A stretch of DNA of 59,308 bases from Clostridiales bacterium (GTDB taxonomy: Bacteria > Bacillota > Clostridia > Lachnospirales > Lachnospiraceae), in assembly GCA_012522735.1 (NCBI GenBank), contig JAAYJU010000133.1:1-59308 (forward strand), in the 5' to 3' direction. Within the stretch, counting starts at the first letter, position 1. Each line of letters begins with the position of its first letter. The translations under genes were made by a program, and so were the position numbers. This document shows positions 1 to 59,308 of the stretch, piece after piece. Below the pieces are notes generated by a model. The model had not been told where the DNA came from. It did no database searches and saw nothing but the letters and a program-made list of their open reading frames with translations.

Positions 1-69
1 CAACGGAGGAATTATCCTCCTAAGCATCCTAAAAATCCTTGTTACCTCCAACGGAGGAATTATCCTCCT
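1..69 (-). repeat. Tandem leader duplication with SD/anti-SD palindromes, after the histidine kinase
   Basis: Two copies of the 21-base motif (1-21 and 49-69) lie 48 bp apart. Each contains a 16-base palindrome (5-20 and 53-68) that on the minus strand reads GGAGGA-TAAT-TCCTCC, so a Shine-Dalgarno core is paired with its own complement. The kinase stop codon (69-71) abuts the upstream copy. By analogy with three other sites in the window, this is probably the duplicated ribosome-binding region of the next leftward gene, which lies outside the window. Confidence 0.7.
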
Positions 70-1547
70 TAGGTGGCTTTTTTAAGTGTAAAGCTTATGG
101 TAGTACCCTTATTCTTCTCACTTTCTACCCATATCCTTCCGAAGTGGTCCTCTATTACTTTCTTTGCTATAGCAAGACCTAAGCCACTGCCTCCTGATTT
201 CGTGCTTCTTGAAGCGTCTGCTCTATAGAAGCGATCAAAGATAAAGAATAAATCCCCTTTATCAATCCCTGCTCCGTTATCCTCTATATCAACTTGAACA
301 AAATCCTTATTTTCCGCTATTCTAATCTTTATAATACCCTCTGGCTTATCCATATATTTTACAGAATTGCCTATAATATTATGGATAACCCTCTTTAGCT
401 GCTCAGCATCGGCAACTACTTTAATATCATGATCCACAGAGTTTTCATAAACAACATTTATATTCTCAACCTCTAACTCAAGATGTAAATCCTCAACACA
501 ATCTTCAAAATATTCAGCTAGGTTGATGTTAGTAAATGAATAGGGAATTGTATTGCAGTCTATCTTGGCATAGTATGCCAACTCATCCACCAGCACAGAC
601 ATATCATTTGCCTTCATATATATTGTCTTTAGATATTTGTTCTGCTTCTCCTCGGTGTCAGCCACACCATCAATCAATCCTTCTGAGTATCCTTTAATAG
701 CAGTCAGAGGGGTTTTTAAGTCATGAGATATGTTACTTACTAGCTCCTTAATATCCTCCTCATACTGGATTCTATCGTCAATAAGCCTCTTTAAACGTAA
801 TCTCATGCTCTCAAAATCCTCACATAGCTGACCGATCTCATCCTTGGTATCAGGCGAGCCTACGGAGTAGTCCAAATCGCCCTCCTTAATATGATCCGTA
901 GCTATTCTTAGGATATTTAAGGGTCTAAGAATGCTCCGATATATCCAGAAAATCAAAAGACATGCCGTAAGGAATAATATTATGATAAAGGATATTACAG
1001 ACTGTATAGCGACCGCCTTAAGCTGTGGCATCAGAATATTCAAATCTGTAATAACAAATATGGTTCCCTTACTATTGTCTGTATATATAAAATCCTGTAA
1101 TTTAACAAGAAAAGGATTCCTACCTCCAAGATAGATACCACCATCAACATCGGTAGATGCTGTTCCGTAGCCCGGAAGCAAGCCGTCTATCATGTTAAGC
1201 TTCTCCTCATTACCCACAAACACAAATTCACTATCCTTTCTCACGACTAAAAAGGAGTGCTTTGGTTCCAGTATTTCATTTATCTCAATATAATAATCCA
1301 TATCACTAAGCTTCTCGGAATAATTTAAGGAAAGAAGCTTAATCTCATTAAATATTCCCCTTGTTATTCTATTGAGAATCTGAATGGGATTTGTAATTAC
1401 CTGTATGGTCTTTGCCTCCACATCATAGGATTCATGTATCGAATCCATCTGAAAGCGTACTATAGTACCTGCGGTTAAAGATATCAATATAACCGGCATG
1501 GCTATCATAATTAGAAAGGCAATAATCAATCTATGCTTAAGCTTCAT
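69..1547 (-). CDS. Membrane sensor histidine kinase (HAMP, HisKA, HATPase_c)
   Basis: A 492-residue two-component sensor. An N-terminal membrane segment (about residues 7-29) and a second one (about 180-203) flank an extracytoplasmic sensing domain. A HAMP linker follows, then the dimerisation/phosphoacceptor helix with H-box SHDLKTPLTAIKGYSE near residue 274. The ATPase domain has the N box (NIIGNSVKYM), G1 box (DNGAGI) and G2 box (GSGLGLAIAKKV). No response regulator sits upstream, since metK is the upstream neighbour. The partner may lie to the left, outside the window, where a duplicated ribosome-binding region begins right at this gene's stop codon. The signal sensed cannot be read from the sequence. 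Confidence 0.93.
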   Translation of the reverse strand: MKLKHRLIIAFLIMIAMPVILISLTAGTIVRFQMDSIHESYDVEAKTIQVITNPIQILNRITRGIFNEIKLLSLNYSEKLSDMDYYIEINEILEPKHSFLVVRKDSEFVFVGNEEKLNMIDGLLPGYGTASTDVDGGIYLGGRNPFLVKLQDFIYTDNSKGTIFVITDLNILMPQLKAVAIQSVISFIIILFLTACLLIFWIYRSILRPLNILRIATDHIKEGDLDYSVGSPDTKDEIGQLCEDFESMRLRLKRLIDDRIQYEEDIKELVSNISHDLKTPLTAIKGYSEGLIDGVADTEEKQNKYLKTIYMKANDMSVLVDELAYYAKIDCNTIPYSFTNINLAEYFEDCVEDLHLELEVENINVVYENSVDHDIKVVADAEQLKRVIHNIIGNSVKYMDKPEGIIKIRIAENKDFVQVDIEDNGAGIDKGDLFFIFDRFYRADASRSTKSGGSGLGLAIAKKVIEDHFGRIWVESEKNKGTTISFTLKKAT

Positions 1548-1643
1548 CTTTCACCTGACCTAAGTTACTATACAACAAGAGTCCATTCTACAAATAAGTA
1601 TATCATAAATATACAAGCCATGCATCTTAAGGAATAATGCTAA

Positions 1644-2843
1644 TTATGAATTTTTTATTAAATAAGCCTTAAGCTCCTCTACCTTATCAAGTCTTTCCCA
1701 TGTGAAATCCTTATCGTCTCTTCCGAAATGTCCATAGGCTGCCGTCTTCTTATAAATAGGTCTTCTTAGGTCAAGCATCTTTATAATTCCTGCAGGACGA
1801 AGGTCAAAATGCTTTCTTATAATATTAACCAACTCAGCATCAGACAGCTTACCGGTACCGAAGGTATCTATCATAACAGATGTAGGCTCGGCTACCCCTA
1901 TGGCATAGGAAAGCTGTATCTCACAACGCTTTGCCAGTCCGGCTGCTACAAGGTTTTTTGCAACATAGCGTGCTGCATAGGCTGCGGAGCGATCCACCTT
2001 GGTACAGTCCTTACCTGAAAATGCTCCTCCGCCGTGTCTTGCATAGCCTCCATAGGTATCAACTATAATTTTTCTTCCGGTAAGTCCGCTATCTCCATTT
2101 GGTCCGCCTATAACAAATCTACCGGTGGGATTTATATAAAACTTTGTTCTCTCATCTATTAATTCCTGAGGTAACACCTCATCTAATACGTGCTTCTTAA
2201 TATCTTCTCTTAATTTATCTATAGACACCTTTTCATCATGCTGAGTAGACAACACTACTGCATCCAAATGTATAGGCTGTCCCTGCTCATCATATTCCAC
2301 AGTTACCTGAGATTTGCCGTCAGGCCTTAGATAATCTAAAATCTTCTCTTTTCTAACCTGAGTAAGCCTATAGGTCAAATCATGGGCAAGGGATATAGCA
2401 TATGGCATATATCCAGGCGTCTCATCGGTTGCATAACCGAACATCATTCCCTGGTCTCCTGCTCCTATAAGTGACATGTCCACATCATCAGCCAGATTTT
2501 CCTTGACCTCATATGACTTGTCCACCCCAAGAGCAATATCCTGTGATTGCTCATTTATTGATACTATTACTCCACAGGTGTCTGCATCAAAGCCGTACTT
2601 TGCTCTGTCATATCCAATCTCTTTGATGGTCTCTCTAACTATTTTTTGTATGTCCACATAGCCCTGTGTTGTAATCTCACCCATGACAAGTACCAGCCCC
2701 GTTGTAACCGCGGTTTCACAAGCCACTCTACTCATAGGATCTTGTTTTAGTAATTCGTCTAGTATTGCATCTGAAATCTGGTCGCAGATTTTATCGGGAT
2801 GCCCTTCTGTTACAGATTCTGAAGTAAATAATCTTTTTTCCAT
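1644..2843 (-). CDS. metK: S-adenosylmethionine synthetase
   Basis: Cytosolic enzyme that makes S-adenosylmethionine from methionine and ATP. The 399 residues match the family's usual length. The N-terminus carries the conserved [20 protein letters not shown], and the methionine/ATP-binding signatures [12 protein letters not shown] and [16 protein letters not shown] are intact. The ATG is preceded by a good ribosome-binding site (ACGGAGG). A SAM-I riboswitch and its terminator lie directly upstream, so expression should fall when the product accumulates. Confidence 0.98.
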
Positions 2844-2959
2844 GTCTTTTCCTCCGTTTTCTTATAGGTTTACACTGATTATAATCATAGAATATCCTGT
2901 TAAATATCCTTAACGAAGCGTTTTTTATGTAATAGGACGAACTTTCCATTACATAAAAT

Positions 2960-2980
2960 AAGCCCGCAAGAAGCGGACTT
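2960..2980 (-). terminator. Intrinsic terminator of the SAM-I expression platform
   Basis: On the minus strand an 8-bp GC-rich stem (AAGTCCGC / GCGGGCTT, one G-T pair) closes a 5-base loop and is followed by a T-rich run. It lies just downstream of the SAM-I aptamer and before metK, where a ligand-dependent terminator belongs. Confidence 0.75.
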
Positions 2981-3000
2981 GATAATCTTAAAATCAAATC

Positions 3001-3097
3001 CCCTTATTGTTCGATTACTCGCTCAGGTTGGCACCTTCCGTTTCTGGGGTTGCCGTGACTTCATAGAGCCTTACCTCTCCGTCACTCTGAATAAGAG
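3001..3097 (-). promoter_or_regulatory. SAM-I (S-box) riboswitch upstream of metK
   Basis: On the minus strand the leader has the S-box core in order: a P1 strand CTCTTATT, the P2 region with GACGGAGAGG, the conserved TGAAGTCACGGCAACC, then AAGGTGCCAACCTGAGCGA, and the closing P1 strand AATAAGGG, which pairs with the 5' strand including G-U pairs. A terminator hairpin follows at 2960-2980. SAM binding is expected to favour termination before metK. Confidence 0.95.
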
Positions 3098-3235
3098 AAA
3101 TTATATATATGATGATAAGCTTTATTATGAAACTAGTCAAGTTGTTTTTTAAATTCAAATATTATAAAAATATTATGAGAACTAAAACAATTGTTACCAA
3201 TTTGTTTGAATCATAGGACATAACCTACAAAATGA

Positions 3236-3264
3236 TTGACTTTTCGACCTTTTTTAACTATACT
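3236..3264 (+). promoter_or_regulatory. Probable sigma-A promoter for the HD-GYP gene
   Basis: TTGACT (3236-3241) and TATACT (3259-3264) are separated by 17 bp, close to the vegetative consensus, and face the HD-GYP gene about 85 bp downstream. Confidence 0.65.
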
Positions 3265-3349
3265 GAGATTAACTCCCAGTATATTCATTTGCATAAAGAT
3301 AAGATGAGAAAGGAGCGCCAAGAATATATACTATGGCTGATGTAATCCT

Positions 3350-4432
3350 ATGAGTATCATAAAGATTTTAACATCACAAGCTATACCCGGAATGGTTGTT
3401 TCGGACGATGTATATACAAAGGATCTTCATCTTGTAATTGGTAAGGACACCACCCTTACAGATAAGATTATAACTCGGCTCGAATTTTATTCAATAACAG
3501 ATTTCTCAGTATATTCAGACGACAGCCTTAAAACTGCCGCGGGTAAGTATGTTGAGAATACTTTTTATAGTGAAATAAAAAGAAGCGACTCCTTCAAGCG
3601 TTTTCGTAAGGCATATCAGAATACAGTAAATCATTTAAGAGGATCCATAGATAACCTTGTTGTAAATAATCAAGAGGTTGATCCCGAGCAGCTCTTATCT
3701 GACGTCAGTAAAATACTATATCAATGTAATACCAACATTGAACTTTTTAATATGCTGCATTGCATGAGAGAATATGATGATACCACCTACATTCACAGTC
3801 TGAATGTATCCTTAATATGTAATATATTGGGCAAATGGCTTCATTTTATGCCTGAGGATTTAGAGGCTATTACTCTGAGCGGCTTACTGCATGATGTGGG
3901 AAAGCTCTTGATTCCAAACAACATAATTTCAAAGCCAGAGAAGCTTACTAATGAAGAGTTTTCTCTAATAAAAACTCATACCATTAGGGGCTTTAGTTTA
4001 CTAAAAAATAAAGATGTGGATGATAGGATAAAGAATGCTACATTAATGCATCATGAACGATGTGATGGCAGTGGTTATCCCAACGGTCTAATAGAGCATG
4101 AAATCGACCCCTTTGCAAAGCTGGTAGCAATCGCCGATGTTTATGATGCTATGACCTGTGCTAGGGTATACAGAGGTCCCTTATGTCCATTCGATGTAAT
4201 CAATCTATTTGAGACAGAGGGCTATTTAAAATATGATACAAAATATCTCCTAACCTTCTTAGAAGGAATAGTACAAACATATATTAATAACAATGTACGA
4301 CTAAACAACCATATGGAAGGTGAGATTGTCCTGATTAATAAATTCGAGCTTTCAAGACCTATAGTTATGGTTGGTGACGATTTTATTGATTTATCTAAGC
4401 ACCGTAACCTATATATAGAGGCATTAATATAG
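3350..4432 (+). CDS. HD-GYP domain protein, probable c-di-GMP phosphodiesterase
   Basis: A soluble 360-residue protein with an N-terminal region of about 140 residues of unknown fold and an HD-GYP domain from about 145 to 290. The metal-ligand motifs are intact: LLHDVGK (HD), KTHTIRG, MHHERCDGSGYP (the GYP loop) and IADVYDAMT. Such enzymes hydrolyse cyclic di-GMP. The start has no close Shine-Dalgarno: an AAGGAG lies 34 nt upstream, and a 6-codon reading frame (3333-3353) ends with its TGA overlapping this ATG, so translational coupling is possible. A second HD-GYP gene lies at 55651-56715. Confidence 0.9.
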   Translation: MSIIKILTSQAIPGMVVSDDVYTKDLHLVIGKDTTLTDKIITRLEFYSITDFSVYSDDSLKTAAGKYVENTFYSEIKRSDSFKRFRKAYQNTVNHLRGSIDNLVVNNQEVDPEQLLSDVSKILYQCNTNIELFNMLHCMREYDDTTYIHSLNVSLICNILGKWLHFMPEDLEAITLSGLLHDVGKLLIPNNIISKPEKLTNEEFSLIKTHTIRGFSLLKNKDVDDRIKNATLMHHERCDGSGYPNGLIEHEIDPFAKLVAIADVYDAMTCARVYRGPLCPFDVINLFETEGYLKYDTKYLLTFLEGIVQTYINNNVRLNNHMEGEIVLINKFELSRPIVMVGDDFIDLSKHRNLYIEALI

Positions 4433-4455
4433 TAAGAATAAAAGCAAAAAACAAA

Positions 4456-4483
4456 CTGCTATACTAAGATCTTAGTATAGCAG
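4456..4483. terminator. Bidirectional terminator
   Basis: A perfect 28-base palindrome (CTGCTATACTAAGA and its complement) sits between the converging HD-GYP and murA genes. T-rich tracts follow it on both strands (TATTTTTAT on plus, GTTTTTTGC on minus), as expected for a shared rho-independent terminator. Confidence 0.85.
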
Positions 4484-4507
4484 TATTTTTATATTATTTT
4501 AATTTTA

Positions 4508-5809
4508 TTAACTTACCTTTAGTTTGAATTTTTTGATGGCTTTTAAATCATTTGAATCTACCTTAGCCATAGCTGCTCCTAATTTCTGCATCTTATTTTC
4601 AAAATCCTCATAGCCTCGCTCTATAAATTCTACATTTTCAACTATTGTATAGCCTTCGGCCATAATTCCGGCCATAACTAGCGCGGCCCCGCCACGTAAG
4701 TCAGAGGCACTAACTATCGCTCCTGTTAGACGCTCCACACCGGTAATAATTGCGGTATTGCTTTCTACTACCTTAATCGATGCTCCCATCTTAGTAAGCT
4801 CATCAACAAATTTAAATCTATTTTCAAAAATACTTTCGGTTACAATACTCGTTCCGTTTGACAGGGATAAAAGAGTTGTCATCAAGGGCTGCATATCGGT
4901 CAAAAATCCCGGATAAGCTAAGGTTTTAACATGAGCACTGCCGGGCCTGTTACCTGCTATAACTCTTACCGCATCATCATACTCTTCTACATTTACTCCT
5001 ACCTCTAAAAGCTTTGCCGTGAAAGCTTCTAAGTGCTTGGGAATGACATTTTTAATTAGGACATCTCCCATTGAAGCTGCTGCCGCAAACATAAAGGTTC
5101 CTGCTTCGATCTGATCGGGAATAATTGAATATTCACTTCCATGAAGCTTTGAAACGCCCTTAATACGTATAACATCAGTACCTGCTCCCTTTATATTAGC
5201 ACCCATACTATTTAAAAAGTTTGCTACATCTACGACATGAGGTTCTTTAGCTGCATTTTCAAGTGTTGTCTGTCCCTCTGCCATACTTGCAGCTAACATA
5301 ACATTAATCGTTGCGCCTACACTTGACTCATCAAAGTATATAGAAGCACCGATTAGTTTTTCTGCTTTTGCACAGATTAAGCCATGTTCAATCTTGACCT
5401 CTGAACCCAGAGCATCAAAGCCCTTAATATGTCTATCAATAGGTCTACTTCCGATATTACAGCCGCCGGGTAATGCTATCTGTGCTTTATTATATTTACC
5501 AAGTAAGGCCCCCACCAAATAATAGGACCCTCTTATTTTTCTGACATTATCAGAATCCGCCTTTGTAGTATTGATTCTTGAGGCATTGATTCTTATTGTA
5601 TGCTTACCTATTCGATCAACCTTTGCGCCTAATTCCTCTAATACGTTTAGTAAAATTTCTATATCACTAATATCAGGAACATTCTCTATCTTAACAGTTT
5701 CATCAGTCATAATAGCAGCTGCAATTATCCCCAGTGCTGCATTCTTATAACCGCTAATTGACACTTCCCCTCTTAACGGCCTTCCACCCTTTATAATATA
5801 TTGCTCCAT
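4508..5809 (-). CDS. murA: UDP-N-acetylglucosamine 1-carboxyvinyltransferase
   Basis: Catalyses the first committed step of peptidoglycan precursor synthesis, transferring enolpyruvate from PEP to UDP-GlcNAc. At 433 residues it has the family length. The N-terminal SGYKNAALGIIAA and the active-site loop PGGCNIGSRPIDRHIKGF are present. The loop keeps the catalytic cysteine, which is the residue fosfomycin attacks. It begins with ATG after a GAGGTG ribosome-binding site and appears to be monocistronic. Many Firmicutes carry two murA copies, and which one this is cannot be decided here. Confidence 0.96.
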   Translation of the reverse strand: MEQYIIKGGRPLRGEVSISGYKNAALGIIAAAIMTDETVKIENVPDISDIEILLNVLEELGAKVDRIGKHTIRINASRINTTKADSDNVRKIRGSYYLVGALLGKYNKAQIALPGGCNIGSRPIDRHIKGFDALGSEVKIEHGLICAKAEKLIGASIYFDESSVGATINVMLAASMAEGQTTLENAAKEPHVVDVANFLNSMGANIKGAGTDVIRIKGVSKLHGSEYSIIPDQIEAGTFMFAAAASMGDVLIKNVIPKHLEAFTAKLLEVGVNVEEYDDAVRVIAGNRPGSAHVKTLAYPGFLTDMQPLMTTLLSLSNGTSIVTESIFENRFKFVDELTKMGASIKVVESNTAIITGVERLTGAIVSASDLRGGAALVMAGIMAEGYTIVENVEFIERGYEDFENKMQKLGAAMAKVDSNDLKAIKKFKLKVS

Positions 5810-6109
5810 TACACACCTCGTATTTTATCTATTTTGTTGTTAAATTATGCCAATAATTTTTCTTAATTTTGTTAATATTTATTAGCTATTTTGATTATAC
5901 CACAATGTGGGTTTTTGTAAATCGTTTTTTGGGATATTCACCCTACTATAATTGTGCAAATATGCCATTTTATGCCACCCCCTTCTTCAGCTATAATTTT
6001 CAGATAAAATTATTTTAAATAATATGCTTTTTTATATACAAGTAAACTTCTGAAAAAGAAAGGAAAAGTATTAATAATAACCATTTTTAATCATCTTGTC
6101 TAATATTTA

Positions 6110-6138
6110 TTGAAAACGTTTGCAATTCATGATATAAT
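6110..6138 (+). promoter_or_regulatory. Sigma-A promoter overlapped by a cre-like (CcpA) site
   Basis: TTGAAA (6110-6115), a 17-bp spacer and TATAAT (6133-6138) form a near-consensus promoter for the small gene at 6265. The -35 region overlaps TTGAAAACGTTTGCA, which matches the CcpA catabolite-responsive consensus at all but about one position. Binding there would block transcription. The rest of the 5810-6264 gap shows only AT-rich sequence with no other gene. Confidence 0.65.
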
Positions 6139-6264
6139 ATACACGCATAAGCTAATATGCTTACTTATGATATAATAGCTGTAAGATACCACTTGAAGAT
6201 TATACATAATTTTATAGATTTGTCAAATCGGATTGCTTTTTTGGCATTTTAAGGGGATGAAACT

Positions 6265-6606
6265 ATGGCACCAAAATACATTACAATTGAATCAGTAACT
6301 GGCGGCGTTAAAAATCGTGTTAAGCAGAATCTTAAATTTAAAACCGGCAACTTTGTTTGGCGTATTAAATTTACTGCTCCTCTTAAACCTTCAACGGTAA
6401 ATAACAAGAATCTGAATGTAACGACCTTAAATAACACACCTTTATTAACTAATATTCGTTATGATTCAGTAAATAATTATATAGAAATCGAGCCCTTGGA
6501 ACCATATAACAAAAACGAATCTTATCTTTTACATGTATCCGGTATGGTTGAATCTAAAAGAGGACAAAAGCTACAGGATGATATAATAATACAATTTAAG
6601 TTGTGA
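6265..6606 (+). CDS. Small single-domain beta-rich (Ig-like) protein
   Basis: A 113-residue protein without a signal peptide or membrane segment. The pattern (VWRIKFTAPLKPSTVNNKNL near residue 31, then YLLHVSGMVESKRGQKL near the end) resembles the bacterial Ig-like Big_5 fold, which normally occurs as a repeat in secreted proteins. Here it is alone and apparently cytosolic. Its stop overlaps the 3' end of the converging AAA gene by 11 bp. A strong promoter with a cre-like site precedes it. Its function is unknown, and the fold assignment is from pattern only. Confidence 0.6.
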   Translation: MAPKYITIESVTGGVKNRVKQNLKFKTGNFVWRIKFTAPLKPSTVNNKNLNVTTLNNTPLLTNIRYDSVNNYIEIEPLEPYNKNESYLLHVSGMVESKRGQKLQDDIIIQFKL

Positions 6607-8320
6607 TTTCATTAGTAAAATCTTCAGCTAGCAAGGACAGGATTTCTACATCTGCCAGTCTACCCTCTGCGGCAAGCTTAGGTAATTGCTTTCCTGTTCT
6701 TAAGTCTGCCGAGGTCATAGCATTTTGAGCGTATCTGGCAATGCTCTCCAGTCTCTTTTCTTTTTCCGTATTTGCGATAATTTCACTTACTCCGTCCCTT
6801 AGTACATCAAGTGCTAAGGGCTGTATTTTGTAATCCTTAAGTGTTATGTATGAATAGGCAAATCCCATCAAATCTTGCTCTGTATACACCGGTAGATGTA
6901 TTCTGTTCTTAAATAATTCCATGAGCTTAGGGCATTCTCTAAACAATCTATTCATGTTTTTCTTGTTCTCTTCAAATATAATAGCAATATCTCCACGAAA
7001 ATATTTGATAAGCTCCAATATCTTGTCAATGGTCGGTTTTTTTAATTCACTGGCATTTTCTATAACCAGACAGCTGTTTCGTAATTCTTCCTTCATATTT
7101 GTTATATCGATTTCATTTAAATTAATAGCCGATATCTTAGCTATTTTAGACGTCTTTAATTTACCTGTTCTATTTAAAAATATGGCAATATCTTTAGCCA
7201 AGGTGGTTTTACCAGACGAAGGAGGTCCTGTTATTATCATTTGAACACTTTTTGTATGCTTATTCATAATTAATTCAAGACTCTTAACCAGCTGCTCTTG
7301 AATAGATTTTACATGTAGAAAGTTACCAAAGATCTGATATATGTCTATATCAAAGCTCTCAGATAACTTTTCAAGCCTTTCTATATGCTCATTCTTATCG
7401 TCTGAATTTATAATATCATTTGTATTAGTCGCCTCTTCTTCAATAGGCCGAGAATCATTTATACTTTCTTCCTCAGTTGTCATTAGTATCTCTACTTCTT
7501 TTCCAACACTCTCGGCTAGCTTATCTAAGACTTGATCTTCTGGCTCTTCGTGTAGCTTAACGCTTACCGAATCATCAAAGCTATCATCTTCACCTTCATG
7601 TACATATTCAAGGCCTGCTTCCTCATTAATCTCCTTAACTTGTTCGTCTTTAAGTATATTTTTACTTTCTATATTACCCTCTATATTGAAGGTTTTATCT
7701 GTGTTAGCAGCTCTATTCTTAAGGTTTTCGATAATTTCATCCTTGTCAACCTCGCCTGAATAGTAAGCCTTAAGTATTTTTGCTTTCTCTACATAGCTTC
7801 CTTCTCCAAACCACAATATAAGGTCTGAGCATTCCTGAATACATTCCTTTTCCATTCCTGCTTTATAATAAAGCTTTGCAAGCTCATAAGCCCATTTCTC
7901 CATATATGTATATTCTTTTAGCTTCCTTAGGGAATCAATCAGAATGATATAGGGCTCCTTTTTAGCTTTATCAATTTTATATCTAAATATAAATATTGAA
8001 AAGTCATTCGGTGCCGCTTCTTCATACTCCTTTAAATAAGCTTCCGCTTCCTCTATGTTTTTCCTACCAATCGATGCCTCTACCATCTGATACAAGGTTC
8101 TTCTTGTTTTTGATTTCTTATAAATTCGATGGAGTAGTTCCATAGCTTCATTATATTTTTCATTTTCTATAAAAACATCCGCGAAAAGACTAAGGTCTGC
8201 TATATTTTTTACCTTTTTTAGTGCCATGGTGTCCATTATTTTCTGAGCGGAGTCAAAATCATCCTCTTGAACTCTCCTTCTAATCTCTTCTGTCTTTACG
8301 ATAATATCATAGCTTCCCAT
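6596..8320 (-). CDS. TPR-like / AAA ATPase of unknown function
   Basis: A 574-residue cytosolic protein in three parts. Residues about 1-200 form helical TPR-like repeats. About 210-310 is a very acidic, low-complexity linker. About 330-570 is an ATPase with Walker A GPPSSGKTTLA, a Walker B-like strand NSCLVIENASEL, and a sensor-1-like strand DIAIIFEENKKN. The ATPase part resembles the SpoVK/CbbX branch of AAA proteins. It starts with ATG after AAGGAG, 29 bp behind the cyclic-nucleotide-binding-domain gene, so the two are almost certainly co-transcribed. The acidic residue after the Walker B aspartate position reads E-N rather than D-E, so ATP hydrolysis should not be assumed. Confidence 0.75.
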   Translation of the reverse strand: MGSYDIIVKTEEIRRRVQEDDFDSAQKIMDTMALKKVKNIADLSLFADVFIENEKYNEAMELLHRIYKKSKTRRTLYQMVEASIGRKNIEEAEAYLKEYEEAAPNDFSIFIFRYKIDKAKKEPYIILIDSLRKLKEYTYMEKWAYELAKLYYKAGMEKECIQECSDLILWFGEGSYVEKAKILKAYYSGEVDKDEIIENLKNRAANTDKTFNIEGNIESKNILKDEQVKEINEEAGLEYVHEGEDDSFDDSVSVKLHEEPEDQVLDKLAESVGKEVEILMTTEEESINDSRPIEEEATNTNDIINSDDKNEHIERLEKLSESFDIDIYQIFGNFLHVKSIQEQLVKSLELIMNKHTKSVQMIITGPPSSGKTTLAKDIAIFLNRTGKLKTSKIAKISAINLNEIDITNMKEELRNSCLVIENASELKKPTIDKILELIKYFRGDIAIIFEENKKNMNRLFRECPKLMELFKNRIHLPVYTEQDLMGFAYSYITLKDYKIQPLALDVLRDGVSEIIANTEKEKRLESIARYAQNAMTSADLRTGKQLPKLAAEGRLADVEILSLLAEDFTNEITT

Positions 8321-8349
8321 TGTTTTATCTCCTTACCTGCATTCTATAA

Positions 8350-10683
8350 TTAGGTTTCTTGATAATATATCAGCGTATCCATCAGTTCTTTTGTTAGTTC
8401 AATATTATCCTTTTGCAACAAGCGTTGTCTACCTTCTGTCTCTCTGATTTTCTTTAATTTATTTCTATTATATCTAGCATATGCTTCCTCAAATATTGGT
8501 TGTATAATCAATCTATCTCTTAACTTCTTAGTAAAGGGACAATAGGTGGCCATAATTTCTCTGACTGGCTTATTTAATTTTATTGCCCCTCTTGACTCGT
8601 AACCAATCCAAGCCTCATAGTCAATAACGAATATCTCTCTGCTGTTGTTTCTACCCTTTTGAATCTGGAGCTTAAGCTTTTCTTTTCTTTCCTCCGACAG
8701 CTCCCTATTCTTTCTATAAAACTGAAGATAATCGGAATATTCTGAGGTTAAGGACTTAACCTTTATATCATTCCAGGCGGTACCTTCTATCGTTCTGCAC
8801 AGTTCCCAACGGAACCTGCCGCATACCTTGACTATATTAAGAAAGAGATTGGCTTCACAAAAAATCGGAAATAAAAATCGCCCCGGACTGTTTCTTTTCT
8901 TACCTGTAATCTCCTGCCACATAACGCCATTGATGCCTATAGTAGGCATTAAAATTATATCGGGGAGTATTTTTTCTACTATATATTCCTTTTCTATATT
9001 TTTCTGTTTATTAACATATAGCGTTTCACGGTCAAAGACAGAATAATCAATCTCCAGTAGCTTGTTAATCTCTTCTATCATAACACCTGGTGTAACAAAG
9101 GATTTATCAAGTTGGCCATACATCATATCCTTGTGTAACACAGGTACAAATGTGCTGATTTGACCGTTAGTAGTCCTGTTGTTATAACGAAACATGTTCT
9201 GTATCTCATAATCAAGCTTTCTTACCATATCAGCCGCATATTCTTTTGCTTGCTTATCAGTAATTTTTCCCTTGCTCTTTAGGGATGTAAGCATCTCGTT
9301 ATATTCTAAATCAAACTCATTCTTTGAAGGCTCCTTCTTGCCCTCATATATTAATTTCAACCATTCTTTCATATTATATACTTGGATATTATCCGATGCA
9401 TTATCTTCCTCTAAAAAATAAAGGGATAAAAGCTGCTCCTTATCTAGAAGCCCTTCATCGGCATAGCCATACTTCAAAAACATATCAATAACTCTAGGAA
9501 CATTCTTATCATTGTATGCCTTCAAAAATACATATTTATATAATTTATAGTGTTCATCTGTAAGTTGTTTTCTGATTTTTCTGGCATTGTCATCCATGGA
9601 CAGCCTATCCTTTAGGTTTATAAAATCCAGCATGATGTTTTGTAATTTCTTGGCCATACTCGGATCTATTCCAGAGTAATCAAGAATCTGTTTATAGGAC
9701 ACTTCAAGCTCTGCGATAACCCTCTCAGCATCCTCCATAGAATATTTTAAATATGTTTGTACACTCATTTCCTTATCCTTGGTGCCGGTAATAAGTAGAT
9801 GATATGCCTCCTCCATCCGCTTACGATTTATAGCCATTTTTCTTCCCAACCTACTTTTAATGAAGACCTCAGTTCTGTTGATCTCCTCAATAATACTATC
9901 CATATGGTCTATTAGCTCGCCGCTATTACCGTCAGCATTGGTAACCTCAATTGCATAGGCAGCCATTAATCCAAAAAGACAATTGTCAGACTCATTTATA
10001 AGGTACTCTGACATAGTAAAAAGCTTATCAGAAAGATCCTTTAAAATCTCATTAAGCTGATTTATCAGCTCAATCTGATCCTCTAGCTGATATATGGTAA
10101 TAATATTACTATGGGAATAGTATGACTTCAAAGCATCGATGGGTACAAACGCACCCTCATTATAATAATTTATCTTATCTAAATCCGGTATTATATAGCT
10201 TTCGAACCCTGTTAGCTCCTCAATCCATTTGGGCCTTCTGGCGGTATACCCCAGCCTAGAGGCTGATTTGAAATATAGCTTAAATGTATCTGTTAAGAAG
10301 TTATATAATCCATGGCCACGCTTTAATATATCCTTATATAGCTTACCAAGCTCGCTGATAACCTTGTTCATGGACATAATAATAAATCCATTATAATCTC
10401 TATTAATGGAAAGAATACTTTCTATATCATCCTTATGGTCTATGGCAAAGACATAGAAAACTAGATCTTCCAACGCCGTGTATGTACTTTGGTGTTTTCC
10501 GTGTAAAACATCACTTACTGCTAAAAATGATCCAGGACCCATCATATACCTTGCTCCATCATGATGAATCTGAGCATATCCCTTAATTACTAAAGCTATG
10601 CTGGATAAGGGCTCACCCTCTGTATAAATAACAGTGCCTTTAGGAAATTGATTCACTGCGTTCAAGTTTATCTTTTGCTTCAA
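8350..10683 (-). CDS. Large cyclic-nucleotide-binding-domain protein of unknown function
   Basis: A 777-residue protein. Residues about 10-100 look like a Crp-type cyclic-nucleotide-binding beta-roll (FPKGTVIYTEGEPLSSIALV, then GPGSFLAVSDVL). No DNA-binding helix-turn-helix follows. The rest is long, mainly helical and unlike any enzyme I recognise. It has no signal peptide. The start is a TTG, chosen because TTGGAGAAATTCGG places a ribosome-binding site about 8 nt before it. Co-transcription with the AAA gene 29 bp downstream suggests a shared cellular task, perhaps a nucleotide-gated complex. That is inference only. Confidence 0.7.
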   Translation of the reverse strand: MKQKINLNAVNQFPKGTVIYTEGEPLSSIALVIKGYAQIHHDGARYMMGPGSFLAVSDVLHGKHQSTYTALEDLVFYVFAIDHKDDIESILSINRDYNGFIIMSMNKVISELGKLYKDILKRGHGLYNFLTDTFKLYFKSASRLGYTARRPKWIEELTGFESYIIPDLDKINYYNEGAFVPIDALKSYYSHSNIITIYQLEDQIELINQLNEILKDLSDKLFTMSEYLINESDNCLFGLMAAYAIEVTNADGNSGELIDHMDSIIEEINRTEVFIKSRLGRKMAINRKRMEEAYHLLITGTKDKEMSVQTYLKYSMEDAERVIAELEVSYKQILDYSGIDPSMAKKLQNIMLDFINLKDRLSMDDNARKIRKQLTDEHYKLYKYVFLKAYNDKNVPRVIDMFLKYGYADEGLLDKEQLLSLYFLEEDNASDNIQVYNMKEWLKLIYEGKKEPSKNEFDLEYNEMLTSLKSKGKITDKQAKEYAADMVRKLDYEIQNMFRYNNRTTNGQISTFVPVLHKDMMYGQLDKSFVTPGVMIEEINKLLEIDYSVFDRETLYVNKQKNIEKEYIVEKILPDIILMPTIGINGVMWQEITGKKRNSPGRFLFPIFCEANLFLNIVKVCGRFRWELCRTIEGTAWNDIKVKSLTSEYSDYLQFYRKNRELSEERKEKLKLQIQKGRNNSREIFVIDYEAWIGYESRGAIKLNKPVREIMATYCPFTKKLRDRLIIQPIFEEAYARYNRNKLKKIRETEGRQRLLQKDNIELTKELMDTLIYYQET

Positions 10684-10896
10684 CCGAATTTCTCCAATTC
10701 ATTTTTATTTTTTATACATATACATAATTATATACTATAATTACACTAATAAAAAGCTTATTTTTACGAATTAACCAATAATAGTACAAAATTCTTAGTG
10801 GATTTTCATAATAATTATAATTTTTCAAACAAAACCTCTTATTGTGCAAACAACGAGTGACACGCCTAGCGAGCCACTCTTATGTGATAAAAAAAA

Positions 10897-10915
10897 TAGA
10901 TGCCGCAGGCATCTA
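10897..10915 (-). terminator. Terminator of the SRP RNA gene
   Basis: On the minus strand an 8-bp stem TAGATGCC / GGCATCTA with a 3-base loop is followed by eight or more T residues. It lies 21 bp past the SRP RNA 3' end. Confidence 0.9.
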
Positions 10916-10935
10916 CTTTATATATATAAATTTAT

Positions 10936-11200
10936 TCCGTGCATTCTGCTTCGAATGCTCACCACAAGCGTTACCTTTACAGTTAACTCAGTCCAGGTGA
11001 CCTTACGGCACACAGAAGCTTTCGCTTAGTGCTGCTTCATTCCTGACCTGACACGGTTCACGAATTCCTGTTGCGTAAGACCCAGACGTCAACATCACTT
11101 ATAAAGGGCAGCCTCACAATAAGTCACCCTAGGCAGAATATCACCCCTGCTGTAGCGGATTGCAGGTACAGGGCACCGCTATCTCCCCGGCTGCACGGAA
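10936..11200 (-). ncRNA. ffs: Signal recognition particle RNA, long Gram-positive form
   Basis: About 265 nt. Recognised from the 5' CCGTGC pairing with the 3' GCACGG, the Alu-like segment GATAGCGGTGCCCTGTA, and the S-domain tip GTGTCAGGTCAGGAATGAAGC followed by AGCACTAAGCG. The large size with an Alu domain is typical of Bacillus and Clostridium scRNA. It acts with Ffh in co-translational membrane targeting. It directly follows tadA on the same strand and has its own terminator. Ends are set from the terminal helix and may be off by a few bases. Confidence 0.95.
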
Positions 11201-11260
11201 GCTTTATGACATAGTTGTTTTTGAGCTGTATGCAAAGTATACAGCTTCCCCGCTTTACTG

Positions 11261-11737
11261 TCAACCCTCAAGCTTTTCCATTTTATTACGAATCCGCAGC
11301 TCTTTAAAAAAGGTTTGTAATACCTGCGTACATTCCTTTCTTAGAACTCCCGTAGTTATCTCTACCTGATGATTAAACTCCTCCATCTGCAGAAGATTTA
11401 ATATTGAGCCCCCGCATCCTGCCTTGGGATTCATAGTTCCTATAACCGCCCTTTTCATCCTTGCCTGAACTATAGCCCCAGAACACATCTGGCAGGGCTC
11501 CAATGTTATATATATGGTACAGTCTTCCAGACGCCAATCTCCCATGCTCTTGCTGGCTTTATTAATGGCTGCAAGCTCTGCATGGGCAAGAGTCGTTTTA
11601 TTGGTATTTCTTCTGTTGTAGCCTCTACCTATAATTTTATCCTGATAAACAATGACACAGCCAATTGGTACCTCACCTAAAAGATAGGCCTTTTTTGCCT
11701 GCTTCAATGCTTCTCTCATATATTTTTCATCTGTCAT
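11261..11737 (-). CDS. tadA: tRNA-specific adenosine deaminase
   Basis: Deaminates the wobble adenosine to inosine in tRNA-Arg(ACG). The 158 residues contain the zinc-deaminase signatures HAELAAINKA (catalytic HAE) and PCQMCSGAI (PCxxC zinc ligands). It begins with ATG after AAGGGAATG. The SRP RNA gene follows on the same strand, a gene order common in Firmicutes, where dnaX often comes next. Here a different gene follows. Confidence 0.96.
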   Translation of the reverse strand: MTDEKYMREALKQAKKAYLLGEVPIGCVIVYQDKIIGRGYNRRNTNKTTLAHAELAAINKASKSMGDWRLEDCTIYITLEPCQMCSGAIVQARMKRAVIGTMNPKAGCGGSILNLLQMEEFNHQVEITTGVLRKECTQVLQTFFKELRIRNKMEKLEG

Positions 11738-11807
11738 GGTATCATTCCCTTTTCTATCGTCCGGTTTTATGGTAGTATAATTATTATATCCACGGTAAGC
11801 GGATTAG

Positions 11808-11951
11808 TCCATGGGAAACATTATGTTTTTATATGACATTCTTTTTATGTTATATAAAAACGTAGTATTTCTCATGGATAAGCGCAGCGTGAATCGGTTC
11901 AGCAAAGCTGAACCTTTTGAAAGTCGAAGACTTTCGAGTATCATACGCTTA
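11808..11951 (+). promoter_or_regulatory. Structured leader: long imperfect stem plus a three-way junction before the radical-SAM activase
   Basis: Arms at 11808-11839 and 11847-11878 pair imperfectly (about 26 of 32). They are followed by outer arms TAAGCG (11879-11884) and CGCTTA (11946-11951), which enclose two perfect hairpins: GGTTCAGC-AAA-GCTGAACC (11896-11914) and GAAAGTC-GAA-GACTTTC (11919-11935). The AGGAGG of the next gene begins about 11 bases later. It could be a cis-regulatory RNA, a terminator between diverging units, or a cluster of repetitive palindromes. Confidence 0.5.
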
Positions 11952-11971
11952 TAAGAGCATTAGGAGGTAAT

Positions 11972-12667
11972 ATGAACATACATGGCTTTAACAAATCCAC
12001 TCTATTAGACTATCCAAAGCATTTGGCTGCTACTATATTTGTAGGTAGTTGTAATATGCGTTGTCCTTTTTGTCATAATGCCTCTTTGGTGTTAAGACCT
12101 AATACCCAACCGATTATACCTACAGATGAGCTTTTGACTTATCTTAAAAAAAGAAAGAATATATTAGAGGGTGTATGTATTACAGGTGGCGAGCCAACAT
12201 TATATCCGGAGCTTCCCTTATTCATAAATCAGATAAAAGAAATTGGACTTAAGGTAAAGCTTGATACCAATGGAACAAATCCTGCTATGATGAAGGAGCT
12301 TGCAGATAACAAATTGATTGATTATGTTGCTATGGATATTAAAAACTCCATGGAAAAATATAAGCACACAGCAGGAAATAAGGATATCTCCCTGGATAAA
12401 ATCAACGAGAGTGTATCCCTACTTCTTTCAGATATGGTTGAATATGAGTTTAGAACCACTGTGGTAAATGAATTACATACTAAAAGCGATATGGAATCTA
12501 TCGGTAAATGGATTAAGGGTGCTAAGGCTTATTATCTTCAGGCTTACAAAGATTCCGGTGATGTAATCTCACCGGGCTTTACAGGTCCATCTAAGGAGAC
12601 CTTATTCCAATATAAGGAGCTCTTATCTGCTTATGTCAGGCATGTTGATATACGTGGTATTGACTAG
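11972..12667 (+). CDS. Anaerobic radical-SAM activating enzyme, NrdG/PflA-like
   Basis: A 231-residue radical SAM protein. The CxxxCxxC iron-sulfur motif is in CNMRCPFCHNASL at about residues 27-39, and the SAM-binding GGE motif is in CITGGEPTLYP near residue 70. Its start IHGFNKSTLLDYPKHLAATI is typical of anaerobic ribonucleoside-triphosphate reductase activating proteins. No reductase or pyruvate formate-lyase gene is adjacent, so the target glycyl-radical enzyme is uncertain. The ATG follows AGGAGG closely. A heavily structured leader precedes it. Confidence 0.85.
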   Translation: MNIHGFNKSTLLDYPKHLAATIFVGSCNMRCPFCHNASLVLRPNTQPIIPTDELLTYLKKRKNILEGVCITGGEPTLYPELPLFINQIKEIGLKVKLDTNGTNPAMMKELADNKLIDYVAMDIKNSMEKYKHTAGNKDISLDKINESVSLLLSDMVEYEFRTTVVNELHTKSDMESIGKWIKGAKAYYLQAYKDSGDVISPGFTGPSKETLFQYKELLSAYVRHVDIRGID

Positions 12668-12672
12668 CAGAA

Positions 12673-13914
12673 TTAGAAATTAACCTCCAGATACCAGTAT
12701 CCGAAATCCCCCTGCTTTAACTCCCTCTTTCGTATGGATTTAAAGCATTCAAATCCAAACATTCTAGCCATAAATCGCTCCCTGTTATGATATATACCTG
12801 GGACTCCTAGCATATAACGGCGTCCATAGAAATCTGATGTTTCTGCGAAAATTAAGTGGTGATAGCAATAGTATCCATGAAGGAGAAAGCTATTGTTGCT
12901 TAGTATCCATGTGTCCGAAGGAAGTGCCCCGATGTCCTTTGGTTCTACCTTTACACATCTAGTAATTTCACTGTCCTCAAAGGGATAAATTCTTGGGAAA
13001 GAGGCGAATATCCTAGCTGCTAAAGGATTATCACTTTGCTTGCTATCGTCTACGGCCTTTTCTAAAGGTGTTTCCTTATTATCTATATCTTTCGATACAA
13101 TATGCTTAACAGTAGGAGCCTCCGGTGCTTTCTTTCTTTCAATCTCAGACAACTTCCTGTCCTCAGCTTCCTTATATCTCTTCACTAAATCCCAGGGATT
13201 TGTATATGGTTTTGGGCTTGAATGCAGGAAGTCTGAACTCATCATGGCTCCACCAGGAAGTATGTACCTAGGACGCTCTGCCTTCCTATCTTCTTTTTTC
13301 TTTGCTATATCCGCTTCAGATGTCGATGCATCAGCCATAGGCTTTTTAACAGATATGGGCTCAGCGGTAGCAGGTTTTTTAACAAGCACTGGCATTACAT
13401 TAGTAGGCTTCTTCTCAGGTGTCTTTATCTCTATATTACTTGGTGGTGGAATCTTAGCAACTGCAATCGTTTCTTTAACATCAGGCACTTTTTCAACACG
13501 TACCTCAGACTTTGATTTTGGCTTAAGGGCATACAAAACCTCTTCCAAGACTACAGGCCTATCATCCCACTGAGTGGCATAGAATACTCCAGAGTTTAAG
13601 AAAAGCAATATACCACCCATATCAGAAAACCTATAGCCGGAATCCATAATATTAAACTCCTTTGCACTTAACCTAGAGTCCATAATCTGATTTTCTACGC
13701 TACAGTCCCCCAGATAGACCAAATCCATCTCGTCTGTAGGTCTATGAATCAGATAGGTAGGAAATATACCTTCGGCTAAGCCTTCAAGCTGCATATGTAT
13801 TGTAAACCTGCATTCCCCATTTCTTGTCTCTACTCTTGCATAGCCTACATTCTTTTTCTTAATGCCGTTTTCATATTCATACATATACGATACAAATCTT
13901 TTATAATCAGCCAA
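12673..13914 (-). CDS. Conserved hypothetical protein with Pro/Lys-rich linker
   Basis: A 413-residue protein without signal peptide or membrane segments. An N-terminal domain (about 1-130, beginning YKRFVSYMYEYENGIKKKNV) and a C-terminal domain (about 300-413, ending GDFGYWYLEVNF) are joined by a long charged linker rich in K, P, E and V. The layout resembles a Lachnospiraceae-restricted family of unknown function (possibly DUF6128, named from memory). The start is TTG, with GGGAG about 9 nt upstream. It converges on the radical-SAM gene with only 5 bp between stops. Confidence 0.7.
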   Translation of the reverse strand: MADYKRFVSYMYEYENGIKKKNVGYARVETRNGECRFTIHMQLEGLAEGIFPTYLIHRPTDEMDLVYLGDCSVENQIMDSRLSAKEFNIMDSGYRFSDMGGILLFLNSGVFYATQWDDRPVVLEEVLYALKPKSKSEVRVEKVPDVKETIAVAKIPPPSNIEIKTPEKKPTNVMPVLVKKPATAEPISVKKPMADASTSEADIAKKKEDRKAERPRYILPGGAMMSSDFLHSSPKPYTNPWDLVKRYKEAEDRKLSEIERKKAPEAPTVKHIVSKDIDNKETPLEKAVDDSKQSDNPLAARIFASFPRIYPFEDSEITRCVKVEPKDIGALPSDTWILSNNSFLLHGYYCYHHLIFAETSDFYGRRYMLGVPGIYHNRERFMARMFGFECFKSIRKRELKQGDFGYWYLEVNF

Positions 13915-14132
13915 ATAAACACGCTCCCTTGCTTATTCACAATGATTTGGGTTGTTTCATGATTCTATTCAATATATTCCATGAAAACTATCATTATGCC
14001 AACTCTTAGCAAAGGGCCTACTAAAGGGTACTTAATTAAGATATTTAATTTATGATATAATTTAAAAAAGTCCGCAATTTTTATCAACGATCTATTTCCT
14101 TTATATGTTATTCTAAACCCGGGAGGACAATT

Positions 14133-14634
14133 ATGGATTATAAAGCTCATGTTATGCAGGCTATAAACTATATTGAGAAAAATCTTAAATGCGAAATCAC
14201 TCTTACCGATTGCGCTCGTGTTTCTGGCTATTCCGATTACCACTTTATTCGTGTCTTTAAGGAAGCGACGAAAATGGTCTAAAAAGCTATCGGGCGGGAA
14301 AGTTTGTGAGGATTACGGCGTCAGCGGGTGGAATGAATCGATGAACAAACTTGAATATTTTATTGGTATCCAAAAAAAGAATGCCCTAGGTGATACAAGT
14401 GGCACGAGGGAGCTCTTAATCCAAGGTGGTTTATATGCCATATTTACAACGCCTAAGACTTCAATTTATGATTTTGTAAATACCATCCATCGTACATGGG
14501 CTTATATAAACTGCGAGTGGCTACCAAGTAGTGGATACGAACGGACAGGTGGCTATGAGTTTGAAGTATATATCGAAGAATCCCGCACATTTAGCGAAAA
14601 GATTTATATATCTTTGAAGGAGGAATCAAAATGA
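14133..14634 (+). pseudogene. Broken AraC-type regulator with GyrI-like effector domain
   Basis: The frame starting at 14133 (after GGGAGGACA) encodes 49 residues of a typical AraC helix-turn-helix start (AINYIEKNLKCEITLTDCAR, then GYSDYHFIRVFKEAT) and stops at 14282. The remainder, from about 14290 to 14634, continues in another frame as the C-terminal half of a GyrI-like effector-binding domain (LEYFIGIQKK, AIFTTPKTSIYDFVNTIHRT, SSGYERTGGYEFEVYIEE). The second helix-turn-helix and about half of the effector domain are missing, so an internal deletion plus frameshift has destroyed the regulator. The stop overlaps the next start (ATGA). Confidence 0.8.
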
Positions 14635-15587
14635 AAAAGCAGCTTAATATTTCATGGGACGGTGTACAGGATGCAACAGGCTATCTGTTTTCCTTTGCAA
14701 AATCACTGTCAACAGCAGTAAAGAACAGCCCCTATTCGGAAAAAGCGGAGGATATTATTGCTACATCCGGCTTTGCCTTCCGAATGTGGTTAAACACAGA
14801 CCTCTGTCCATCCGCAACAAGCATCTGGAGCTTTGACGGTCAAAAACCTTGGGTGGAAAAGGGTGGACTGATCTGTGATTATGTCGGGCGCTATTGGGGA
14901 CAGAAGGATATCGAAAAAGAAAAGAGACTAGAAGCCATAAAGATAATTAAGGCAAGTATCGACAGAGGTATTCCTGCTGTATCATGGGATATCGGTGTTC
15001 CGGAATGGGGACTTATTACCGGCTATGACGATGATACACAGATGTTCTCTACCTTGGCAATAAATGCAGAAAAGGCCGATCCTACAAGTACAGCTTATAA
15101 TAGCGTACTGATGCCCTATGATTCTTTGGGTAAGCGGGAGCTTCCGTTACTTTCGGTGCTGACCATAACAGGCAATTCTGATAAAACAAAGGAGGATATT
15201 CTGCATGATACAATGAAGCTGGCGGTAAGCCATCTAAAAGGCGAGGAATGGTGTGATAATACTAAGGGACTGGATGTATATCCTGCACTAATCAAGATTT
15301 TCGAAGAAGATCCTAATCTTGCTTCATCATGGAATGCCGAATACTTTCTCGGAACATACGGCGCATTGAAGGAATATGCCTATAAATACTTTGAAAAGGT
15401 CGAAAAGGCAAAGCTGACAAAGGTATACAAGGCAGTTTTTCATGCTTGGATTAAAGCATTCAAAATTAAGACAAACGAGGATACGACATCGCCTGAGGCG
15501 AGAGCAAGAATAGTTTCACTATTAAAATCAGCATATGAAGAAGAAAAGAAAGCTGTACATATAATGGAATCCCATATTAATATGTAA
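14631..15587 (+). CDS. BtrH/C39-peptidase-like protein
   Basis: A 318-residue soluble protein. Residues about 35-180 carry the pattern of the BtrH N-terminal or C39-like papain fold: a block near GFAFRMWLN, then GIPAVSWDIGVPEWGLITGY, where substrate-channel members show a GxxxxHxVxxxGY-type stretch. The expected active-site Cys and His are not evident here, so catalysis is doubtful. The C-terminal half is helical. The start overlaps the stop of the broken AraC-GyrI gene, and the pair was presumably one regulated operon. Its function is unknown. Confidence 0.65.
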   Translation: MKKQLNISWDGVQDATGYLFSFAKSLSTAVKNSPYSEKAEDIIATSGFAFRMWLNTDLCPSATSIWSFDGQKPWVEKGGLICDYVGRYWGQKDIEKEKRLEAIKIIKASIDRGIPAVSWDIGVPEWGLITGYDDDTQMFSTLAINAEKADPTSTAYNSVLMPYDSLGKRELPLLSVLTITGNSDKTKEDILHDTMKLAVSHLKGEEWCDNTKGLDVYPALIKIFEEDPNLASSWNAEYFLGTYGALKEYAYKYFEKVEKAKLTKVYKAVFHAWIKAFKIKTNEDTTSPEARARIVSLLKSAYEEEKKAVHIMESHINM

Positions 15588-15617
15588 GTTTTACCACACC
15601 ATATTTACTCATAAAAA

Positions 15618-15663
15618 CCTCCTTAAGTAGGTTTTGGTTATTTACCTTGTCTACTTAAGGAGG
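15618..15663. repeat. Perfect 13-bp inverted repeat with CCTCC/GGAGG ends
   Basis: CCTCCTTAAGTAG (15618-15630) and its exact complement CTACTTAAGGAGG (15651-15663) flank a 20-base loop, between the BtrH-like gene and the carB stop. It may be a shared terminator, though the following sequence is not strongly T-rich. The stem tips are again Shine-Dalgarno-like. Confidence 0.6.
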
Positions 15664-15737
15664 ATCATATCTTTGGTTCAACATTTAGGGGTTGGTCTAT
15701 AGGACAAGCAAATATAGCAAATATAGCATGTCAATAA

Positions 15738-18700
15738 TCATTGTATCTGACTGTGTAGCTCTTGAAGTGAATGGACTCCTGCTGCCTTATTAAGCTTTAT
15801 ATCCTTAATTCCAGCTATAGTAGCTCTGGCCGCAGCCATGGTTGTCACATAGCTGATTCTTCCTTTGATTGCAGCCTTTCTGATATAGCTGTCATCGTCT
15901 GCACCCTTTTTATCAATTGGTGTGTTAACAACGATATCTATCTGTCCATTTGTTATGGCGTCTATGATATCCGGTCTTCCCTTGCCAAGCTTATGGATCT
16001 TCTCGGCAGGAATACCATTCTTAACTATCTTATCATAGGTTCCCCCTGTTGCCAGGATTCTGAAGCCACAATCTGCGAAGCCCTGTGCTACCTCTACTAA
16101 TTCGGGCTTATCTCTGTCACTAACACTTATTAATACTGTTCCTGATAAAGGCAGTCTATGATTTGTAGCCTCCTGTGCTTTGAAGAAGGCTTCTCCAAAT
16201 GTCTGGGCAAGTCCAAGTACCTCACCGGTTGAACGCATCTCCGGCCCCAGTAGAGGATCAACCTCAGGAAACATATTAAAGGGGAATACAGCCTCCTTAA
16301 CACCATAATGGGTAAATTTACTCTCCTTAAGTCCTGGTACAGGGGAAGGCATTCCTGTATATGAGCCAACAATAATCTGTGTTGCCAGTCTAACCATCTG
16401 TATATTACATACCTTAGATACCAAGGGAACGGTTCTGGATGCTCTGGGATTTGCTTCAAGAACATATACTATACCGTCCTCTATGGCATACTGCATGTTC
16501 ATAAGGCCACAAACCTTCATTTCATTTGCAATCTTAACAGTATAATCCTTTATGGTCTCCAGATTATTCTTCTTTATATTTAGAGATGGTATTACACATG
16601 CTGAGTCACCGGAGTGAATTCCTGCCAGCTCAATATGCTCCATTACGGCAGGAACAAAGGCCTGTGTTCCGTCACTAATGGCATCCGCTTCACACTCAAG
16701 GGCGTTATGAAGAAATCTATCTATCAGAATAGGACGGTCCGGCGTTACTCCTACCGCAGCCTTCATATATATCTTAAGACTTTCATCATCATGAACTATT
16801 TCCATACCACGACCTCCCAATACATAGGAGGGGCGCACCATAACCGGGTATCCAATTTTCTGTGCTATATCTAGAGCTTCAGTAACATTTACTGCCATGC
16901 CTGCCTCTGGCATAGGTATCTCTAGCTTATCCATCATTTCACGAAATCTATCCCTATCCTCTGCCAAGTCTATTGTCTCGGGTGTGGTGCCTAAAATATT
17001 AACACCGTTATCCTTTAGCTCCTGTGCTAAATTAAGTGGTGTCTGCCCACCAAACTGCGCTATAACACCAAGGGGCTTTTCCTTCTCATATATTGAAAGA
17101 ACATCCTCCACTGTAAGGGGCTCAAAATAAAGTCTGTCGGAGGTATCATAATCCGTGGATACTGTCTCAGGATTACAGTTTATTATTATGGTCTCAATTC
17201 CCAGATCCCTAAGGGCAAATGAGGCATGGACACAGCAATAATCAAATTCAATACCCTGTCCGATACGATTAGGCCCGCCGCCAAGGATTATCACCTTATT
17301 GCGAGTGGATACCGGAACCTTATCCTCCTTAATATTATAGGAAGAATAATAGTACTGCGCATCTTCTGTGCCACTTACATGAATACCCTCCCAAGCTGCT
17401 TTAATTCCAGCATCGTATCTTGCTTTTCTTATGCTGTCCTCACTTATCATAAGAAGCTGACTTAGATATTTATCCGAAAAGCCGTTTAGCTTAGCCTGCT
17501 GTAGTACCTTTGTTGGTGGAATAGAGCCTTGATAAGTCTTTAATACTTCCTCTTCCTCTAGAAGCTCCTTCATCTGCTCTATAAAATAATGCTTAATCTT
17601 TGTTAACTCATAAAGTTCATCTACACTTGCCCCTTTTCTCAAGGCCTCATACATTATAAATTGGCGCTCACTGGTGGCTATATGGAGCATGTCTAATAGC
17701 TGCACTTTAGTTTTTGATGCAAAATCCTTAGCATCTCCTAGTCCGTAGCGGCCAATCTCAAGGCTTCGAATCGCTTTTTGAAAGGCTTCCTTATAGGTTT
17801 TTCCTACGCTCATAACCTCGCCGACAGCCTTCATCTGGGTTCCCAGCTTATCCTGAGCCCCTTTGAACTTTTCAAAGGCCCAGCGGGCATATTTAATAAC
17901 TAGATGCTCTCCATTTGGAACATATTTATCTAAGGTCCCATATTTACCGCAGGGAATTTCATTTAGATTAAGTCCTGCTGCCAGCATAGCCGAAACTAAG
18001 GCGATGGGAAAACCAGTCGCCTTTGATGCTAGGGCTGAGGAACGTGATGTTCTGGGATTAATCTCAATTACACATATCCTACCTGATATAGGATCATGGG
18101 CAAACTGTACATTGGTACCGCCAATTACACCGATTGCATCCACTATCATATATGATTGCCTTTGAAGCTCTTTCTGAAGCTCCTTGGATATGGTTAGCAT
18201 AGGTGCACAGCAAATCGAATCCCCTGTGTGAACTCCTAAGGGGTCTATGTTCTCAATAAAGCAGACCGTTATCATATTCCCACTAGCATCTCTTACTATC
18301 TCTAGCTCCAGCTCATCCCAGCCAAGGATGGATTCTTCTACCAGGACCTGGCCTACCATGCTTGCCTGCAGTCCTCTGGCTACTACGGTCTTTAGTTCAT
18401 CTATATTATATACAAGGCCTCCGCCTGCACCGCCCATGGTATAGGCAGGACGAATAACCACCGGATAAGATAGCTCTTCGGCTATAGCCAGGGCTTCATC
18501 TACGGTATATGCCACCTCACTCCTAGCCATATCTATTCCCAAGGTGTTCATGGTCTTTTTAAAGGCGACCCTATCCTCTCCTCGTTCTATAGCATCAACC
18601 TGTACGCCGATTACTTTAACATTATATTTCTTTAGCACACCCGCCTTATCAAGCTCTGAGCATAAATTTAGGCCCGATTGCCCACCAAGGTTTGGAAGAA

Positions 18701-18956
18701 GCGCATCTGGCCGCTCTTTATCAATAATATATGTCAGTCTCTCTACATTCAATGGCTCTATATAGGTTACATCCGCTGTAGTAGTATCCGTCATGATGGT
18801 TGCGGGATTAGAGTTTACAAGAATGATTTTATATCCCAAGCTCCTGAGGGCCTTGCATGCCTGTGTTCCCGAATAATCGAATTCGCATGCTTGTCCAATG
18901 ATGATAGGTCCCGAACCTATAATTAACACCTTATGAATGTCAGTACGCTTACTCAT
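15738..18956 (-). CDS. carB: Carbamoyl-phosphate synthase large subunit
   Basis: Makes carbamoyl phosphate from bicarbonate, ammonia (from the small subunit's glutaminase) and two ATP, for pyrimidine and arginine synthesis. The 1072 residues give the standard layout: two ATP-grasp halves (the first begins VLIIGSGPIIIGQACEFDYS, the second VIILGGGPNRIGQGIEFDY) and a C-terminal MGS-like allosteric domain (TVLISVSDRDKPELVEVAQG). I chose the ATG at 18956 because GAGGAGG precedes it by 6 nt and the family start MSKRTDIHKVLIIGSGP fits. The frame extends upstream to a TTG through a duplicated leader. carA is not adjacent. Confidence 0.97.
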   Translation of the reverse strand: MSKRTDIHKVLIIGSGPIIIGQACEFDYSGTQACKALRSLGYKIILVNSNPATIMTDTTTADVTYIEPLNVERLTYIIDKERPDALLPNLGGQSGLNLCSELDKAGVLKKYNVKVIGVQVDAIERGEDRVAFKKTMNTLGIDMARSEVAYTVDEALAIAEELSYPVVIRPAYTMGGAGGGLVYNIDELKTVVARGLQASMVGQVLVEESILGWDELELEIVRDASGNMITVCFIENIDPLGVHTGDSICCAPMLTISKELQKELQRQSYMIVDAIGVIGGTNVQFAHDPISGRICVIEINPRTSRSSALASKATGFPIALVSAMLAAGLNLNEIPCGKYGTLDKYVPNGEHLVIKYARWAFEKFKGAQDKLGTQMKAVGEVMSVGKTYKEAFQKAIRSLEIGRYGLGDAKDFASKTKVQLLDMLHIATSERQFIMYEALRKGASVDELYELTKIKHYFIEQMKELLEEEEVLKTYQGSIPPTKVLQQAKLNGFSDKYLSQLLMISEDSIRKARYDAGIKAAWEGIHVSGTEDAQYYYSSYNIKEDKVPVSTRNKVIILGGGPNRIGQGIEFDYCCVHASFALRDLGIETIIINCNPETVSTDYDTSDRLYFEPLTVEDVLSIYEKEKPLGVIAQFGGQTPLNLAQELKDNGVNILGTTPETIDLAEDRDRFREMMDKLEIPMPEAGMAVNVTEALDIAQKIGYPVMVRPSYVLGGRGMEIVHDDESLKIYMKAAVGVTPDRPILIDRFLHNALECEADAISDGTQAFVPAVMEHIELAGIHSGDSACVIPSLNIKKNNLETIKDYTVKIANEMKVCGLMNMQYAIEDGIVYVLEANPRASRTVPLVSKVCNIQMVRLATQIIVGSYTGMPSPVPGLKESKFTHYGVKEAVFPFNMFPEVDPLLGPEMRSTGEVLGLAQTFGEAFFKAQEATNHRLPLSGTVLISVSDRDKPELVEVAQGFADCGFRILATGGTYDKIVKNGIPAEKIHKLGKGRPDIIDAITNGQIDIVVNTPIDKKGADDDSYIRKAAIKGRISYVTTMAAARATIAGIKDIKLNKAAGVHSLQELHSQIQ

Positions 18957-18960
18957 ATAA

Positions 18961-19035
18961 TCCTCCTCAAATTTTGTTTTTGTCACTTTACTAGTAACGG
19001 AGGATTTATCCTCCCTCAAATTTTGTTTTTGTCAC
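18961..19035 (-). repeat. Duplicated carB leader with SD/anti-SD palindrome
   Basis: A 26-27 base unit ending in the ribosome-binding site occurs twice, at 18961-18986 (the copy used by carB) and 19009-19035, one base longer, with a 48-49 bp period. The extra copy's GGAGG is captured in a 16-base palindrome at 18999-19014 (GGAGGA-TAAA-TCCTCC on the minus strand). The upstream site therefore looks masked, while the downstream site is free unless it pairs with the same CCTCC. Confidence 0.8.
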
Positions 19036-19205
19036 CATGTCCTTATATAAAAATGGGCAAAAAAAATTTGTATAAATTTCTTTTTATGCCTCTCTTCTTT
19101 ATTTCTATCTATATTAATGGAAAGTATATAATTATGCAACAGTTATTTTCATTATTTTTATTAATAAGTATTATTTGATATATAGTAAAGCTCTGAGATT
19201 ATGTT

Positions 19206-20078
19206 TTAGCTATGAATATACTTTGATAGATAATTTGAAATCCTAACAAATTGCTCCAAGGATAAGGCTTCACCTCTTATATCATTAGGTATTTCTAATG
19301 AATCTAAGGCATCTATTATGTCCTCCTTGCTAAATGATAAACCTTCATAATTATATATTCCATTTACTAAGGTCTTTCTTCTTTGATTAAATGAGGCGCG
19401 AATAAGCGAGAATAAAAGACTTACATTCTCTACATGATATGGTGGGTTTTCGTGGGGTGTAAGATTTATAACCGCGGAGCCGACCTTTGGACGTGGCATA
19501 AAACAATTGGGAGGAACATTTGCCGCTATATGGGGCTTTGCATAATACTGCACAGCAAGAGATAAGGCACCATAATCCTTAGAGCCAGGGAGAGCTTTGA
19601 TACGATCTGCTACTTCCTTTTGTATCATAATAGTCACTCCAGATAATGGTACATGACTCTCGAACAGATCCATTATAATCGGGGTAGTAATATAATAGGG
19701 TAAATTTGCAACAACCTTTACAGGTTTGTTATCGTTATATTCCTTAATAATGGATACAATATCAACCTTAAGAATATCCTCATTCAGTATAGAAACATTA
19801 TCATAGTCTGCCAGGGTTTCTTCTAGGATGGGAATCAGCTTTTTATCAATTTCTACAGCCAGAACCTTTCTGGCATGCTCACATAGATACTGCGTAAGGG
19901 TTCCAATTCCAGGCCCGATTTCAAGTACAAAATCATCCTTTGTAATATCAGCAGCCCTTACAATCTTTTCGAGAACATGATTATCAATCAGAAAATTCTG
20001 ACCGAACTTTTTCTGGAATACGAAGCTGTATTTATTAAGTATTTCAATTGTATTCTTTGGATTTCCAAGACTAGCCAT
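19206..20078 (-). CDS. rsmA: 16S rRNA dimethyladenosine transferase
   Basis: Also called KsgA. It dimethylates two adjacent adenosines near the 3' end of 16S rRNA during late 30S assembly. The 290 residues carry the SAM-binding VLEIGPGIGTLTQYLC and the catalytic NLPYYITTPIIM. The C-terminus has the family's FNQRRKTL. It starts 3 bp after the TatD stop, so the two genes are translationally linked, a common pairing in Firmicutes. Confidence 0.97.
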   Translation of the reverse strand: MASLGNPKNTIEILNKYSFVFQKKFGQNFLIDNHVLEKIVRAADITKDDFVLEIGPGIGTLTQYLCEHARKVLAVEIDKKLIPILEETLADYDNVSILNEDILKVDIVSIIKEYNDNKPVKVVANLPYYITTPIIMDLFESHVPLSGVTIMIQKEVADRIKALPGSKDYGALSLAVQYYAKPHIAANVPPNCFMPRPKVGSAVINLTPHENPPYHVENVSLLFSLIRASFNQRRKTLVNGIYNYEGLSFSKEDIIDALDSLEIPNDIRGEALSLEQFVRISNYLSKYIHS

Positions 20079-20081
20079 TCT

Positions 20082-20852
20082 CTATCCTTTCATTTTGTAG
20101 AACTTTTTCGCATTTTCATTAGTAATACGAACCACTGTATCATAATCTACACCTTTAATTTTAGCAATTTCCTGCGCGATATAGGGAAGGTAAAGCGAAC
20201 TGTTTCTTTTGCCTCTATAGGGAACAGGCGACAGGTAGGGGCAATCGGTCTCAAGTACCAGCTGCTCCAAGGGGGAGAAGGCTACTACTTCTTTTAGCTT
20301 CCTTCCGTTTGTAAATGTTACGACTCCTCCGATACCCAGATAAAACCCCATGTTCAGATACTGTCTGGCCTGCTCGACACCATAACCGAAGCAATGAAGA
20401 ACAGCACCTACCTCTTCGGTCTTAGTCTCCTTCATCAAATTAAAGGTGTCATTTGCAGCGTCCCTACTGTGAATTACAAGGGGTTTGCCAATTTCCTTTG
20501 CCATCTCCATCTGTCTTACAAACCAGTCTTTTTGTATCTCTCTTTCCGGCGTGTCCCAATAATAATCAAGGCCAATCTCACCGATAGCTAGTACCTTGGG
20601 ATGATTAGCTTTTTCCTTAAGCCAGAGAAGGCGCTCCTCATTCATCAACATGGTATCTCCAGGATGTATTCCTACAGAAGCATATATATAATCATATTTC
20701 TCAGCAAGTTCTATCGATTTTTCGACTGTCTTTATACCAGAGCTAATATTAACTACATACTCTATATTATGTTTTGGAAGACTCTCAAGAAGCTCCCTGC
20801 GATCCTCATCAAATGCCACATCCTCATAATGGGCATGGGTCTCAAATATCAT
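20082..20852 (-). CDS. tatD: TatD-family metal-dependent hydrolase
   Basis: A 256-residue TIM-barrel hydrolase, probably a 3'-5' DNase. It has the metal-binding motifs THAHYEDVAF at the N-terminus, AIGEIGLDYYWD, VIHSRDAANDT and LETDCPYLSPVPYRGKRN. The usual first motif is THxHL/D; here it is HAH, which keeps both histidines. The ATG follows GGAAGAGG. It forms an operon with rsmA. Confidence 0.94.
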   Translation of the reverse strand: MIFETHAHYEDVAFDEDRRELLESLPKHNIEYVVNISSGIKTVEKSIELAEKYDYIYASVGIHPGDTMLMNEERLLWLKEKANHPKVLAIGEIGLDYYWDTPEREIQKDWFVRQMEMAKEIGKPLVIHSRDAANDTFNLMKETKTEEVGAVLHCFGYGVEQARQYLNMGFYLGIGGVVTFTNGRKLKEVVAFSPLEQLVLETDCPYLSPVPYRGKRNSSLYLPYIAQEIAKIKGVDYDTVVRITNENAKKFYKMKG

Positions 20853-20987
20853 TAGTCTAACCTCTTCCTAAAATAACCTTACATCAAGTGTCTTAAGTTC
20901 CCGATAATTATACATCAGCTTGAACTTTAAGACAATATCAATCCCCACCACGTTCGCAAACCATTCGTATATTATCACCAGGCAGTT

Positions 20988-21134
20988 TTATTTAAAGTGG
21001 TTTTGTGGTCCAATACCCTCTCTTCTTACGTTATGCTCCTGATTTTGATTTTCAGGCTTAACTGAACTTGTTATAGAATTGAACTTTTCCTGGGACTTCT
21101 TCTGTCTGGATTTTTCTTTTTTATCTTTATCCAT
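20988..21134 (-). CDS. Small Lys/Gln-rich protein, 48 residues
   Basis: A short reading frame in the gap between amrS and tatD. It is highly polar, starting MDKDKKEKSRQKKSQEK and ending HNVRREGIGPQNHFK. The ATG has GGAG 6 nt upstream. The C-terminal pattern HNV-K/R-x-E-x-x-GPN resembles short conserved clostridial proteins (possibly the CPC_1213 family, from memory). The biased composition and ribosome-binding site argue that it is real. Its function is unknown. Confidence 0.55.
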   Translation of the reverse strand: MDKDKKEKSRQKKSQEKFNSITSSVKPENQNQEHNVRREGIGPQNHFK

Positions 21135-21225
21135 ATTAATCTCCATTCTTCTACAATCCTGTGAATTTTAGTTGTAGTATGATTAGTATGGTTTCTATAG
21201 ATAAAATTATGTGTCTACAAATAAA

Positions 21226-22053
21226 CTAACAATTTCCTTCATATACATGTTTAAGCTTTCTACGGGCAATTTCCGCTAGCCGATATACTGTTTCTATAGG
21301 TGTTGCTTCTTTATCCTGCATCCTCCAGCGGGGGAAAAATCGTGATACATGAAGGGGGATGTCGGGTCTAACACTAGAAAGCCAACTTGACAAGGCTTCC
21401 ATCTCCTCCTCACTATCATTATCACCGGGGATTATTAGGGTGGTAACCTCCACATGGCAATGTGCGGCTGTGGTTGCTATGGTGTTTTTGACTGTTTCTA
21501 AATCACCTTTTAGCTTCTTATAAAAGTCTTGAGAAAATCCTTTAAGATCAATGTTGAAGGCATCTACTAAGGGAAGTAGTTCCCTAAGAGGCTCTTCGCA
21601 TATAAAGCCGCCTGTTACTACCACATTTTTAAGACCTTTTTCCTTGGCTAGTGTGCTAGTGTCCTTAACAAACTCATATCCGATTAAGGGCTCATTATAG
21701 GTATAGGCGATACCTATGTTGCCTCTGCCCTTTAGTTCATATGCCTGATTAAACAGCGCTTCAGCGGTAGTATTGCCGTAATCAATCTCAGTTCCCTTAA
21801 CCATGGATATATCATGATTTTGACACCATGGACATCGTAGGTTACATCCATAGCTTCCTACAGAAAGAATTTTACTGCCCGGATTAAAATGATATAAGGG
21901 CTTCTTTTCTATGGGATCTAAGGCCATGGATGTTATCCTTCCATAATTCTCACTTATCACCTTACCGTCTTTGCAGATTCTACCATTACATAAGCCAAGC
22001 TGTCCTTCAGACAGTTTACACCTATGGGGACATATATTACATTCTGTTTTCAT
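21226..22053 (-). CDS. amrS: AmmeMemoRadiSam system radical SAM enzyme
   Basis: A 275-residue radical SAM protein. An N-terminal cysteine block (CNICPHRCKLSEGQLGLC) precedes the CxxxCxxC cluster motif in GCNLRCPWCQNHD at about residue 70. Further motifs are YTYNEPLIGYEFV and FNIDLKGF. It resembles pyruvate formate-lyase activating enzymes but belongs to the branch that always travels with AMMECR1 and Memo-like proteins. Its partner is directly upstream, about 65 bp away on the same strand. Substrate and product are unknown for the whole system. Confidence 0.9.
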   Translation of the reverse strand: MKTECNICPHRCKLSEGQLGLCNGRICKDGKVISENYGRITSMALDPIEKKPLYHFNPGSKILSVGSYGCNLRCPWCQNHDISMVKGTEIDYGNTTAEALFNQAYELKGRGNIGIAYTYNEPLIGYEFVKDTSTLAKEKGLKNVVVTGGFICEEPLRELLPLVDAFNIDLKGFSQDFYKKLKGDLETVKNTIATTAAHCHVEVTTLIIPGDNDSEEEMEALSSWLSSVRPDIPLHVSRFFPRWRMQDKEATPIETVYRLAEIARRKLKHVYEGNC

Positions 22054-22119
22054 TAATTTTTACCTCTATTCAAACATCAATAATCTTCATTTGCTAACAT
22101 CTATTCAAATTCCTAATCT

Positions 22120-23505
22120 TCACTGATGCCTAATTACCTCAAATCTTTCAAGCTTTATATCTTCATTGTCATATATTCCAGCCTTTTTTCTTGCTATAGA
22201 TACTTGCTCTTCTACTGTATTAATCCCTTCTAGATTAGGAAGTAGCAGCCCTCTTTTTCGCCCGGAACTTACTATTACACCATATCGCTTTACATCCAGT
22301 TCTTCCATAGAATCTATGGACTCGGCTTCTGACAAGACATCCACACTATAGACCAAATCATCAAGCTCTTCTTCACGAACAGGAGGGAAACGGGGATCTT
22401 CTACTCCAGCACTAACGGCATTTCTAATTATCTCATGGGCTATACTTCTTGTTACGGGTGAAATTGTCCCAATACAGCCTCTAAGCTGACCGTATTTTTT
22501 TAATGACACAAATACTCCGGCTCTTTTCGTAGTCATTTCCTCGGGAAGACTATCTGGCTGCTTTATATGGCTTCCTGACTTGATATAGGCTTCTAGAGAC
22601 CTCCTAGCAAGATTAACATAGGAATCCTCATACTTTTGCCTTTCTCTGGCCTCTTCTAACTGCTTCTGCTTAAAGATTATATCAAAATGCCTATTGTTAT
22701 CTTCACTAATAATCTTATATGCGCATACTCCATAGCCTACACCAAAGGTTCCTTCATATGATAAAAACTCAGGCTCTACACTTAGACCGCTTAAGGCTCC
22801 CGCCATGATTATAAAGGATCTAAGACCACATTCAGCGGCGGCTTCACAAAAGTCTGGGGAAAATGTAAGAAAGCTCAAAAAATCCCCTTCTTTCATAGCC
22901 TGGGTAACCTTATTATCAAACTCCACTCCTTCTTTAGCAAATCCATATGGTCCATCCTCTTTCAGCTTATGAGATAGGTCTCCGCTTGCAACAAATACTA
23001 TTCTTCTCTTAAGCTTGTCCGCTGTCTCTGTAATACATCTACCTAATCTGTAATGATCTGTGACAGGTAGCCCCGACAGTCCTACACGGACAACCTTATA
23101 GTCCTTTAGATATTGATTAATATAATATAAGGGAACCATGGTTCCGTGATCTAAGCTTTTATCTCTTTCACCTAGTGTTCCTGCTTCCAACTGATTTCTT
23201 TCTGATAGTGCCTCCAGCTCTTCCACAAAAATCTCATCATACTCTACCGACAAGGATACATCCCTAGCTCCAAACCGTCCAAAATCGCCTTTTGCACCAG
23301 GGCCCGGAGAGATATGAAAGTAATCCGAATAAAGGATTGAATGAGGCGTGGTAAATATTAACGTGTCCGGCTTAAGCTCGGCAATACGACTTGCTACTTT
23401 ATGATAGCTGTCAATTGTCTTTTGAACCTTCTTTTCCTCTCCCTTCCCAACCTCAGGAATTATTAGAGGCGGATGGGGAACTATAAAAGCCCCTAAAATA
23501 GCCAT
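22120..23505 (-). CDS. amrA: AmmeMemoRadiSam system protein A: Memo/dioxygenase-like domain fused to AMMECR1
   Basis: A 461-residue fusion. Residues about 1-270 resemble class III extradiol dioxygenases/Memo proteins (AFIVPHPPLIIPEVGKGEE, TLIFTTPHSILYSDYF, VFVASGDLSHKL), with histidines in the expected metal-site motifs. Residues about 285-461 are an AMMECR1 domain with its hallmark GQLRGCIGTISP. It begins with ATG after AAGGATGATG. Together with the radical SAM gene downstream it forms the complete AmmeMemoRadiSam set in two genes. The biochemical role is not established. Confidence 0.9.
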   Translation of the reverse strand: MAILGAFIVPHPPLIIPEVGKGEEKKVQKTIDSYHKVASRIAELKPDTLIFTTPHSILYSDYFHISPGPGAKGDFGRFGARDVSLSVEYDEIFVEELEALSERNQLEAGTLGERDKSLDHGTMVPLYYINQYLKDYKVVRVGLSGLPVTDHYRLGRCITETADKLKRRIVFVASGDLSHKLKEDGPYGFAKEGVEFDNKVTQAMKEGDFLSFLTFSPDFCEAAAECGLRSFIIMAGALSGLSVEPEFLSYEGTFGVGYGVCAYKIISEDNNRHFDIIFKQKQLEEARERQKYEDSYVNLARRSLEAYIKSGSHIKQPDSLPEEMTTKRAGVFVSLKKYGQLRGCIGTISPVTRSIAHEIIRNAVSAGVEDPRFPPVREEELDDLVYSVDVLSEAESIDSMEELDVKRYGVIVSSGRKRGLLLPNLEGINTVEEQVSIARKKAGIYDNEDIKLERFEVIRHQ

Positions 23506-23719
23506 AGCATCATCATCCTTTCTAATTTATACGAACCTTGTCCAAATTTTATTATTGTGTGATTTAAAGTATTTCTTATTTAGTTAAATTCTACCCTTTT
23601 TTAGTCTAATATGCAACACGAGACAATTTTTCTCTTAGATTTCACTATAAGAATAAGTAGCGGTAATAATATCTTATCAATAAAGGATAAAGACAGGACA
23701 AGATTAGAAAACCAACAAC

Positions 23720-23909
23720 GGGGCTGTTTCATAATATCAAAGGGGTGTATCAGTTCCCATAATGCACATTTAGGAGAACAGTTTGCTGTGATTTGTAATA
23801 TCGGAAGCGGACATGAAATGTCCGATTAAGATATACAAATCACAGGAAACTGTACTACTAATCAGTGTGTGAGGGAACTGATATACCCCTATAATTATGA
23901 AACGGCCCC
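23720..23909. mobile_element. MITE-like 190-bp element folding into one long hairpin
   Basis: The ends GGGGCTGTTTCATAAT (from 23720) and ATTATGAAACGGCCCC (to 23909) are inverted repeats with one mismatch. The complementarity continues inward through GGGGTGTATCAGTTCCC and ACAGTTTGCTGTGATTTGTA, with matching inverted partners, to a central hairpin CGGACAT-GAA-ATGTCCG. It holds no real gene. It sits 8 bp past the spmB stop and before amrA. No clear target-site duplication is visible. The rest of the gap (23506-23719) shows nothing I can name. Confidence 0.75.
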
Positions 23910-23917
23910 ATGTTATT

Positions 23918-24445
23918 TTAAAAGACTAGATTTGTGATAACTACACTGGCGATGGTTCCGGCTAGGGTTGCTACGAGAGCCCCTGCTAAGGTGTAGCGTG
24001 TTTTCTTTACTCCTGCTGCCATAAAATATACTGCCATTGTGTAGAAGATAGTTTCCGTGCTACTTAGTATTATAGATACCAGCCTTCCCAGATAGGAATC
24101 CGGACCATACTCTTTGAATATATCCAGAAGTAAACCTGTGGCAGCAGATGAGGAGAACATTTTAACCAGAACGATAGGCAATAGCTCTGAGGGAAAATGA
24201 AGTGCATCTGTAATTGGCTCCAATAATTTGGATAATAAATCTAAGGCACCTGAAGCACGCAAAATACCTACGCCCACCATAAGACCAATAAGTGTTGGTA
24301 GAATGTCTATAACTACCTTAAAGCCCTCCTTGGCCCCCTTGATAAATTCATCATATATAGGTGTTTTCGTAAGCAGTCCCAAGCCTATTATATAAAAGAA
24401 TATAAATGGCATAATATAATTAGACACATAAATAATAAAATTCAT
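23918..24445 (-). CDS. spmB: Spore maturation protein B
   Basis: A 175-residue membrane protein of the nucleoside-recognition (Gate) family, with about five hydrophobic segments. Characteristic stretches are IYDEFIKGAKEGFKVVIDIL and SSSAATGLLLDIFKEYGPDS. In Bacillus SpmA and SpmB are needed for normal spore core dehydration and heat resistance. It lies 15 bp after spmA in the same operon. A MITE-like hairpin begins just past the stop and may end the transcript. Confidence 0.93.
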   Translation of the reverse strand: MNFIIYVSNYIMPFIFFYIIGLGLLTKTPIYDEFIKGAKEGFKVVIDILPTLIGLMVGVGILRASGALDLLSKLLEPITDALHFPSELLPIVLVKMFSSSAATGLLLDIFKEYGPDSYLGRLVSIILSSTETIFYTMAVYFMAAGVKKTRYTLAGALVATLAGTIASVVITNLVF

Positions 24446-24460
24446 CCTAAACCTAACTCC

Positions 24461-25057
24461 TTACCCTCGACGATTATTTCGCCTTCTTAGTCTTCTTGCG
24501 GTAGTAGCAAATATTAAGCCTGCTAAGGTGGATATACATGTCGCTATAATTCCTGCCATCAGTATTTCAGCAGGATTTACAGAACCATACTGACTTCTGT
24601 ATGCCATGATATTTACGGGTATCAATTGAAGTGAGGATATATTTACTATTAAGAGCGTACACATATCAAAGCTTGCTATATCAGAATCAGCATTAAGCTT
24701 CTTAAGCTCTCTCATAGCCATAAGGCCCATGGGTGTGGCTGCCCATCCCAGCCCCAGTATATTTGCAATCATATTTGATGCGATATATTCATTAACAACA
24801 TGCCCTTTAGGAAGATCAGGAAAAAGAAATCGAATAATAGGCCTTAAGGCTTTGGTAAATGAGGCCACCAGACCACACTTTCTTGCAATCTGCATCATAC
24901 CCGTCCACATAGCCATAATGCCTAGCATAGATATACATAAAGTAACCGCTTCCTTAGAGGAAGTAATGGCTGCATTACCAACATCCGCTATATTACCCTT
25001 AAATACCCCGACGATTATGCCGATAATAATCATGAAGCCCCATAAGTAATTTAACAC
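24461..25057 (-). CDS. spmA: Spore maturation protein A
   Basis: A 198-residue membrane protein, partner of SpmB. It contains the Gate-domain run AITSSKEAVTLCISMLGIMA and GLGWAATPMGLMAMRELKKL. It starts with GTG, with AGGTA about 6 nt upstream. The C-terminus is Arg-rich (ARRLRRRNNRRG). The gene is divergent from abrB, with about 270 bp between the two starts. Confidence 0.93.
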   Translation of the reverse strand: MLNYLWGFMIIIGIIVGVFKGNIADVGNAAITSSKEAVTLCISMLGIMAMWTGMMQIARKCGLVASFTKALRPIIRFLFPDLPKGHVVNEYIASNMIANILGLGWAATPMGLMAMRELKKLNADSDIASFDMCTLLIVNISSLQLIPVNIMAYRSQYGSVNPAEILMAGIIATCISTLAGLIFATTARRLRRRNNRRG

Positions 25058-25200
25058 TTAAATACCTGCCTTATAATCTATTGATAAACTATATTCAAAA
25101 CTTAGCGATTAATGTCCTATTTTTTGTGCAATTATAGTTTGTTTTGCATCCCTTTTACATTAATTGTTTAAAATGTGCTATGTTTTGACAAATATTTCAA

Positions 25201-25229
25201 TTGACTTTAAAAATCTACTATGGTATCTT
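25201..25229 (+). promoter_or_regulatory. Probable abrB promoter
   Basis: TTGACT (25201-25206) and TATCTT (25224-25229) are 17 bp apart and point at abrB. TTTTGACAAA at 25183-25192 is one base from the Spo0A box core (TTCGACA) and could be a Spo0A site, as at Bacillus abrB. This is inference. Confidence 0.5.
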
Positions 25230-25330
25230 ATATAAATGCTATATACAATAAATGTAAGTCTATTTGTAATTCGTACAATGGCAAGTATGTAAGCATATCC
25301 CCAATATACCTGAGAAAAGGAGGCCATATT

Positions 25331-25588
25331 ATGAAAGGTACAGGCATTGTAAGAAGGCTCGATGAGCTTGGAAGAATCACCCTTCCTATCGAGCTAAGGA
25401 GAACGTTAGATGTAGGTGAAAGAGATCCCCTGGAAATTTTTGTCGATGAAGGAAGAATTATACTTCAAAAGTACGAGCCCACTGATATTTTTACAGGAAG
25501 CAAGGAAAATCTTATTAGCTATCATGACAAGAAGATTTCTAAGGACACAATAAGAGAACTGGCAAAATTAGCCGGAATTATTGAATAG
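25331..25588 (+). CDS. abrB: AbrB/SpoVT-family transition-state regulator
   Basis: An 85-residue DNA-binding protein with the swapped-hairpin AbrB domain at the N-terminus: GIVRRLDELGRITLPIELRR, then EIFVDEGRIILQKYEP. Such proteins repress post-exponential genes until sporulation starts. I chose the ATG at 25331 because AAAGGAGG lies just upstream and the family start MKGTGIVRRLDELGR fits, although the frame is open further upstream. The C-terminal 35 residues, probably for multimerisation, are less conserved. Confidence 0.93.
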   Translation: MKGTGIVRRLDELGRITLPIELRRTLDVGERDPLEIFVDEGRIILQKYEPTDIFTGSKENLISYHDKKISKDTIRELAKLAGIIE

Positions 25589-25611
25589 TACATATTTACA
25601 ATGTAAAGTTA

Positions 25612-25650
25612 GAGGCCCAGAAACGATGAACATCATCGTTTCGGGGCCTC
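25612..25650. terminator. Bidirectional terminator-like hairpin
   Basis: GAGGCCC-A-GAAACGATGA pairs with TCATCGTTTC-G-GGGCCTC almost perfectly. It lies between the converging abrB and TPR genes. A short T run follows on the plus strand. Confidence 0.75.
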
Positions 25651-25672
25651 TTTACGTAAGAGCCATAAGCCT

Positions 25673-27208
25673 TTATCTATTGTTCAATTTTACTGAATAT
25701 TTTGTACCATTCTTAACACTATAATACTCTCCTGTTGGTTCATTATTGAGGTAAAGTAGCTGGCCTATTACATACTGATCTGGCTTTTCTGCCTGAATAG
25801 GCAATGAGTTTTCATCTAGATAAAGCTTGGGTACTCCATCGGTAGCCGTATAGTAGACATTTTTTACTTGACCATCAGCATATATGGTCTTTTGCATTGT
25901 ACCGCTTTCTAGGCCATATACAAACATACCGCTGGTTTCAGTAGTTACACTTTGCCATTTTCCTTCCTTATCTCTTTCAAAGCTTTTTTCACCTGTTTTA
26001 CCCATACCACTAGGCATATCATGATTCCACTCTCCCTGATAATAATACCAGACAGAATCCGCATCCCCCTCAAGTCCTAGTACAAATTGAATCCCTATGC
26101 CTTCTCTCATCCTATCCATAAATCCACCGGCATAGACATTATTCTTATCTGATATCAGTAAGCCATAGCCTCTATTTATATTCATATCTCCGGAAGGACT
26201 GTAATAGAAGGGTGCAGACCCGGCTATTATATCAATAAAAAAGGTGTCCTCCATGATTTTAGTTGCGGAGTCTATATCAACCACACTAAGCGCTGTATAG
26301 AGCTCATTTAATACTCTTTCCTTTTCTTTTCTTTGTGTTATTAAATTGTTGGCTTTGTTTAGTATCTCTTCAGACGCTGTGCTCCTGTTGCTTCTTAAAT
26401 AATTCTGGAGAAGAGCCTTTGCTGTATCATAATCCTTTAAGGTAATATAGAGTTCAGCCATTTGATTATAGGCAGAATCTCTATCCGGTATAATCCATAT
26501 GGCATCATTAAAGCTGTTAAATGCCTCTTCATAATTTTCTTGATATATGTATTCTGAAGCCATCAATAGTATTTCATCATACTCTATCTCCTTAAGGCGA
26601 AATTCTACCCTACTCATCATAATACTTAATTTCTCTGACTCTGTTACCGCCAGCCCATCCTCTATCTCTTCCTTAGCCAAATCAAATTTTTCCATTGCCA
26701 TATAGGAATCCACAATTTTTAGATAGGTTAAGTCCGACTTGCTTTTTATCAGCTTTGCTTTTTCATATTCATCAATGGCTTTACTATATTCTCCGTTAGA
26801 AAAATAGGTATCACCGAAGGAGATTAATTGATAAAATCCATAATCAGTCTTTTTGCTTGTAATCTCCTCTATCTTTTCCTTAACTACAGTGGTTTTCTCC
26901 ACTTCATAGATAGATCTTAAAACCTCTAGTGCCTTATTATAATTATGGACACCGGCATAAGCCTCAGCTAAGCCTATAGACATAAGCTCCTTGTCCCCAT
27001 AATTCATAGACAAGGCCTTTTTATATGCTTCCTGGGCTTCTTCAAAGCTACCTGCTTCAAGATATTCCTGAGCCATAACTGCCTGCTCCTCATATCTCTT
27101 TCTCGAGATATAAGCATTATAAATTAATAAAGTCCCCACTAGAAATATAAGAGCAGAAGTTATAATAATCCACCTCTTTTTATTCCAGCGCAATATTTTG
27201 CTAATCAT
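25673..27208 (-). CDS. Membrane-anchored TPR protein with MORN-like C-terminus
   Basis: A 511-residue protein. An N-terminal transmembrane segment (about 12-30, WIIITSALIFLVGTLLIYNA) anchors it. Residues about 35-295 contain several TPR repeats (for example AQEYLEAGSFEEAQEAYKKA and SFGDTYFSNGEYSKAIDEYE). The C-terminal third contains Gly/Tyr-spaced MORN-like repeats (GGFMDRMREGIGIQFV, YYYQGEWNHDMPSGMGKTGE). The ATG has GGAGG 7 nt upstream. It ends a leftward gene series starting at yaaR. It may scaffold an envelope complex, but its function is unknown. Confidence 0.75.
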   Translation of the reverse strand: MISKILRWNKKRWIIITSALIFLVGTLLIYNAYISRKRYEEQAVMAQEYLEAGSFEEAQEAYKKALSMNYGDKELMSIGLAEAYAGVHNYNKALEVLRSIYEVEKTTVVKEKIEEITSKKTDYGFYQLISFGDTYFSNGEYSKAIDEYEKAKLIKSKSDLTYLKIVDSYMAMEKFDLAKEEIEDGLAVTESEKLSIMMSRVEFRLKEIEYDEILLMASEYIYQENYEEAFNSFNDAIWIIPDRDSAYNQMAELYITLKDYDTAKALLQNYLRSNRSTASEEILNKANNLITQRKEKERVLNELYTALSVVDIDSATKIMEDTFFIDIIAGSAPFYYSPSGDMNINRGYGLLISDKNNVYAGGFMDRMREGIGIQFVLGLEGDADSVWYYYQGEWNHDMPSGMGKTGEKSFERDKEGKWQSVTTETSGMFVYGLESGTMQKTIYADGQVKNVYYTATDGVPKLYLDENSLPIQAEKPDQYVIGQLLYLNNEPTGEYYSVKNGTKYSVKLNNR

Positions 27209-27236
27209 TGCTACACCTCCAAAAGACGGTTCCCTC

Positions 27237-28088
27237 TCACTCTACCCTTGCATCCAAAAGAGCCCGATAGACCTCCCTTTTACTGATGCCTCTATCTTTA
27301 GCAACTTCTTTCATTGCTTCCTTTTTATCCATTCCCTTATCAATATATACCTTTATATGTTCCGGAATGGTTTTCTCTTCCCATAAGCTTTGCTTTTCTA
27401 GTTCAAGCACCTTATGGGATTTGCCTTCGATAATAAGTACATATTCTCCCTTAGGTTCTGTGCTCTCATAAGAAGATATTGCATCTTCTAGGCTTGTTCT
27501 CCAGATGGTTTCATGAATTTTTGTAAGCTCTTTGACTATAGTAATAGTCCTATTGCCCAATACTTCATATAACTCCTCTAAGGTTTTTTGCAATCTATGT
27601 GGTGCTTCATATAAGATAAGCGTTCGGGTATCACCTTTAAGCTCCTTTAATATTCTGGCTCTTTCCTTCTTAGATGAAGGAAGAAATGCTTCAAAGGAAA
27701 ACCTCTGGGTTGATAGACCTGATAAGGTCAGTCCGGTAATAAGTGCACAGGGACCGGGAAGGGAGGTCACCTCAATTCCTGCATCATAGGCTTGCTTAAC
27801 AAGCTCCTCACCGGGATCGGAAATCGCAGGTGTTCCTGCATCTGTAATAAGAGCGATGTGCTTACCATCGAGTAGCTGCTCGACTAGATACCTTGCCTTA
27901 TCTACCTTATTATGTTCATGATAACTCGTCATAGGCACCTTTATTTCATAATGATTTAACAGCTTCCTGCTATACCTTGTATCTTCGGCAGCAATTAAAT
28001 CCACCTCCTTCAGAGTCCTTAAAACCCTAAGGGTAATGTCTTCAAGATTACCGATGGGAGTTGCGCATAAATACAATTTTCCCGCCAT
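27237..28088 (-). CDS. rsmI: 16S rRNA (cytidine(1402)-2'-O)-methyltransferase
   Basis: A 283-residue SAM-dependent methyltransferase of the tetrapyrrole-methylase fold. Signatures are LCATPIGNLEDITLRVL at the N-terminus, DLIAAEDTRYSRKLLNHY, LITDAGTPAISDPGEELV and LPGPCALITGLTLSGL. It acts on the 30S decoding centre. It is next to trmN6, ricT and holB, a gene order conserved across Firmicutes. Confidence 0.97.
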   Translation of the reverse strand: MAGKLYLCATPIGNLEDITLRVLRTLKEVDLIAAEDTRYSRKLLNHYEIKVPMTSYHEHNKVDKARYLVEQLLDGKHIALITDAGTPAISDPGEELVKQAYDAGIEVTSLPGPCALITGLTLSGLSTQRFSFEAFLPSSKKERARILKELKGDTRTLILYEAPHRLQKTLEELYEVLGNRTITIVKELTKIHETIWRTSLEDAISSYESTEPKGEYVLIIEGKSHKVLELEKQSLWEEKTIPEHIKVYIDKGMDKKEAMKEVAKDRGISKREVYRALLDARVE

Positions 28089-28143
28089 ATGACCATGCCT
28101 TTCCTATAACTTATCATACCTTTTATCTTCTAGTATGAATTTG

Positions 28144-28902
28144 TTAATATCCGTATATTTCATAAATCTCATCCGTATAGACACCTATCGTCTTATATAC
28201 GATGAGCGGGGCCTCTACAATAAGGTTTCTTCCTCCTCCCTTAACACATTCCATAAGCACCATGTTCGGTTCCTTATCAGCATATGGATAGACAAGTCTC
28301 ATCCTCTTAACCTCCAGCTTATGTAAGGAGCAAGTATTTATGATATCAACTAATCTAAAGGGTCTGTGAACCATATAAAGTCTACCGTTTGGTTTTAAAA
28401 CTTTAGCCGCCTCTCTTACTACATCCTCAAGAGTACACAGTATTTCATGTCTTGCAATAGCCTTAGAGCTGTCTGGGTTTATAATGCCATTACTGTGGTT
28501 CATGTAGGGTGGATTACAGGTAACAACATCAAAGGAAGCCGCACCAAATAGCATAGAGGCCTCCTTGATATCTCCATCTACAATATCAATTTTATCTTCA
28601 AGCTTGTTAAGGGTAACACTTCGCCTAGCCATGTCAGCACTTTCGCTCTGAATTTCAAGGCCAGTAAAATGCATACCAGAGGTTTTAGCCTCCAAAAGAA
28701 TGGGTATAATTCCAGTTCCTGTTCCCAAATCTAGAACAGTCTCACCTAAAAGAACCTTGGTAAATCCAGATAATAATACCGCATCCATGCCAAAACAAAA
28801 CTTCTTTGTATTTTGAATAATTCTATAATTGTTTCTATGAAGCTCGTCTATTCGTTCGTAGGGCTTTAACAATCCATCAGAAATATCCATACTATTCATC
28901 AT
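28144..28902 (-). CDS. trmN6: tRNA1(Val) (adenine(37)-N6)-methyltransferase
   Basis: A 252-residue class I methyltransferase. The SAM-binding loop is VLDLGTGTGIIPILLEAK and the catalytic NPPY motif, typical of N6-adenine enzymes, is in VVTCNPPYMNHS. The family usually modifies A37 of a valine tRNA (E. coli YfiC); the substrate in Firmicutes is less certain. Its start overlaps the ricT stop by 11 bp, which suggests translational coupling. Confidence 0.92.
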   Translation of the reverse strand: MMNSMDISDGLLKPYERIDELHRNNYRIIQNTKKFCFGMDAVLLSGFTKVLLGETVLDLGTGTGIIPILLEAKTSGMHFTGLEIQSESADMARRSVTLNKLEDKIDIVDGDIKEASMLFGAASFDVVTCNPPYMNHSNGIINPDSSKAIARHEILCTLEDVVREAAKVLKPNGRLYMVHRPFRLVDIINTCSLHKLEVKRMRLVYPYADKEPNMVLMECVKGGGRNLIVEAPLIVYKTIGVYTDEIYEIYGY

Positions 28903-29806
28903 CCAAAAGGGATTTTCCTTCCTTCTTCTCCAAGAGCTCCAGTGCCCTTAATTCCTCATCATCTATATTATTTCCTTTATCCTTCCTCTTCTTCGGTCTG
29001 AAGTTAAGATCCTCTACCTTATATTCACGAACTTCCTTTTCGTCATTCTCTAGGGTTACAATCACCTTGACAAGCTGTTTTAATACGCTGACACTCTGAA
29101 CCTCACCCTTAAGATTATCATTGGTGGTAACATAATCACCCACATCAGGAAGCTTTGCATTTAGCTCTTCATAGGCTTCCTGTTCATTCTTAAGGCAACA
29201 CATAAGCCTCCCACATACCCCGGATATTTTGGTTGGATTAAGAGAAAGATTCTGTTCCTTAGCCATCTTGATGGATACCGGTGCAAATTCTGATAGATGA
29301 GAGTTGCAACAAAGTGTCCTTCCACAGATTCCGATTCCTCCAACGATTTTAGTTTCGTCTCTAACCCCAATCTGCCTAAGCTCAATTCTTGTCTTAAATA
29401 CAGAAGCCAGATCCTTAACTAATTCTCTAAAATCAATTCTTCCGTCAGCTGTAAAATAGAACAAGACCTTATTATTATCAAAGGTATACTCGGAATCTAT
29501 AAGCTTCATTTCCAAGCCATGCTTTTTAATCTTTTCAAGACATATCTGAAAGGCTTCCTTTTCCTTTTCTTTATTCTTTATTTCTACCTCGTCATCCTCT
29601 GGAGTCGCTTGGCGAATTACAGGCTTTAGAGGTTGGATAACCTCCTCATCCTCTATCTGTCTGAGTCCTAATACAACTCTGCCGTATTCTACTCCTCTTG
29701 CAGTTTCAACAATAACATTGTCATCTTGCTTTATATCAAATCCTGCGGGATCAAAATAATAGATTTTTCCCGCATTTCTAAATCTTACACCTATAACATT
29801 AACCAT
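28892..29806 (-). CDS. ricT: RicT (YaaT), PSP1-domain iron-sulfur complex subunit
   Basis: A 304-residue cytosolic protein with a PSP1 C-terminal domain. Conserved cysteines occur in GICGRTLCCNSHLSEF and SGVCGRLMCCLKNEQEAYEE, matching the cluster-binding region of RicT. In Bacillus, RicAFT (YmcA/YlbF/YaaT) carries iron-sulfur clusters and promotes RNase Y-dependent mRNA maturation, which affects sporulation, competence and biofilm. It starts 8 bp inside the end of holB. The acidic/basic C-terminal tail is poorly conserved. Confidence 0.95.
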   Translation of the reverse strand: MVNVIGVRFRNAGKIYYFDPAGFDIKQDDNVIVETARGVEYGRVVLGLRQIEDEEVIQPLKPVIRQATPEDDEVEIKNKEKEKEAFQICLEKIKKHGLEMKLIDSEYTFDNNKVLFYFTADGRIDFRELVKDLASVFKTRIELRQIGVRDETKIVGGIGICGRTLCCNSHLSEFAPVSIKMAKEQNLSLNPTKISGVCGRLMCCLKNEQEAYEELNAKLPDVGDYVTTNDNLKGEVQSVSVLKQLVKVIVTLENDEKEVREYKVEDLNFRPKKRKDKGNNIDDEELRALELLEKKEGKSLLDDE

Positions 29807-30794
29807 TATAATTCTCCTTTATACTGAGTAACATTAATTCTATAGTAATGTCTACGTTAACATTTGCCTTAAGCTTAGTCTTTGCTTCCTCCATAGACTT
29901 TATTATATTCTCTATCTCATCGTAGCCTCTTACATTTGCTTGTTTCTTAATAATCTGATATTCATCCTTAAATAGCAATAAATTCGGGTCATTAGTTGCT
30001 TTTAACATAAGAACATCTCTAAACCACAGCATCATTAAATCGATATAATCATTGATAGAGGATTTGTTCTCCGTAATAGTCTTTATCCCTGATATGATTT
30101 CATGAAACTCCATGTCATCGATATATCTAAGTATATGGAAGATGTCTTCCTTCTTGCTCTCAAAATCCTCTGAGGATGCATATTTTATAGCCTTACCAAC
30201 ATTCCCTCCGCTAAAGTCCGCTGCAATCTCTGCCATGTAATCCGGAATCTGCAATAATCCCATCAGATATTCCTTTATTAGCTGTCTATCTACGGGCTTT
30301 AAATCTAAAACCACACAACGTGACAATATAGTAGGTAAAAGACTTTGTGTGTTACATGCAAGCAATAGGAATATGGCATACTCAGGGGGTTCCTCAATTG
30401 TCTTTAGTAATGCATTCTGCGCATTTTCAGTCATTTTATCCGCAGAATCTATAATATATATCTTATAGGGACTTTGATATGGCATAACCTGTATATCTCC
30501 ATTGACCTGAGTCCTGATATCATCCACGCCTATGCTGGCTTTTTCGTGAGTTACCCACACAATATCCGGATGATTATTGCTATCGGATTGCTTGCAGGAC
30601 TTACATATGTTGCAGGGATAATATTTTTTCTCTATACATTGCAATGTCTTTGCAAAGGTAAGTGCAAGAGTCTTCTTTCCCATACCTTCCTCGCCATGAA
30701 ATATATAAGCATGTGAAATCTTCTCTGCACTGATTGCAACCTGCAGATGCTTAATTATACCTTCATGTCCAATGATTTGCGTAAAGTCATGCAT
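29799..30794 (-). CDS. holB: DNA polymerase III delta' subunit
   Basis: Clamp-loader subunit. The AAA fold includes AYIFHGEEGMGKKTLALTFA (Walker A-like), the zinc finger CNICKSCKQSDSNNHPD and the sensor region LLKTIEEPPEYAIFLLLA. I chose the ATG at 30794 because GGAG lies 6 nt upstream and MHDFTQIIGHEGIIKHL is the usual start. The frame extends to an ATG at 30812. It lies between yaaR and ricT, as in many Firmicutes. Confidence 0.95.
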   Translation of the reverse strand: MHDFTQIIGHEGIIKHLQVAISAEKISHAYIFHGEEGMGKKTLALTFAKTLQCIEKKYYPCNICKSCKQSDSNNHPDIVWVTHEKASIGVDDIRTQVNGDIQVMPYQSPYKIYIIDSADKMTENAQNALLKTIEEPPEYAIFLLLACNTQSLLPTILSRCVVLDLKPVDRQLIKEYLMGLLQIPDYMAEIAADFSGGNVGKAIKYASSEDFESKKEDIFHILRYIDDMEFHEIISGIKTITENKSSINDYIDLMMLWFRDVLMLKATNDPNLLLFKDEYQIIKKQANVRGYDEIENIIKSMEEAKTKLKANVNVDITIELMLLSIKENYNG

Positions 30795-30815
30795 AAGCTT
30801 CTCCATCCTCATATG

Positions 30816-31256
30816 TTAAGTTATTATATCTATTAATAATCCCCTAATTTCATCTATCTTATTAAGAATTAGGATATGATCCTTTTCATCCTTAATAAGC
30901 TCTAGCGCAAGCTCATCAAGCTCCTTGTTAACTAGCTTTATCATGGTATAAACTCTATGTCTACCCTTTCTATCAAGGAAATTTTCCCTAGTAAATTTAT
31001 GAGATCTACTAACAATCTCATTCATAAATGTCCTGATTAGTTCTCTATAGTGCTTCATATCCCGCACATCCATATGCTTACCTAGCTTTTTACCCTGTGC
31101 AGAGATTTCATCCAGCATGAAGTTCAGTCTTGCTTGAAGGTTCTGATCCTCTATCTGGGAAACTAAGGTGAATTTAAAAGAACCGTCCGTTTCTTGTACC
31201 GGAGGCTTTGGCGTAGGTTGATTCACCTGCTGTGTCTGATTTATCTTAATATCCAT
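30816..31256 (-). CDS. yaaR: YaaR family protein (DUF327)
   Basis: A 146-residue, largely helical cytosolic protein with a flexible N-terminal tail ([14 protein letters not shown]). The core has [20 protein letters not shown] and [20 protein letters not shown]. It belongs to a small conserved Firmicutes family of unknown function that sits next to holB. The ATG follows GAGGTGAG and is 19 bp before the next gene's upstream ATG, so co-transcription with holB is likely. Confidence 0.88.
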
Positions 31257-31292
31257 AGGATCTCACCTCTTATATGTTACATGTTGACCATT

Positions 31293-31410
31293 CAAAATGC
31301 CTAGCATTTTGCCCAAGAATCAGCATGGCTGATTCTTTGTTCAGCATGGCTGAACCGATACATTTATCCAAAAAATTTCCAATATTTTATTGTACAAGCA
31401 AGCTTGCACA
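31293..31410. repeat. Cluster of four short perfect or near-perfect hairpins
   Basis: In the gap between yaaR and the guanylate-kinase-like gene lie: CAAAATGC-CTA-GCATTTTG (31293-31311), AAGAATCAGC-ATG-GCTGATTCTT (31315-31337), GTTCAGC-ATG-GCTGAAC (31339-31355), and TGTACAAGC-AA-GCTTGCACA (31391-31410, one mismatch). The third shares its arms with the hairpin at 11896-11914, and the fourth shares its core with the loop of the palindrome at 42445-42589. Confidence 0.8.
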
Positions 31411-31511
31411 TAAAACATTACAAATTTTATGGACTAACCTGCCTATCGTGATTATATCACAAATCCACATGGTTGACAGTATGTTTTTATCTGCAAGCCA
31501 AATATGGACTC

Positions 31512-32099
31512 CTATATTAACTCCTTGATATCACTGATGATATCTTTGATGCAGTCCTCAATGTCATTATTTACATATCTTTTGCTTATCCCATAGCTTG
31601 ATATGTTTTCTTCTGAAAAATCCTCATCATCTGCAAGGAATCTTCTGCATACCTCGGCATATTTGGGTTCCTTTTGTTTCTGTTCCCTAAGAATTGCCCG
31701 TATAAGGCGATTACCGTCTTCTACCTCAATATATACGGGTACCACCTTGTCCCTTCCGAAATAATCCCTGATCTGTCCATAGCTATATAAAGTTCCATGC
31801 ATAATATAATCTTTGTTCTCAAGGTCTATCTGTCCATCATTAACAGTAAAGTAGTGCCACTCTCCTTGAACTGTATTATATGAGCGATGTTCTATTACCC
31901 TCTTCTCTTCCTTCAGCTCATTAAGCCTGGCTTGATCAACAAAACAATATTCCACCCCCTCTTTCTCAGACACCCGAATTGGTCTTGTGGTATACATAAC
32001 TACAGTTTGTAGATTTAATTCCTTATGCTCTAATAGCCTTTTATATATAGTATCCTTGCCGGTTGCGCTCTTTCCAATAATTATAAATATCTTTGACAT
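31512..32099 (-). CDS. Guanylate kinase-like protein
   Basis: A 195-residue P-loop kinase. The fold follows guanylate kinase: P-loop IIIGKSATGKDTIYKRLL, GMP-binding region YTTRPIRVSEKEGVEYCFV and the following IEHRSYNT, then a lid with ILREQKQKEPKYAEVCRRFL. The P-loop differs from the usual GPSGAGKS/T: S/T at the end is replaced by D-T, and G-x-S-A-T-G-K-D resembles other nucleotide kinases. A canonical gmk may lie elsewhere, so the substrate is uncertain. The ATG follows TAGGAG. It forms the left part of the yaaR-holB neighbourhood. Confidence 0.8.
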   Translation of the reverse strand: MSKIFIIIGKSATGKDTIYKRLLEHKELNLQTVVMYTTRPIRVSEKEGVEYCFVDQARLNELKEEKRVIEHRSYNTVQGEWHYFTVNDGQIDLENKDYIMHGTLYSYGQIRDYFGRDKVVPVYIEVEDGNRLIRAILREQKQKEPKYAEVCRRFLADDEDFSEENISSYGISKRYVNNDIEDCIKDIISDIKELI

Positions 32100-32149
32100 T
32101 GCTCCTAGCCCTTTCTCTGCTTATCTATCATTAATAAATCAGCTTAGTC

Positions 32150-34054
32150 TTACTCTCCCAAGCTTCTTCTCTTCTTTTCATATTTCTGAATATACATCTT
32201 TTTATCAGCAATACTTAAACACTCCTCAAGAGTTGTCTCTTCATCGGCTTTAGTAATACTCCATCCAATGCTAATAGAGATCTTAAAATCATAGCTTTGC
32301 TCCATATTAAACCTCCGGATAGCACCTTCGAATTTATTCAGAAATAGATTCATTTTTTCTATATCATATTCCACACCTATTACAGAGAACTCATCCCCGC
32401 CCAATCTTATACATATCTCGTCGTCCTCTGAAGCATTCATCATGGCTTTAGCTACAGCCTTAAGAGCGATATCTCCGCCTGTATGTCCATAAATATCATT
32501 TATATACTTTAAGTTGTCCATGTCAGCGCTAAATACCATCAGATTACTTTTATTTCTTATGCTTTGCTCCAAATATTTCTGTCCAAGAGTATGTAGTGCT
32601 CTTCTATTATATAAACCTGTCAATTCATCCTTGATAGATATATCCTCCAGCCTATATACCAGTCTGTTAAGCTCACTGTGAATCTTTATGTTTTCAAGTG
32701 CATTACATACATTTGTAAGCCATCCCTGATAAGATGACTTATATGCCTGAAATTGCTCGAAGCTTATGGCTGTATATCCATAGCATTTCTCATTGTGATG
32801 TAGCATATTAAAGTAGAAGGTTTGTGGTTCCTTGTCCAAGTAAATTGATGGCAGCAGTTCTCTAGCTTCAAACTGTACCTTTTGAAGCCACTGTCCCCTC
32901 TTCATTCCTACCTCCATGGACACTTCTCTGTCACTAAAATCAATCCCGTATTCCTCGTCGCTTTCATATAGATCCCAATCCGTATAAAGACACATATAGA
33001 AGGATGAAAATCCTGAATTTAAATATGTATATGAAGACAATCTATTACTCAGGTCCTCCATCATGGTAACCCCAGTTAAATCTATTGACATATAAGCGTT
33101 TTGAGATATGGTATCATCTCTTTCCTCTAGCTCCTTTATAAGGTGGTTTTTTCTTTTGAATACTTCTTCTGCATCCTTACTCATCTCACAGCCGCAGGAT
33201 TCACGAATATGTGTTACAAATTTCAAATACGATGTATCTTCCTGAGATATCCCCATAAGCTGCCTGTGTATCTTCTCGACAGCTTCCTTACCCATATCTG
33301 CCACAGGCATACCGACAGTTGTTATAGGCGGGCTAAAATCCTTTGTTACTTCTATATTATCGCAGCCTGATACGGCAACATCCCTTGGAACCATAATACC
33401 TCGCTGTGCTAGCGCATTACAAACAGATATTGCCATATAGTCATTTGCACAGATTATTGCTTCAGGAAATTTATCCGGATTGGCCAGCCACTTTTCAACA
33501 GCCTCAGCTGCCGATAGCTTCCAAAAGTCACCAAACAAAATTCTGTCTTCCTCTATGGGAATACCATGCTCCGAAAGAATTCGCTTGTATGTGTTAAGTC
33601 TTTGCCATGACACCGGGTTATTCTCCGGACCGGTAAGGAAGTTAAGCTTGGTGAATTTATGATGGTTTATAAAATGCTCAATTATCTCATCTAATACGGT
33701 ATCATCCTCAATTAGAACGTTTTGATATTCATCAATGCTCTGTCTTACACTAACAACGGGACAGCTACTGTATTTTTTGATGTTATTTAATATTTTGGAC
33801 TTATAATCTTTAACAAGCATAGTATCGGGAAGTAATATAACTCCAGATAAATCCTCATATTTAAGTATATTTGCTATATTACTCTGGGCTATATTGTATT
33901 CAAGTCCCCCGGAACCTTCATAATTAGAAAATATGGCAACATTGTAACCAAGCTCATAGGCACTATGGCTTATTGCTCTGCATAATAAATCCTGATATTC
34001 CTCATGTGCACGTGTAACAAAAACACCGATAGTTTTATGATTGTTTTCTAGCAT
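32150..34054 (-). CDS. LacI-type sensor / GGDEF diguanylate cyclase (copy 1)
   Basis: From residue 1 to about 280 it matches the periplasmic-binding-like sensor of LacI regulators (TIGVFVTRAHEEYQDLL, AVSGCDNIEVTKDFSPPITT), but there is no helix-turn-helix and no signal peptide, so it senses a ligand in the cytosol. A middle domain of about 170 residues leads to a GGDEF domain (DELTGLYNRRAL, then RLGGDEFSVIG). The product-inhibition RxxD site is absent (ExxE). I chose the ATG at 34054 because the paralogue aligns from there, although the frame is open to 34150. It is a tandem paralogue of the gene at 34190. Confidence 0.88.
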   Translation of the reverse strand: MLENNHKTIGVFVTRAHEEYQDLLCRAISHSAYELGYNVAIFSNYEGSGGLEYNIAQSNIANILKYEDLSGVILLPDTMLVKDYKSKILNNIKKYSSCPVVSVRQSIDEYQNVLIEDDTVLDEIIEHFINHHKFTKLNFLTGPENNPVSWQRLNTYKRILSEHGIPIEEDRILFGDFWKLSAAEAVEKWLANPDKFPEAIICANDYMAISVCNALAQRGIMVPRDVAVSGCDNIEVTKDFSPPITTVGMPVADMGKEAVEKIHRQLMGISQEDTSYLKFVTHIRESCGCEMSKDAEEVFKRKNHLIKELEERDDTISQNAYMSIDLTGVTMMEDLSNRLSSYTYLNSGFSSFYMCLYTDWDLYESDEEYGIDFSDREVSMEVGMKRGQWLQKVQFEARELLPSIYLDKEPQTFYFNMLHHNEKCYGYTAISFEQFQAYKSSYQGWLTNVCNALENIKIHSELNRLVYRLEDISIKDELTGLYNRRALHTLGQKYLEQSIRNKSNLMVFSADMDNLKYINDIYGHTGGDIALKAVAKAMMNASEDDEICIRLGGDEFSVIGVEYDIEKMNLFLNKFEGAIRRFNMEQSYDFKISISIGWSITKADEETTLEECLSIADKKMYIQKYEKKRRSLGE

Positions 34055-34189
34055 GCTTAATCCCAACCTCGTTTCTTTTCTGTCATCACAAATTAACATA
34101 TTACATCCTAATAATACACTAATCTTGAAGAAAAAAAAAGCCTTAACCACAAGATTTAAATATATGTCTAGGCTAAAGCTTTTCTTATT

Positions 34190-36100
34190 TTATTGAATAA
34201 GGTTTGCCCTAAGCTTTAAGGTTTCCTTCTCCTTTTTCTGCTGATACATTTTCTTGTCAGCGGTTACCAAGCAATCCTCAACCGTTGTATTCTTATCGGG
34301 ATTAACAAGACCCCATCCATAGCTGACATATACATTAAACTCTTGATTACCACTTTGATTAAATCTATCCAACTCACCTATAAATCTTCTTATAAATCGG
34401 AAGACTTTTTCTTCATCATACTCCAGACCAATTACAATAAACTCGTCTCCTCCAAATCGTACACAAATCTCGTCATCATCTGCTGATATATTCAATGCCT
34501 CGGCTACAGCTTTTAGAGCAATATCTCCACCGACATGGCCATAATTATCATTTATATGTTTTAGCTTGTCCAAATCAGCAGTAAATACCATTATAGTGGC
34601 TTTTTTATCTACAGCCTGTTTCAGGTACTTTTCTCCGAGACTTTCAAGGCCTCTTCTGTTATATAAGCCCGTTAACTCATCTCGTATATACATATCCTCC
34701 AGCTTGTAGACAAGTCGGTTAAGCTCGCTATGTACCCTGACATTTTCTAAGGCATTGCTTACATTAATCAGCCATGCCTGAAAGGTAGTCATATAGGTTT
34801 GTATCTTTTCAAAGGCAATAGCCACATATCCAAAGTTAACCGACCGATGATGTAATAGGGCAAAATAATATATTAATGGTTTATCATCTTCGAATTGAGG
34901 TGGAATCAAATTGTTTCTGGAAAAACGAACTCTGGTATATCCCTGGCGATTTTTTGTTCCCGACTCCATAATCATTTCTTCGTCAGGCTTATAGCTCCTT
35001 TCTTCGCCCTCTTTTACGCTTTGCCAGTCAGTATGTAAGCACATATAAAAATCCGTAAAGCCAATATTCTCATATACATAATGAAAAAGCCTATCATTAA
35101 TTTCATCCAGGGTAGTTATGCCGGTTAAGTCTGCCGACATATAGGCGTTTCGCATAACCTCCCTTTGTAAGCTCTCCACTATTCTGAAATAATGCTTTTT
35201 CTGGTCGTTTTTTTCATGGTCTGCATTATATTGGCAACCGCAGGATGCTCTATATATGGTGTTTGTTTTAATATATGAATCTTGCTCTTCCGAAAATCCC
35301 TGATTAATACGAATAATTTTATCTACTGCCTCCATGCCCATCTCTACAGCGGGCATTCTGGCTGTTGTAAGAGCAGGGGTGTATTCAGCTGAATCTGCTA
35401 TATCATCGCATCCTGATATGGCAACTACATCGGGTATGGATATCCCCCTATTCTCCAATTCTCCTGCTACAGTAAGAGCCATAAAATCATTAGCACAGAT
35501 AATTGCTTGTGGCATAGATAAAGATCCAGACATCCAAAAATCCACGGCCTTTTTTCCTTCGATTTTCCATAAGTCGCCGTAATATATTCTCTCTTCTTCT
35601 ATAGGAATATTATATTCTTCTAAAATTCTTTTAAAACAAGCCAGTCGTTTCTCAGAGTCGGGGAAACCCTTAGGCCCTGCCAAGAAATTAAGCTTTGTAA
35701 ATCCATGTACAGTAATAAAATGTCTAATAATATCTTCGAGCACCTTGTTATCGTCGATTAAAACATTATAGTATTCGCCAATCCTTCTTCTTATACTAAC
35801 TACAGGGCAAGTGCTGCTTGTGCGAATATGATTCCTTATTTGCTGCTCAAGTCCTTTAACTGCCATAGTATCGGTAGCTAAAATAATGCCATCCAATTTA
35901 CTATAGTCGGGTAAATCACTTATCTTTCTCTCTCCTGCGTCATATTCATTCTGCCCATAGCCCCCAAAGTTAGTAAAAAAGGCGACATTATAGTTAAGCT
36001 CCCACGCACGAATCGAGATTCCTCTGCTAAGGGCCTCTGTAAATTCACTATTTACTTGTGAAATAAATGCACCTATTGTTTTTCTACCGTTTAAAAACAC
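34190..36100 (-). CDS. LacI-type sensor / GGDEF diguanylate cyclase (copy 2)
   Basis: A 636-residue protein with the same layout: cytosolic LacI-type binding domain (TIGAFISQVNSEFTEALS, ISGCDDIADSAEYTPALTT), a middle domain, then GGDEF (DELTGLYNRRGLESLG, RFGGDEFIVIG). The I-site RxxD is again missing (DxxE). The start is GTG, with AAGGAG 8 nt upstream. The two copies are colinear throughout and arose by tandem duplication. They lie downstream of a TrpXYZ-like importer on the same strand, so the imported ligand might be what they sense. That is inference. Confidence 0.88.
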   Translation of the reverse strand: MFLNGRKTIGAFISQVNSEFTEALSRGISIRAWELNYNVAFFTNFGGYGQNEYDAGERKISDLPDYSKLDGIILATDTMAVKGLEQQIRNHIRTSSTCPVVSIRRRIGEYYNVLIDDNKVLEDIIRHFITVHGFTKLNFLAGPKGFPDSEKRLACFKRILEEYNIPIEEERIYYGDLWKIEGKKAVDFWMSGSLSMPQAIICANDFMALTVAGELENRGISIPDVVAISGCDDIADSAEYTPALTTARMPAVEMGMEAVDKIIRINQGFSEEQDSYIKTNTIYRASCGCQYNADHEKNDQKKHYFRIVESLQREVMRNAYMSADLTGITTLDEINDRLFHYVYENIGFTDFYMCLHTDWQSVKEGEERSYKPDEEMIMESGTKNRQGYTRVRFSRNNLIPPQFEDDKPLIYYFALLHHRSVNFGYVAIAFEKIQTYMTTFQAWLINVSNALENVRVHSELNRLVYKLEDMYIRDELTGLYNRRGLESLGEKYLKQAVDKKATIMVFTADLDKLKHINDNYGHVGGDIALKAVAEALNISADDDEICVRFGGDEFIVIGLEYDEEKVFRFIRRFIGELDRFNQSGNQEFNVYVSYGWGLVNPDKNTTVEDCLVTADKKMYQQKKEKETLKLRANLIQ

Positions 36101-36245
36101 TCAGCACTCTCCTTGTACATCTTATATCTAGTATTCATGTATGTTGTAAAATAAATTGTGCTTATTTACTATAATATATAACAAATCACGGCAAAAAACA
36201 ATATGATTCTCTGTTTAACTTTCACTCTTTATTAAATTTTCCAAT

Positions 36246-37040
36246 CTAAGATAAAATCATCCTGTCATTTGCAAAGCTTCCTTTACTTACAGTCTCAAAC
36301 TTCTTCAGCAAATCCGTAACCTTTAAATTACTTTTTTCCTCGCCACTTACATCAAATATGATATTTCCTTCATACATCATAATTAAGCGATTCCCATACT
36401 GGATGGCTTGTTTCATATTATGAGTTACCATAAGAGTAGTAAGGTTATTGGCTGAGACTATATCTTGCGTAAGTTCTAGTACTCTTTCAGCGGTACTTGG
36501 ATCCAAGGCGGCCGTATGCTCATCTAAAAGAAGAAGCTTTGGCTCTTGTAGGGTTGCCATAAGTAGGGTTAAGGCCTGCCTTTGACCTCCGGATAGAAGG
36601 CCTACCTTTGTGCTCATTCTGGTCTCTAGACCTAAGCCTAGGTTGTTTAGCTTTTCCATATAAATCTGCTTTTCTTTATTGGTAATTCCCCATCTAAGCC
36701 CCCTCCTCTTACCCCTTCGGTAAGCTAGAGCTAGGTTCTCCTGTATCTCCATATTAGCGGCGGTACCCATCATTGGGTCTTGAAATACTCTACCAAGATC
36801 CTTTGCTCTCCTATATTCCGGAAGATTTGTTATATCGTCGCCATCCAATAATATTCTACCGCTATCAGGAGAGTACACACCGGCTATAAGATTGAGTAAA
36901 GTGGATTTTCCAGCACCGTTTCCTCCGATAACCGTAACAAAGTCTCCCCTTCGTAAATGCAGAGACAGGTCATTAATAGCACGTTTTTCATTGACTGTGT
37001 TTTGATTAAAGGTTTTATATATACCATTAAATCTCAACAT
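36246..37040 (-). CDS. ABC transporter ATP-binding protein (TrpXYZ-like importer)
   Basis: A 264-residue ATPase. Walker A is VIGGNGAGKSTLLNLIAG, the signature LSGGQRQALTLLMA, Walker B LLLLDEHTAALDP, and the switch histidine is in LMVTHNMKQAI. Sequence style matches the third component of aromatic amino acid/tryptophan-type importers with PF04392 binding proteins. The ATG has GAGGAGG 9 nt upstream, and that ribosome-binding region is present in three tandem 46-bp units. Confidence 0.93.
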   Translation of the reverse strand: MLRFNGIYKTFNQNTVNEKRAINDLSLHLRRGDFVTVIGGNGAGKSTLLNLIAGVYSPDSGRILLDGDDITNLPEYRRAKDLGRVFQDPMMGTAANMEIQENLALAYRRGKRRGLRWGITNKEKQIYMEKLNNLGLGLETRMSTKVGLLSGGQRQALTLLMATLQEPKLLLLDEHTAALDPSTAERVLELTQDIVSANNLTTLMVTHNMKQAIQYGNRLIMMYEGNIIFDVSGEEKSNLKVTDLLKKFETVSKGSFANDRMILS

Positions 37041-37049
37041 TATTTTAAA

Positions 37050-37195
37050 CCTCCTCGTAAGTGTTAATTTTCAGTAACAATAAACGGAGGTTTTACCTCC
37101 TCGTAAGTGTTAATTTTCAGTAACAATAAACGGAGGTTTTACCTCCTCGTAAATGTTAGTTTTTAGTAACATTGATCGGAGGTTTTACCTCCTTA
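37050..37195 (-). repeat. Three tandem 46-bp ribosome-binding-site units with SD/anti-SD palindromes
   Basis: Units begin at 37050, 37096 and 37142, with a partial fourth ending at 37195. On the minus strand each reads GAGGAGGTAAAACCTCCG at its start and about 28 spacer bases after it. The two nearest the ATPase gene are identical; the third differs at several bases and lies partly inside the permease 3' end. Each GGAGGT-AAA-ACCTCC is a mini-hairpin. The original site was probably that at the permease 3' end, later duplicated toward the ATPase. Confidence 0.85.
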
Positions 37196-38112
37196 CGCGC
37201 AAATAAAGGCTTGTTCTTTAACATGTTCGGAATAGATAGGGCTAATGCAACCACAATAGCGGTGAATAATTTCATATCGTTTGTGTCAAGTCCCAGACGT
37301 AGTATTAGGGCAATGATAATTCTGTATATGACTGATCCACACATTATCGCCAGCATCTTTATAGCAAAATTCTTAGCTTTAAAGAACAACACCTCTCCTA
37401 TTACTATGGATGCTAGCCCTATTACTATTACACCCTGACCCATACCAACATCGGCATAGCCCTGTGTCTGTGTCACCAAGGCCCCTGCTAATGCTATAAG
37501 TCCGTTAGAAAATGAAAGGCCGGCAATCTTCATCATGTCTGTATTGACACCCTGTGCCCTTACCATGGTGTCATTATTTCCGGTTGCCCTTATACAGCTG
37601 CCTATTTCCGTACCAAAAAACCAATAGAGAAAGGCTATGGCTATTAATGAAAAAATTAAGCCTACAAGTAAAACCACTCCGGTTTGAAGGATAAAATCCA
37701 TAATTCCAAGCTCGGCGGCAGTAGGTAATTTATCTTTAATCATAAATATCAGCGATTTGTTTCCAACAAGTGAGGTGTTGGGCTGTCCCATAATTCTTAG
37801 ATTGATTGAGTATAAACCGAACATGGTTAAAATACCTGAAAGTATAGATGGGATTTTAAGCTTTGTGTGCAAAAGACCAGTGATAGCACCTGCTGCTAAT
37901 CCTGATAAGAGCGCCACAAATAGGCTTAAAATTGGATTAAGCTTTAAGCCCACCACAAAAACAGAGCTGATACTTCCTCCCAGTGCAAAGCTGCCCTCAC
38001 AGGTTAAATCAGCATAATTTAGTATTCTAAATGTTATAAATACTCCCAAGGCAAATATTGTCCAAGTTAAGCCCTGAGCAGTAGCTCCATATACAGACAA
38101 GAGTAGGTTCAT
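37156..38112 (-). CDS. ABC transporter permease (TrpXYZ-like importer)
   Basis: A 318-residue integral membrane protein with about eight to nine hydrophobic segments, of the branched-chain permease-like fold used by PF04392-type importers (TWTIFALGVFITFRILNYAD, GSFALGGSISSVFVVGLKL). Its last 11 residues (EVKPPINVTKN) are encoded by the outermost unit of a 46-bp tandem repeat, so the C-terminal tail has been shaped by the duplicated ribosome-binding region of the next gene. A terminator-like hairpin separates it from the binding protein upstream. Confidence 0.92.
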   Translation of the reverse strand: MNLLLSVYGATAQGLTWTIFALGVFITFRILNYADLTCEGSFALGGSISSVFVVGLKLNPILSLFVALLSGLAAGAITGLLHTKLKIPSILSGILTMFGLYSINLRIMGQPNTSLVGNKSLIFMIKDKLPTAAELGIMDFILQTGVVLLVGLIFSLIAIAFLYWFFGTEIGSCIRATGNNDTMVRAQGVNTDMMKIAGLSFSNGLIALAGALVTQTQGYADVGMGQGVIVIGLASIVIGEVLFFKAKNFAIKMLAIMCGSVIYRIIIALILRLGLDTNDMKLFTAIVVALALSIPNMLKNKPLFARKEVKPPINVTKN

Positions 38113-38184
38113 TAAATCATTTCCTTTCTTACTTGATTATTCTATTTTAATAGCAATTCGACGTGCAGGCAACCGTTAAAAATA

Positions 38185-38216
38185 AAATAAGCGAAGCGGG
38201 GACTCTTCGCTTATTT
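38185..38216 (-). terminator. Intra-operon terminator between binding protein and permease
   Basis: On the minus strand AAATAAGCGAAG pairs with CTTCGCTTATTT around an 8-base loop, followed by an AT-rich stretch with several T residues. It would allow more binding protein than permease, a usual arrangement in importers. Confidence 0.75.
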
Positions 38217-38241
38217 ACTTTGCTATTCTTTATTATTATGC

Positions 38242-39207
38242 CTATTCTGAAGCAAGCTCCTTAGGAATCTCTATTCCAAGCTGATTTGCTACCTCTTCAT
38301 TAATAGTCAGTGCATATTCATCCGCCGGCAGATATTCGATAGGCATGGTTGCAGTGGAGGCTTTATCCCTGATAATCCTAACCGCCTGCTCCCCTGTCAA
38401 ATATCCCAGTTTATAATAGTCAATACCATAGGTTGCCAGACCACCTTTACTTACCATTCCCTCTTCACCACATATAATGGGAATACCGTTGGGGTTTGCT
38501 ACCATAGCTACTGTGGGCATACCGGACGCTATGGTATTATCCGTAGGTGCATAGATTGCATCAACCTTTCCGACTAATGACTGAACAATCTGCTCGATAT
38601 CATTGGTGTTCGATACGGTTGCTTCCACAACCTCTAAACCTAGTTCCTCGGCCGCCTCTTTAGCCATCTCAACTTGAATCTTTGAATTACTTTCACTGGA
38701 GCTGTATAAAATTGCTATTGTTTTAGCCTCTGGAACAAGCTGAGTTAAAAGCTCTATCTGTTGTTTAACCGGAGTGAGATCAGATGTGCCTGACACATTT
38801 CCTCCGGGTGCCTCATTGGATTCAACAAGATCCGAGCCTGCCGGATCCGTTACAGCTGTAACAAGAATAGGAATGTCTCTTGTAGCGTTAGCAACAGCCT
38901 GAGCAGAGGGGGTAGCAATAGCTAAGATTAAATCGCTGCCGTCATTAACCAGCTTTGTTGCTATGGTGTTAAGTGTAGCTTGGTCGTTCTGAGCATTTTG
39001 ATAATCGATTTTAATATTCTCTCCGTCTATGTATCCCGCATCCTTAAGTGCATCTACGAAACCTTCATAACTGGCATCTAGTGCCTCATGTCTAACCAAT
39101 TGGTTAATACCAATTTTAAATAGTTTTTCTTTTTTTCCGCATCCACTAAGCAATCCTGCGGCTAGGGCAAGAACCACTACCCCTACTAAAATCCTCCTGA
39201 TTTTCAT
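38242..39207 (-). CDS. ABC transporter substrate-binding lipoprotein (PF04392, TrpX-like)
   Basis: A 321-residue lipoprotein with signal sequence and lipobox LAAGLLSGCGKK. The mature part follows the PF04392 pattern: HEALDASYEGFVDALKDAGY, ATPSAQAVANATRDIPILVT, AIYAPTDNTIASGMPTVAM. Related proteins bind tryptophan or tyrosine, so an aromatic amino acid is the likely ligand, although no tryptophan T-box precedes the gene. The ATG has GAGGAGG 8 nt upstream. A strong promoter and a duplicated leader lie further upstream. Confidence 0.93.
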   Translation of the reverse strand: MKIRRILVGVVVLALAAGLLSGCGKKEKLFKIGINQLVRHEALDASYEGFVDALKDAGYIDGENIKIDYQNAQNDQATLNTIATKLVNDGSDLILAIATPSAQAVANATRDIPILVTAVTDPAGSDLVESNEAPGGNVSGTSDLTPVKQQIELLTQLVPEAKTIAILYSSSESNSKIQVEMAKEAAEELGLEVVEATVSNTNDIEQIVQSLVGKVDAIYAPTDNTIASGMPTVAMVANPNGIPIICGEEGMVSKGGLATYGIDYYKLGYLTGEQAVRIIRDKASTATMPIEYLPADEYALTINEEVANQLGIEIPKELASE

Positions 39208-39214
39208 TTCAAAA

Positions 39215-39270
39215 TCCTCCTCATAAATTATTATTGTAACAGCTCTTTTAACGGAGGATTTATCCTCCTC
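39215..39270 (-). repeat. Duplicated SD element with SD/anti-SD palindrome, binding-protein leader
   Basis: The used ribosome-binding site (39215-39222 region) recurs 48 bp upstream at 39263. The extra copy is part of the palindrome 39253-39268 (GGAGGA-TAAA-TCCTCC on the minus strand). A more degraded copy of the same element may lie at 39318-39340. The spacer between copies is not conserved, so this duplication looks older than those at 37050 and 18961. Confidence 0.65.
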
Positions 39271-39352
39271 TAAAATTTGTTTTTATAGCAAATATATTAT
39301 TTATTACTACACATATAACGGAAAATTTCTCCTACTCTTGTTTTCACTTTAG

Positions 39353-39376
39353 CGCTTTGACGCTTTGACGCTTTTA
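39353..39376 (-). repeat. 8-bp tandem repeat, three copies, in the binding-protein leader
   Basis: CGCTTTGA occurs twice and CGCTTTTA once without gaps at 39353-39376, just downstream of the -10 box, so it lies at the very start of the transcript. Confidence 0.6.
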
Positions 39377-39384
39377 ATGGATAA

Positions 39385-39413
39385 AGTATACTATGTTTTT
39401 AATTCTATGTCAA
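39385..39413 (-). promoter_or_regulatory. Sigma-A promoter of the ABC importer operon
   Basis: On the minus strand TTGACA (39413-39408) and TATACT (39390-39385) are 17 bp apart, a near-perfect vegetative promoter. It gives a leader of about 170 nt that holds the 8-bp tandem repeats and the duplicated SD elements. Confidence 0.8.
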
Positions 39414-39442
39414 TACATAATTTTTTTAGCACAACATGAACA

Positions 39443-39462
39443 CTCGTGACTTTAGTCATGAG
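39443..39462. repeat. Short hairpin CTCGTGAC-TTTA-GTCATGAG
   Basis: An 8-bp near-perfect stem with a 4-base loop between the divergent binding-protein and GerA-family genes. It has the same architecture as the hairpins at 11896 and 31293. Confidence 0.6.
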
Positions 39463-39552
39463 AGGTTCAAGAAGGAATTAAAATACAATAAGAGGTAACG
39501 CTATCAATAATGAATGTTTTTATATTAAAAGCTTTAATGATTGGAGGTTATC

Positions 39553-41004
39553 ATGGATAATACCATAAGATTATCATCAGACATAAATCAGAACATTAGA
39601 TTACTAAATCAATATCTACCTCTAGAAAAGAGCTTTGATATCATAGGTAGAGAATTAATTATCGGGCAAAGCACCAGAGCTTATTTGGTTTTTATTGATG
39701 GCTTTGCTAAGGATGATATTATGCTTTGGATTTTGCAGGTATTACAGTCACTATCAGAAAATGATATGTCTAATAATACTATTCAGACTCTTATGAGAAA
39801 GAAAATCGGTTATATAGAGGTAGAGCTATTTAGTGATTTAGAGCAGATGAGGTCTATGGTATTAGCCGGAGCCGTAGGCTTTATTATGGACGGTCAGGAT
39901 GAAGGCCTTATTATTGATGCAAGAGAATATCCTGTTCGTAGCCCTGAGGAACCAGAGCTTGAGAAGGTTAGTAGAGGCTCAAGAGATGGTTTGGTAGAGA
40001 CAATTATATTTAATACGGCACTGATTAGACGTAGACTTCGAGACCCAAACTTGATTTTTGAAATAACAACTGTGGGAAAGCGTTCAAAAACAGATGTGGT
40101 AATAGCTTATCTCGATGATATGGTAGATAAAAAGCTACTTTCTGAAATTCAGACAAAGATAGATAAAATTGATGTGGGTGCTCTTGTTATGGCCGAAAAG
40201 ACGCTGGAAGAGCTCTTAATCAAAAAGCATTGGTATAATCCTCTGCCACAGGTAAAGTTCACTGAGCGGCCTGATGTGGTTGCAGCACACCTGATGGAAG
40301 GACATATTGCAATTATAGTAGATACCTCTCCTAGCATTATGCTACTACCGGTTACAATGTTTCATTTTACACAGCATGCCGAGGATTACTATCAGAACAT
40401 TCTGGTTGGAAGCTACTATAGATGGGTACGCTTTTTGGGAATGTTATTTACTCTTTTACTTCCTCCTCTGTGGCTTTTACTAGTACAAAATAAAGAGCTC
40501 CTTCCTGACTTTCTACAGTTTCTTGGTCCTAAGGAGGAATACACTCTCCCCTTATTTATCCAGCTCTTATTATTGGAACTCGGCATGGATATTCTTCGCT
40601 TGTCATCCATCCATACACCCAACGCTCTTAACACATCCTTGGGAATCATCGGAGGTCTTATTTTAAGTGATCTGGCGGTTAAGGTGGGGATATTTGTTCC
40701 CGAAACCGTACTTTATATAGCTCTTGCTGCAGTCGGTACCTTTGCTACCCCTAGCTTGGAATTTGCTCTAGCCATCCGTATTTTCCGACTTTTTTTACTT
40801 ATAATGACCGGTGTTTTTGGTGTCTGGGGATTTGCCTTGAGTCTCCTTGTAATTATAATTATTATATTTACATCTAGATCCTTTAAATATGGTAAGCACT
40901 ATACCTGGCCTCTGTTCCCCTTTAAATGGAAGCCTTTAGCCCATATACTTTTTAGAATGCCCATCCCTAAAATAGGTGCAAATAATAATGACAAAAAATC
41001 TTAG
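39553..41004 (+). CDS. GerA-family spore germination protein (GerAA/SpoVAF-like)
   Basis: A 483-residue membrane protein. The hydrophilic N-terminal domain (about 1-240) precedes the hallmark RPDVVAAHLMEGHIAIIVDT and ITSPSIMLLP-type stretch, FHFTQHAEDYYQNILVG, and a membrane domain of about five segments (FLGMLFTLLLPPLWLLLV and others). I chose the ATG at 39553 because TTGGAGG lies 7 nt upstream. GerAA-type proteins form germinant receptors with GerAB and GerAC, neither of which is adjacent. The related SpoVAF also fits. A spore cortex-lytic-like gene follows. Confidence 0.85.
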   Translation: MDNTIRLSSDINQNIRLLNQYLPLEKSFDIIGRELIIGQSTRAYLVFIDGFAKDDIMLWILQVLQSLSENDMSNNTIQTLMRKKIGYIEVELFSDLEQMRSMVLAGAVGFIMDGQDEGLIIDAREYPVRSPEEPELEKVSRGSRDGLVETIIFNTALIRRRLRDPNLIFEITTVGKRSKTDVVIAYLDDMVDKKLLSEIQTKIDKIDVGALVMAEKTLEELLIKKHWYNPLPQVKFTERPDVVAAHLMEGHIAIIVDTSPSIMLLPVTMFHFTQHAEDYYQNILVGSYYRWVRFLGMLFTLLLPPLWLLLVQNKELLPDFLQFLGPKEEYTLPLFIQLLLLELGMDILRLSSIHTPNALNTSLGIIGGLILSDLAVKVGIFVPETVLYIALAAVGTFATPSLEFALAIRIFRLFLLIMTGVFGVWGFALSLLVIIIIIFTSRSFKYGKHYTWPLFPFKWKPLAHILFRMPIPKIGANNNDKKS

Positions 41005-41097
41005 TATCCTATATATTATTTTAAACCAAGCGGCTTAATGTGGTTATAATTAATCTTTAGCTCATATAATAGTATATCAAGTGTTATGGAGTTAATT

Positions 41098-42393
41098 ATG
41101 ATTATACATGTTGTACAGCCAGGGGATACTATACAATCGATCGCCAATCAATATGAAACGTCCGTATCTATTTTAATAGGAGACAATTTATTAAGTGAGC
41201 CTCAAAATTTAGTTATAGGCCAGTGTATTGTTATTGCACAACCGGAGTTAATATATATAGTTCAAGAGGATGATACCTTAAGTAATATCGCCAATTCACA
41301 TAATGTTACAATAATGCAATTGCTTCAGAACAACCCCTTCCTAAGTGATAGAGCATACATCTATCCTGGTGACAGAATCGTAATAAGCTATAATAAAGTC
41401 GGAAGAATCGCTACACATGGTAATGCACTTCCCTATATTAACAATGAAACATATAGAAAGACACTACCATACCTGACATATCTATCTATTGTAAATTACA
41501 CCGCAACGGATACCGGTGAAATCATTTCATACTATGATGATATAGAGCTTATTCAAATAGCAAAGGACTACCATGTTCTTCCCTTTCTGTTTTTAACAAC
41601 TCTTACAATTAAAGGAGAAGCCAATATAAGAACAGCCTATGAATTGTTATTAAGTGAGGATATTCAAGACAGGCTCATGGAGAATATTCTTTTAATACTA
41701 AGAGAAAAGGGCTTCGCCGGACTAAATCTTTCTATTGAATATGTAAGCGAGGCCAATTTACCATATATAGAGAAAGTCTCAGCCAGAATAGCAGAAAGAT
41801 TAGGTGAGGAGGGCTTTTTAGCATTTGTAACAATTAATCCAAATATAACCCTTGTAGATGATGAGTTGGTTTTCCAAAGAGTCGATTATACTACCTTAGG
41901 TAATATGGCGGATAGTATTATTTTTATGAATTATGAATGGGCTATGAATCTAAATCCTCCCTCGCCGGTGAGTTCAATCTTTCAAATAGATAATTATCTG
42001 CAATATCTTAGGGGAACCATACCTTCAGATAAGTTAAGTATTGGCCTGGCAACCATTGGATATGATTGGGAGCTTCCTTTTATAGCAGGCTTATCTAGTG
42101 TGCGTATCCTTACCTATGATAGTGCCGTTGCTTTGGCGCGTAATGAAGGTGTGGTTATTCAGTTTGATAATCGTTCTAAAACACCTTATTATTTTTATAC
42201 CAGCCGTGTCACACCCTATCCAGTAGAGCACCTTGTGTGGTTTGTTGATGCAAGAAGTATAGATGCTTTATTAGATTTGGTGGTTGAATATGATTTGCAG
42301 GGAACCGGTATATGGAATATAACTGTATATAATGCACAGCTATGGTTAATTATTAATTCTCAGTTTGAGATAGCAAAGTTCGAGGTGGATTAG
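41098..42393 (+). CDS. LysM / GH18-like spore protein (YaaH/SleL family)
   Basis: Two LysM peptidoglycan-binding repeats (IHVVQPGDTIQSIANQYETS and YIVQEDDTLSNIANSHNVT) lead into a glycoside hydrolase 18-like barrel (about 105-430). The family's active site normally has D-x-E in a strand such as GVNIDFE. Here it reads GLNLSIEYV: the glutamate is kept but the aspartate is Ser, so activity may be altered. No signal peptide is seen, as for other spore-coat LysM proteins. The ATG at 41098 is preferred because GGAG is 6 nt upstream. Confidence 0.85.
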   Translation: MIIHVVQPGDTIQSIANQYETSVSILIGDNLLSEPQNLVIGQCIVIAQPELIYIVQEDDTLSNIANSHNVTIMQLLQNNPFLSDRAYIYPGDRIVISYNKVGRIATHGNALPYINNETYRKTLPYLTYLSIVNYTATDTGEIISYYDDIELIQIAKDYHVLPFLFLTTLTIKGEANIRTAYELLLSEDIQDRLMENILLILREKGFAGLNLSIEYVSEANLPYIEKVSARIAERLGEEGFLAFVTINPNITLVDDELVFQRVDYTTLGNMADSIIFMNYEWAMNLNPPSPVSSIFQIDNYLQYLRGTIPSDKLSIGLATIGYDWELPFIAGLSSVRILTYDSAVALARNEGVVIQFDNRSKTPYYFYTSRVTPYPVEHLVWFVDARSIDALLDLVVEYDLQGTGIWNITVYNAQLWLIINSQFEIAKFEVD

Positions 42394-42444
42394 AATATGG
42401 ATATACCTACGGTCCCTCGGTCGCGTAGGCTTCGCATGAGTACT

Positions 42445-42589
42445 GTATCTGAGTCCGACACTGTAACCTCACGGCCTTCAGCCGTTTCGGTCATGCCGGC
42501 TTCGCCGGTACCAAGAAAAGAAGGGTACTGCACTTACAAGCAAGCTTGCATCACAGTACCCCTCTTTTCTTGGTGTCGAACTCAGATTC
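42445..42589. repeat. 145-bp imperfect palindrome with nested hairpins
   Basis: Outer arms GTATCTGAGTCCGACAC (42445-42461) and GTGTCGAACTCAGATTC (42573-42589) pair with two mismatches. Inner 21-base arms (42510-42530 and 42554-42574) pair with one mismatch around a loop containing GCAAGCTTGC. The left side carries a 48-base insertion made of two more small hairpins (ACGGC-CTTCA-GCCGT and CCGGC-TTC-GCCGG). It lies between the LysM gene and tRNA-Lys. It may be a non-autonomous mobile element or a large terminator. Confidence 0.75.
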
Positions 42590-42649
42590 GGAACATGCAA
42601 AAAGTCCCAACCCACAGCTCCTATGTCTGCAAATTAGAACCTTTTATAG

Positions 42650-42722
42650 TGCGCCTTCAGGGGCTCGAACCCTGGACACCCTGATTAAGAGTCAGGTGCT
42701 CTACCAACTGAGCTAAAGGCAC
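42650..42722 (-). tRNA. tRNA-Lys (anticodon CTT)
   Basis: A 73-nt cloverleaf. The acceptor GTGCCTT pairs with AAGGCGC (one G-U pair), the D-arm contains AGCTCAGTTGGTAGAGC, the anticodon loop is CTCTTAA and the T-loop GGTTCGAGCCC. The discriminator is A. The 3' CCA is not encoded. Confidence 0.95.
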
Positions 42723-42845
42723 TAGTATTTTTGAACGCAAATGTTATTATAAGGTATGGTATTACTTTTTGCAAGTACTTTTTTAAATTATTTTTATATT
42801 TCCCTCAATTGGAGCAATATAGCGTCAGTCAATAATTAAAAGAAG

Positions 42846-42890
42846 GATGCAGGACAGTCATTTTTTCTGTTTTTCTTCCTGTCCTGCATC
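42846..42890 (-). terminator. Terminator of trxA
   Basis: A perfect 12-bp stem (GATGCAGGACAG / CTGTCCTGCATC) with a 21-base loop lies just past the trxA stop and is followed on the minus strand by CTTCTTTTAATT. The weak T-run lowers certainty. Confidence 0.75.
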
Positions 42891-42903
42891 TTAGCTTAAT
42901 CAT

Positions 42904-43221
42904 TTACTTATGTGCATCAAGCTTTTCCTTTAGTGCGTTCTTTGCTACAACACCGACTATAGTTTCTACAGCCTCGCCGTTCTTATAAATAATCATTGTA
43001 GGGATTGACATAACACGATACTGCCTTGCTGTATCAGGATTGTCATCTACATTAAGCTTACCAATTTTAACGACTTCATTATATTCCTTGGCAAGTTCAT
43101 CTATGACAGGGGCCATTATCTTACATGGTCCACACCAATCCGCATAAAAATCTACCAGAACAGGCTTGTCCGCCTCTATTGCTTCCTGTTTAAAATTAGC
43201 ATCTGTGAATTGAAAAGCCAT
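42904..43221 (-). CDS. trxA: Thioredoxin
   Basis: A 105-residue cytosolic thiol-disulfide reductant. The active site WCGPC is in DFYADWCGPCKIM, and the cis-proline loop is MSIPTMIIY. The length and sequence are typical of the family. The ATG has GGAGG 7 nt upstream. No thioredoxin reductase is adjacent. Confidence 0.97.
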   Translation of the reverse strand: MAFQFTDANFKQEAIEADKPVLVDFYADWCGPCKIMAPVIDELAKEYNEVVKIGKLNVDDNPDTARQYRVMSIPTMIIYKNGEAVETIVGVVAKNALKEKLDAHK

Positions 43222-43370
43222 ATTTTTTCCTCCATTCTTACTGTTGGGATATCTGCATGAATCAAAATATCCTTTTTCAAAATGTTATTGTTTAGTATCT
43301 CATCAAGTTATAATATTATGTGATTTTTATAATAGGTTATGATGATAAGAATGTCAACTTTTATCATCAT

Positions 43371-43511
43371 CTATCGTTTTTTATTTTTTACTGTCCCGTT
43401 AAGCATTCCTTCCACTTCATCCCATGACCTCTTTAGCTGCATAACCTTTTTATTCAATTTATAGTTACCTCCGGTAGCCTTAGCCACCTTATTCTTTAAT
43501 TTTTGGTTCAT
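43371..43511 (-). CDS. Small basic protein, 46 residues
   Basis: Between trxA and trmB. The frame starts with ATG after GAGGG and encodes a Lys-rich protein, beginning MNQKLKNKVAKATGGNYKLN and ending EGMLNGTVKNKKR. The regular charge pattern and ribosome-binding site suggest a real gene, possibly of the conserved small-protein type seen in clostridia, although I do not recognise the family. A weak hairpin (GATGATAA ... TTATCATC) lies just past the stop. Confidence 0.5.
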   Translation of the reverse strand: MNQKLKNKVAKATGGNYKLNKKVMQLKRSWDEVEGMLNGTVKNKKR

Positions 43512-43582
43512 TATAATCCCTCACTCTTTTTTATCATTCTATTATGATTATATGCGGATTATAACTTTTCGACATCTCTATC

Positions 43583-44218
43583 CTACCTATGTATCCTCAT
43601 CATATGAATGGGTTTCCCCTCAGATACAAATCGCTCTTCATATTCTGTCATAATATTATCTACGACATATTCGCTCTTATGAAGATCATAGCTTATGTTC
43701 TTAATACTCCATTTTGCTGCTTCTAGCTCCTCCAATGAAAAATCAAATAAGCTACGATTATCCGTCTTAAATATAAGCTCTCCGTCCTTCTTTAGGCACT
43801 TTTCATATTTACTTAGAAAATTCCTTGAGGTTAAGCGTCTCTTGACATGGCGGTCCTTTGGCCAGGGGTCGGAAAAGTTCAGATATATTCTTTCGATTTC
43901 ATCTTCTGCAAATATAGTATTTAAATATTCCGCATCAAATCGTATAAAATATAGATTGTCAAAACCAGACTCTCCTCTCTTTTCTAGGGCCCTAAGCAGT
44001 ACACTAGAGTATCTCTCTATAGCAATATAATTAATATTAGGATTACGATTTGCTAACTCCATTATAAACTGTCCCTTACCTGCACCTATTTCTAAATGTA
44101 TGGGATTATTGTTACCAAACTTAGAGTGCCAGATTCCCTTAAGTTTCTCGGGCTCGATAATTACATATCTGTCCTTTGCCACGGCTTCTCTTGAACCGGT
44201 AATATTTCTTAATCTCAT
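43583..44218 (-). CDS. trmB: tRNA (guanine(46)-N7)-methyltransferase
   Basis: A 211-residue SAM-dependent enzyme that methylates G46 in the tRNA variable loop. The SAM-binding LEIGAGKGQFIMELA and the family block YLNFSDPWPKDRHVKRRL are intact. The C-terminus has TEYEERFVSEGKPIH. The ATG follows GGAGTAAGTC. Confidence 0.97.
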   Translation of the reverse strand: MRLRNITGSREAVAKDRYVIIEPEKLKGIWHSKFGNNNPIHLEIGAGKGQFIMELANRNPNINYIAIERYSSVLLRALEKRGESGFDNLYFIRFDAEYLNTIFAEDEIERIYLNFSDPWPKDRHVKRRLTSRNFLSKYEKCLKKDGELIFKTDNRSLFDFSLEELEAAKWSIKNISYDLHKSEYVVDNIMTEYEERFVSEGKPIHMMRIHR

Positions 44219-44430
44219 GACTTACTCCTGTCTATTTTATTAATAATACCTCTTTTATGTATCATATCGACTCTCTTAATTAAGTCTAATAAGATTATAA
44301 TTACAAAGTCCAAATTCGTCAATTATCCCTTATCATAAGCGAATATCCGTATGCAGAAGTAGATGTTTCAAAAATCTCTTAGTTATAGTATACTTGTATA
44401 AGCAATATGACTTGTAGAAGGGAGATAATG

Positions 44431-45048
44431 ATGAAGATAGTAGCTATTAACGGAAGTCCAAAACCGAAGGGCAATACATATCATGCCTTAAAAACCGTCT
44501 GTGATGAGCTTGAGCAGGAAGGTATCTCGCCTAAAATATTGCAGGTTGGTAATATGGAGATAAAGGGATGTATCGCATGTGGCCGCTGTAAGGATGGATA
44601 TTGTATCTATAATGATGATATCCTTAAGAATATAATAGATGAAATTTATGAAGCTGATGGGGTACTAATAGGAAGTCCCGTGTATTATTCCGGGATTTCA
44701 GGAACATTAAAATGCTTTTTGGACCGATTATTCTACGCCTCACATAAGAGAATGCGACATAAGGTGGCAGCAGGGATAACTGTGCCTAGGCGAAGCGGTG
44801 GGATTCCAGCATTTGATCAGCTAAACCACTATTTTCTTATCTCTGAAATGATTGTTGTTTCCTCTTATTACTGGAATGTAATTCATGGAGGAGCTCCTAA
44901 AGAGGTTTTAGATGATGCTGAAGGTATGTCTGTCCTTCGAAATCTGGCAAGGAATATGGCTTGGATAATAAAAATGAAGGAAGAAACTAAAGATATATTA
45001 CCAGCTCCTACAGCTTATCCTAGGTCCTGGTCGAATTTTATCCGATAA
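44431..45048 (+). CDS. Flavodoxin-like NAD(P)H-dependent FMN reductase
   Basis: A 205-residue protein of the flavodoxin-like fold. The FMN-binding loop is AINGSPKPKGNTYHAL and the second signature GSPVYYSGISGTLKCFLDR. A cysteine-rich segment CIACGRCKDGYCIYNDD is typical of the iron-sulfur flavoprotein-like family. The start at 44431 places GGAG at 6 nt; ATG codons at 44428 and 44407 are alternatives. Probable oxidoreductase for quinones or other small electron acceptors. It is unlinked to other redox genes. Confidence 0.85.
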   Translation: MKIVAINGSPKPKGNTYHALKTVCDELEQEGISPKILQVGNMEIKGCIACGRCKDGYCIYNDDILKNIIDEIYEADGVLIGSPVYYSGISGTLKCFLDRLFYASHKRMRHKVAAGITVPRRSGGIPAFDQLNHYFLISEMIVVSSYYWNVIHGGAPKEVLDDAEGMSVLRNLARNMAWIIKMKEETKDILPAPTAYPRSWSNFIR

Positions 45049-45087
45049 AATTGATATATTTTGTGTTATTTCGCCAAGTATAGATTC

Positions 45088-45116
45088 TTGTACTTTTTAC
45101 GATTTGTGTTTATAAT
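45088..45116 (+). promoter_or_regulatory. Probable promoter of the class II aldolase gene
   Basis: TTGTAC (45088-45093) and TATAAT (45111-45116) are 17 bp apart, 33 bp upstream of the gene start. The fit to sigma-A is good at -10 and moderate at -35. Confidence 0.65.
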
Positions 45117-45148
45117 ACTAATAGTACAAAAGAAAGAAGGATGTTAAT

Positions 45149-45880
45149 ATGCTAGAGCAATTAAAGCGAGATGTCTATGAAGCAAATAAGCTTTTGTCCA
45201 AGCACCGACTATCATCCTTTATATGGGGAAACGTATCGGGTATTGATCGAAAACATGGACTTATAGTGCTTAAGCCTACCGGTATGTCCATCTCTGATAT
45301 TACACCGGATGACATGGTTGTCGTAAACCTTAACGGAAAACGGATGGAGGGTAAGCATTTACCATCCGCGGATACTCTTACTCATATAGAATTATATCGT
45401 TCCTTTCCTTTGATAAATGGTATCTCTCACTCACATGCCAGATGGTGCACTATATTTGCTCAAATGGGACTTGGAATACCAGCCCTTGGTACCACTCATG
45501 CAGATTATTTCCATGGGGAAATTCCATGTACTCGTAAATTGCGAGCTTATGAAATTCGTGGGGATTATGAGAGAGAGACAGGCTCTGTTATAGTAGAACG
45601 CTTTCAAAGGGGTAAAATAAGCCCTGAGGAAATGCCCGGCATCTTGGTCTGTAACCATGGACCTTATACTTGGGGAAGAACGCCTAGTGAAGCAGTCAAC
45701 AATTCTGTTGTCATGGAGGAAGTAGCCTTCATGGCATGGCATTGTATGGCCCTTCCTGATAGATATCTTGTTCCCATGCAAAAAGATCTGCTTGAACGCC
45801 ATTACAGCAGAAGGAAGCGTGGCAGAATCGAATCTGATGACTCGACTGATAGGGACTTCTCTCCATATGAACAGGATTAA
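45149..45880 (+). CDS. araD: L-ribulose-5-phosphate 4-epimerase / class II aldolase family
   Basis: A 243-residue zinc-dependent class II aldolase-fold enzyme. The substrate-binding GNVSGIDRKHGLIVLKPTGM, the zinc histidines in NGISHSHARWCTIFAQMG, GTTHADYFHGEIPCTR, and NHGPYTWGRTPSEAV are those of AraD-type epimerases, which join L-arabinose catabolism to the pentose phosphate pathway. No araA or araB is nearby, so a related substrate (for example L-xylulose phosphate or a fuculose phosphate) cannot be excluded. The ATG follows AGAAGGA. Confidence 0.88.
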   Translation: MLEQLKRDVYEANKLLSKHRLSSFIWGNVSGIDRKHGLIVLKPTGMSISDITPDDMVVVNLNGKRMEGKHLPSADTLTHIELYRSFPLINGISHSHARWCTIFAQMGLGIPALGTTHADYFHGEIPCTRKLRAYEIRGDYERETGSVIVERFQRGKISPEEMPGILVCNHGPYTWGRTPSEAVNNSVVMEEVAFMAWHCMALPDRYLVPMQKDLLERHYSRRKRGRIESDDSTDRDFSPYEQD

Positions 45881-45924
45881 CAGCTCAATTCTTTATACTT
45901 ACATTTGTACCTATGGAGGTTTTT

Positions 45925-47331
45925 ATGAAAAAGCTAGTACTTTCTATCCTATGTACTACCTGTTTAATATTATCTAGTCTTATATCCACTGCTGAAGCTA
46001 GCTCTTATGAGAATAGTAATTCTTGGCCTCAGGGCCCTAATGTATATTCTGAAGCCGCTATAGTAATGGAGGCTTCGACAGGATTGATTTTATATGAAAA
46101 GAATATGAATGAAACCTATTATCCGGCAAGTATAACCAAAATCTTATCTGCTTTATTGGTTATAGAGAACACTTCACCCGGAGAGGTGGTTACATTCTCA
46201 AGGGATTCTGTTTTTGGTATTGAACGAGATAGTACCCATATCGGCATCGACGTAGGTGAACAGCTTACGGTTCAACAATGCTTATATGGTATACTTTTAG
46301 AATCCGCAAATGAGGTTACTTATGCTACTGCAGAGCATGTAGCAGGAAGCATACCAGCCTTTGCGGAAATGATGAATGAAAAGGCAAAAAGCCTTGGGGC
46401 ATTAAATTCGAATTTTGTTAACCCCCATGGTCTACCCGATGATAATCATTATACAACAGCCTATGATATGGCCTTGATTGCCAGAGAGGCCATGAAAAAC
46501 GAGACCTTTAGAAAAATCACTGCCACAAGAACATATCAGATACCCCCTACAAATAAACAAAAAGAGATTAGGTATCTAAGAAACCATCATAAATTCATAT
46601 TAAAGAATGATTTGTCTTATGAGGGAGTAATCGGAGGAAAAACCGGCTTTACCCAGAAAGCAAGATATACACTAGTTACCATGGCAAAGCGTGGTGATTT
46701 AGAGCTAATCTGTGTCGTAATGAAGGTTGATACAAGCGCACATCAGTATGAAGATACAGCAAAGCTACTAGATTTTGGATTTGACCACTTTTCAATTTAT
46801 CCGATCAATGATATGGAAAGCCCTAACATTATAGATGAATCACCGCTATTTACTCGTTATAATTATATGCTAGATTATTCCAACACCTCTATAACGACTG
46901 ATAAAAATGGCTATCTAGTCCTTCCTAATACCGCTTCCTTTAAGGATGCAAAAAAAGAAGTCTCCTTTTATCAAGAGGCAGAGATAAAAGAAGGCCGTAA
47001 TGTAATAGGTACTATTTCATATACCTACGACGATATGTATGTGGGAGGTGCGGATATCATATATGAGAATATCATGGCTCCAAATCTTATTCACACCCTA
47101 TTGGATCGCCCACCTTCTTCGCCATCATCTGACAAGGCTCCTAAGCCTGAAACCTCTGGTGGGCAATTTCGTCCTATTATAATCGGGTTAATTGTTGGAT
47201 TCTTTGTATTGATTGTAGGGCTTTACTTTGTATTGGTAGAGCGTCCAAGGTTAAAACGTAGAAGTGCTTATTATAAAAAGAGAGCAAATCGAAAACGGGA
47301 TTTCTCCGATGATAATTTTCTAGATCTATAG
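45925..47331 (+). CDS. D-alanyl-D-alanine carboxypeptidase (DacF-like)
   Basis: A 468-residue membrane-anchored low-molecular-weight penicillin-binding protein. The signal peptide (about 1-26) is followed by the catalytic serine motif SITK in YPASITKILSALL, the SxN motif in LLESANEVTYATA, and the KTG motif in GGKTGFTQKA. A C-terminal PBP5-like domain and a transmembrane segment (PIIIGLIVGFFVLIVGLYFV) near the end attach it to the membrane outer face. I chose the ATG at 45925 because GGAGG lies 5 nt upstream. It is likely to trim peptidoglycan stem peptides, possibly during sporulation. Confidence 0.93.
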   Translation: MKKLVLSILCTTCLILSSLISTAEASSYENSNSWPQGPNVYSEAAIVMEASTGLILYEKNMNETYYPASITKILSALLVIENTSPGEVVTFSRDSVFGIERDSTHIGIDVGEQLTVQQCLYGILLESANEVTYATAEHVAGSIPAFAEMMNEKAKSLGALNSNFVNPHGLPDDNHYTTAYDMALIAREAMKNETFRKITATRTYQIPPTNKQKEIRYLRNHHKFILKNDLSYEGVIGGKTGFTQKARYTLVTMAKRGDLELICVVMKVDTSAHQYEDTAKLLDFGFDHFSIYPINDMESPNIIDESPLFTRYNYMLDYSNTSITTDKNGYLVLPNTASFKDAKKEVSFYQEAEIKEGRNVIGTISYTYDDMYVGGADIIYENIMAPNLIHTLLDRPPSSPSSDKAPKPETSGGQFRPIIIGLIVGFFVLIVGLYFVLVERPRLKRRSAYYKKRANRKRDFSDDNFLDL

Positions 47332-47340
47332 TAGTCTATA

Positions 47341-47925
47341 TTAATTACCGTAGCTTTCGAATAATTGTGCAATTTCATCAGCAGTAAGAGCCGCATTGGG
47401 ATCATCATAGAGAGGTTTGATTTCCGATTCGGCTTTTTCTTTATTGCTTTCATTTACCTTACCTTCTTCTTTTATGGCTTCTATAAGCTCCTTAGTATGC
47501 TCCTTGCTATAATTCACAGCTATATTAAGGGCTTTCATTTGTCCTTCCATTGCCTTGTTCTGTAGCTGTATAATCTGCGTTAGCCTAATAGACAATTCTT
47601 CTAGCTGCTCTTCTAGCTTTGTATCGCTCTTTTTTAGTGCTGTATATGTAGCCTTTTGGATATTCAGAAGCTCTGTGTACCTGCTATCCCATTTCTCCGC
47701 ATCCTGTCTAATCATTTCTTCCCATAAGAGCTCTTTCTTCTTGTTAATACTTGAAATATGCTCCCAGATGGAATCAAAGAATAAATATCCTGTAAGTATA
47801 ACTACTATGCCTATTCCTGTTATGCTGAAAATATGAGGCTGGGATACATTAAAAAGATATGCTTCCCCCAGGATTGCTATAAGAAAACTTACTCCAAACA
47901 GTGTAATGCTTACTTTTCTTTTCAT
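47341..47925 (-). CDS. Small membrane protein with coiled coil
   Basis: A 194-residue protein with two N-terminal hydrophobic segments (about 6-28 and 35-53) followed by a long heptad-rich helix (QKATYTALKKSDTKLEEQLE and beyond) and an acidic end. It might form a membrane-tethered coiled-coil scaffold. The C-terminus (ALTADEIAQLFESYGN) resembles short flagellar-switch-like motifs but too little is shared to name. It converges on the carboxypeptidase gene with a 9-bp gap. Its function is unknown. Confidence 0.65.
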   Translation of the reverse strand: MKRKVSITLFGVSFLIAILGEAYLFNVSQPHIFSITGIGIVVILTGYLFFDSIWEHISSINKKKELLWEEMIRQDAEKWDSRYTELLNIQKATYTALKKSDTKLEEQLEELSIRLTQIIQLQNKAMEGQMKALNIAVNYSKEHTKELIEAIKEEGKVNESNKEKAESEIKPLYDDPNAALTADEIAQLFESYGN

Positions 47926-47962
47926 ACAATAATCATACCTTTCTTAAAAAGCAAACTTTCTG

Positions 47963-47985
47963 CATGAAAATCTTTGATTTTCATG
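47963..47985. repeat. Short perfect hairpin CATGAAAATC-TTT-GATTTTCATG
   Basis: A perfect 10-bp stem with a 3-base loop lies between phoR and the coiled-coil gene on the minus strand. It may help terminate the pst-pho transcript. Its architecture matches the hairpins at 11896 and 31293. Confidence 0.65.
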
Positions 47986-48044
47986 TTTTATAGAGCACAA
48001 TATATGCAAAGTCTTTATATATATCGACAGGATTGATTAAATTA

Positions 48045-49436
48045 TTAACTTATTGGTATTCTTACTGTAAACTTTGAGCCTCTTCCCACCTTACTGTCAA
48101 GTTCAATGGAACCGTTATAGTAATTAACAATATGCTTTACAATAGAAAGCCCCAGACCGGTGCCACCCATTTTTTTGCTCCTACCCTTATCCACTCGGTA
48201 AAATCTTTCAAATACCCTTTGCTTTGATTCCTCTGGTATTCCTACACCAGTATCCTCTACTATAAAGATAGCATCCCTACCCTCTATGGTTACATTTATC
48301 TTAACCTTACCATTTGGTTTATTGTATTTGATTGCATTTGTAATCAAATTATTAAAGAGCTCTCTCATTTGTCCATAGTTAGCCGAAAGAGCTATAGGCT
48401 TACAGCTCATTTCAACGGTTACTTGGTTCTCTGCTGCTAAAGGCTTTAGTGATGCAATTAATTCATTTATTAGGGGGCAGATTCTGACCTCGGTAATTGT
48501 AACCTCTGCCTCCTTTGTCTCAAGCCGTGAAATCATTAGAATGTCATTTATTAAGCTGTCCATATTCTGAGCTTCCTTCTTAATTCTGGACATGAACTCC
48601 TTTTTCATATTATCATCCGTCGCCATACCGTTTTCTAGCAGCTCTATATATCCTTTAATGGACGTAATAGGAGTTTTTAACTCATGTGAGGCATTCGTAA
48701 AGAACTCCTGCCTAATCATTTTTTCAAATTCAATTTTTTTCATGGATTCTTTTACTGCATCTGCCATACGCTTGGTGGTGTCAGCAATTAGATTAAGCTC
48801 ATAATATTCATAAGGCCTAAATGAAAACTCTGGATTATTCTCCTGTAGCTTTAGGAGCTCCTCAGAGATTTCATAAAGAGGCTTTGTAATCGAACGAGAA
48901 AATCTGTTTGCTAGTATCATGGAGATTATAAGGGTTACTCCTAAGCTTAATAGAATCGCCGGTAATAGTATAAGTATATAATCCATCAAGCCTGAAAAAG
49001 GCATGGCAATTCTCAGAATATAATCGCCCTGCACTGACATATAAGAAACATAGAGCATAGATATCTTAAGGGTATCTGACTTTCTTCTTGACCAGCCATT
49101 ACCCTCCCTTAATGCCTCCTCTATCTCCTCTCTGTCTATATGATTATCCATACTCGTATGTTCAGAAATATCGCTATCAGCCAATACATTACCCTTAATG
49201 TCCATAATGGTAATTCTTACTTTGTTGCTTTCATATATAATGGATAACTCTTCTATCTGAGCTTTTAGGTCAGCTTCATAATTAATAGTTTGATCTATGA
49301 TATGAAGTATATTTAACATGTTTTGTCTTGTGTTTTTGGACAGAATATTACTTATAACTATACTAAAAATACTGCCGCTCAATAAAAGCGCCAGCATTAG
49401 TATAACAATAAAATTCTTAAAAATTACCTTCTTCAT
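48045..49436 (-). CDS. phoR: Phosphate-regulon sensor histidine kinase
   Basis: A 463-residue sensor. Two membrane segments (about 10-30 and 155-175) bracket an external domain. A HAMP region follows, then the H-box SHELKTPITSIKGYIELL near residue 249, an N box (NLITNAIKYN), G1 (VEDTGVGIPEES) and G2 (GTGLGLSIVKHIV). It lies 9 bp after phoP and downstream of pstSCAB-phoU, so PhoR is the natural name. No PAS domain is obvious. Confidence 0.92.
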   Translation of the reverse strand: MKKVIFKNFIVILMLALLLSGSIFSIVISNILSKNTRQNMLNILHIIDQTINYEADLKAQIEELSIIYESNKVRITIMDIKGNVLADSDISEHTSMDNHIDREEIEEALREGNGWSRRKSDTLKISMLYVSYMSVQGDYILRIAMPFSGLMDYILILLPAILLSLGVTLIISMILANRFSRSITKPLYEISEELLKLQENNPEFSFRPYEYYELNLIADTTKRMADAVKESMKKIEFEKMIRQEFFTNASHELKTPITSIKGYIELLENGMATDDNMKKEFMSRIKKEAQNMDSLINDILMISRLETKEAEVTITEVRICPLINELIASLKPLAAENQVTVEMSCKPIALSANYGQMRELFNNLITNAIKYNKPNGKVKINVTIEGRDAIFIVEDTGVGIPEESKQRVFERFYRVDKGRSKKMGGTGLGLSIVKHIVNYYNGSIELDSKVGRGSKFTVRIPIS

Positions 49437-49445
49437 ACATCTCCA

Positions 49446-50120
49446 TCACTTAACGAAGCGGTATCCCACGCTTCTTATAGTTTTTATGCTTTCTGCTGCT
49501 AGGGGTCCAAGCTTACCGCGAAGGGTACGAATATGTATATCAAGTGTTCTAGATTCCCCGTCATATTCATATCCCCATATTTGATTTAGCATCTCATCTC
49601 TTGATACAACTCTTGCACTATTTTCAAATAAGTAGATTAAAAGCTCGTATTCCTTAAAGGTTAGGTCTATCAGCTGATCTTTCACAAAGACCTCCCTAGT
49701 CATTGGATTGATTCTGATTGAGCCTGATATCATCTCCTGCTCATCCTCTTTACCGGCTCTACGGGTCAATGACCTGATTCTGGCGGCTAGCTCCAATACT
49801 CCAAAGGGCTTAGTAATATAATCGTCTGCTCCTACATCCAGGCCTGCCACCTTATCAAGCTCCTTATCCTTAGCAGTCAGACATATAATCGGAATATCCT
49901 TAAGAACAGTATCCTTCCTAATATGCCTAATAGCAGTTAACCCGTCCATCCCTGGAAGCATAATATCAAAGATAGCTAGGTCAGGCTTTTCGTCTTTCAT
50001 ATCCTCTAAGGCAGGCTCCGCTGATTCATATGCTCTAATAGTATAACCAAAGCCTTCTAAAGCAATCTTTATAAGCTCTCGTATACTTTCGTCATCTTCG
50101 ATTACATAAATATATCCCAT
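49446..50120 (-). CDS. phoP: Phosphate-regulon response regulator (OmpR type)
   Basis: A 224-residue regulator. The receiver domain has the acidic pair (VIEDDES), the phosphoacceptor aspartate in LAIFDIMLPGMDG, and the lysine in DYITKPFGVLELAARI. The C-terminal winged helix has DLTFKEYELLIYLFEN and SRTLDIHIRTLRGKLG. I chose the ATG at 50120 because GGGG lies 6 nt upstream; an earlier in-frame ATG exists at 50132. Its likely binding sites are the TTTACA repeats in front of pstS. Confidence 0.93.
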   Translation of the reverse strand: MGYIYVIEDDESIRELIKIALEGFGYTIRAYESAEPALEDMKDEKPDLAIFDIMLPGMDGLTAIRHIRKDTVLKDIPIICLTAKDKELDKVAGLDVGADDYITKPFGVLELAARIRSLTRRAGKEDEQEMISGSIRINPMTREVFVKDQLIDLTFKEYELLIYLFENSARVVSRDEMLNQIWGYEYDGESRTLDIHIRTLRGKLGPLAAESIKTIRSVGYRFVK

Positions 50121-50135
50121 AGTAATCCCCATTCT

Positions 50136-50798
50136 TTATAATAATCTTATATTATTCACGGTTCCGGTCTCATGAAATTCGGTCCACTCACAGATATTAA
50201 CCACATGATCACCAATACGCTCAAAATATTTAGCAATCATCAATATGTCTACACATTGGTCAACCTGCTCTGAGGATGATTTTAATATACTGGCAACCTC
50301 CAGCTTCACTTGGTCAAAGAGCTCATCAACTATATCGTCTCGCTTCATAATATCTCTGGCCATGTCCACATTCAGAGTAGTAAAGGCAGTAACGGCATCA
50401 CGAACCATATCCTTGGTAGCATTTCCCATCTCGGGAATGTGCTTTACAAGGTCATATATGTGATCTCTCTTCTCACGAAGAATAAGCTCGGCTATATCGG
50501 CAGCATGGTCGCCTATACGCTCCATATCTGTAACAACCTTAAGAGCAGTTGTAACTAATCTTAAATCTCTGGCTACCGGCTGTTGCTTAATAATCAAAGA
50601 TAAGCATCTAGCCTCTATAGCCTTTTCTATATCATTTACTATTCTGTCTCCCTGTATAATTTCTCTTGCTAAAGCCTCATCCTGTTTTTCAAAGGCAATC
50701 ATAATCTTCTCTATAGCCTCTTCTATCAGACGAGCCATTTCGTGTAAATCCTCTTTTAATAGCTTAAGCTCGGCATCAAAACTTAATCTTGCAGCCAT
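50136..50798 (-). CDS. phoU: Phosphate transport regulator PhoU
   Basis: A 220-residue helical protein with the two PhoU repeats: LVTTALKVVTDMERIGDHAADI and MIAKYFERIGDHVVNICEWTEF, both keeping the E-R-I-G-D-H metal motif. It links the Pst transporter to PhoR so that the kinase is silent when phosphate is plentiful. The ATG at 50798 is preferred because AAGGAGG lies 6 nt upstream; the frame is open to 50819. Confidence 0.96.
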   Translation of the reverse strand: MAARLSFDAELKLLKEDLHEMARLIEEAIEKIMIAFEKQDEALAREIIQGDRIVNDIEKAIEARCLSLIIKQQPVARDLRLVTTALKVVTDMERIGDHAADIAELILREKRDHIYDLVKHIPEMGNATKDMVRDAVTAFTTLNVDMARDIMKRDDIVDELFDQVKLEVASILKSSSEQVDQCVDILMIAKYFERIGDHVVNICEWTEFHETGTVNNIRLL

Positions 50799-50854
50799 AA
50801 TAACCTCCTTATATTTCATTATAATTTCTAAACTAATCTATGTCAAACTCTACA

Positions 50855-51625
50855 TTAACCGAATCTACCGGTTATATAATCCTCTGTCCGCTTATCTGCC
50901 GGTCTTGTAAATAAAGTGTCCGTTGAAGCAATTTCTATAACCTCTCCTACAAGGAAAAATGCTGTATAGTCGGAAATCCTTGCTGCCTGTTGCATATTAT
51001 GGGTAACTATGGCTACGGTATAGCTTTTCTTCAGTTCTGTCATCAGCTCCTCTATCTTAAGTGTAGAGATAGGGTCTAAGGCCGAAGTAGGTTCATCCAT
51101 TAGTAATATCTGTGGCTCTACAGCCAAGGCTCTAGCGATACATAGACGCTGCTGTTGGCCTCCTGATAATCCAAGGGCAGGCTTTCTTAATCTATCCTTT
51201 ACCTCGTCAAAAAGAGCCGCTCCGATTAAGCTTTGCTCGACTATCTCATCTAATTTTGTTTTGTTTTTTATCCCATGAATTCTTGGTCCATAAGCTACAT
51301 TATCATAAATAGACATTGGAAAGGGATTGGGCTGCTGAAAAACCATTCCGATTTTCTTACGAAGCAGGGTGGTATCCACTCGGGGATCGTATATGTTTTC
51401 TCCGTCCAAAAGTACTTCTCCGCTTATCACTACATCTGCTACCAAGTCATTCATTCTATTTAATGTCCTAAGAAATGTGGACTTTCCACATCCTGAAGGA
51501 CCTATAAATGCAGTAATTGCATTTTCCTTGATGTTCATGGTGACATTCTTTAATGCATGGTTTGTACCATAATGCAAATTCAGATCCTTGGTACATATCT
51601 TATCCTTCAATATATTCTCCTCCAT
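50855..51625 (-). CDS. pstB: Phosphate ABC transporter ATP-binding protein
   Basis: A 256-residue ATPase. Walker A is [17 protein letters not shown], the signature [15 protein letters not shown], Walker [14 protein letters not shown] and the switch histidine in [14 protein letters not shown]. The ATG at 51625 begins just past the pstA stop. It has only a weak ribosome-binding site, whereas GGAGG at 51622-51618 would suit a TTG at 51610, which would give a 15-nt shorter start and is worth noting. An in-frame ATG at 51646 overlaps pstA. Confidence 0.95.
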
Positions 51626-51626
51626 T

Positions 51627-52514
51627 TTAGCTCTTTTTTTCCACATTAAGCTTGCTTGATAAGTATTTTGTCAACATATTAATACCTAATACAATTACTA
51701 GCAGCACAAAGGCTATTCCAAAGGCTGTATCATACTTGGCTTTCTCCATACTTAAGTACAATTCTATGGTAAGTGTTCCGCCGGGTTGTAATATCTTTTT
51801 GAATAATCCTTCACCATATTCACCGAATTTAGGTAGCAGGTATCCGCTTCCCGATGTAAATAATAGTGCTGCCGATTCCCCTACAATACGCCCGATAGAT
51901 AGAATAATTCCTGTTATTATTCCCGGCATGGCTGAAGGAAGTAATATGGTACGTATCATGTACCATTTTGTTGCTCCTATACCCAGAGCCCCGCTTCTAT
52001 AGCTATCCGGAACCGTCTTTAGAGCTTCCTGTGTGTTTCTTGTTATTAGAGGAAGAATAATTAATGTTAGGGTTAAGGCACCTGTCAATATAGAATATCC
52101 TAGCCCTAAGGTAACTCCAAAGAATACATATCCAAACAAACCAAATACTATGGATGGTATTCCGGATAAGGTCTCAGTTGTAAACTCTATTAATCTAACC
52201 AGCCTTCCGTGCTTAGCGTATTCATTCAAATATATGGCTGATCCCACTCCGAAGGGTACTGCTATTATAAGTGTTATAATGATAATATAAAGGGTATTGA
52301 CTATATTGCCTGCAATACCGACGGTTTGTTTAAGAGCACTTGGTACGGTAGTTAGAAACTCCCAGCTTATTGAAGAGATCCCCCTGTATGCTACATAACC
52401 TACTATTCCCACTAATAGTATTATTGATAAGGAAGCGCAAAGGTATATTAAGGTATGTGCCACTTTATCTATAGGTCTGGCTTTTTTATGATAAAGGCTA
52501 TTATTATTTTGCAT
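51627..52514 (-). CDS. pstA: Phosphate ABC transporter permease PstA
   Basis: A 295-residue permease with six hydrophobic segments and the EAA-type loop around [20 protein letters not shown]. It also has [20 protein letters not shown], typical of PstA. The ATG at 52514 places GGGAGG 8 nt upstream, while the in-frame ATG at 52520 would sit too close. The start lies inside the 3' end of pstC. Confidence 0.94.
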
Positions 52515-53439
52515 CCACATTTCCTCCCTTCATCATCTTGTTAAGAATTATATTTATTATAACTATAAAGGCAAAGAGTATTAGTCCTATGGTAAACAAA
52601 ACCCGTTTATGAGTATCTGTTGCATATGACATTTCAGCGACAACTGCTGTTGTAAGAAACCTGACGGAGTTAAATGGTAATGGTATGTTGGCTCCATTTC
52701 CGGCAACAAGACTTATAGCCATTGCTTCACCGATTGCACGTCCTACGCCCAATACGATTGCTGTTACAATTCCCGATTTTGCCGCCGGTAGTATAACTCT
52801 AAATATTGTCTGAATATGAGTCGCTCCTAAAGCTAAGGATGCCTGCTTATAATCCTTTTGTACTGCTCTGATTGCAGATTCACTTATATTAATTACTGTA
52901 GGCAGTATCATAATTGCCAGAACTATAACTGCTGACAACAAATTAGATCCGCCTGTAAATTGATGATTCGGCGAATCCTTAAATATAGCTAGCTCTATCT
53001 TATACATTATTGGATTTAAAATCAGAACACCCAATAATCCATATATTACAGAAGGTATACCAGCTAATAGCTCTACCGCAGGTTTTACTATTGCGGCTAG
53101 TGGCTTCGGTGCTGTCTCAGCTAAAAAAATTGCTGTCATTATACCGATAGGAACACCTATTAAAATCGCCATAAAGGTACCTACAATAGAGGTTAAAATG
53201 ACATAGAATATGCCGTATGAGGGATAAGCTGCATTAGGCTTCCATACAGTTCCAAATATAATCTCTTTAAGTCCAACTTCAAATATAGCCGGTGTGCCGC
53301 TGACTATCATATATATTGAAATTGAGAACACAGCCAGTACTCCAAAAAAAGCACATATAGTAAATATAATACTTGCGGCTTTCTCAATTGATTTTTTGTT
53401 TTTATTACTTCCTATAATGGAAAAGCTCATTTTATTCAT
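52504..53439 (-). CDS. pstC: Phosphate ABC transporter permease PstC
   Basis: A 311-residue permease with about six hydrophobic segments. It carries VELLAGIPSVIYGLLGVLIL and the EAA-like loop AIRAVQKDYKQASLALGATH. The ATG follows AAGGAG 6 nt downstream. It lies 9 bp after pstS and overlaps pstA by 11 bp, so the whole cassette is one tightly coupled operon. Confidence 0.94.
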   Translation of the reverse strand: MNKMSFSIIGSNKNKKSIEKAASIIFTICAFFGVLAVFSISIYMIVSGTPAIFEVGLKEIIFGTVWKPNAAYPSYGIFYVILTSIVGTFMAILIGVPIGIMTAIFLAETAPKPLAAIVKPAVELLAGIPSVIYGLLGVLILNPIMYKIELAIFKDSPNHQFTGGSNLLSAVIVLAIMILPTVINISESAIRAVQKDYKQASLALGATHIQTIFRVILPAAKSGIVTAIVLGVGRAIGEAMAISLVAGNGANIPLPFNSVRFLTTAVVAEMSYATDTHKRVLFTIGLILFAFIVIINIILNKMMKGGNVDAK

Positions 53440-53448
53440 ATAGACTCC

Positions 53449-54339
53449 TTAGTCTGCTGCAATTAATCCAACGGTTGTAATTAATTCCTTGCCTTCATCT
53501 GATTTCAGGAATTCGAAGAATGCCTGAACAATTTCATCTTGCTCGGAGATTTCACCTACGGTTGCCATTACGAATGGACGACTTAAGAAATAGCTTCCTC
53601 CCTTGATATTATCAGCTGTAGGCTCTACACCTTCTAACTTAAGAGCAACCACTGTGTCATCTAAGATATCAAGAGATACATATCCTATCCCTCCAGGCGT
53701 AGATGCAACCTTTGCCATAACACCGCCGGTACTGTTAATTTCATTTGCATATACAACATTTTCCTCAATATCAAGGATTTCCTCAAAGGCTCCTCTGGTA
53801 CCTGAGCCGGCCTCACGGCCTACTACTACGATAGGCTGATCTGATCCGCCAAGTTCACTCCAGTTAGTAATAGCTCCTGTGTAAATAGAGATTAATTGAT
53901 CCTGTGTCAAATCTGCTAGATTATTTGTTTTATCAATTATAACTGCGATACCATCTATTGCTACGATATTCTCTACTGCTCCAGCTTCTTTTTCACTGTC
54001 CTTAAGATTTCTAGATGCATTTCCGATATCAACTGCGCCTGCAAGAACCTGCTCAACACCAGCGCTTGATCCTATGAACTCAGCGGATGCTGTAACATTA
54101 GGATGTTTAATCATAAATGCTTCAATGGCAATGTTTGACAATTTCTCCATGGAGGTTGAACCTGATATGGTTAAGCTTCCGCTTAGCATTTTATCGTTTG
54201 TTCCCTGAGATGCATTGTTATTATTGTTGTCTGTCTTACTATTATCATTCTTCTTATCATCGCTGCTACAAGCGGCTAATAGGCCTACTAACATAAGCAT
54301 TACTACAAAGAATGATGTTCCTTTTAAAATTTTTTTCAT
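53449..54339 (-). CDS. pstS: Phosphate-binding lipoprotein PstS
   Basis: A 296-residue lipoprotein with lipobox LVGLLAACSS. An Asn/Asp-rich linker follows. The mature domain has the phosphate-binding motifs TISGSTSMEKLSNIAIEAF, GREAGSGTRGAFEEIL and IGNASRNLKDSEKEAGAV. It captures phosphate outside the membrane for PstCAB. It is the first gene of the pstSCAB-phoU-phoPR unit, and three PhoP boxes lie about 90-110 bp upstream. Confidence 0.96.
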   Translation of the reverse strand: MKKILKGTSFFVVMLMLVGLLAACSSDDKKNDNSKTDNNNNNASQGTNDKMLSGSLTISGSTSMEKLSNIAIEAFMIKHPNVTASAEFIGSSAGVEQVLAGAVDIGNASRNLKDSEKEAGAVENIVAIDGIAVIIDKTNNLADLTQDQLISIYTGAITNWSELGGSDQPIVVVGREAGSGTRGAFEEILDIEENVVYANEINSTGGVMAKVASTPGGIGYVSLDILDDTVVALKLEGVEPTADNIKGGSYFLSRPFVMATVGEISEQDEIVQAFFEFLKSDEGKELITTVGLIAAD

Positions 54340-54424
54340 ATTTCTTCTCCTTCGCTTCTTTTCTTCTTCCTTTTCGGTACACTAGAAAAATATCATAAAT
54401 TATTTATGCTATACACCATGTTAC

Positions 54425-54452
54425 TGTTTAGTTTGTGTAAAGTTTTTGTAAA
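54425..54452 (-). promoter_or_regulatory. PhoP boxes upstream of pstS
   Basis: On the minus strand three TTTACA-like hexamers (TTTACA at 54452-54447, TTTACA at 54441-54436, TAAACA at 54430-54425) recur every 11 bp with 5-bp spacers. This is the direct-repeat layout of PhoP sites in Bacillus. The pstS -10 region is not certain. Confidence 0.8.
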
Positions 54453-54475
54453 GTGGCTTCAGGACAGCACAAAAA

Positions 54476-54508
54476 GGACGCTTCTAAATATATTATTTAG
54501 AAACATCC
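54476..54508 (-). terminator. Terminator of tRNA-Arg
   Basis: On the minus strand GGATG-TTTCTAAATA pairs with TATTTAGAAG-CGTCC around a 3-base loop, followed by TTTTTG. It lies 12 bp past the tRNA 3' end and before the pstS promoter region. Confidence 0.85.
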
Positions 54509-54519
54509 TTAAAATCATA

Positions 54520-54593
54520 CGTGCCTAGCGGGATTCGAACCCACGGCCTTCCGCTTAGGAGGCGGACGCTCTATCCTGCTGAGCTACAGGCAC
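54520..54593 (-). tRNA. tRNA-Arg (anticodon CCT)
   Basis: A 74-nt cloverleaf. The acceptor GTGCCTG pairs with TAGGCAC (one G-U pair). The anticodon loop is CTCCTAA and the T-arm GTGGGTTCGAATCCCGC. The discriminator is G. The 3' CCA is not encoded. Reads AGG codons. Confidence 0.95.
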
Positions 54594-54662
54594 TTAACGC
54601 AACATGTTAATTCTACTATTTACTTCAATGTAAGTCAAGAACCTGTATGAACTTTTTATATC

Positions 54663-55538
54663 CTAAAATGCAAGCTTTCCTTGCATCCATATGTTACCTT
54701 TAAATCTTCTGCCTGGCAATGGCTCACCTAAAAAATCTTCCTTATTAATACACAAACGAAATATAATATCATTACATATTAAATCTAAATCATATATTTC
54801 TTCCCTTGTCAGGGTGTTGGTAATTAATTTACTGTCCATTATAGTAGCAATAATACTATAATTGTCAGATTCAGAACCAAATGGAATAAAGCTGGTATCT
54901 ACTATTGAATATATATCCTCTTTCTTTGCTCTTCTTGATACCATCGCATAGGTATCGATATCATCTATGGTTAAACTATCTATCGCCTCTTGGTTTCCTT
55001 TTTTTGCCTCTGCAATTAAATTGTTTCTGTTAATCTTTTCTACGCTTAGGTTCTTAACCTGAATTTCATCCTTTTCTATAGGAAGCAAGACCCTTCCCTC
55101 CAAAGATAGTGCTGCCAGTGTAATAGGCGCATTTAAATCCATCTTTGCCTTTTGATTCTTTCTTTCCAAATATTCTGCTACGTTTTGTAGATAGAAGATT
55201 AAAGATACCCCCAAGCGGTAATCATCACACATACCTGTATATGCCTCTGAATCTACCCGTTTGTTTATGGCTACCTCTTCTCTTGCATTGGTTCCGGAAC
55301 CATTTAAATAAGGATAGTAATTATCCAGATGGAATACATCATCTTGGTCATATTCTCCTCGAAGAGTTATTCCAAAATCGGGTCCAAATTTCATGGACAT
55401 CTCTGTAAAGCTGTTTTGATGATTGATTTGAATTGTTTTTCTATTTGAAGCCTTCTCTATAACAAGATTTATTAGCTTGTTTAACTCACTTCTATTATTA
55501 ATATTGCTGAATCCTATTGCCCTCAAATAACTATGCAT
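54663..55538 (-). CDS. DUF3881-family protein
   Basis: A 291-residue soluble protein with no signal peptide. It begins MHSYLRAIGFSNI, continues with GITLRGEYDQDDVFHLDNYY and the Tyr/Asn-rich YPYLNGSG, and ends FKGNIWMQGKL. The pattern matches the DUF3881 family, known mainly in Lachnospiraceae, of unknown function. The ATG follows AGGTGAG. Confidence 0.8.
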   Translation of the reverse strand: MHSYLRAIGFSNINNRSELNKLINLVIEKASNRKTIQINHQNSFTEMSMKFGPDFGITLRGEYDQDDVFHLDNYYPYLNGSGTNAREEVAINKRVDSEAYTGMCDDYRLGVSLIFYLQNVAEYLERKNQKAKMDLNAPITLAALSLEGRVLLPIEKDEIQVKNLSVEKINRNNLIAEAKKGNQEAIDSLTIDDIDTYAMVSRRAKKEDIYSIVDTSFIPFGSESDNYSIIATIMDSKLITNTLTREEIYDLDLICNDIIFRLCINKEDFLGEPLPGRRFKGNIWMQGKLAF

Positions 55539-55650
55539 ATACTCACCTGCTTTTCTAATAAAATCACTTATGCCTATATATATATCTATTCATGTGATAA
55601 TACTTATATCATACTTTATTATAATCTGCAAGCAAGATTCATTGGGAATC

Positions 55651-56715
55651 TTAGTCCATTATTGTATCCGTAATAAATAGAGTTAATTCCTTAGTAAGAT
55701 CTTTCTCCACCCACTCTGATGGCTTAGCCCCTTTTGCATCTTGTATTATCCTGATTACAGGTCTTGTAGGGCATTTGGGGTTCTGCCTTAGCACGATTCC
55801 AATCTCATCGTAATTGGTTATTACCAAGGCACCTATTGGATATGCGGCAACTGATGCTACAAACGCTTTAACAACATTTAAGTCAAATTTAATGCCTGCT
55901 TGGCTTACAATAAAGTCAATGGCATCATGAACCTTAATCTTAGGCACTAGGTTACCATATACCCTACTGTCAAACTCATCACAGACTGCTGCTATCTTGC
56001 TTCCAATTTTCATCTTATCGCCCTTTAAATGAAAGGGATATCCCGTGCCATCCATTCTCTCGTGATGACTTATGATTATATCCTTAGAAGTTGACGATAA
56101 CCATTCCATGTTTTCTACTGCAGAATAACCATATATGATATGTTTCTTTATTTCCTTCTGCTCTTTTTCTGAGCACTCGTCCATAATTAAGCTACTATAA
56201 TCCATTGTTATAAATGTATAGCCAATGTCATGAAGCAAGCATCCGACAGCAATTTCTCTGACTTTTTGCTTTGGAAGCTTTAATTTAACCGCAAGAATAA
56301 CTGACAAAGCGCATACATTAAGTGAATGGGAGTATGTCCCTTCGCTTTTGTTTCTGATACTGGACAGATTATACATAACCTCTGGTTCCCTCATAATATC
56401 ATATATGATTTCGTCAGCAATAGTAATAATCTCTTCCAGTTCGCTGTCAGTATGATAAGAATATTTTGTAAGGATTTCACGAACAGCCTCCTGACATTGA
56501 TCTTTTATCTGCAGCTCAAGACTTTCCGTGAGACTTACTCCCAGCGCTATCTCATCCTCTACATATATATATTCGATATTCAATTCTTTCAAACGATTGA
56601 TATAATCCTTCTTTACAATCGTTCCAGCGGTCATTAATACTGAATTACTGTCATTCAATATATCTTTTGCCAATAGTTCGTGACCTTTTACAGAATCAAC
56701 GGAAATTATTCTCAT
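55651..56715 (-). CDS. HD-GYP domain protein (diverged)
   Basis: A 354-residue protein with an HD-GYP domain at about 130-290. It keeps LLHDIGY, KKHIIYGYSAVE and SHHERMDGTGYPFHL. The residue after HDIG is Tyr where active enzymes have Lys, and the later motif reads VCDEFDSRVYG instead of D-x-Y-D-A-M-T, so activity toward cyclic di-GMP is less certain than for the protein at 3350. The ATG at 56715 has AAAGGA 7-8 nt upstream; an open frame extends to 56754. Confidence 0.85.
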   Translation of the reverse strand: MRIISVDSVKGHELLAKDILNDSNSVLMTAGTIVKKDYINRLKELNIEYIYVEDEIALGVSLTESLELQIKDQCQEAVREILTKYSYHTDSELEEIITIADEIIYDIMREPEVMYNLSSIRNKSEGTYSHSLNVCALSVILAVKLKLPKQKVREIAVGCLLHDIGYTFITMDYSSLIMDECSEKEQKEIKKHIIYGYSAVENMEWLSSTSKDIIISHHERMDGTGYPFHLKGDKMKIGSKIAAVCDEFDSRVYGNLVPKIKVHDAIDFIVSQAGIKFDLNVVKAFVASVAAYPIGALVITNYDEIGIVLRQNPKCPTRPVIRIIQDAKGAKPSEWVEKDLTKELTLFITDTIMD

Positions 56716-56775
56716 GTTTTTTCCTTTCAAACCGTATAAATGCCTCTGGCACATGAATCTAAATATGCACGGTGT

Positions 56776-57288
56776 CTATTCCATGAAGTTGTTATAGTTT
56801 ATAGCATGGTCGAGTGCGCTCTTTTCTTCTTTTGACAGCTCCAAGAAGGATTCCCCCTTGATTATTTCCTTTAAATAGGTATAGCATCCTTCTCTAGAGC
56901 TATGAACTGAGTTGAGTAAAAGACCATCGTTGTTCTTATCAAGAAGTGCAAGAACAAAGCTCAGTTTTCCTCCCATTTCCATAAATGCATCGTATTTCAC
57001 AATTCCAACCTTTTGTACTGCTGTTAAGAGATTTTCATTAATTTTATCTAGTTCGCTATGTATTACACTGTTGTCTAGCTTTATATTGTCAATTTCTGTA
57101 AACCTTTCGAGTATTATTGATTCCAATTCTTTAGCACTGGCTCCTTGAGTAAACTTCCGATGTTTAGCGTTAAGCTTGCCCTGTTTAACCATTATTATTA
57201 TAGTCATTACTAATATTATTATTGATAATATCGTTAATCCCAACACAATATATGTCATATTCTCTTCCATTAGTTCAGTTAGGTTCAT
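56776..57288 (-). CDS. DUF4446-family membrane protein
   Basis: A 170-residue protein with one N-terminal membrane segment (about 12-33, YIVLGLTILSIIILVMTIII), a helical region, and a conserved block VQKVGIVKYDAFMEMGGKLSF followed by LALLDKNNDGLLLNSVHSS. This is the DUF4446 pattern, a family often encoded beside parAB in clostridia, with unknown function. The ATG has GGAGG 6 nt upstream and follows parB by about 37 bp. Confidence 0.85.
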   Translation of the reverse strand: MNLTELMEENMTYIVLGLTILSIIILVMTIIIMVKQGKLNAKHRKFTQGASAKELESIILERFTEIDNIKLDNSVIHSELDKINENLLTAVQKVGIVKYDAFMEMGGKLSFVLALLDKNNDGLLLNSVHSSREGCYTYLKEIIKGESFLELSKEEKSALDHAINYNNFME

Positions 57289-57325
57289 TTTAATCCTCCG
57301 TTGTAACTTATATTCATTCCTTTTC

Positions 57326-58204
57326 TTACGCTAGTGTGTTAAAAAGATCCATTATTCTTTCTAGGTCTTCATCTGAATAATACTCTATCTCTATTTTACC
57401 TCTCCTGTTTTTCTTTCTGTTAATTGAAACCTTAGTTCCGATAATGTTTTTTAGTTTTTCCTCTATATCATGATATATAAAGCTATTCTCATCAGTTGCC
57501 GCTATATCTTTGGCTGGCCTGCCCTTAAGTATCTGCCTAACAAGATTTTCTGTTTCCCTTACGCTTAGTCTTTTATCTATAACCTTACATGCCGTGTCAT
57601 ATTGAACCTTTGGATCCTCCAAGGAAAGCAAAGACCTAGCATGGCCTCCAGACAGCATATTATCTATAAGCATTTGCTGCACTCTTTCGTCTAGCTTTAG
57701 TAATCTAAGAGAATTTGTGATAGTAACCCTACTCTTGGATACTCTCTCTGCTAATTCCTCCTGTTTTAGGTTGAATTCGCGGATTAGTCTTTGATAAGCA
57801 TGCGCTTCCTCTATTGGGTTTAAATCCTCTCGTTGTATGTTTTCTATTAAAGCTATTTCAACAACTTCCTGAGGTGAAAAATCCTTTATAATTACCGGGA
57901 CTTCTTTTAATCCGGCAAGCCTTGATGCGCGCCATCTTCTTTCTCCGGCTATTATTTCATAGAGCTTATCTCTTTTTTGGACAATAAGAGGCTGTATAAC
58001 TCCATACTGTTTAATAGATTCCGCTAGTTCTTTAAGTGACTCTTCATCAAACGCTTTTCTTGGCTGAGATTTGTTTGGTTCTATTTCATGGATTGGTAAT
58101 AATGTTTCACGTGAAACATTTTCTTCATTTACCTCTGTTTCGGCGATTCGCTCGGGAATCATAATATCCAATCCCTTCCCTAAGCCTCTTTTTACTGCAG
58201 ACAT
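57326..58204 (-). CDS. parB: Chromosome-partitioning protein ParB (Spo0J)
   Basis: A 292-residue CTPase clamp that loads at parS. The N-terminal motif region includes NKSQPRKAFDEESLKELAE and the CTP-binding GERRWRASRLAG. A central helix-turn-helix (KQEELAERVSKSRVTITNS) and a C-terminal dimerisation domain (IEIEYYSDEDLERIMDLF) follow. I chose the ATG at 58204 because GGGAGG lies 7 nt upstream and the family start MSAVKRGLGKGLDIMIP fits. A parS site lies inside the gene. Confidence 0.97.
   Translation of the reverse strand: MSAVKRGLGKGLDIMIPERIAETEVNEENVSRETLLPIHEIEPNKSQPRKAFDEESLKELAESIKQYGVIQPLIVQKRDKLYEIIAGERRWRASRLAGLKEVPVIIKDFSPQEVVEIALIENIQREDLNPIEEAHAYQRLIREFNLKQEELAERVSKSRVTITNSLRLLKLDERVQQMLIDNMLSGGHARSLLSLEDPKVQYDTACKVIDKRLSVRETENLVRQILKGRPAKDIAATDENSFIYHDIEEKLKNIIGTKVSINRKKNRRGKIEIEYYSDEDLERIMDLFNTLA
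58103..58118. other. parS: parS centromere site inside parB
   Basis: TGTTTCACGTGAAACA is the perfect 16-base palindromic parS consensus. It sits in the parB coding region, as in Bacillus, and encodes the NVSRET stretch. ParB nucleates here. It supports an origin-proximal position for this end of the window. Confidence 0.97.
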
Positions 58205-58237
58205 CTTATCCTCCCTTTTATGCACTCTTATTTTGTG

Positions 58238-59056
58238 CTAATCCCTTGTTCTATATTTTATTTCTCCTATTTCGTTCTTTTCATATAACTCTGCTTCATC
58301 ATTTTCAATTACTTCATTAGCCAGCTGTCTATAGCCTTCTGCTCCTGCTGATTTAGAATCGTAAAGATTTATAGGTAGGCCGTGACTTGGGGCTTCTGCT
58401 AAACGAACATTTCTGGGTATAATCGTTTTGTATATGTTTTGTTTCAGATTCTCTTTAACATTCTCAACAACCTGTAAGGAAAGATTCGTTCGGGCATCAT
58501 ACATGGTAAACACCACGCCTTCCATCTCCAAATTAGGATTTAATCTCTTTTTTACTAGATTAATGGTATGCATTAGCTGTGTTAAACCTTCTAAGGCATA
58601 GAATTCACATTGAATTGGAACCAAAACAGTATCTGCTGTAGTCATCGCATTGACAGTTAGGGTGCTTAATGAAGGTGGACAGTCAATTATAATATAATCA
58701 TAATTTTCCTTTATGGCCTCAACATGGGCTTTTAATATGTATTCTCTGTCTGTAATTCCTATTAATTCAATCTCGGCACCTGCTAAATTAACATTTGAAG
58801 GTAAAACATCTAGATTGTCAATGTCTGTAGAAATTAAACAATCATCTAATGAGCATTCACCGATCATCATTTGATAAATCGTATTCTCTAATTTGTTTTT
58901 ATTGATCCCAAGTCCGCTAGTGGTATTTCCCTGAGGATCAATGTCAATCGCTAGGACTTTTCTGTTTCTTTCAGCCAGACAAGCCGACAAATTGATAGCT
59001 GTGGTGGTTTTACCTACCCCGCCCTTTTGATTGGCTACTGCAATTACTCTTGCCAT
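58238..59056 (-). CDS. parA: Chromosome-partitioning ATPase ParA (Soj)
   Basis: A 272-residue deviant-Walker ATPase. The P-loop is VANQKGGVGKTTTAINLSAC, the A' motif DIDPQGNTTSGLG, and the B motif YDYIIIDCPPSL. It segregates origins and regulates DnaA with ParB. The ATG follows TAGGAGG. parB follows 33 bp downstream. A group II intron 3' end lies about 130 bp upstream. Confidence 0.97.
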   Translation of the reverse strand: MARVIAVANQKGGVGKTTTAINLSACLAERNRKVLAIDIDPQGNTTSGLGINKNKLENTIYQMMIGECSLDDCLISTDIDNLDVLPSNVNLAGAEIELIGITDREYILKAHVEAIKENYDYIIIDCPPSLSTLTVNAMTTADTVLVPIQCEFYALEGLTQLMHTINLVKKRLNPNLEMEGVVFTMYDARTNLSLQVVENVKENLKQNIYKTIIPRNVRLAEAPSHGLPINLYDSKSAGAEGYRQLANEVIENDEAELYEKNEIGEIKYRTRD

Positions 59057-59184
59057 TAATAGTCCTCCTAATCTGCTTATTACAAATAGTATAACATCAT
59101 CTGAAGTATATATCTACTCACAATTGCGATTTATATGGCAACCATGATTAATTTCCTATAAGAAACTTTATAATATTTTTTAAA

Positions 59185-59308
59185 ATAGAGTAGAGAAATA
59201 ATTGCTAAGAATTATTTCCCTCTCGTTGAACCGTACGTACGGGTCTCGTATACGGCTCTACAATTTATATTCCAACTTTTCTTAGATAATAATTTAAAGG
59301 ATTGAGCA
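59185..59308 (-). mobile_element. Group II intron, 3' end (domains V and VI), continuing off the window
   Basis: On the minus strand 59258-59228 gives a domain V hairpin: it opens GAGCCGT (catalytic triad AGC) and closes ACGGTTC, with the usual CGTAC stretch before it. It is followed by AACGAGAGGG and a domain VI-like stem (GAAATAATT / AATTATTTC, 59219-59194) ending CTCTACTCTAT, near the expected 3' splice site. The catalytic core, RT gene and 5' end would lie to the right, beyond 59308. The exact 3' boundary is approximate. Confidence 0.65.
59265..59308 (-). CDS. Possible C-terminus of the intron-encoded reverse transcriptase (partial)
   Basis: One frame entering from the right edge codes LNPLNYYLRKVGI and stops at 59265-59267, 6 bp before domain V. 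Reverse transcriptases of some group II intron classes end just before domain V, so position and context fit. Only 13 residues are visible, so this is weak. Confidence 0.3.
   Translation of the reverse strand, partial: LNPLNYYLRKVGI

Follow-up and report, generated by a model that had tools for sequence, protein, structure and literature searches.

The window (the whole stretch of DNA that was analysed, 59,308 nt) carries arrays of a short unit at ribosome-binding sites, all on the minus strand. Read in the direction of the gene, a unit consists of GGAGG, 5 to 6 bases, CCTCC and a linker of mostly 31 to 34 nt that leads to the next GGAGG. Three units with a 46-bp period lie at 37050-37192 before an ABC ATPase gene, where TRF reports 3.2 copies at 37049-37193. 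A single unit with a 21-nt partial copy precedes carB (18962-19035), one unit precedes a substrate-binding-protein gene (39216-39268), and a further array is cut by the contig edge (5-68). The original prediction, made from the sequence, had described the three 46-bp units and the same architecture at the other places, all of which are confirmed; the gap between GGAGG and CCTCC, given there as 3 to 4 bases, is actually 5 to 6, and the smaller figure is the loop that results if a sixth base pair is counted. We refer to the last GGAGG of an array as the true Shine-Dalgarno sequence (SD), to the earlier ones as decoy SDs and to the strand containing CCTCC as the anti-SD strand.

37188-37192, minus strand: decoy SD 1 of the ATPase array, from the sequence; its paired anti-SD 1 is 37178-37182
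37142-37146, minus strand: decoy SD 2 of the ATPase array, from the sequence; its paired anti-SD 2 is 37132-37136
37096-37100, minus strand: decoy SD 3 of the ATPase array, from the sequence; its partner is anti-SD 3
37086-37093, minus strand: anti-SD strand AAACCTCC of the last ATPase-array unit, complement of the true SD plus three spacer bases, from covariation in 61 + 71 units
37055-37085, minus strand: linker of the ATPase array, 31 nt, the loop of the predicted masking helix, from the sequence
37047-37054, minus strand: true SD GGAGG plus spacer TTT of the ABC ATPase gene (ORF 36246-37040, PF00005)
19015-19035, minus strand: 21-nt partial copy of the linker end, carB array
19010-19014, minus strand: decoy SD of the carB array
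18999-19006, minus strand: anti-SD strand AATCCTCC of carB
18959-18966, minus strand: true SD GGAGG plus ATT of carB (CPSase large chain), with the SD-matched ATG at 18954-18956
39320-39332, minus strand: apparent decayed older hairpin (GGAGAAATTTTCC) 5' of the intact ABC_sub_bind unit, as read from the sequence; it resembles the single unit of locus L084
39264-39268, minus strand: decoy SD of the substrate-binding-protein array
39253-39260, minus strand: anti-SD strand AATCCTCC of the substrate-binding-protein array
39213-39220, minus strand: true SD GGAGG plus ATT of the ABC_sub_bind gene (ORF 38242-39207)
1-68, minus strand: array cut by the contig edge (matched 5-68), with decoy 64-68, anti-SD 53-57, GGAGG 16-20 and anti-SD 5-9; its gene lies beyond the left edge

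The ORF listing places the carB start at a TTG at 19019, within the array, and not at the SD-matched ATG. Among the 23 GGAGG-led ORFs of at least 80 aa in the window, CCTCC was found within 60 nt upstream in 4, namely the three array genes (at 31 to 32 nt) and one start internal to carB. The stop codon of ORF 37156-38112, which occupies the permease position of the operon 5' of the ATPase array, falls 37 nt inside that array. Short direct repeats of the type GCGTCAAA/GCGCCAAA are present at 39353-39374, ahead of the ABC_sub_bind operon, and in most of the related loci L084-L094, varying in number and form; they resemble the repeated operators of a transcription factor. A search of the window against Rfam 15 at gathering scores gave 5 matches, none at an array: a SAM riboswitch (3001-3097), a bacterial large SRP RNA (10937-11198), two tRNAs (42650-42722 and 54520-54593) and a group II intron near the right edge (59185-59260).

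Throughout the 2.8-Mb source genome (G000), GGAGG-N3-7-CCTCC was found at 130 sites compared with 11 for the reversed control, and the full pattern of decoy, CCTCC, linker and GGAGG gave 79 forward and 79 reverse matches compared with 1 and 0, tandem arrays matching on both strands because the unit is palindromic. The palindrome had been proposed to be enriched before start codons; it is, strongly here and also in some relatives, and it is conserved. After 3 of 103 candidate units were dropped as non-elements (C60:17144, C31:3119 and C47:52065), 100 remained: 61 were gene-proximal, defined by a start codon 3 to 17 nt downstream and a frame of at least 40 aa or running off the end, 37 led into another unit and 2 were at a contig edge. 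Hairpins without a GGAGG at the usual distance (e.g., C160:16427 and C59:22798) are outside these 100 units, and the contig coordinates of some minus-strand loci are possibly flipped, the sequences being unaffected. Beyond contig C149, units are known only at ACCTCCGT-type places, so the 61 arrays are a lower bound and base -1 of the anti-SD strand is A-biased there, its partner remaining unbiased. In eight contigs a unit is located no more than 70 nt from an end (C60, C73, C122, C164, C189, C192, C195 and C220), with the same or nearly the same unit at the ends of C73 and C192 and of C189 and C220. The assembly thus seems to break in arrays, and the true unit numbers may be higher.

The linkers at different genes fit one family consensus, CCTCCGTTATA.GT, in a scan of 69 units, so the sites are not the independent ones with different spacers that had been assumed. 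Units within one array are often near-identical tandem copies, which upholds the earlier idea of repeated leader duplication inside arrays; across genes, the one consensus indicates that arrays look like dispersed copies, not independent local duplications. The family resemblance extends 3' of the SD, with G at +4 in 59 and at +5 in 62 of 132 units, compared with G at +4 in 2 of the 19 other starts in the window.

In all 61 source-genome arrays the last GGAGG is placed as the SD of a gene, 3 to 12 nt 5' of the start codon (56 ATG, 3 TTG and 2 GTG). The stop codon of a same-strand upstream ORF lies within 60 nt of the first decoy in 18 of the 61 and inside the array in 5. A Pfam scan of 60 of the 61 downstream proteins matched 55, which had no function in common; array genes include CPSase large chain, ribosomal protein S18, class I and class II tRNA synthetases, NusB, a MurD-type ligase, LGT, AraA, rubrerythrin, a Crp-type regulator, GH53, GH94 and GH120 (short gene names such as carB and gpsA are our reading of the Pfam matches). 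An upstream ORF or leader-peptide attenuator was rejected, as none of 96 decoys had a start codon at usable spacing (4 to 10 nt 3' of the decoy SD), and an intrinsic terminator or attenuator was likewise rejected, with a T run following the decoy hairpin in 0 of 96.

The three bases 5' of the last CCTCC (-1 to -3) complement the three bases 3' of the true SD (+1 to +3) in 54, 55 and 54 of the 61 source-genome arrays, compared with shuffle means of 30.6, 39.6 and 47.6 for -1:+1, -2:+2 and -3:+3. At position 4, pairing (13/61) was at the shuffled level. The search patterns had left the covarying bases free, except for base -1 in the ACCTCCGT-type set. The corresponding counts were 69, 69 and 65 of 71 in the related genomes G001, G009 and G015, a set that excludes G009 C319:239, which duplicates C203, and the alternate register G001 C5:6861, and 14, 13 and 14 of 15 in G006, G013, G004 and G025 pooled, where the loops range from 5 to 36 nt. 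In G014 they were 22, 20 and 19 of 22, above shuffling at -1 only, since the other two positions vary little.

Base -1 pairs also with +1 of its own decoy, in 38 of 58 units in the source genome and 67 of 71 in G001/G009/G015; own-decoy pairing at -2 was not above shuffling. In the 22 source-genome units whose decoy and true SD carry different bases at +1, the anti-SD side matches the true SD 18 times and the decoy 4 times. For internal units, pairing with the decoy that follows was seen at -1 in 28 of 37 cases but at -2 in only 11 and at -3 in only 5, which indicates that the complete helix belongs to the gene-proximal unit alone. When all column pairs were scanned in 69 equal-length units (the set of 71 adds two terminal units), the top four were the three true-SD pairs and one decoy pair, and no further covarying helix stood out, linker included. 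The two covariations together point to one anti-SD strand with two mutually exclusive partners, and the simplest account of both would be that selection maintains two alternative helices in the RNA at the ribosome-binding site. That the decoy SD, the CCUCC strand and the true SD can compete had been part of the original prediction, and the covariation bears this out in that both pairings are kept.

In an alignment of 46 of 47 references (one antisense reading was dropped), the 8-bp helix with the true SD was formed in 96.7% of cells compared with 87.6% after shuffling and at most 59.2% in slid registers, and 27 cells were changed on both sides compared with 9.4 in the shuffles; two of the five measures (pairs with changes and further pair types) were not above the shuffles. 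RNAalifold recovered the same helix unaided. G-U pairs occupied 2 of 396 cells, compared with 28 mismatches. As selection on RNA should tolerate G-U, this near-absence is fitted equally well by a DNA inverted repeat.

For naked RNA, two structures are predicted: a decoy hairpin of 6 bp with a 3- to 4-nt loop when the sixth pair is included, which leaves the true SD free, and a masking helix of 8 bp over an AU-rich loop of about 32 nt, which closes it. The mean ViennaRNA energies over 58 units were -13.7 kcal/mol with the true SD kept free and -14.0 kcal/mol with the decoy kept free; the gap was 2 kcal/mol or less in 33 of the 58 units, with a spread of 2.5 and wide variation from locus to locus. 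The predicted probability that the true SD is unpaired averaged 0.30 and fell to 0.02 when the decoy was masked. From 20 to 65 C, predicted accessibility stayed at 0.27 to 0.33, or 0.02 to 0.03 with the decoy masked (58 units). Copy number had been suggested to tune output, an idea that folding does not favor: in 28 arrays, of which 2 were mis-walked (C189 and C122:97668, stalled at the stretch edge with eight identical values), predicted accessibility was 0.27 with one unit, 0.32 with two and 0.30 with all, and going from one unit to two raised it in 13 arrays and lowered it in 6. With no clear trend in the folding prediction, an increase of true-SD accessibility with copy number was rejected.

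The arrays detected were confined to some members of a single Lachnospiraceae genus (Herbinix and relatives), the named relatives being Herbinix sp. STF1_226 and Mobilitalea sibirica. In 10 of the genus's 33 other genomes, unit matches number at least 10 and reach three times the control of that genome, a count that may be too low because short-loop arrays can match the control too. Among 155 other genomes of the order there was no enrichment: 57 had some match, and none had at least 10 matches with three times the control. One of these, G149, had 30+26 matches against a control of 26+23, and the closest small cases were G099 (4+4 against 1+1) and G172 (3+1 against 0).

Orthologous sites may be filled or plain. 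At the substrate-binding-protein locus, units are present in the window, in L084 (with CCTCG for CCTCC) and in L085, and a plain SD in L086-L094. Of 23 carB leaders compared, 15 were resolved, among them that of G029, whose form is ambiguous. The long form is present in G000, G009 and G014, a 46-bp form with GCCTCC/GGAGGC in G013, a 26-bp form in G006, a shifted form TTATCTCCTT/AAGGAGATAA in G032 (L219), and a plain SD in G001, G005, G007, G008, G015, G017, G019 and G023. In L219 the whole hairpin set now has GGGAGA/TCTCCC-type arms and its true SD, AAGGAGATAA, is the complement of TTATCTCCTT, a case in which both arms, SD core included, have changed in nature. A stretch like ACAAATTTTTTTTGCCCATTTTTA is kept 5' of carB in most resolved relatives (L204-L219), whether filled or plain. 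Among 13 gpsA loci, G009 was filled, 11 were plain and the start was out of view in G023; G000 and G014 are filled as well.

Of the 22 array genes of G014, 13 have a match among the 61 array genes of the source genome, two of these ortholog pairs being weak (score ratio 0.51). Their linkers are identical in 296 of 431 columns (69%), and 7 of the 13 pairs are fully paired at all three positions in both genomes; in one of the seven both arms were swapped, AAA/TTT to AAT/ATT, with pairing kept. A second orthologous leader has the -2 pair swapped and the -3 pair lost, and others have lost one or two pairs in one genome, as in carB of G014, which pairs at -1 only. The filled and plain orthologous sites and the pairing of the orthologs together suggest that arrays come and go, that some are old and that pairing is mostly kept.

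We propose, with moderate confidence, that the array is a cis-acting bistable translation-control module which, as a cassette amplified in tandem, has spread to sites before genes of mixed function. With n anti-SD strands for n decoys plus the true SD, an array always has one SD to spare. From sequence and covariation, the last anti-SD would have two options: a 6-bp pairing with the decoy of its own unit, in which the true SD stays open, and an 8-bp pairing that takes in the true SD and three spacer bases and closes this SD. The folding predictions suggest that the two states would be about equal in energy and that the true SD would almost always be closed once the decoy is masked. During transcription the decoy hairpin would form first, so that translation would start open; if the decoy were then held by a 30S subunit, a protein or another RNA, the freed anti-SD could close the true SD. 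The arrays may have spread as a dispersed ribosome-site cassette and grown by tandem duplication between GGAGG ends, which are identical, with gene-distal units decaying and the gene-adjacent unit being kept. Against a switch stand the mixed gene set, the near-absence of G-U pairs and the lost pairs in several leaders. A further-reaching form of the proposal, possible but doubtful, is genome-wide translational control in which 30S occupancy of the decoy would decide whether the SD of the gene is open, such that dozens of genes, many of them housekeeping, would sense the free ribosome supply in cis via a copyable cassette invented and spread by one genus.

Since the resemblance among units continues beyond the SD, the spread of a cassette probably contributed and could even be the full explanation: a repeat of about 48 bp, selfish or spreading passively, would enter at GGAGG, duplicate it and supply a new SD, with the hairpins serving spread and not regulation. 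The linker and spacer consensus common to unrelated genes, the many such targets and the filled and plain SDs of orthologous genes all fit this account. It would not, however, lead one to expect that arm pairing is mostly kept, once through a clean two-sided swap, while ortholog linkers are just 69% identical, or that the full helix is present in the gene-proximal unit only. Nor was a matching transposase found. The Y1 transposase PF01797, the candidate for RAYT/REP mobility, was rejected because its presence does not track arrays: one gene is present in the source genome, and 18 of 34 genus genomes have it, including the array-poor G007 and G023, and the array-rich G015 has none. As the whole explanation we regard spread without regulation as rather unlikely.

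Templating at the level of DNA, in which fold-back or template-switch copying would make or repair the arms and the covariation would be mutational, is improbable. It would explain why the arms change on either side, G-U and one-sided standard intermediates being nearly absent, but the pairing ends sharply after three spacer bases in every set where a variable extension is expected, and true-SD pairing holds although internal units differ, where action on all units is expected. An RNA thermometer, in which heat would open the masked SD, accords with the masking of the SD by an anti-SD strand but is very improbable given the flat response in the folding prediction, and a thermometer would have no need of the decoy. 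Chance or local tandem-repeat noise, suggested by the near-identical units within arrays, has practically no likelihood in view of the genome-wide enrichment, the SD placement and the covariation replicated in several genomes.

As for the bistable module, alternative helices that mask an SD usually turn up at single genes and together with a ligand. In translational riboswitch platforms and SD-sequestering leaders, two exclusive helices set access to the SD. The 3' tail of 16S rRNA itself carries CCUCC; a search for this tail in sets of 4 and 6 genomes did not find it, possibly because such stretches are left out of these sequences. By analogy, the array would work like a translational riboswitch platform minus the aptamer: the covariation of both helices points to mutually exclusive helices around the SD, but no aptamer was found (no further covarying helix and no Rfam match), the competitor is a second SD, and the module is tandemly repeated and stands before at least 61 genes. 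RNA thermometers also mask the SD by base pairing; here, in contrast, a decoy SD is present and the predicted temperature response is flat. BOX elements and REP/RAYT repeats are dispersed, modular and partly tandem, with hairpins beside genes. Compared by architecture, the arrays are like BOX in being multicopy and modular with variable unit numbers beside genes, but unlike BOX and REP/RAYT they always run in the gene direction and end in the gene's own SD, and no transposase tracks them. At 14 array loci, an Rfam 15 search with E values up to 1 gave 2 sub-threshold matches, neither at an array, and a literature search, which covered few subscription papers and preprints, found no such element. 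The closest analogue encountered in print is formed by the TAACTGA direct repeats in Beggiatoaceae, many sets of which lie just 5' of the start codons of mixed genes and for which a translational role was proposed; these are heptamer repeats, and neither an SD/anti-SD pair nor alternative helices are described in the abstract or outline of that report (PMC4679880).

From its sequence, the array looks like a previously undescribed on/off switch for protein making, a single small module that stands before at least 61 genes of one genome and whose pairing is largely kept while the linkers diverge. The type strain Mobilitalea sibirica DSM 26468, which has a carB array, makes the module testable. 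If it works as we infer, these bacteria would hold a natural library of bistable translation switches, and a short repeat would be able to take over ribosome-binding sites genome-wide.
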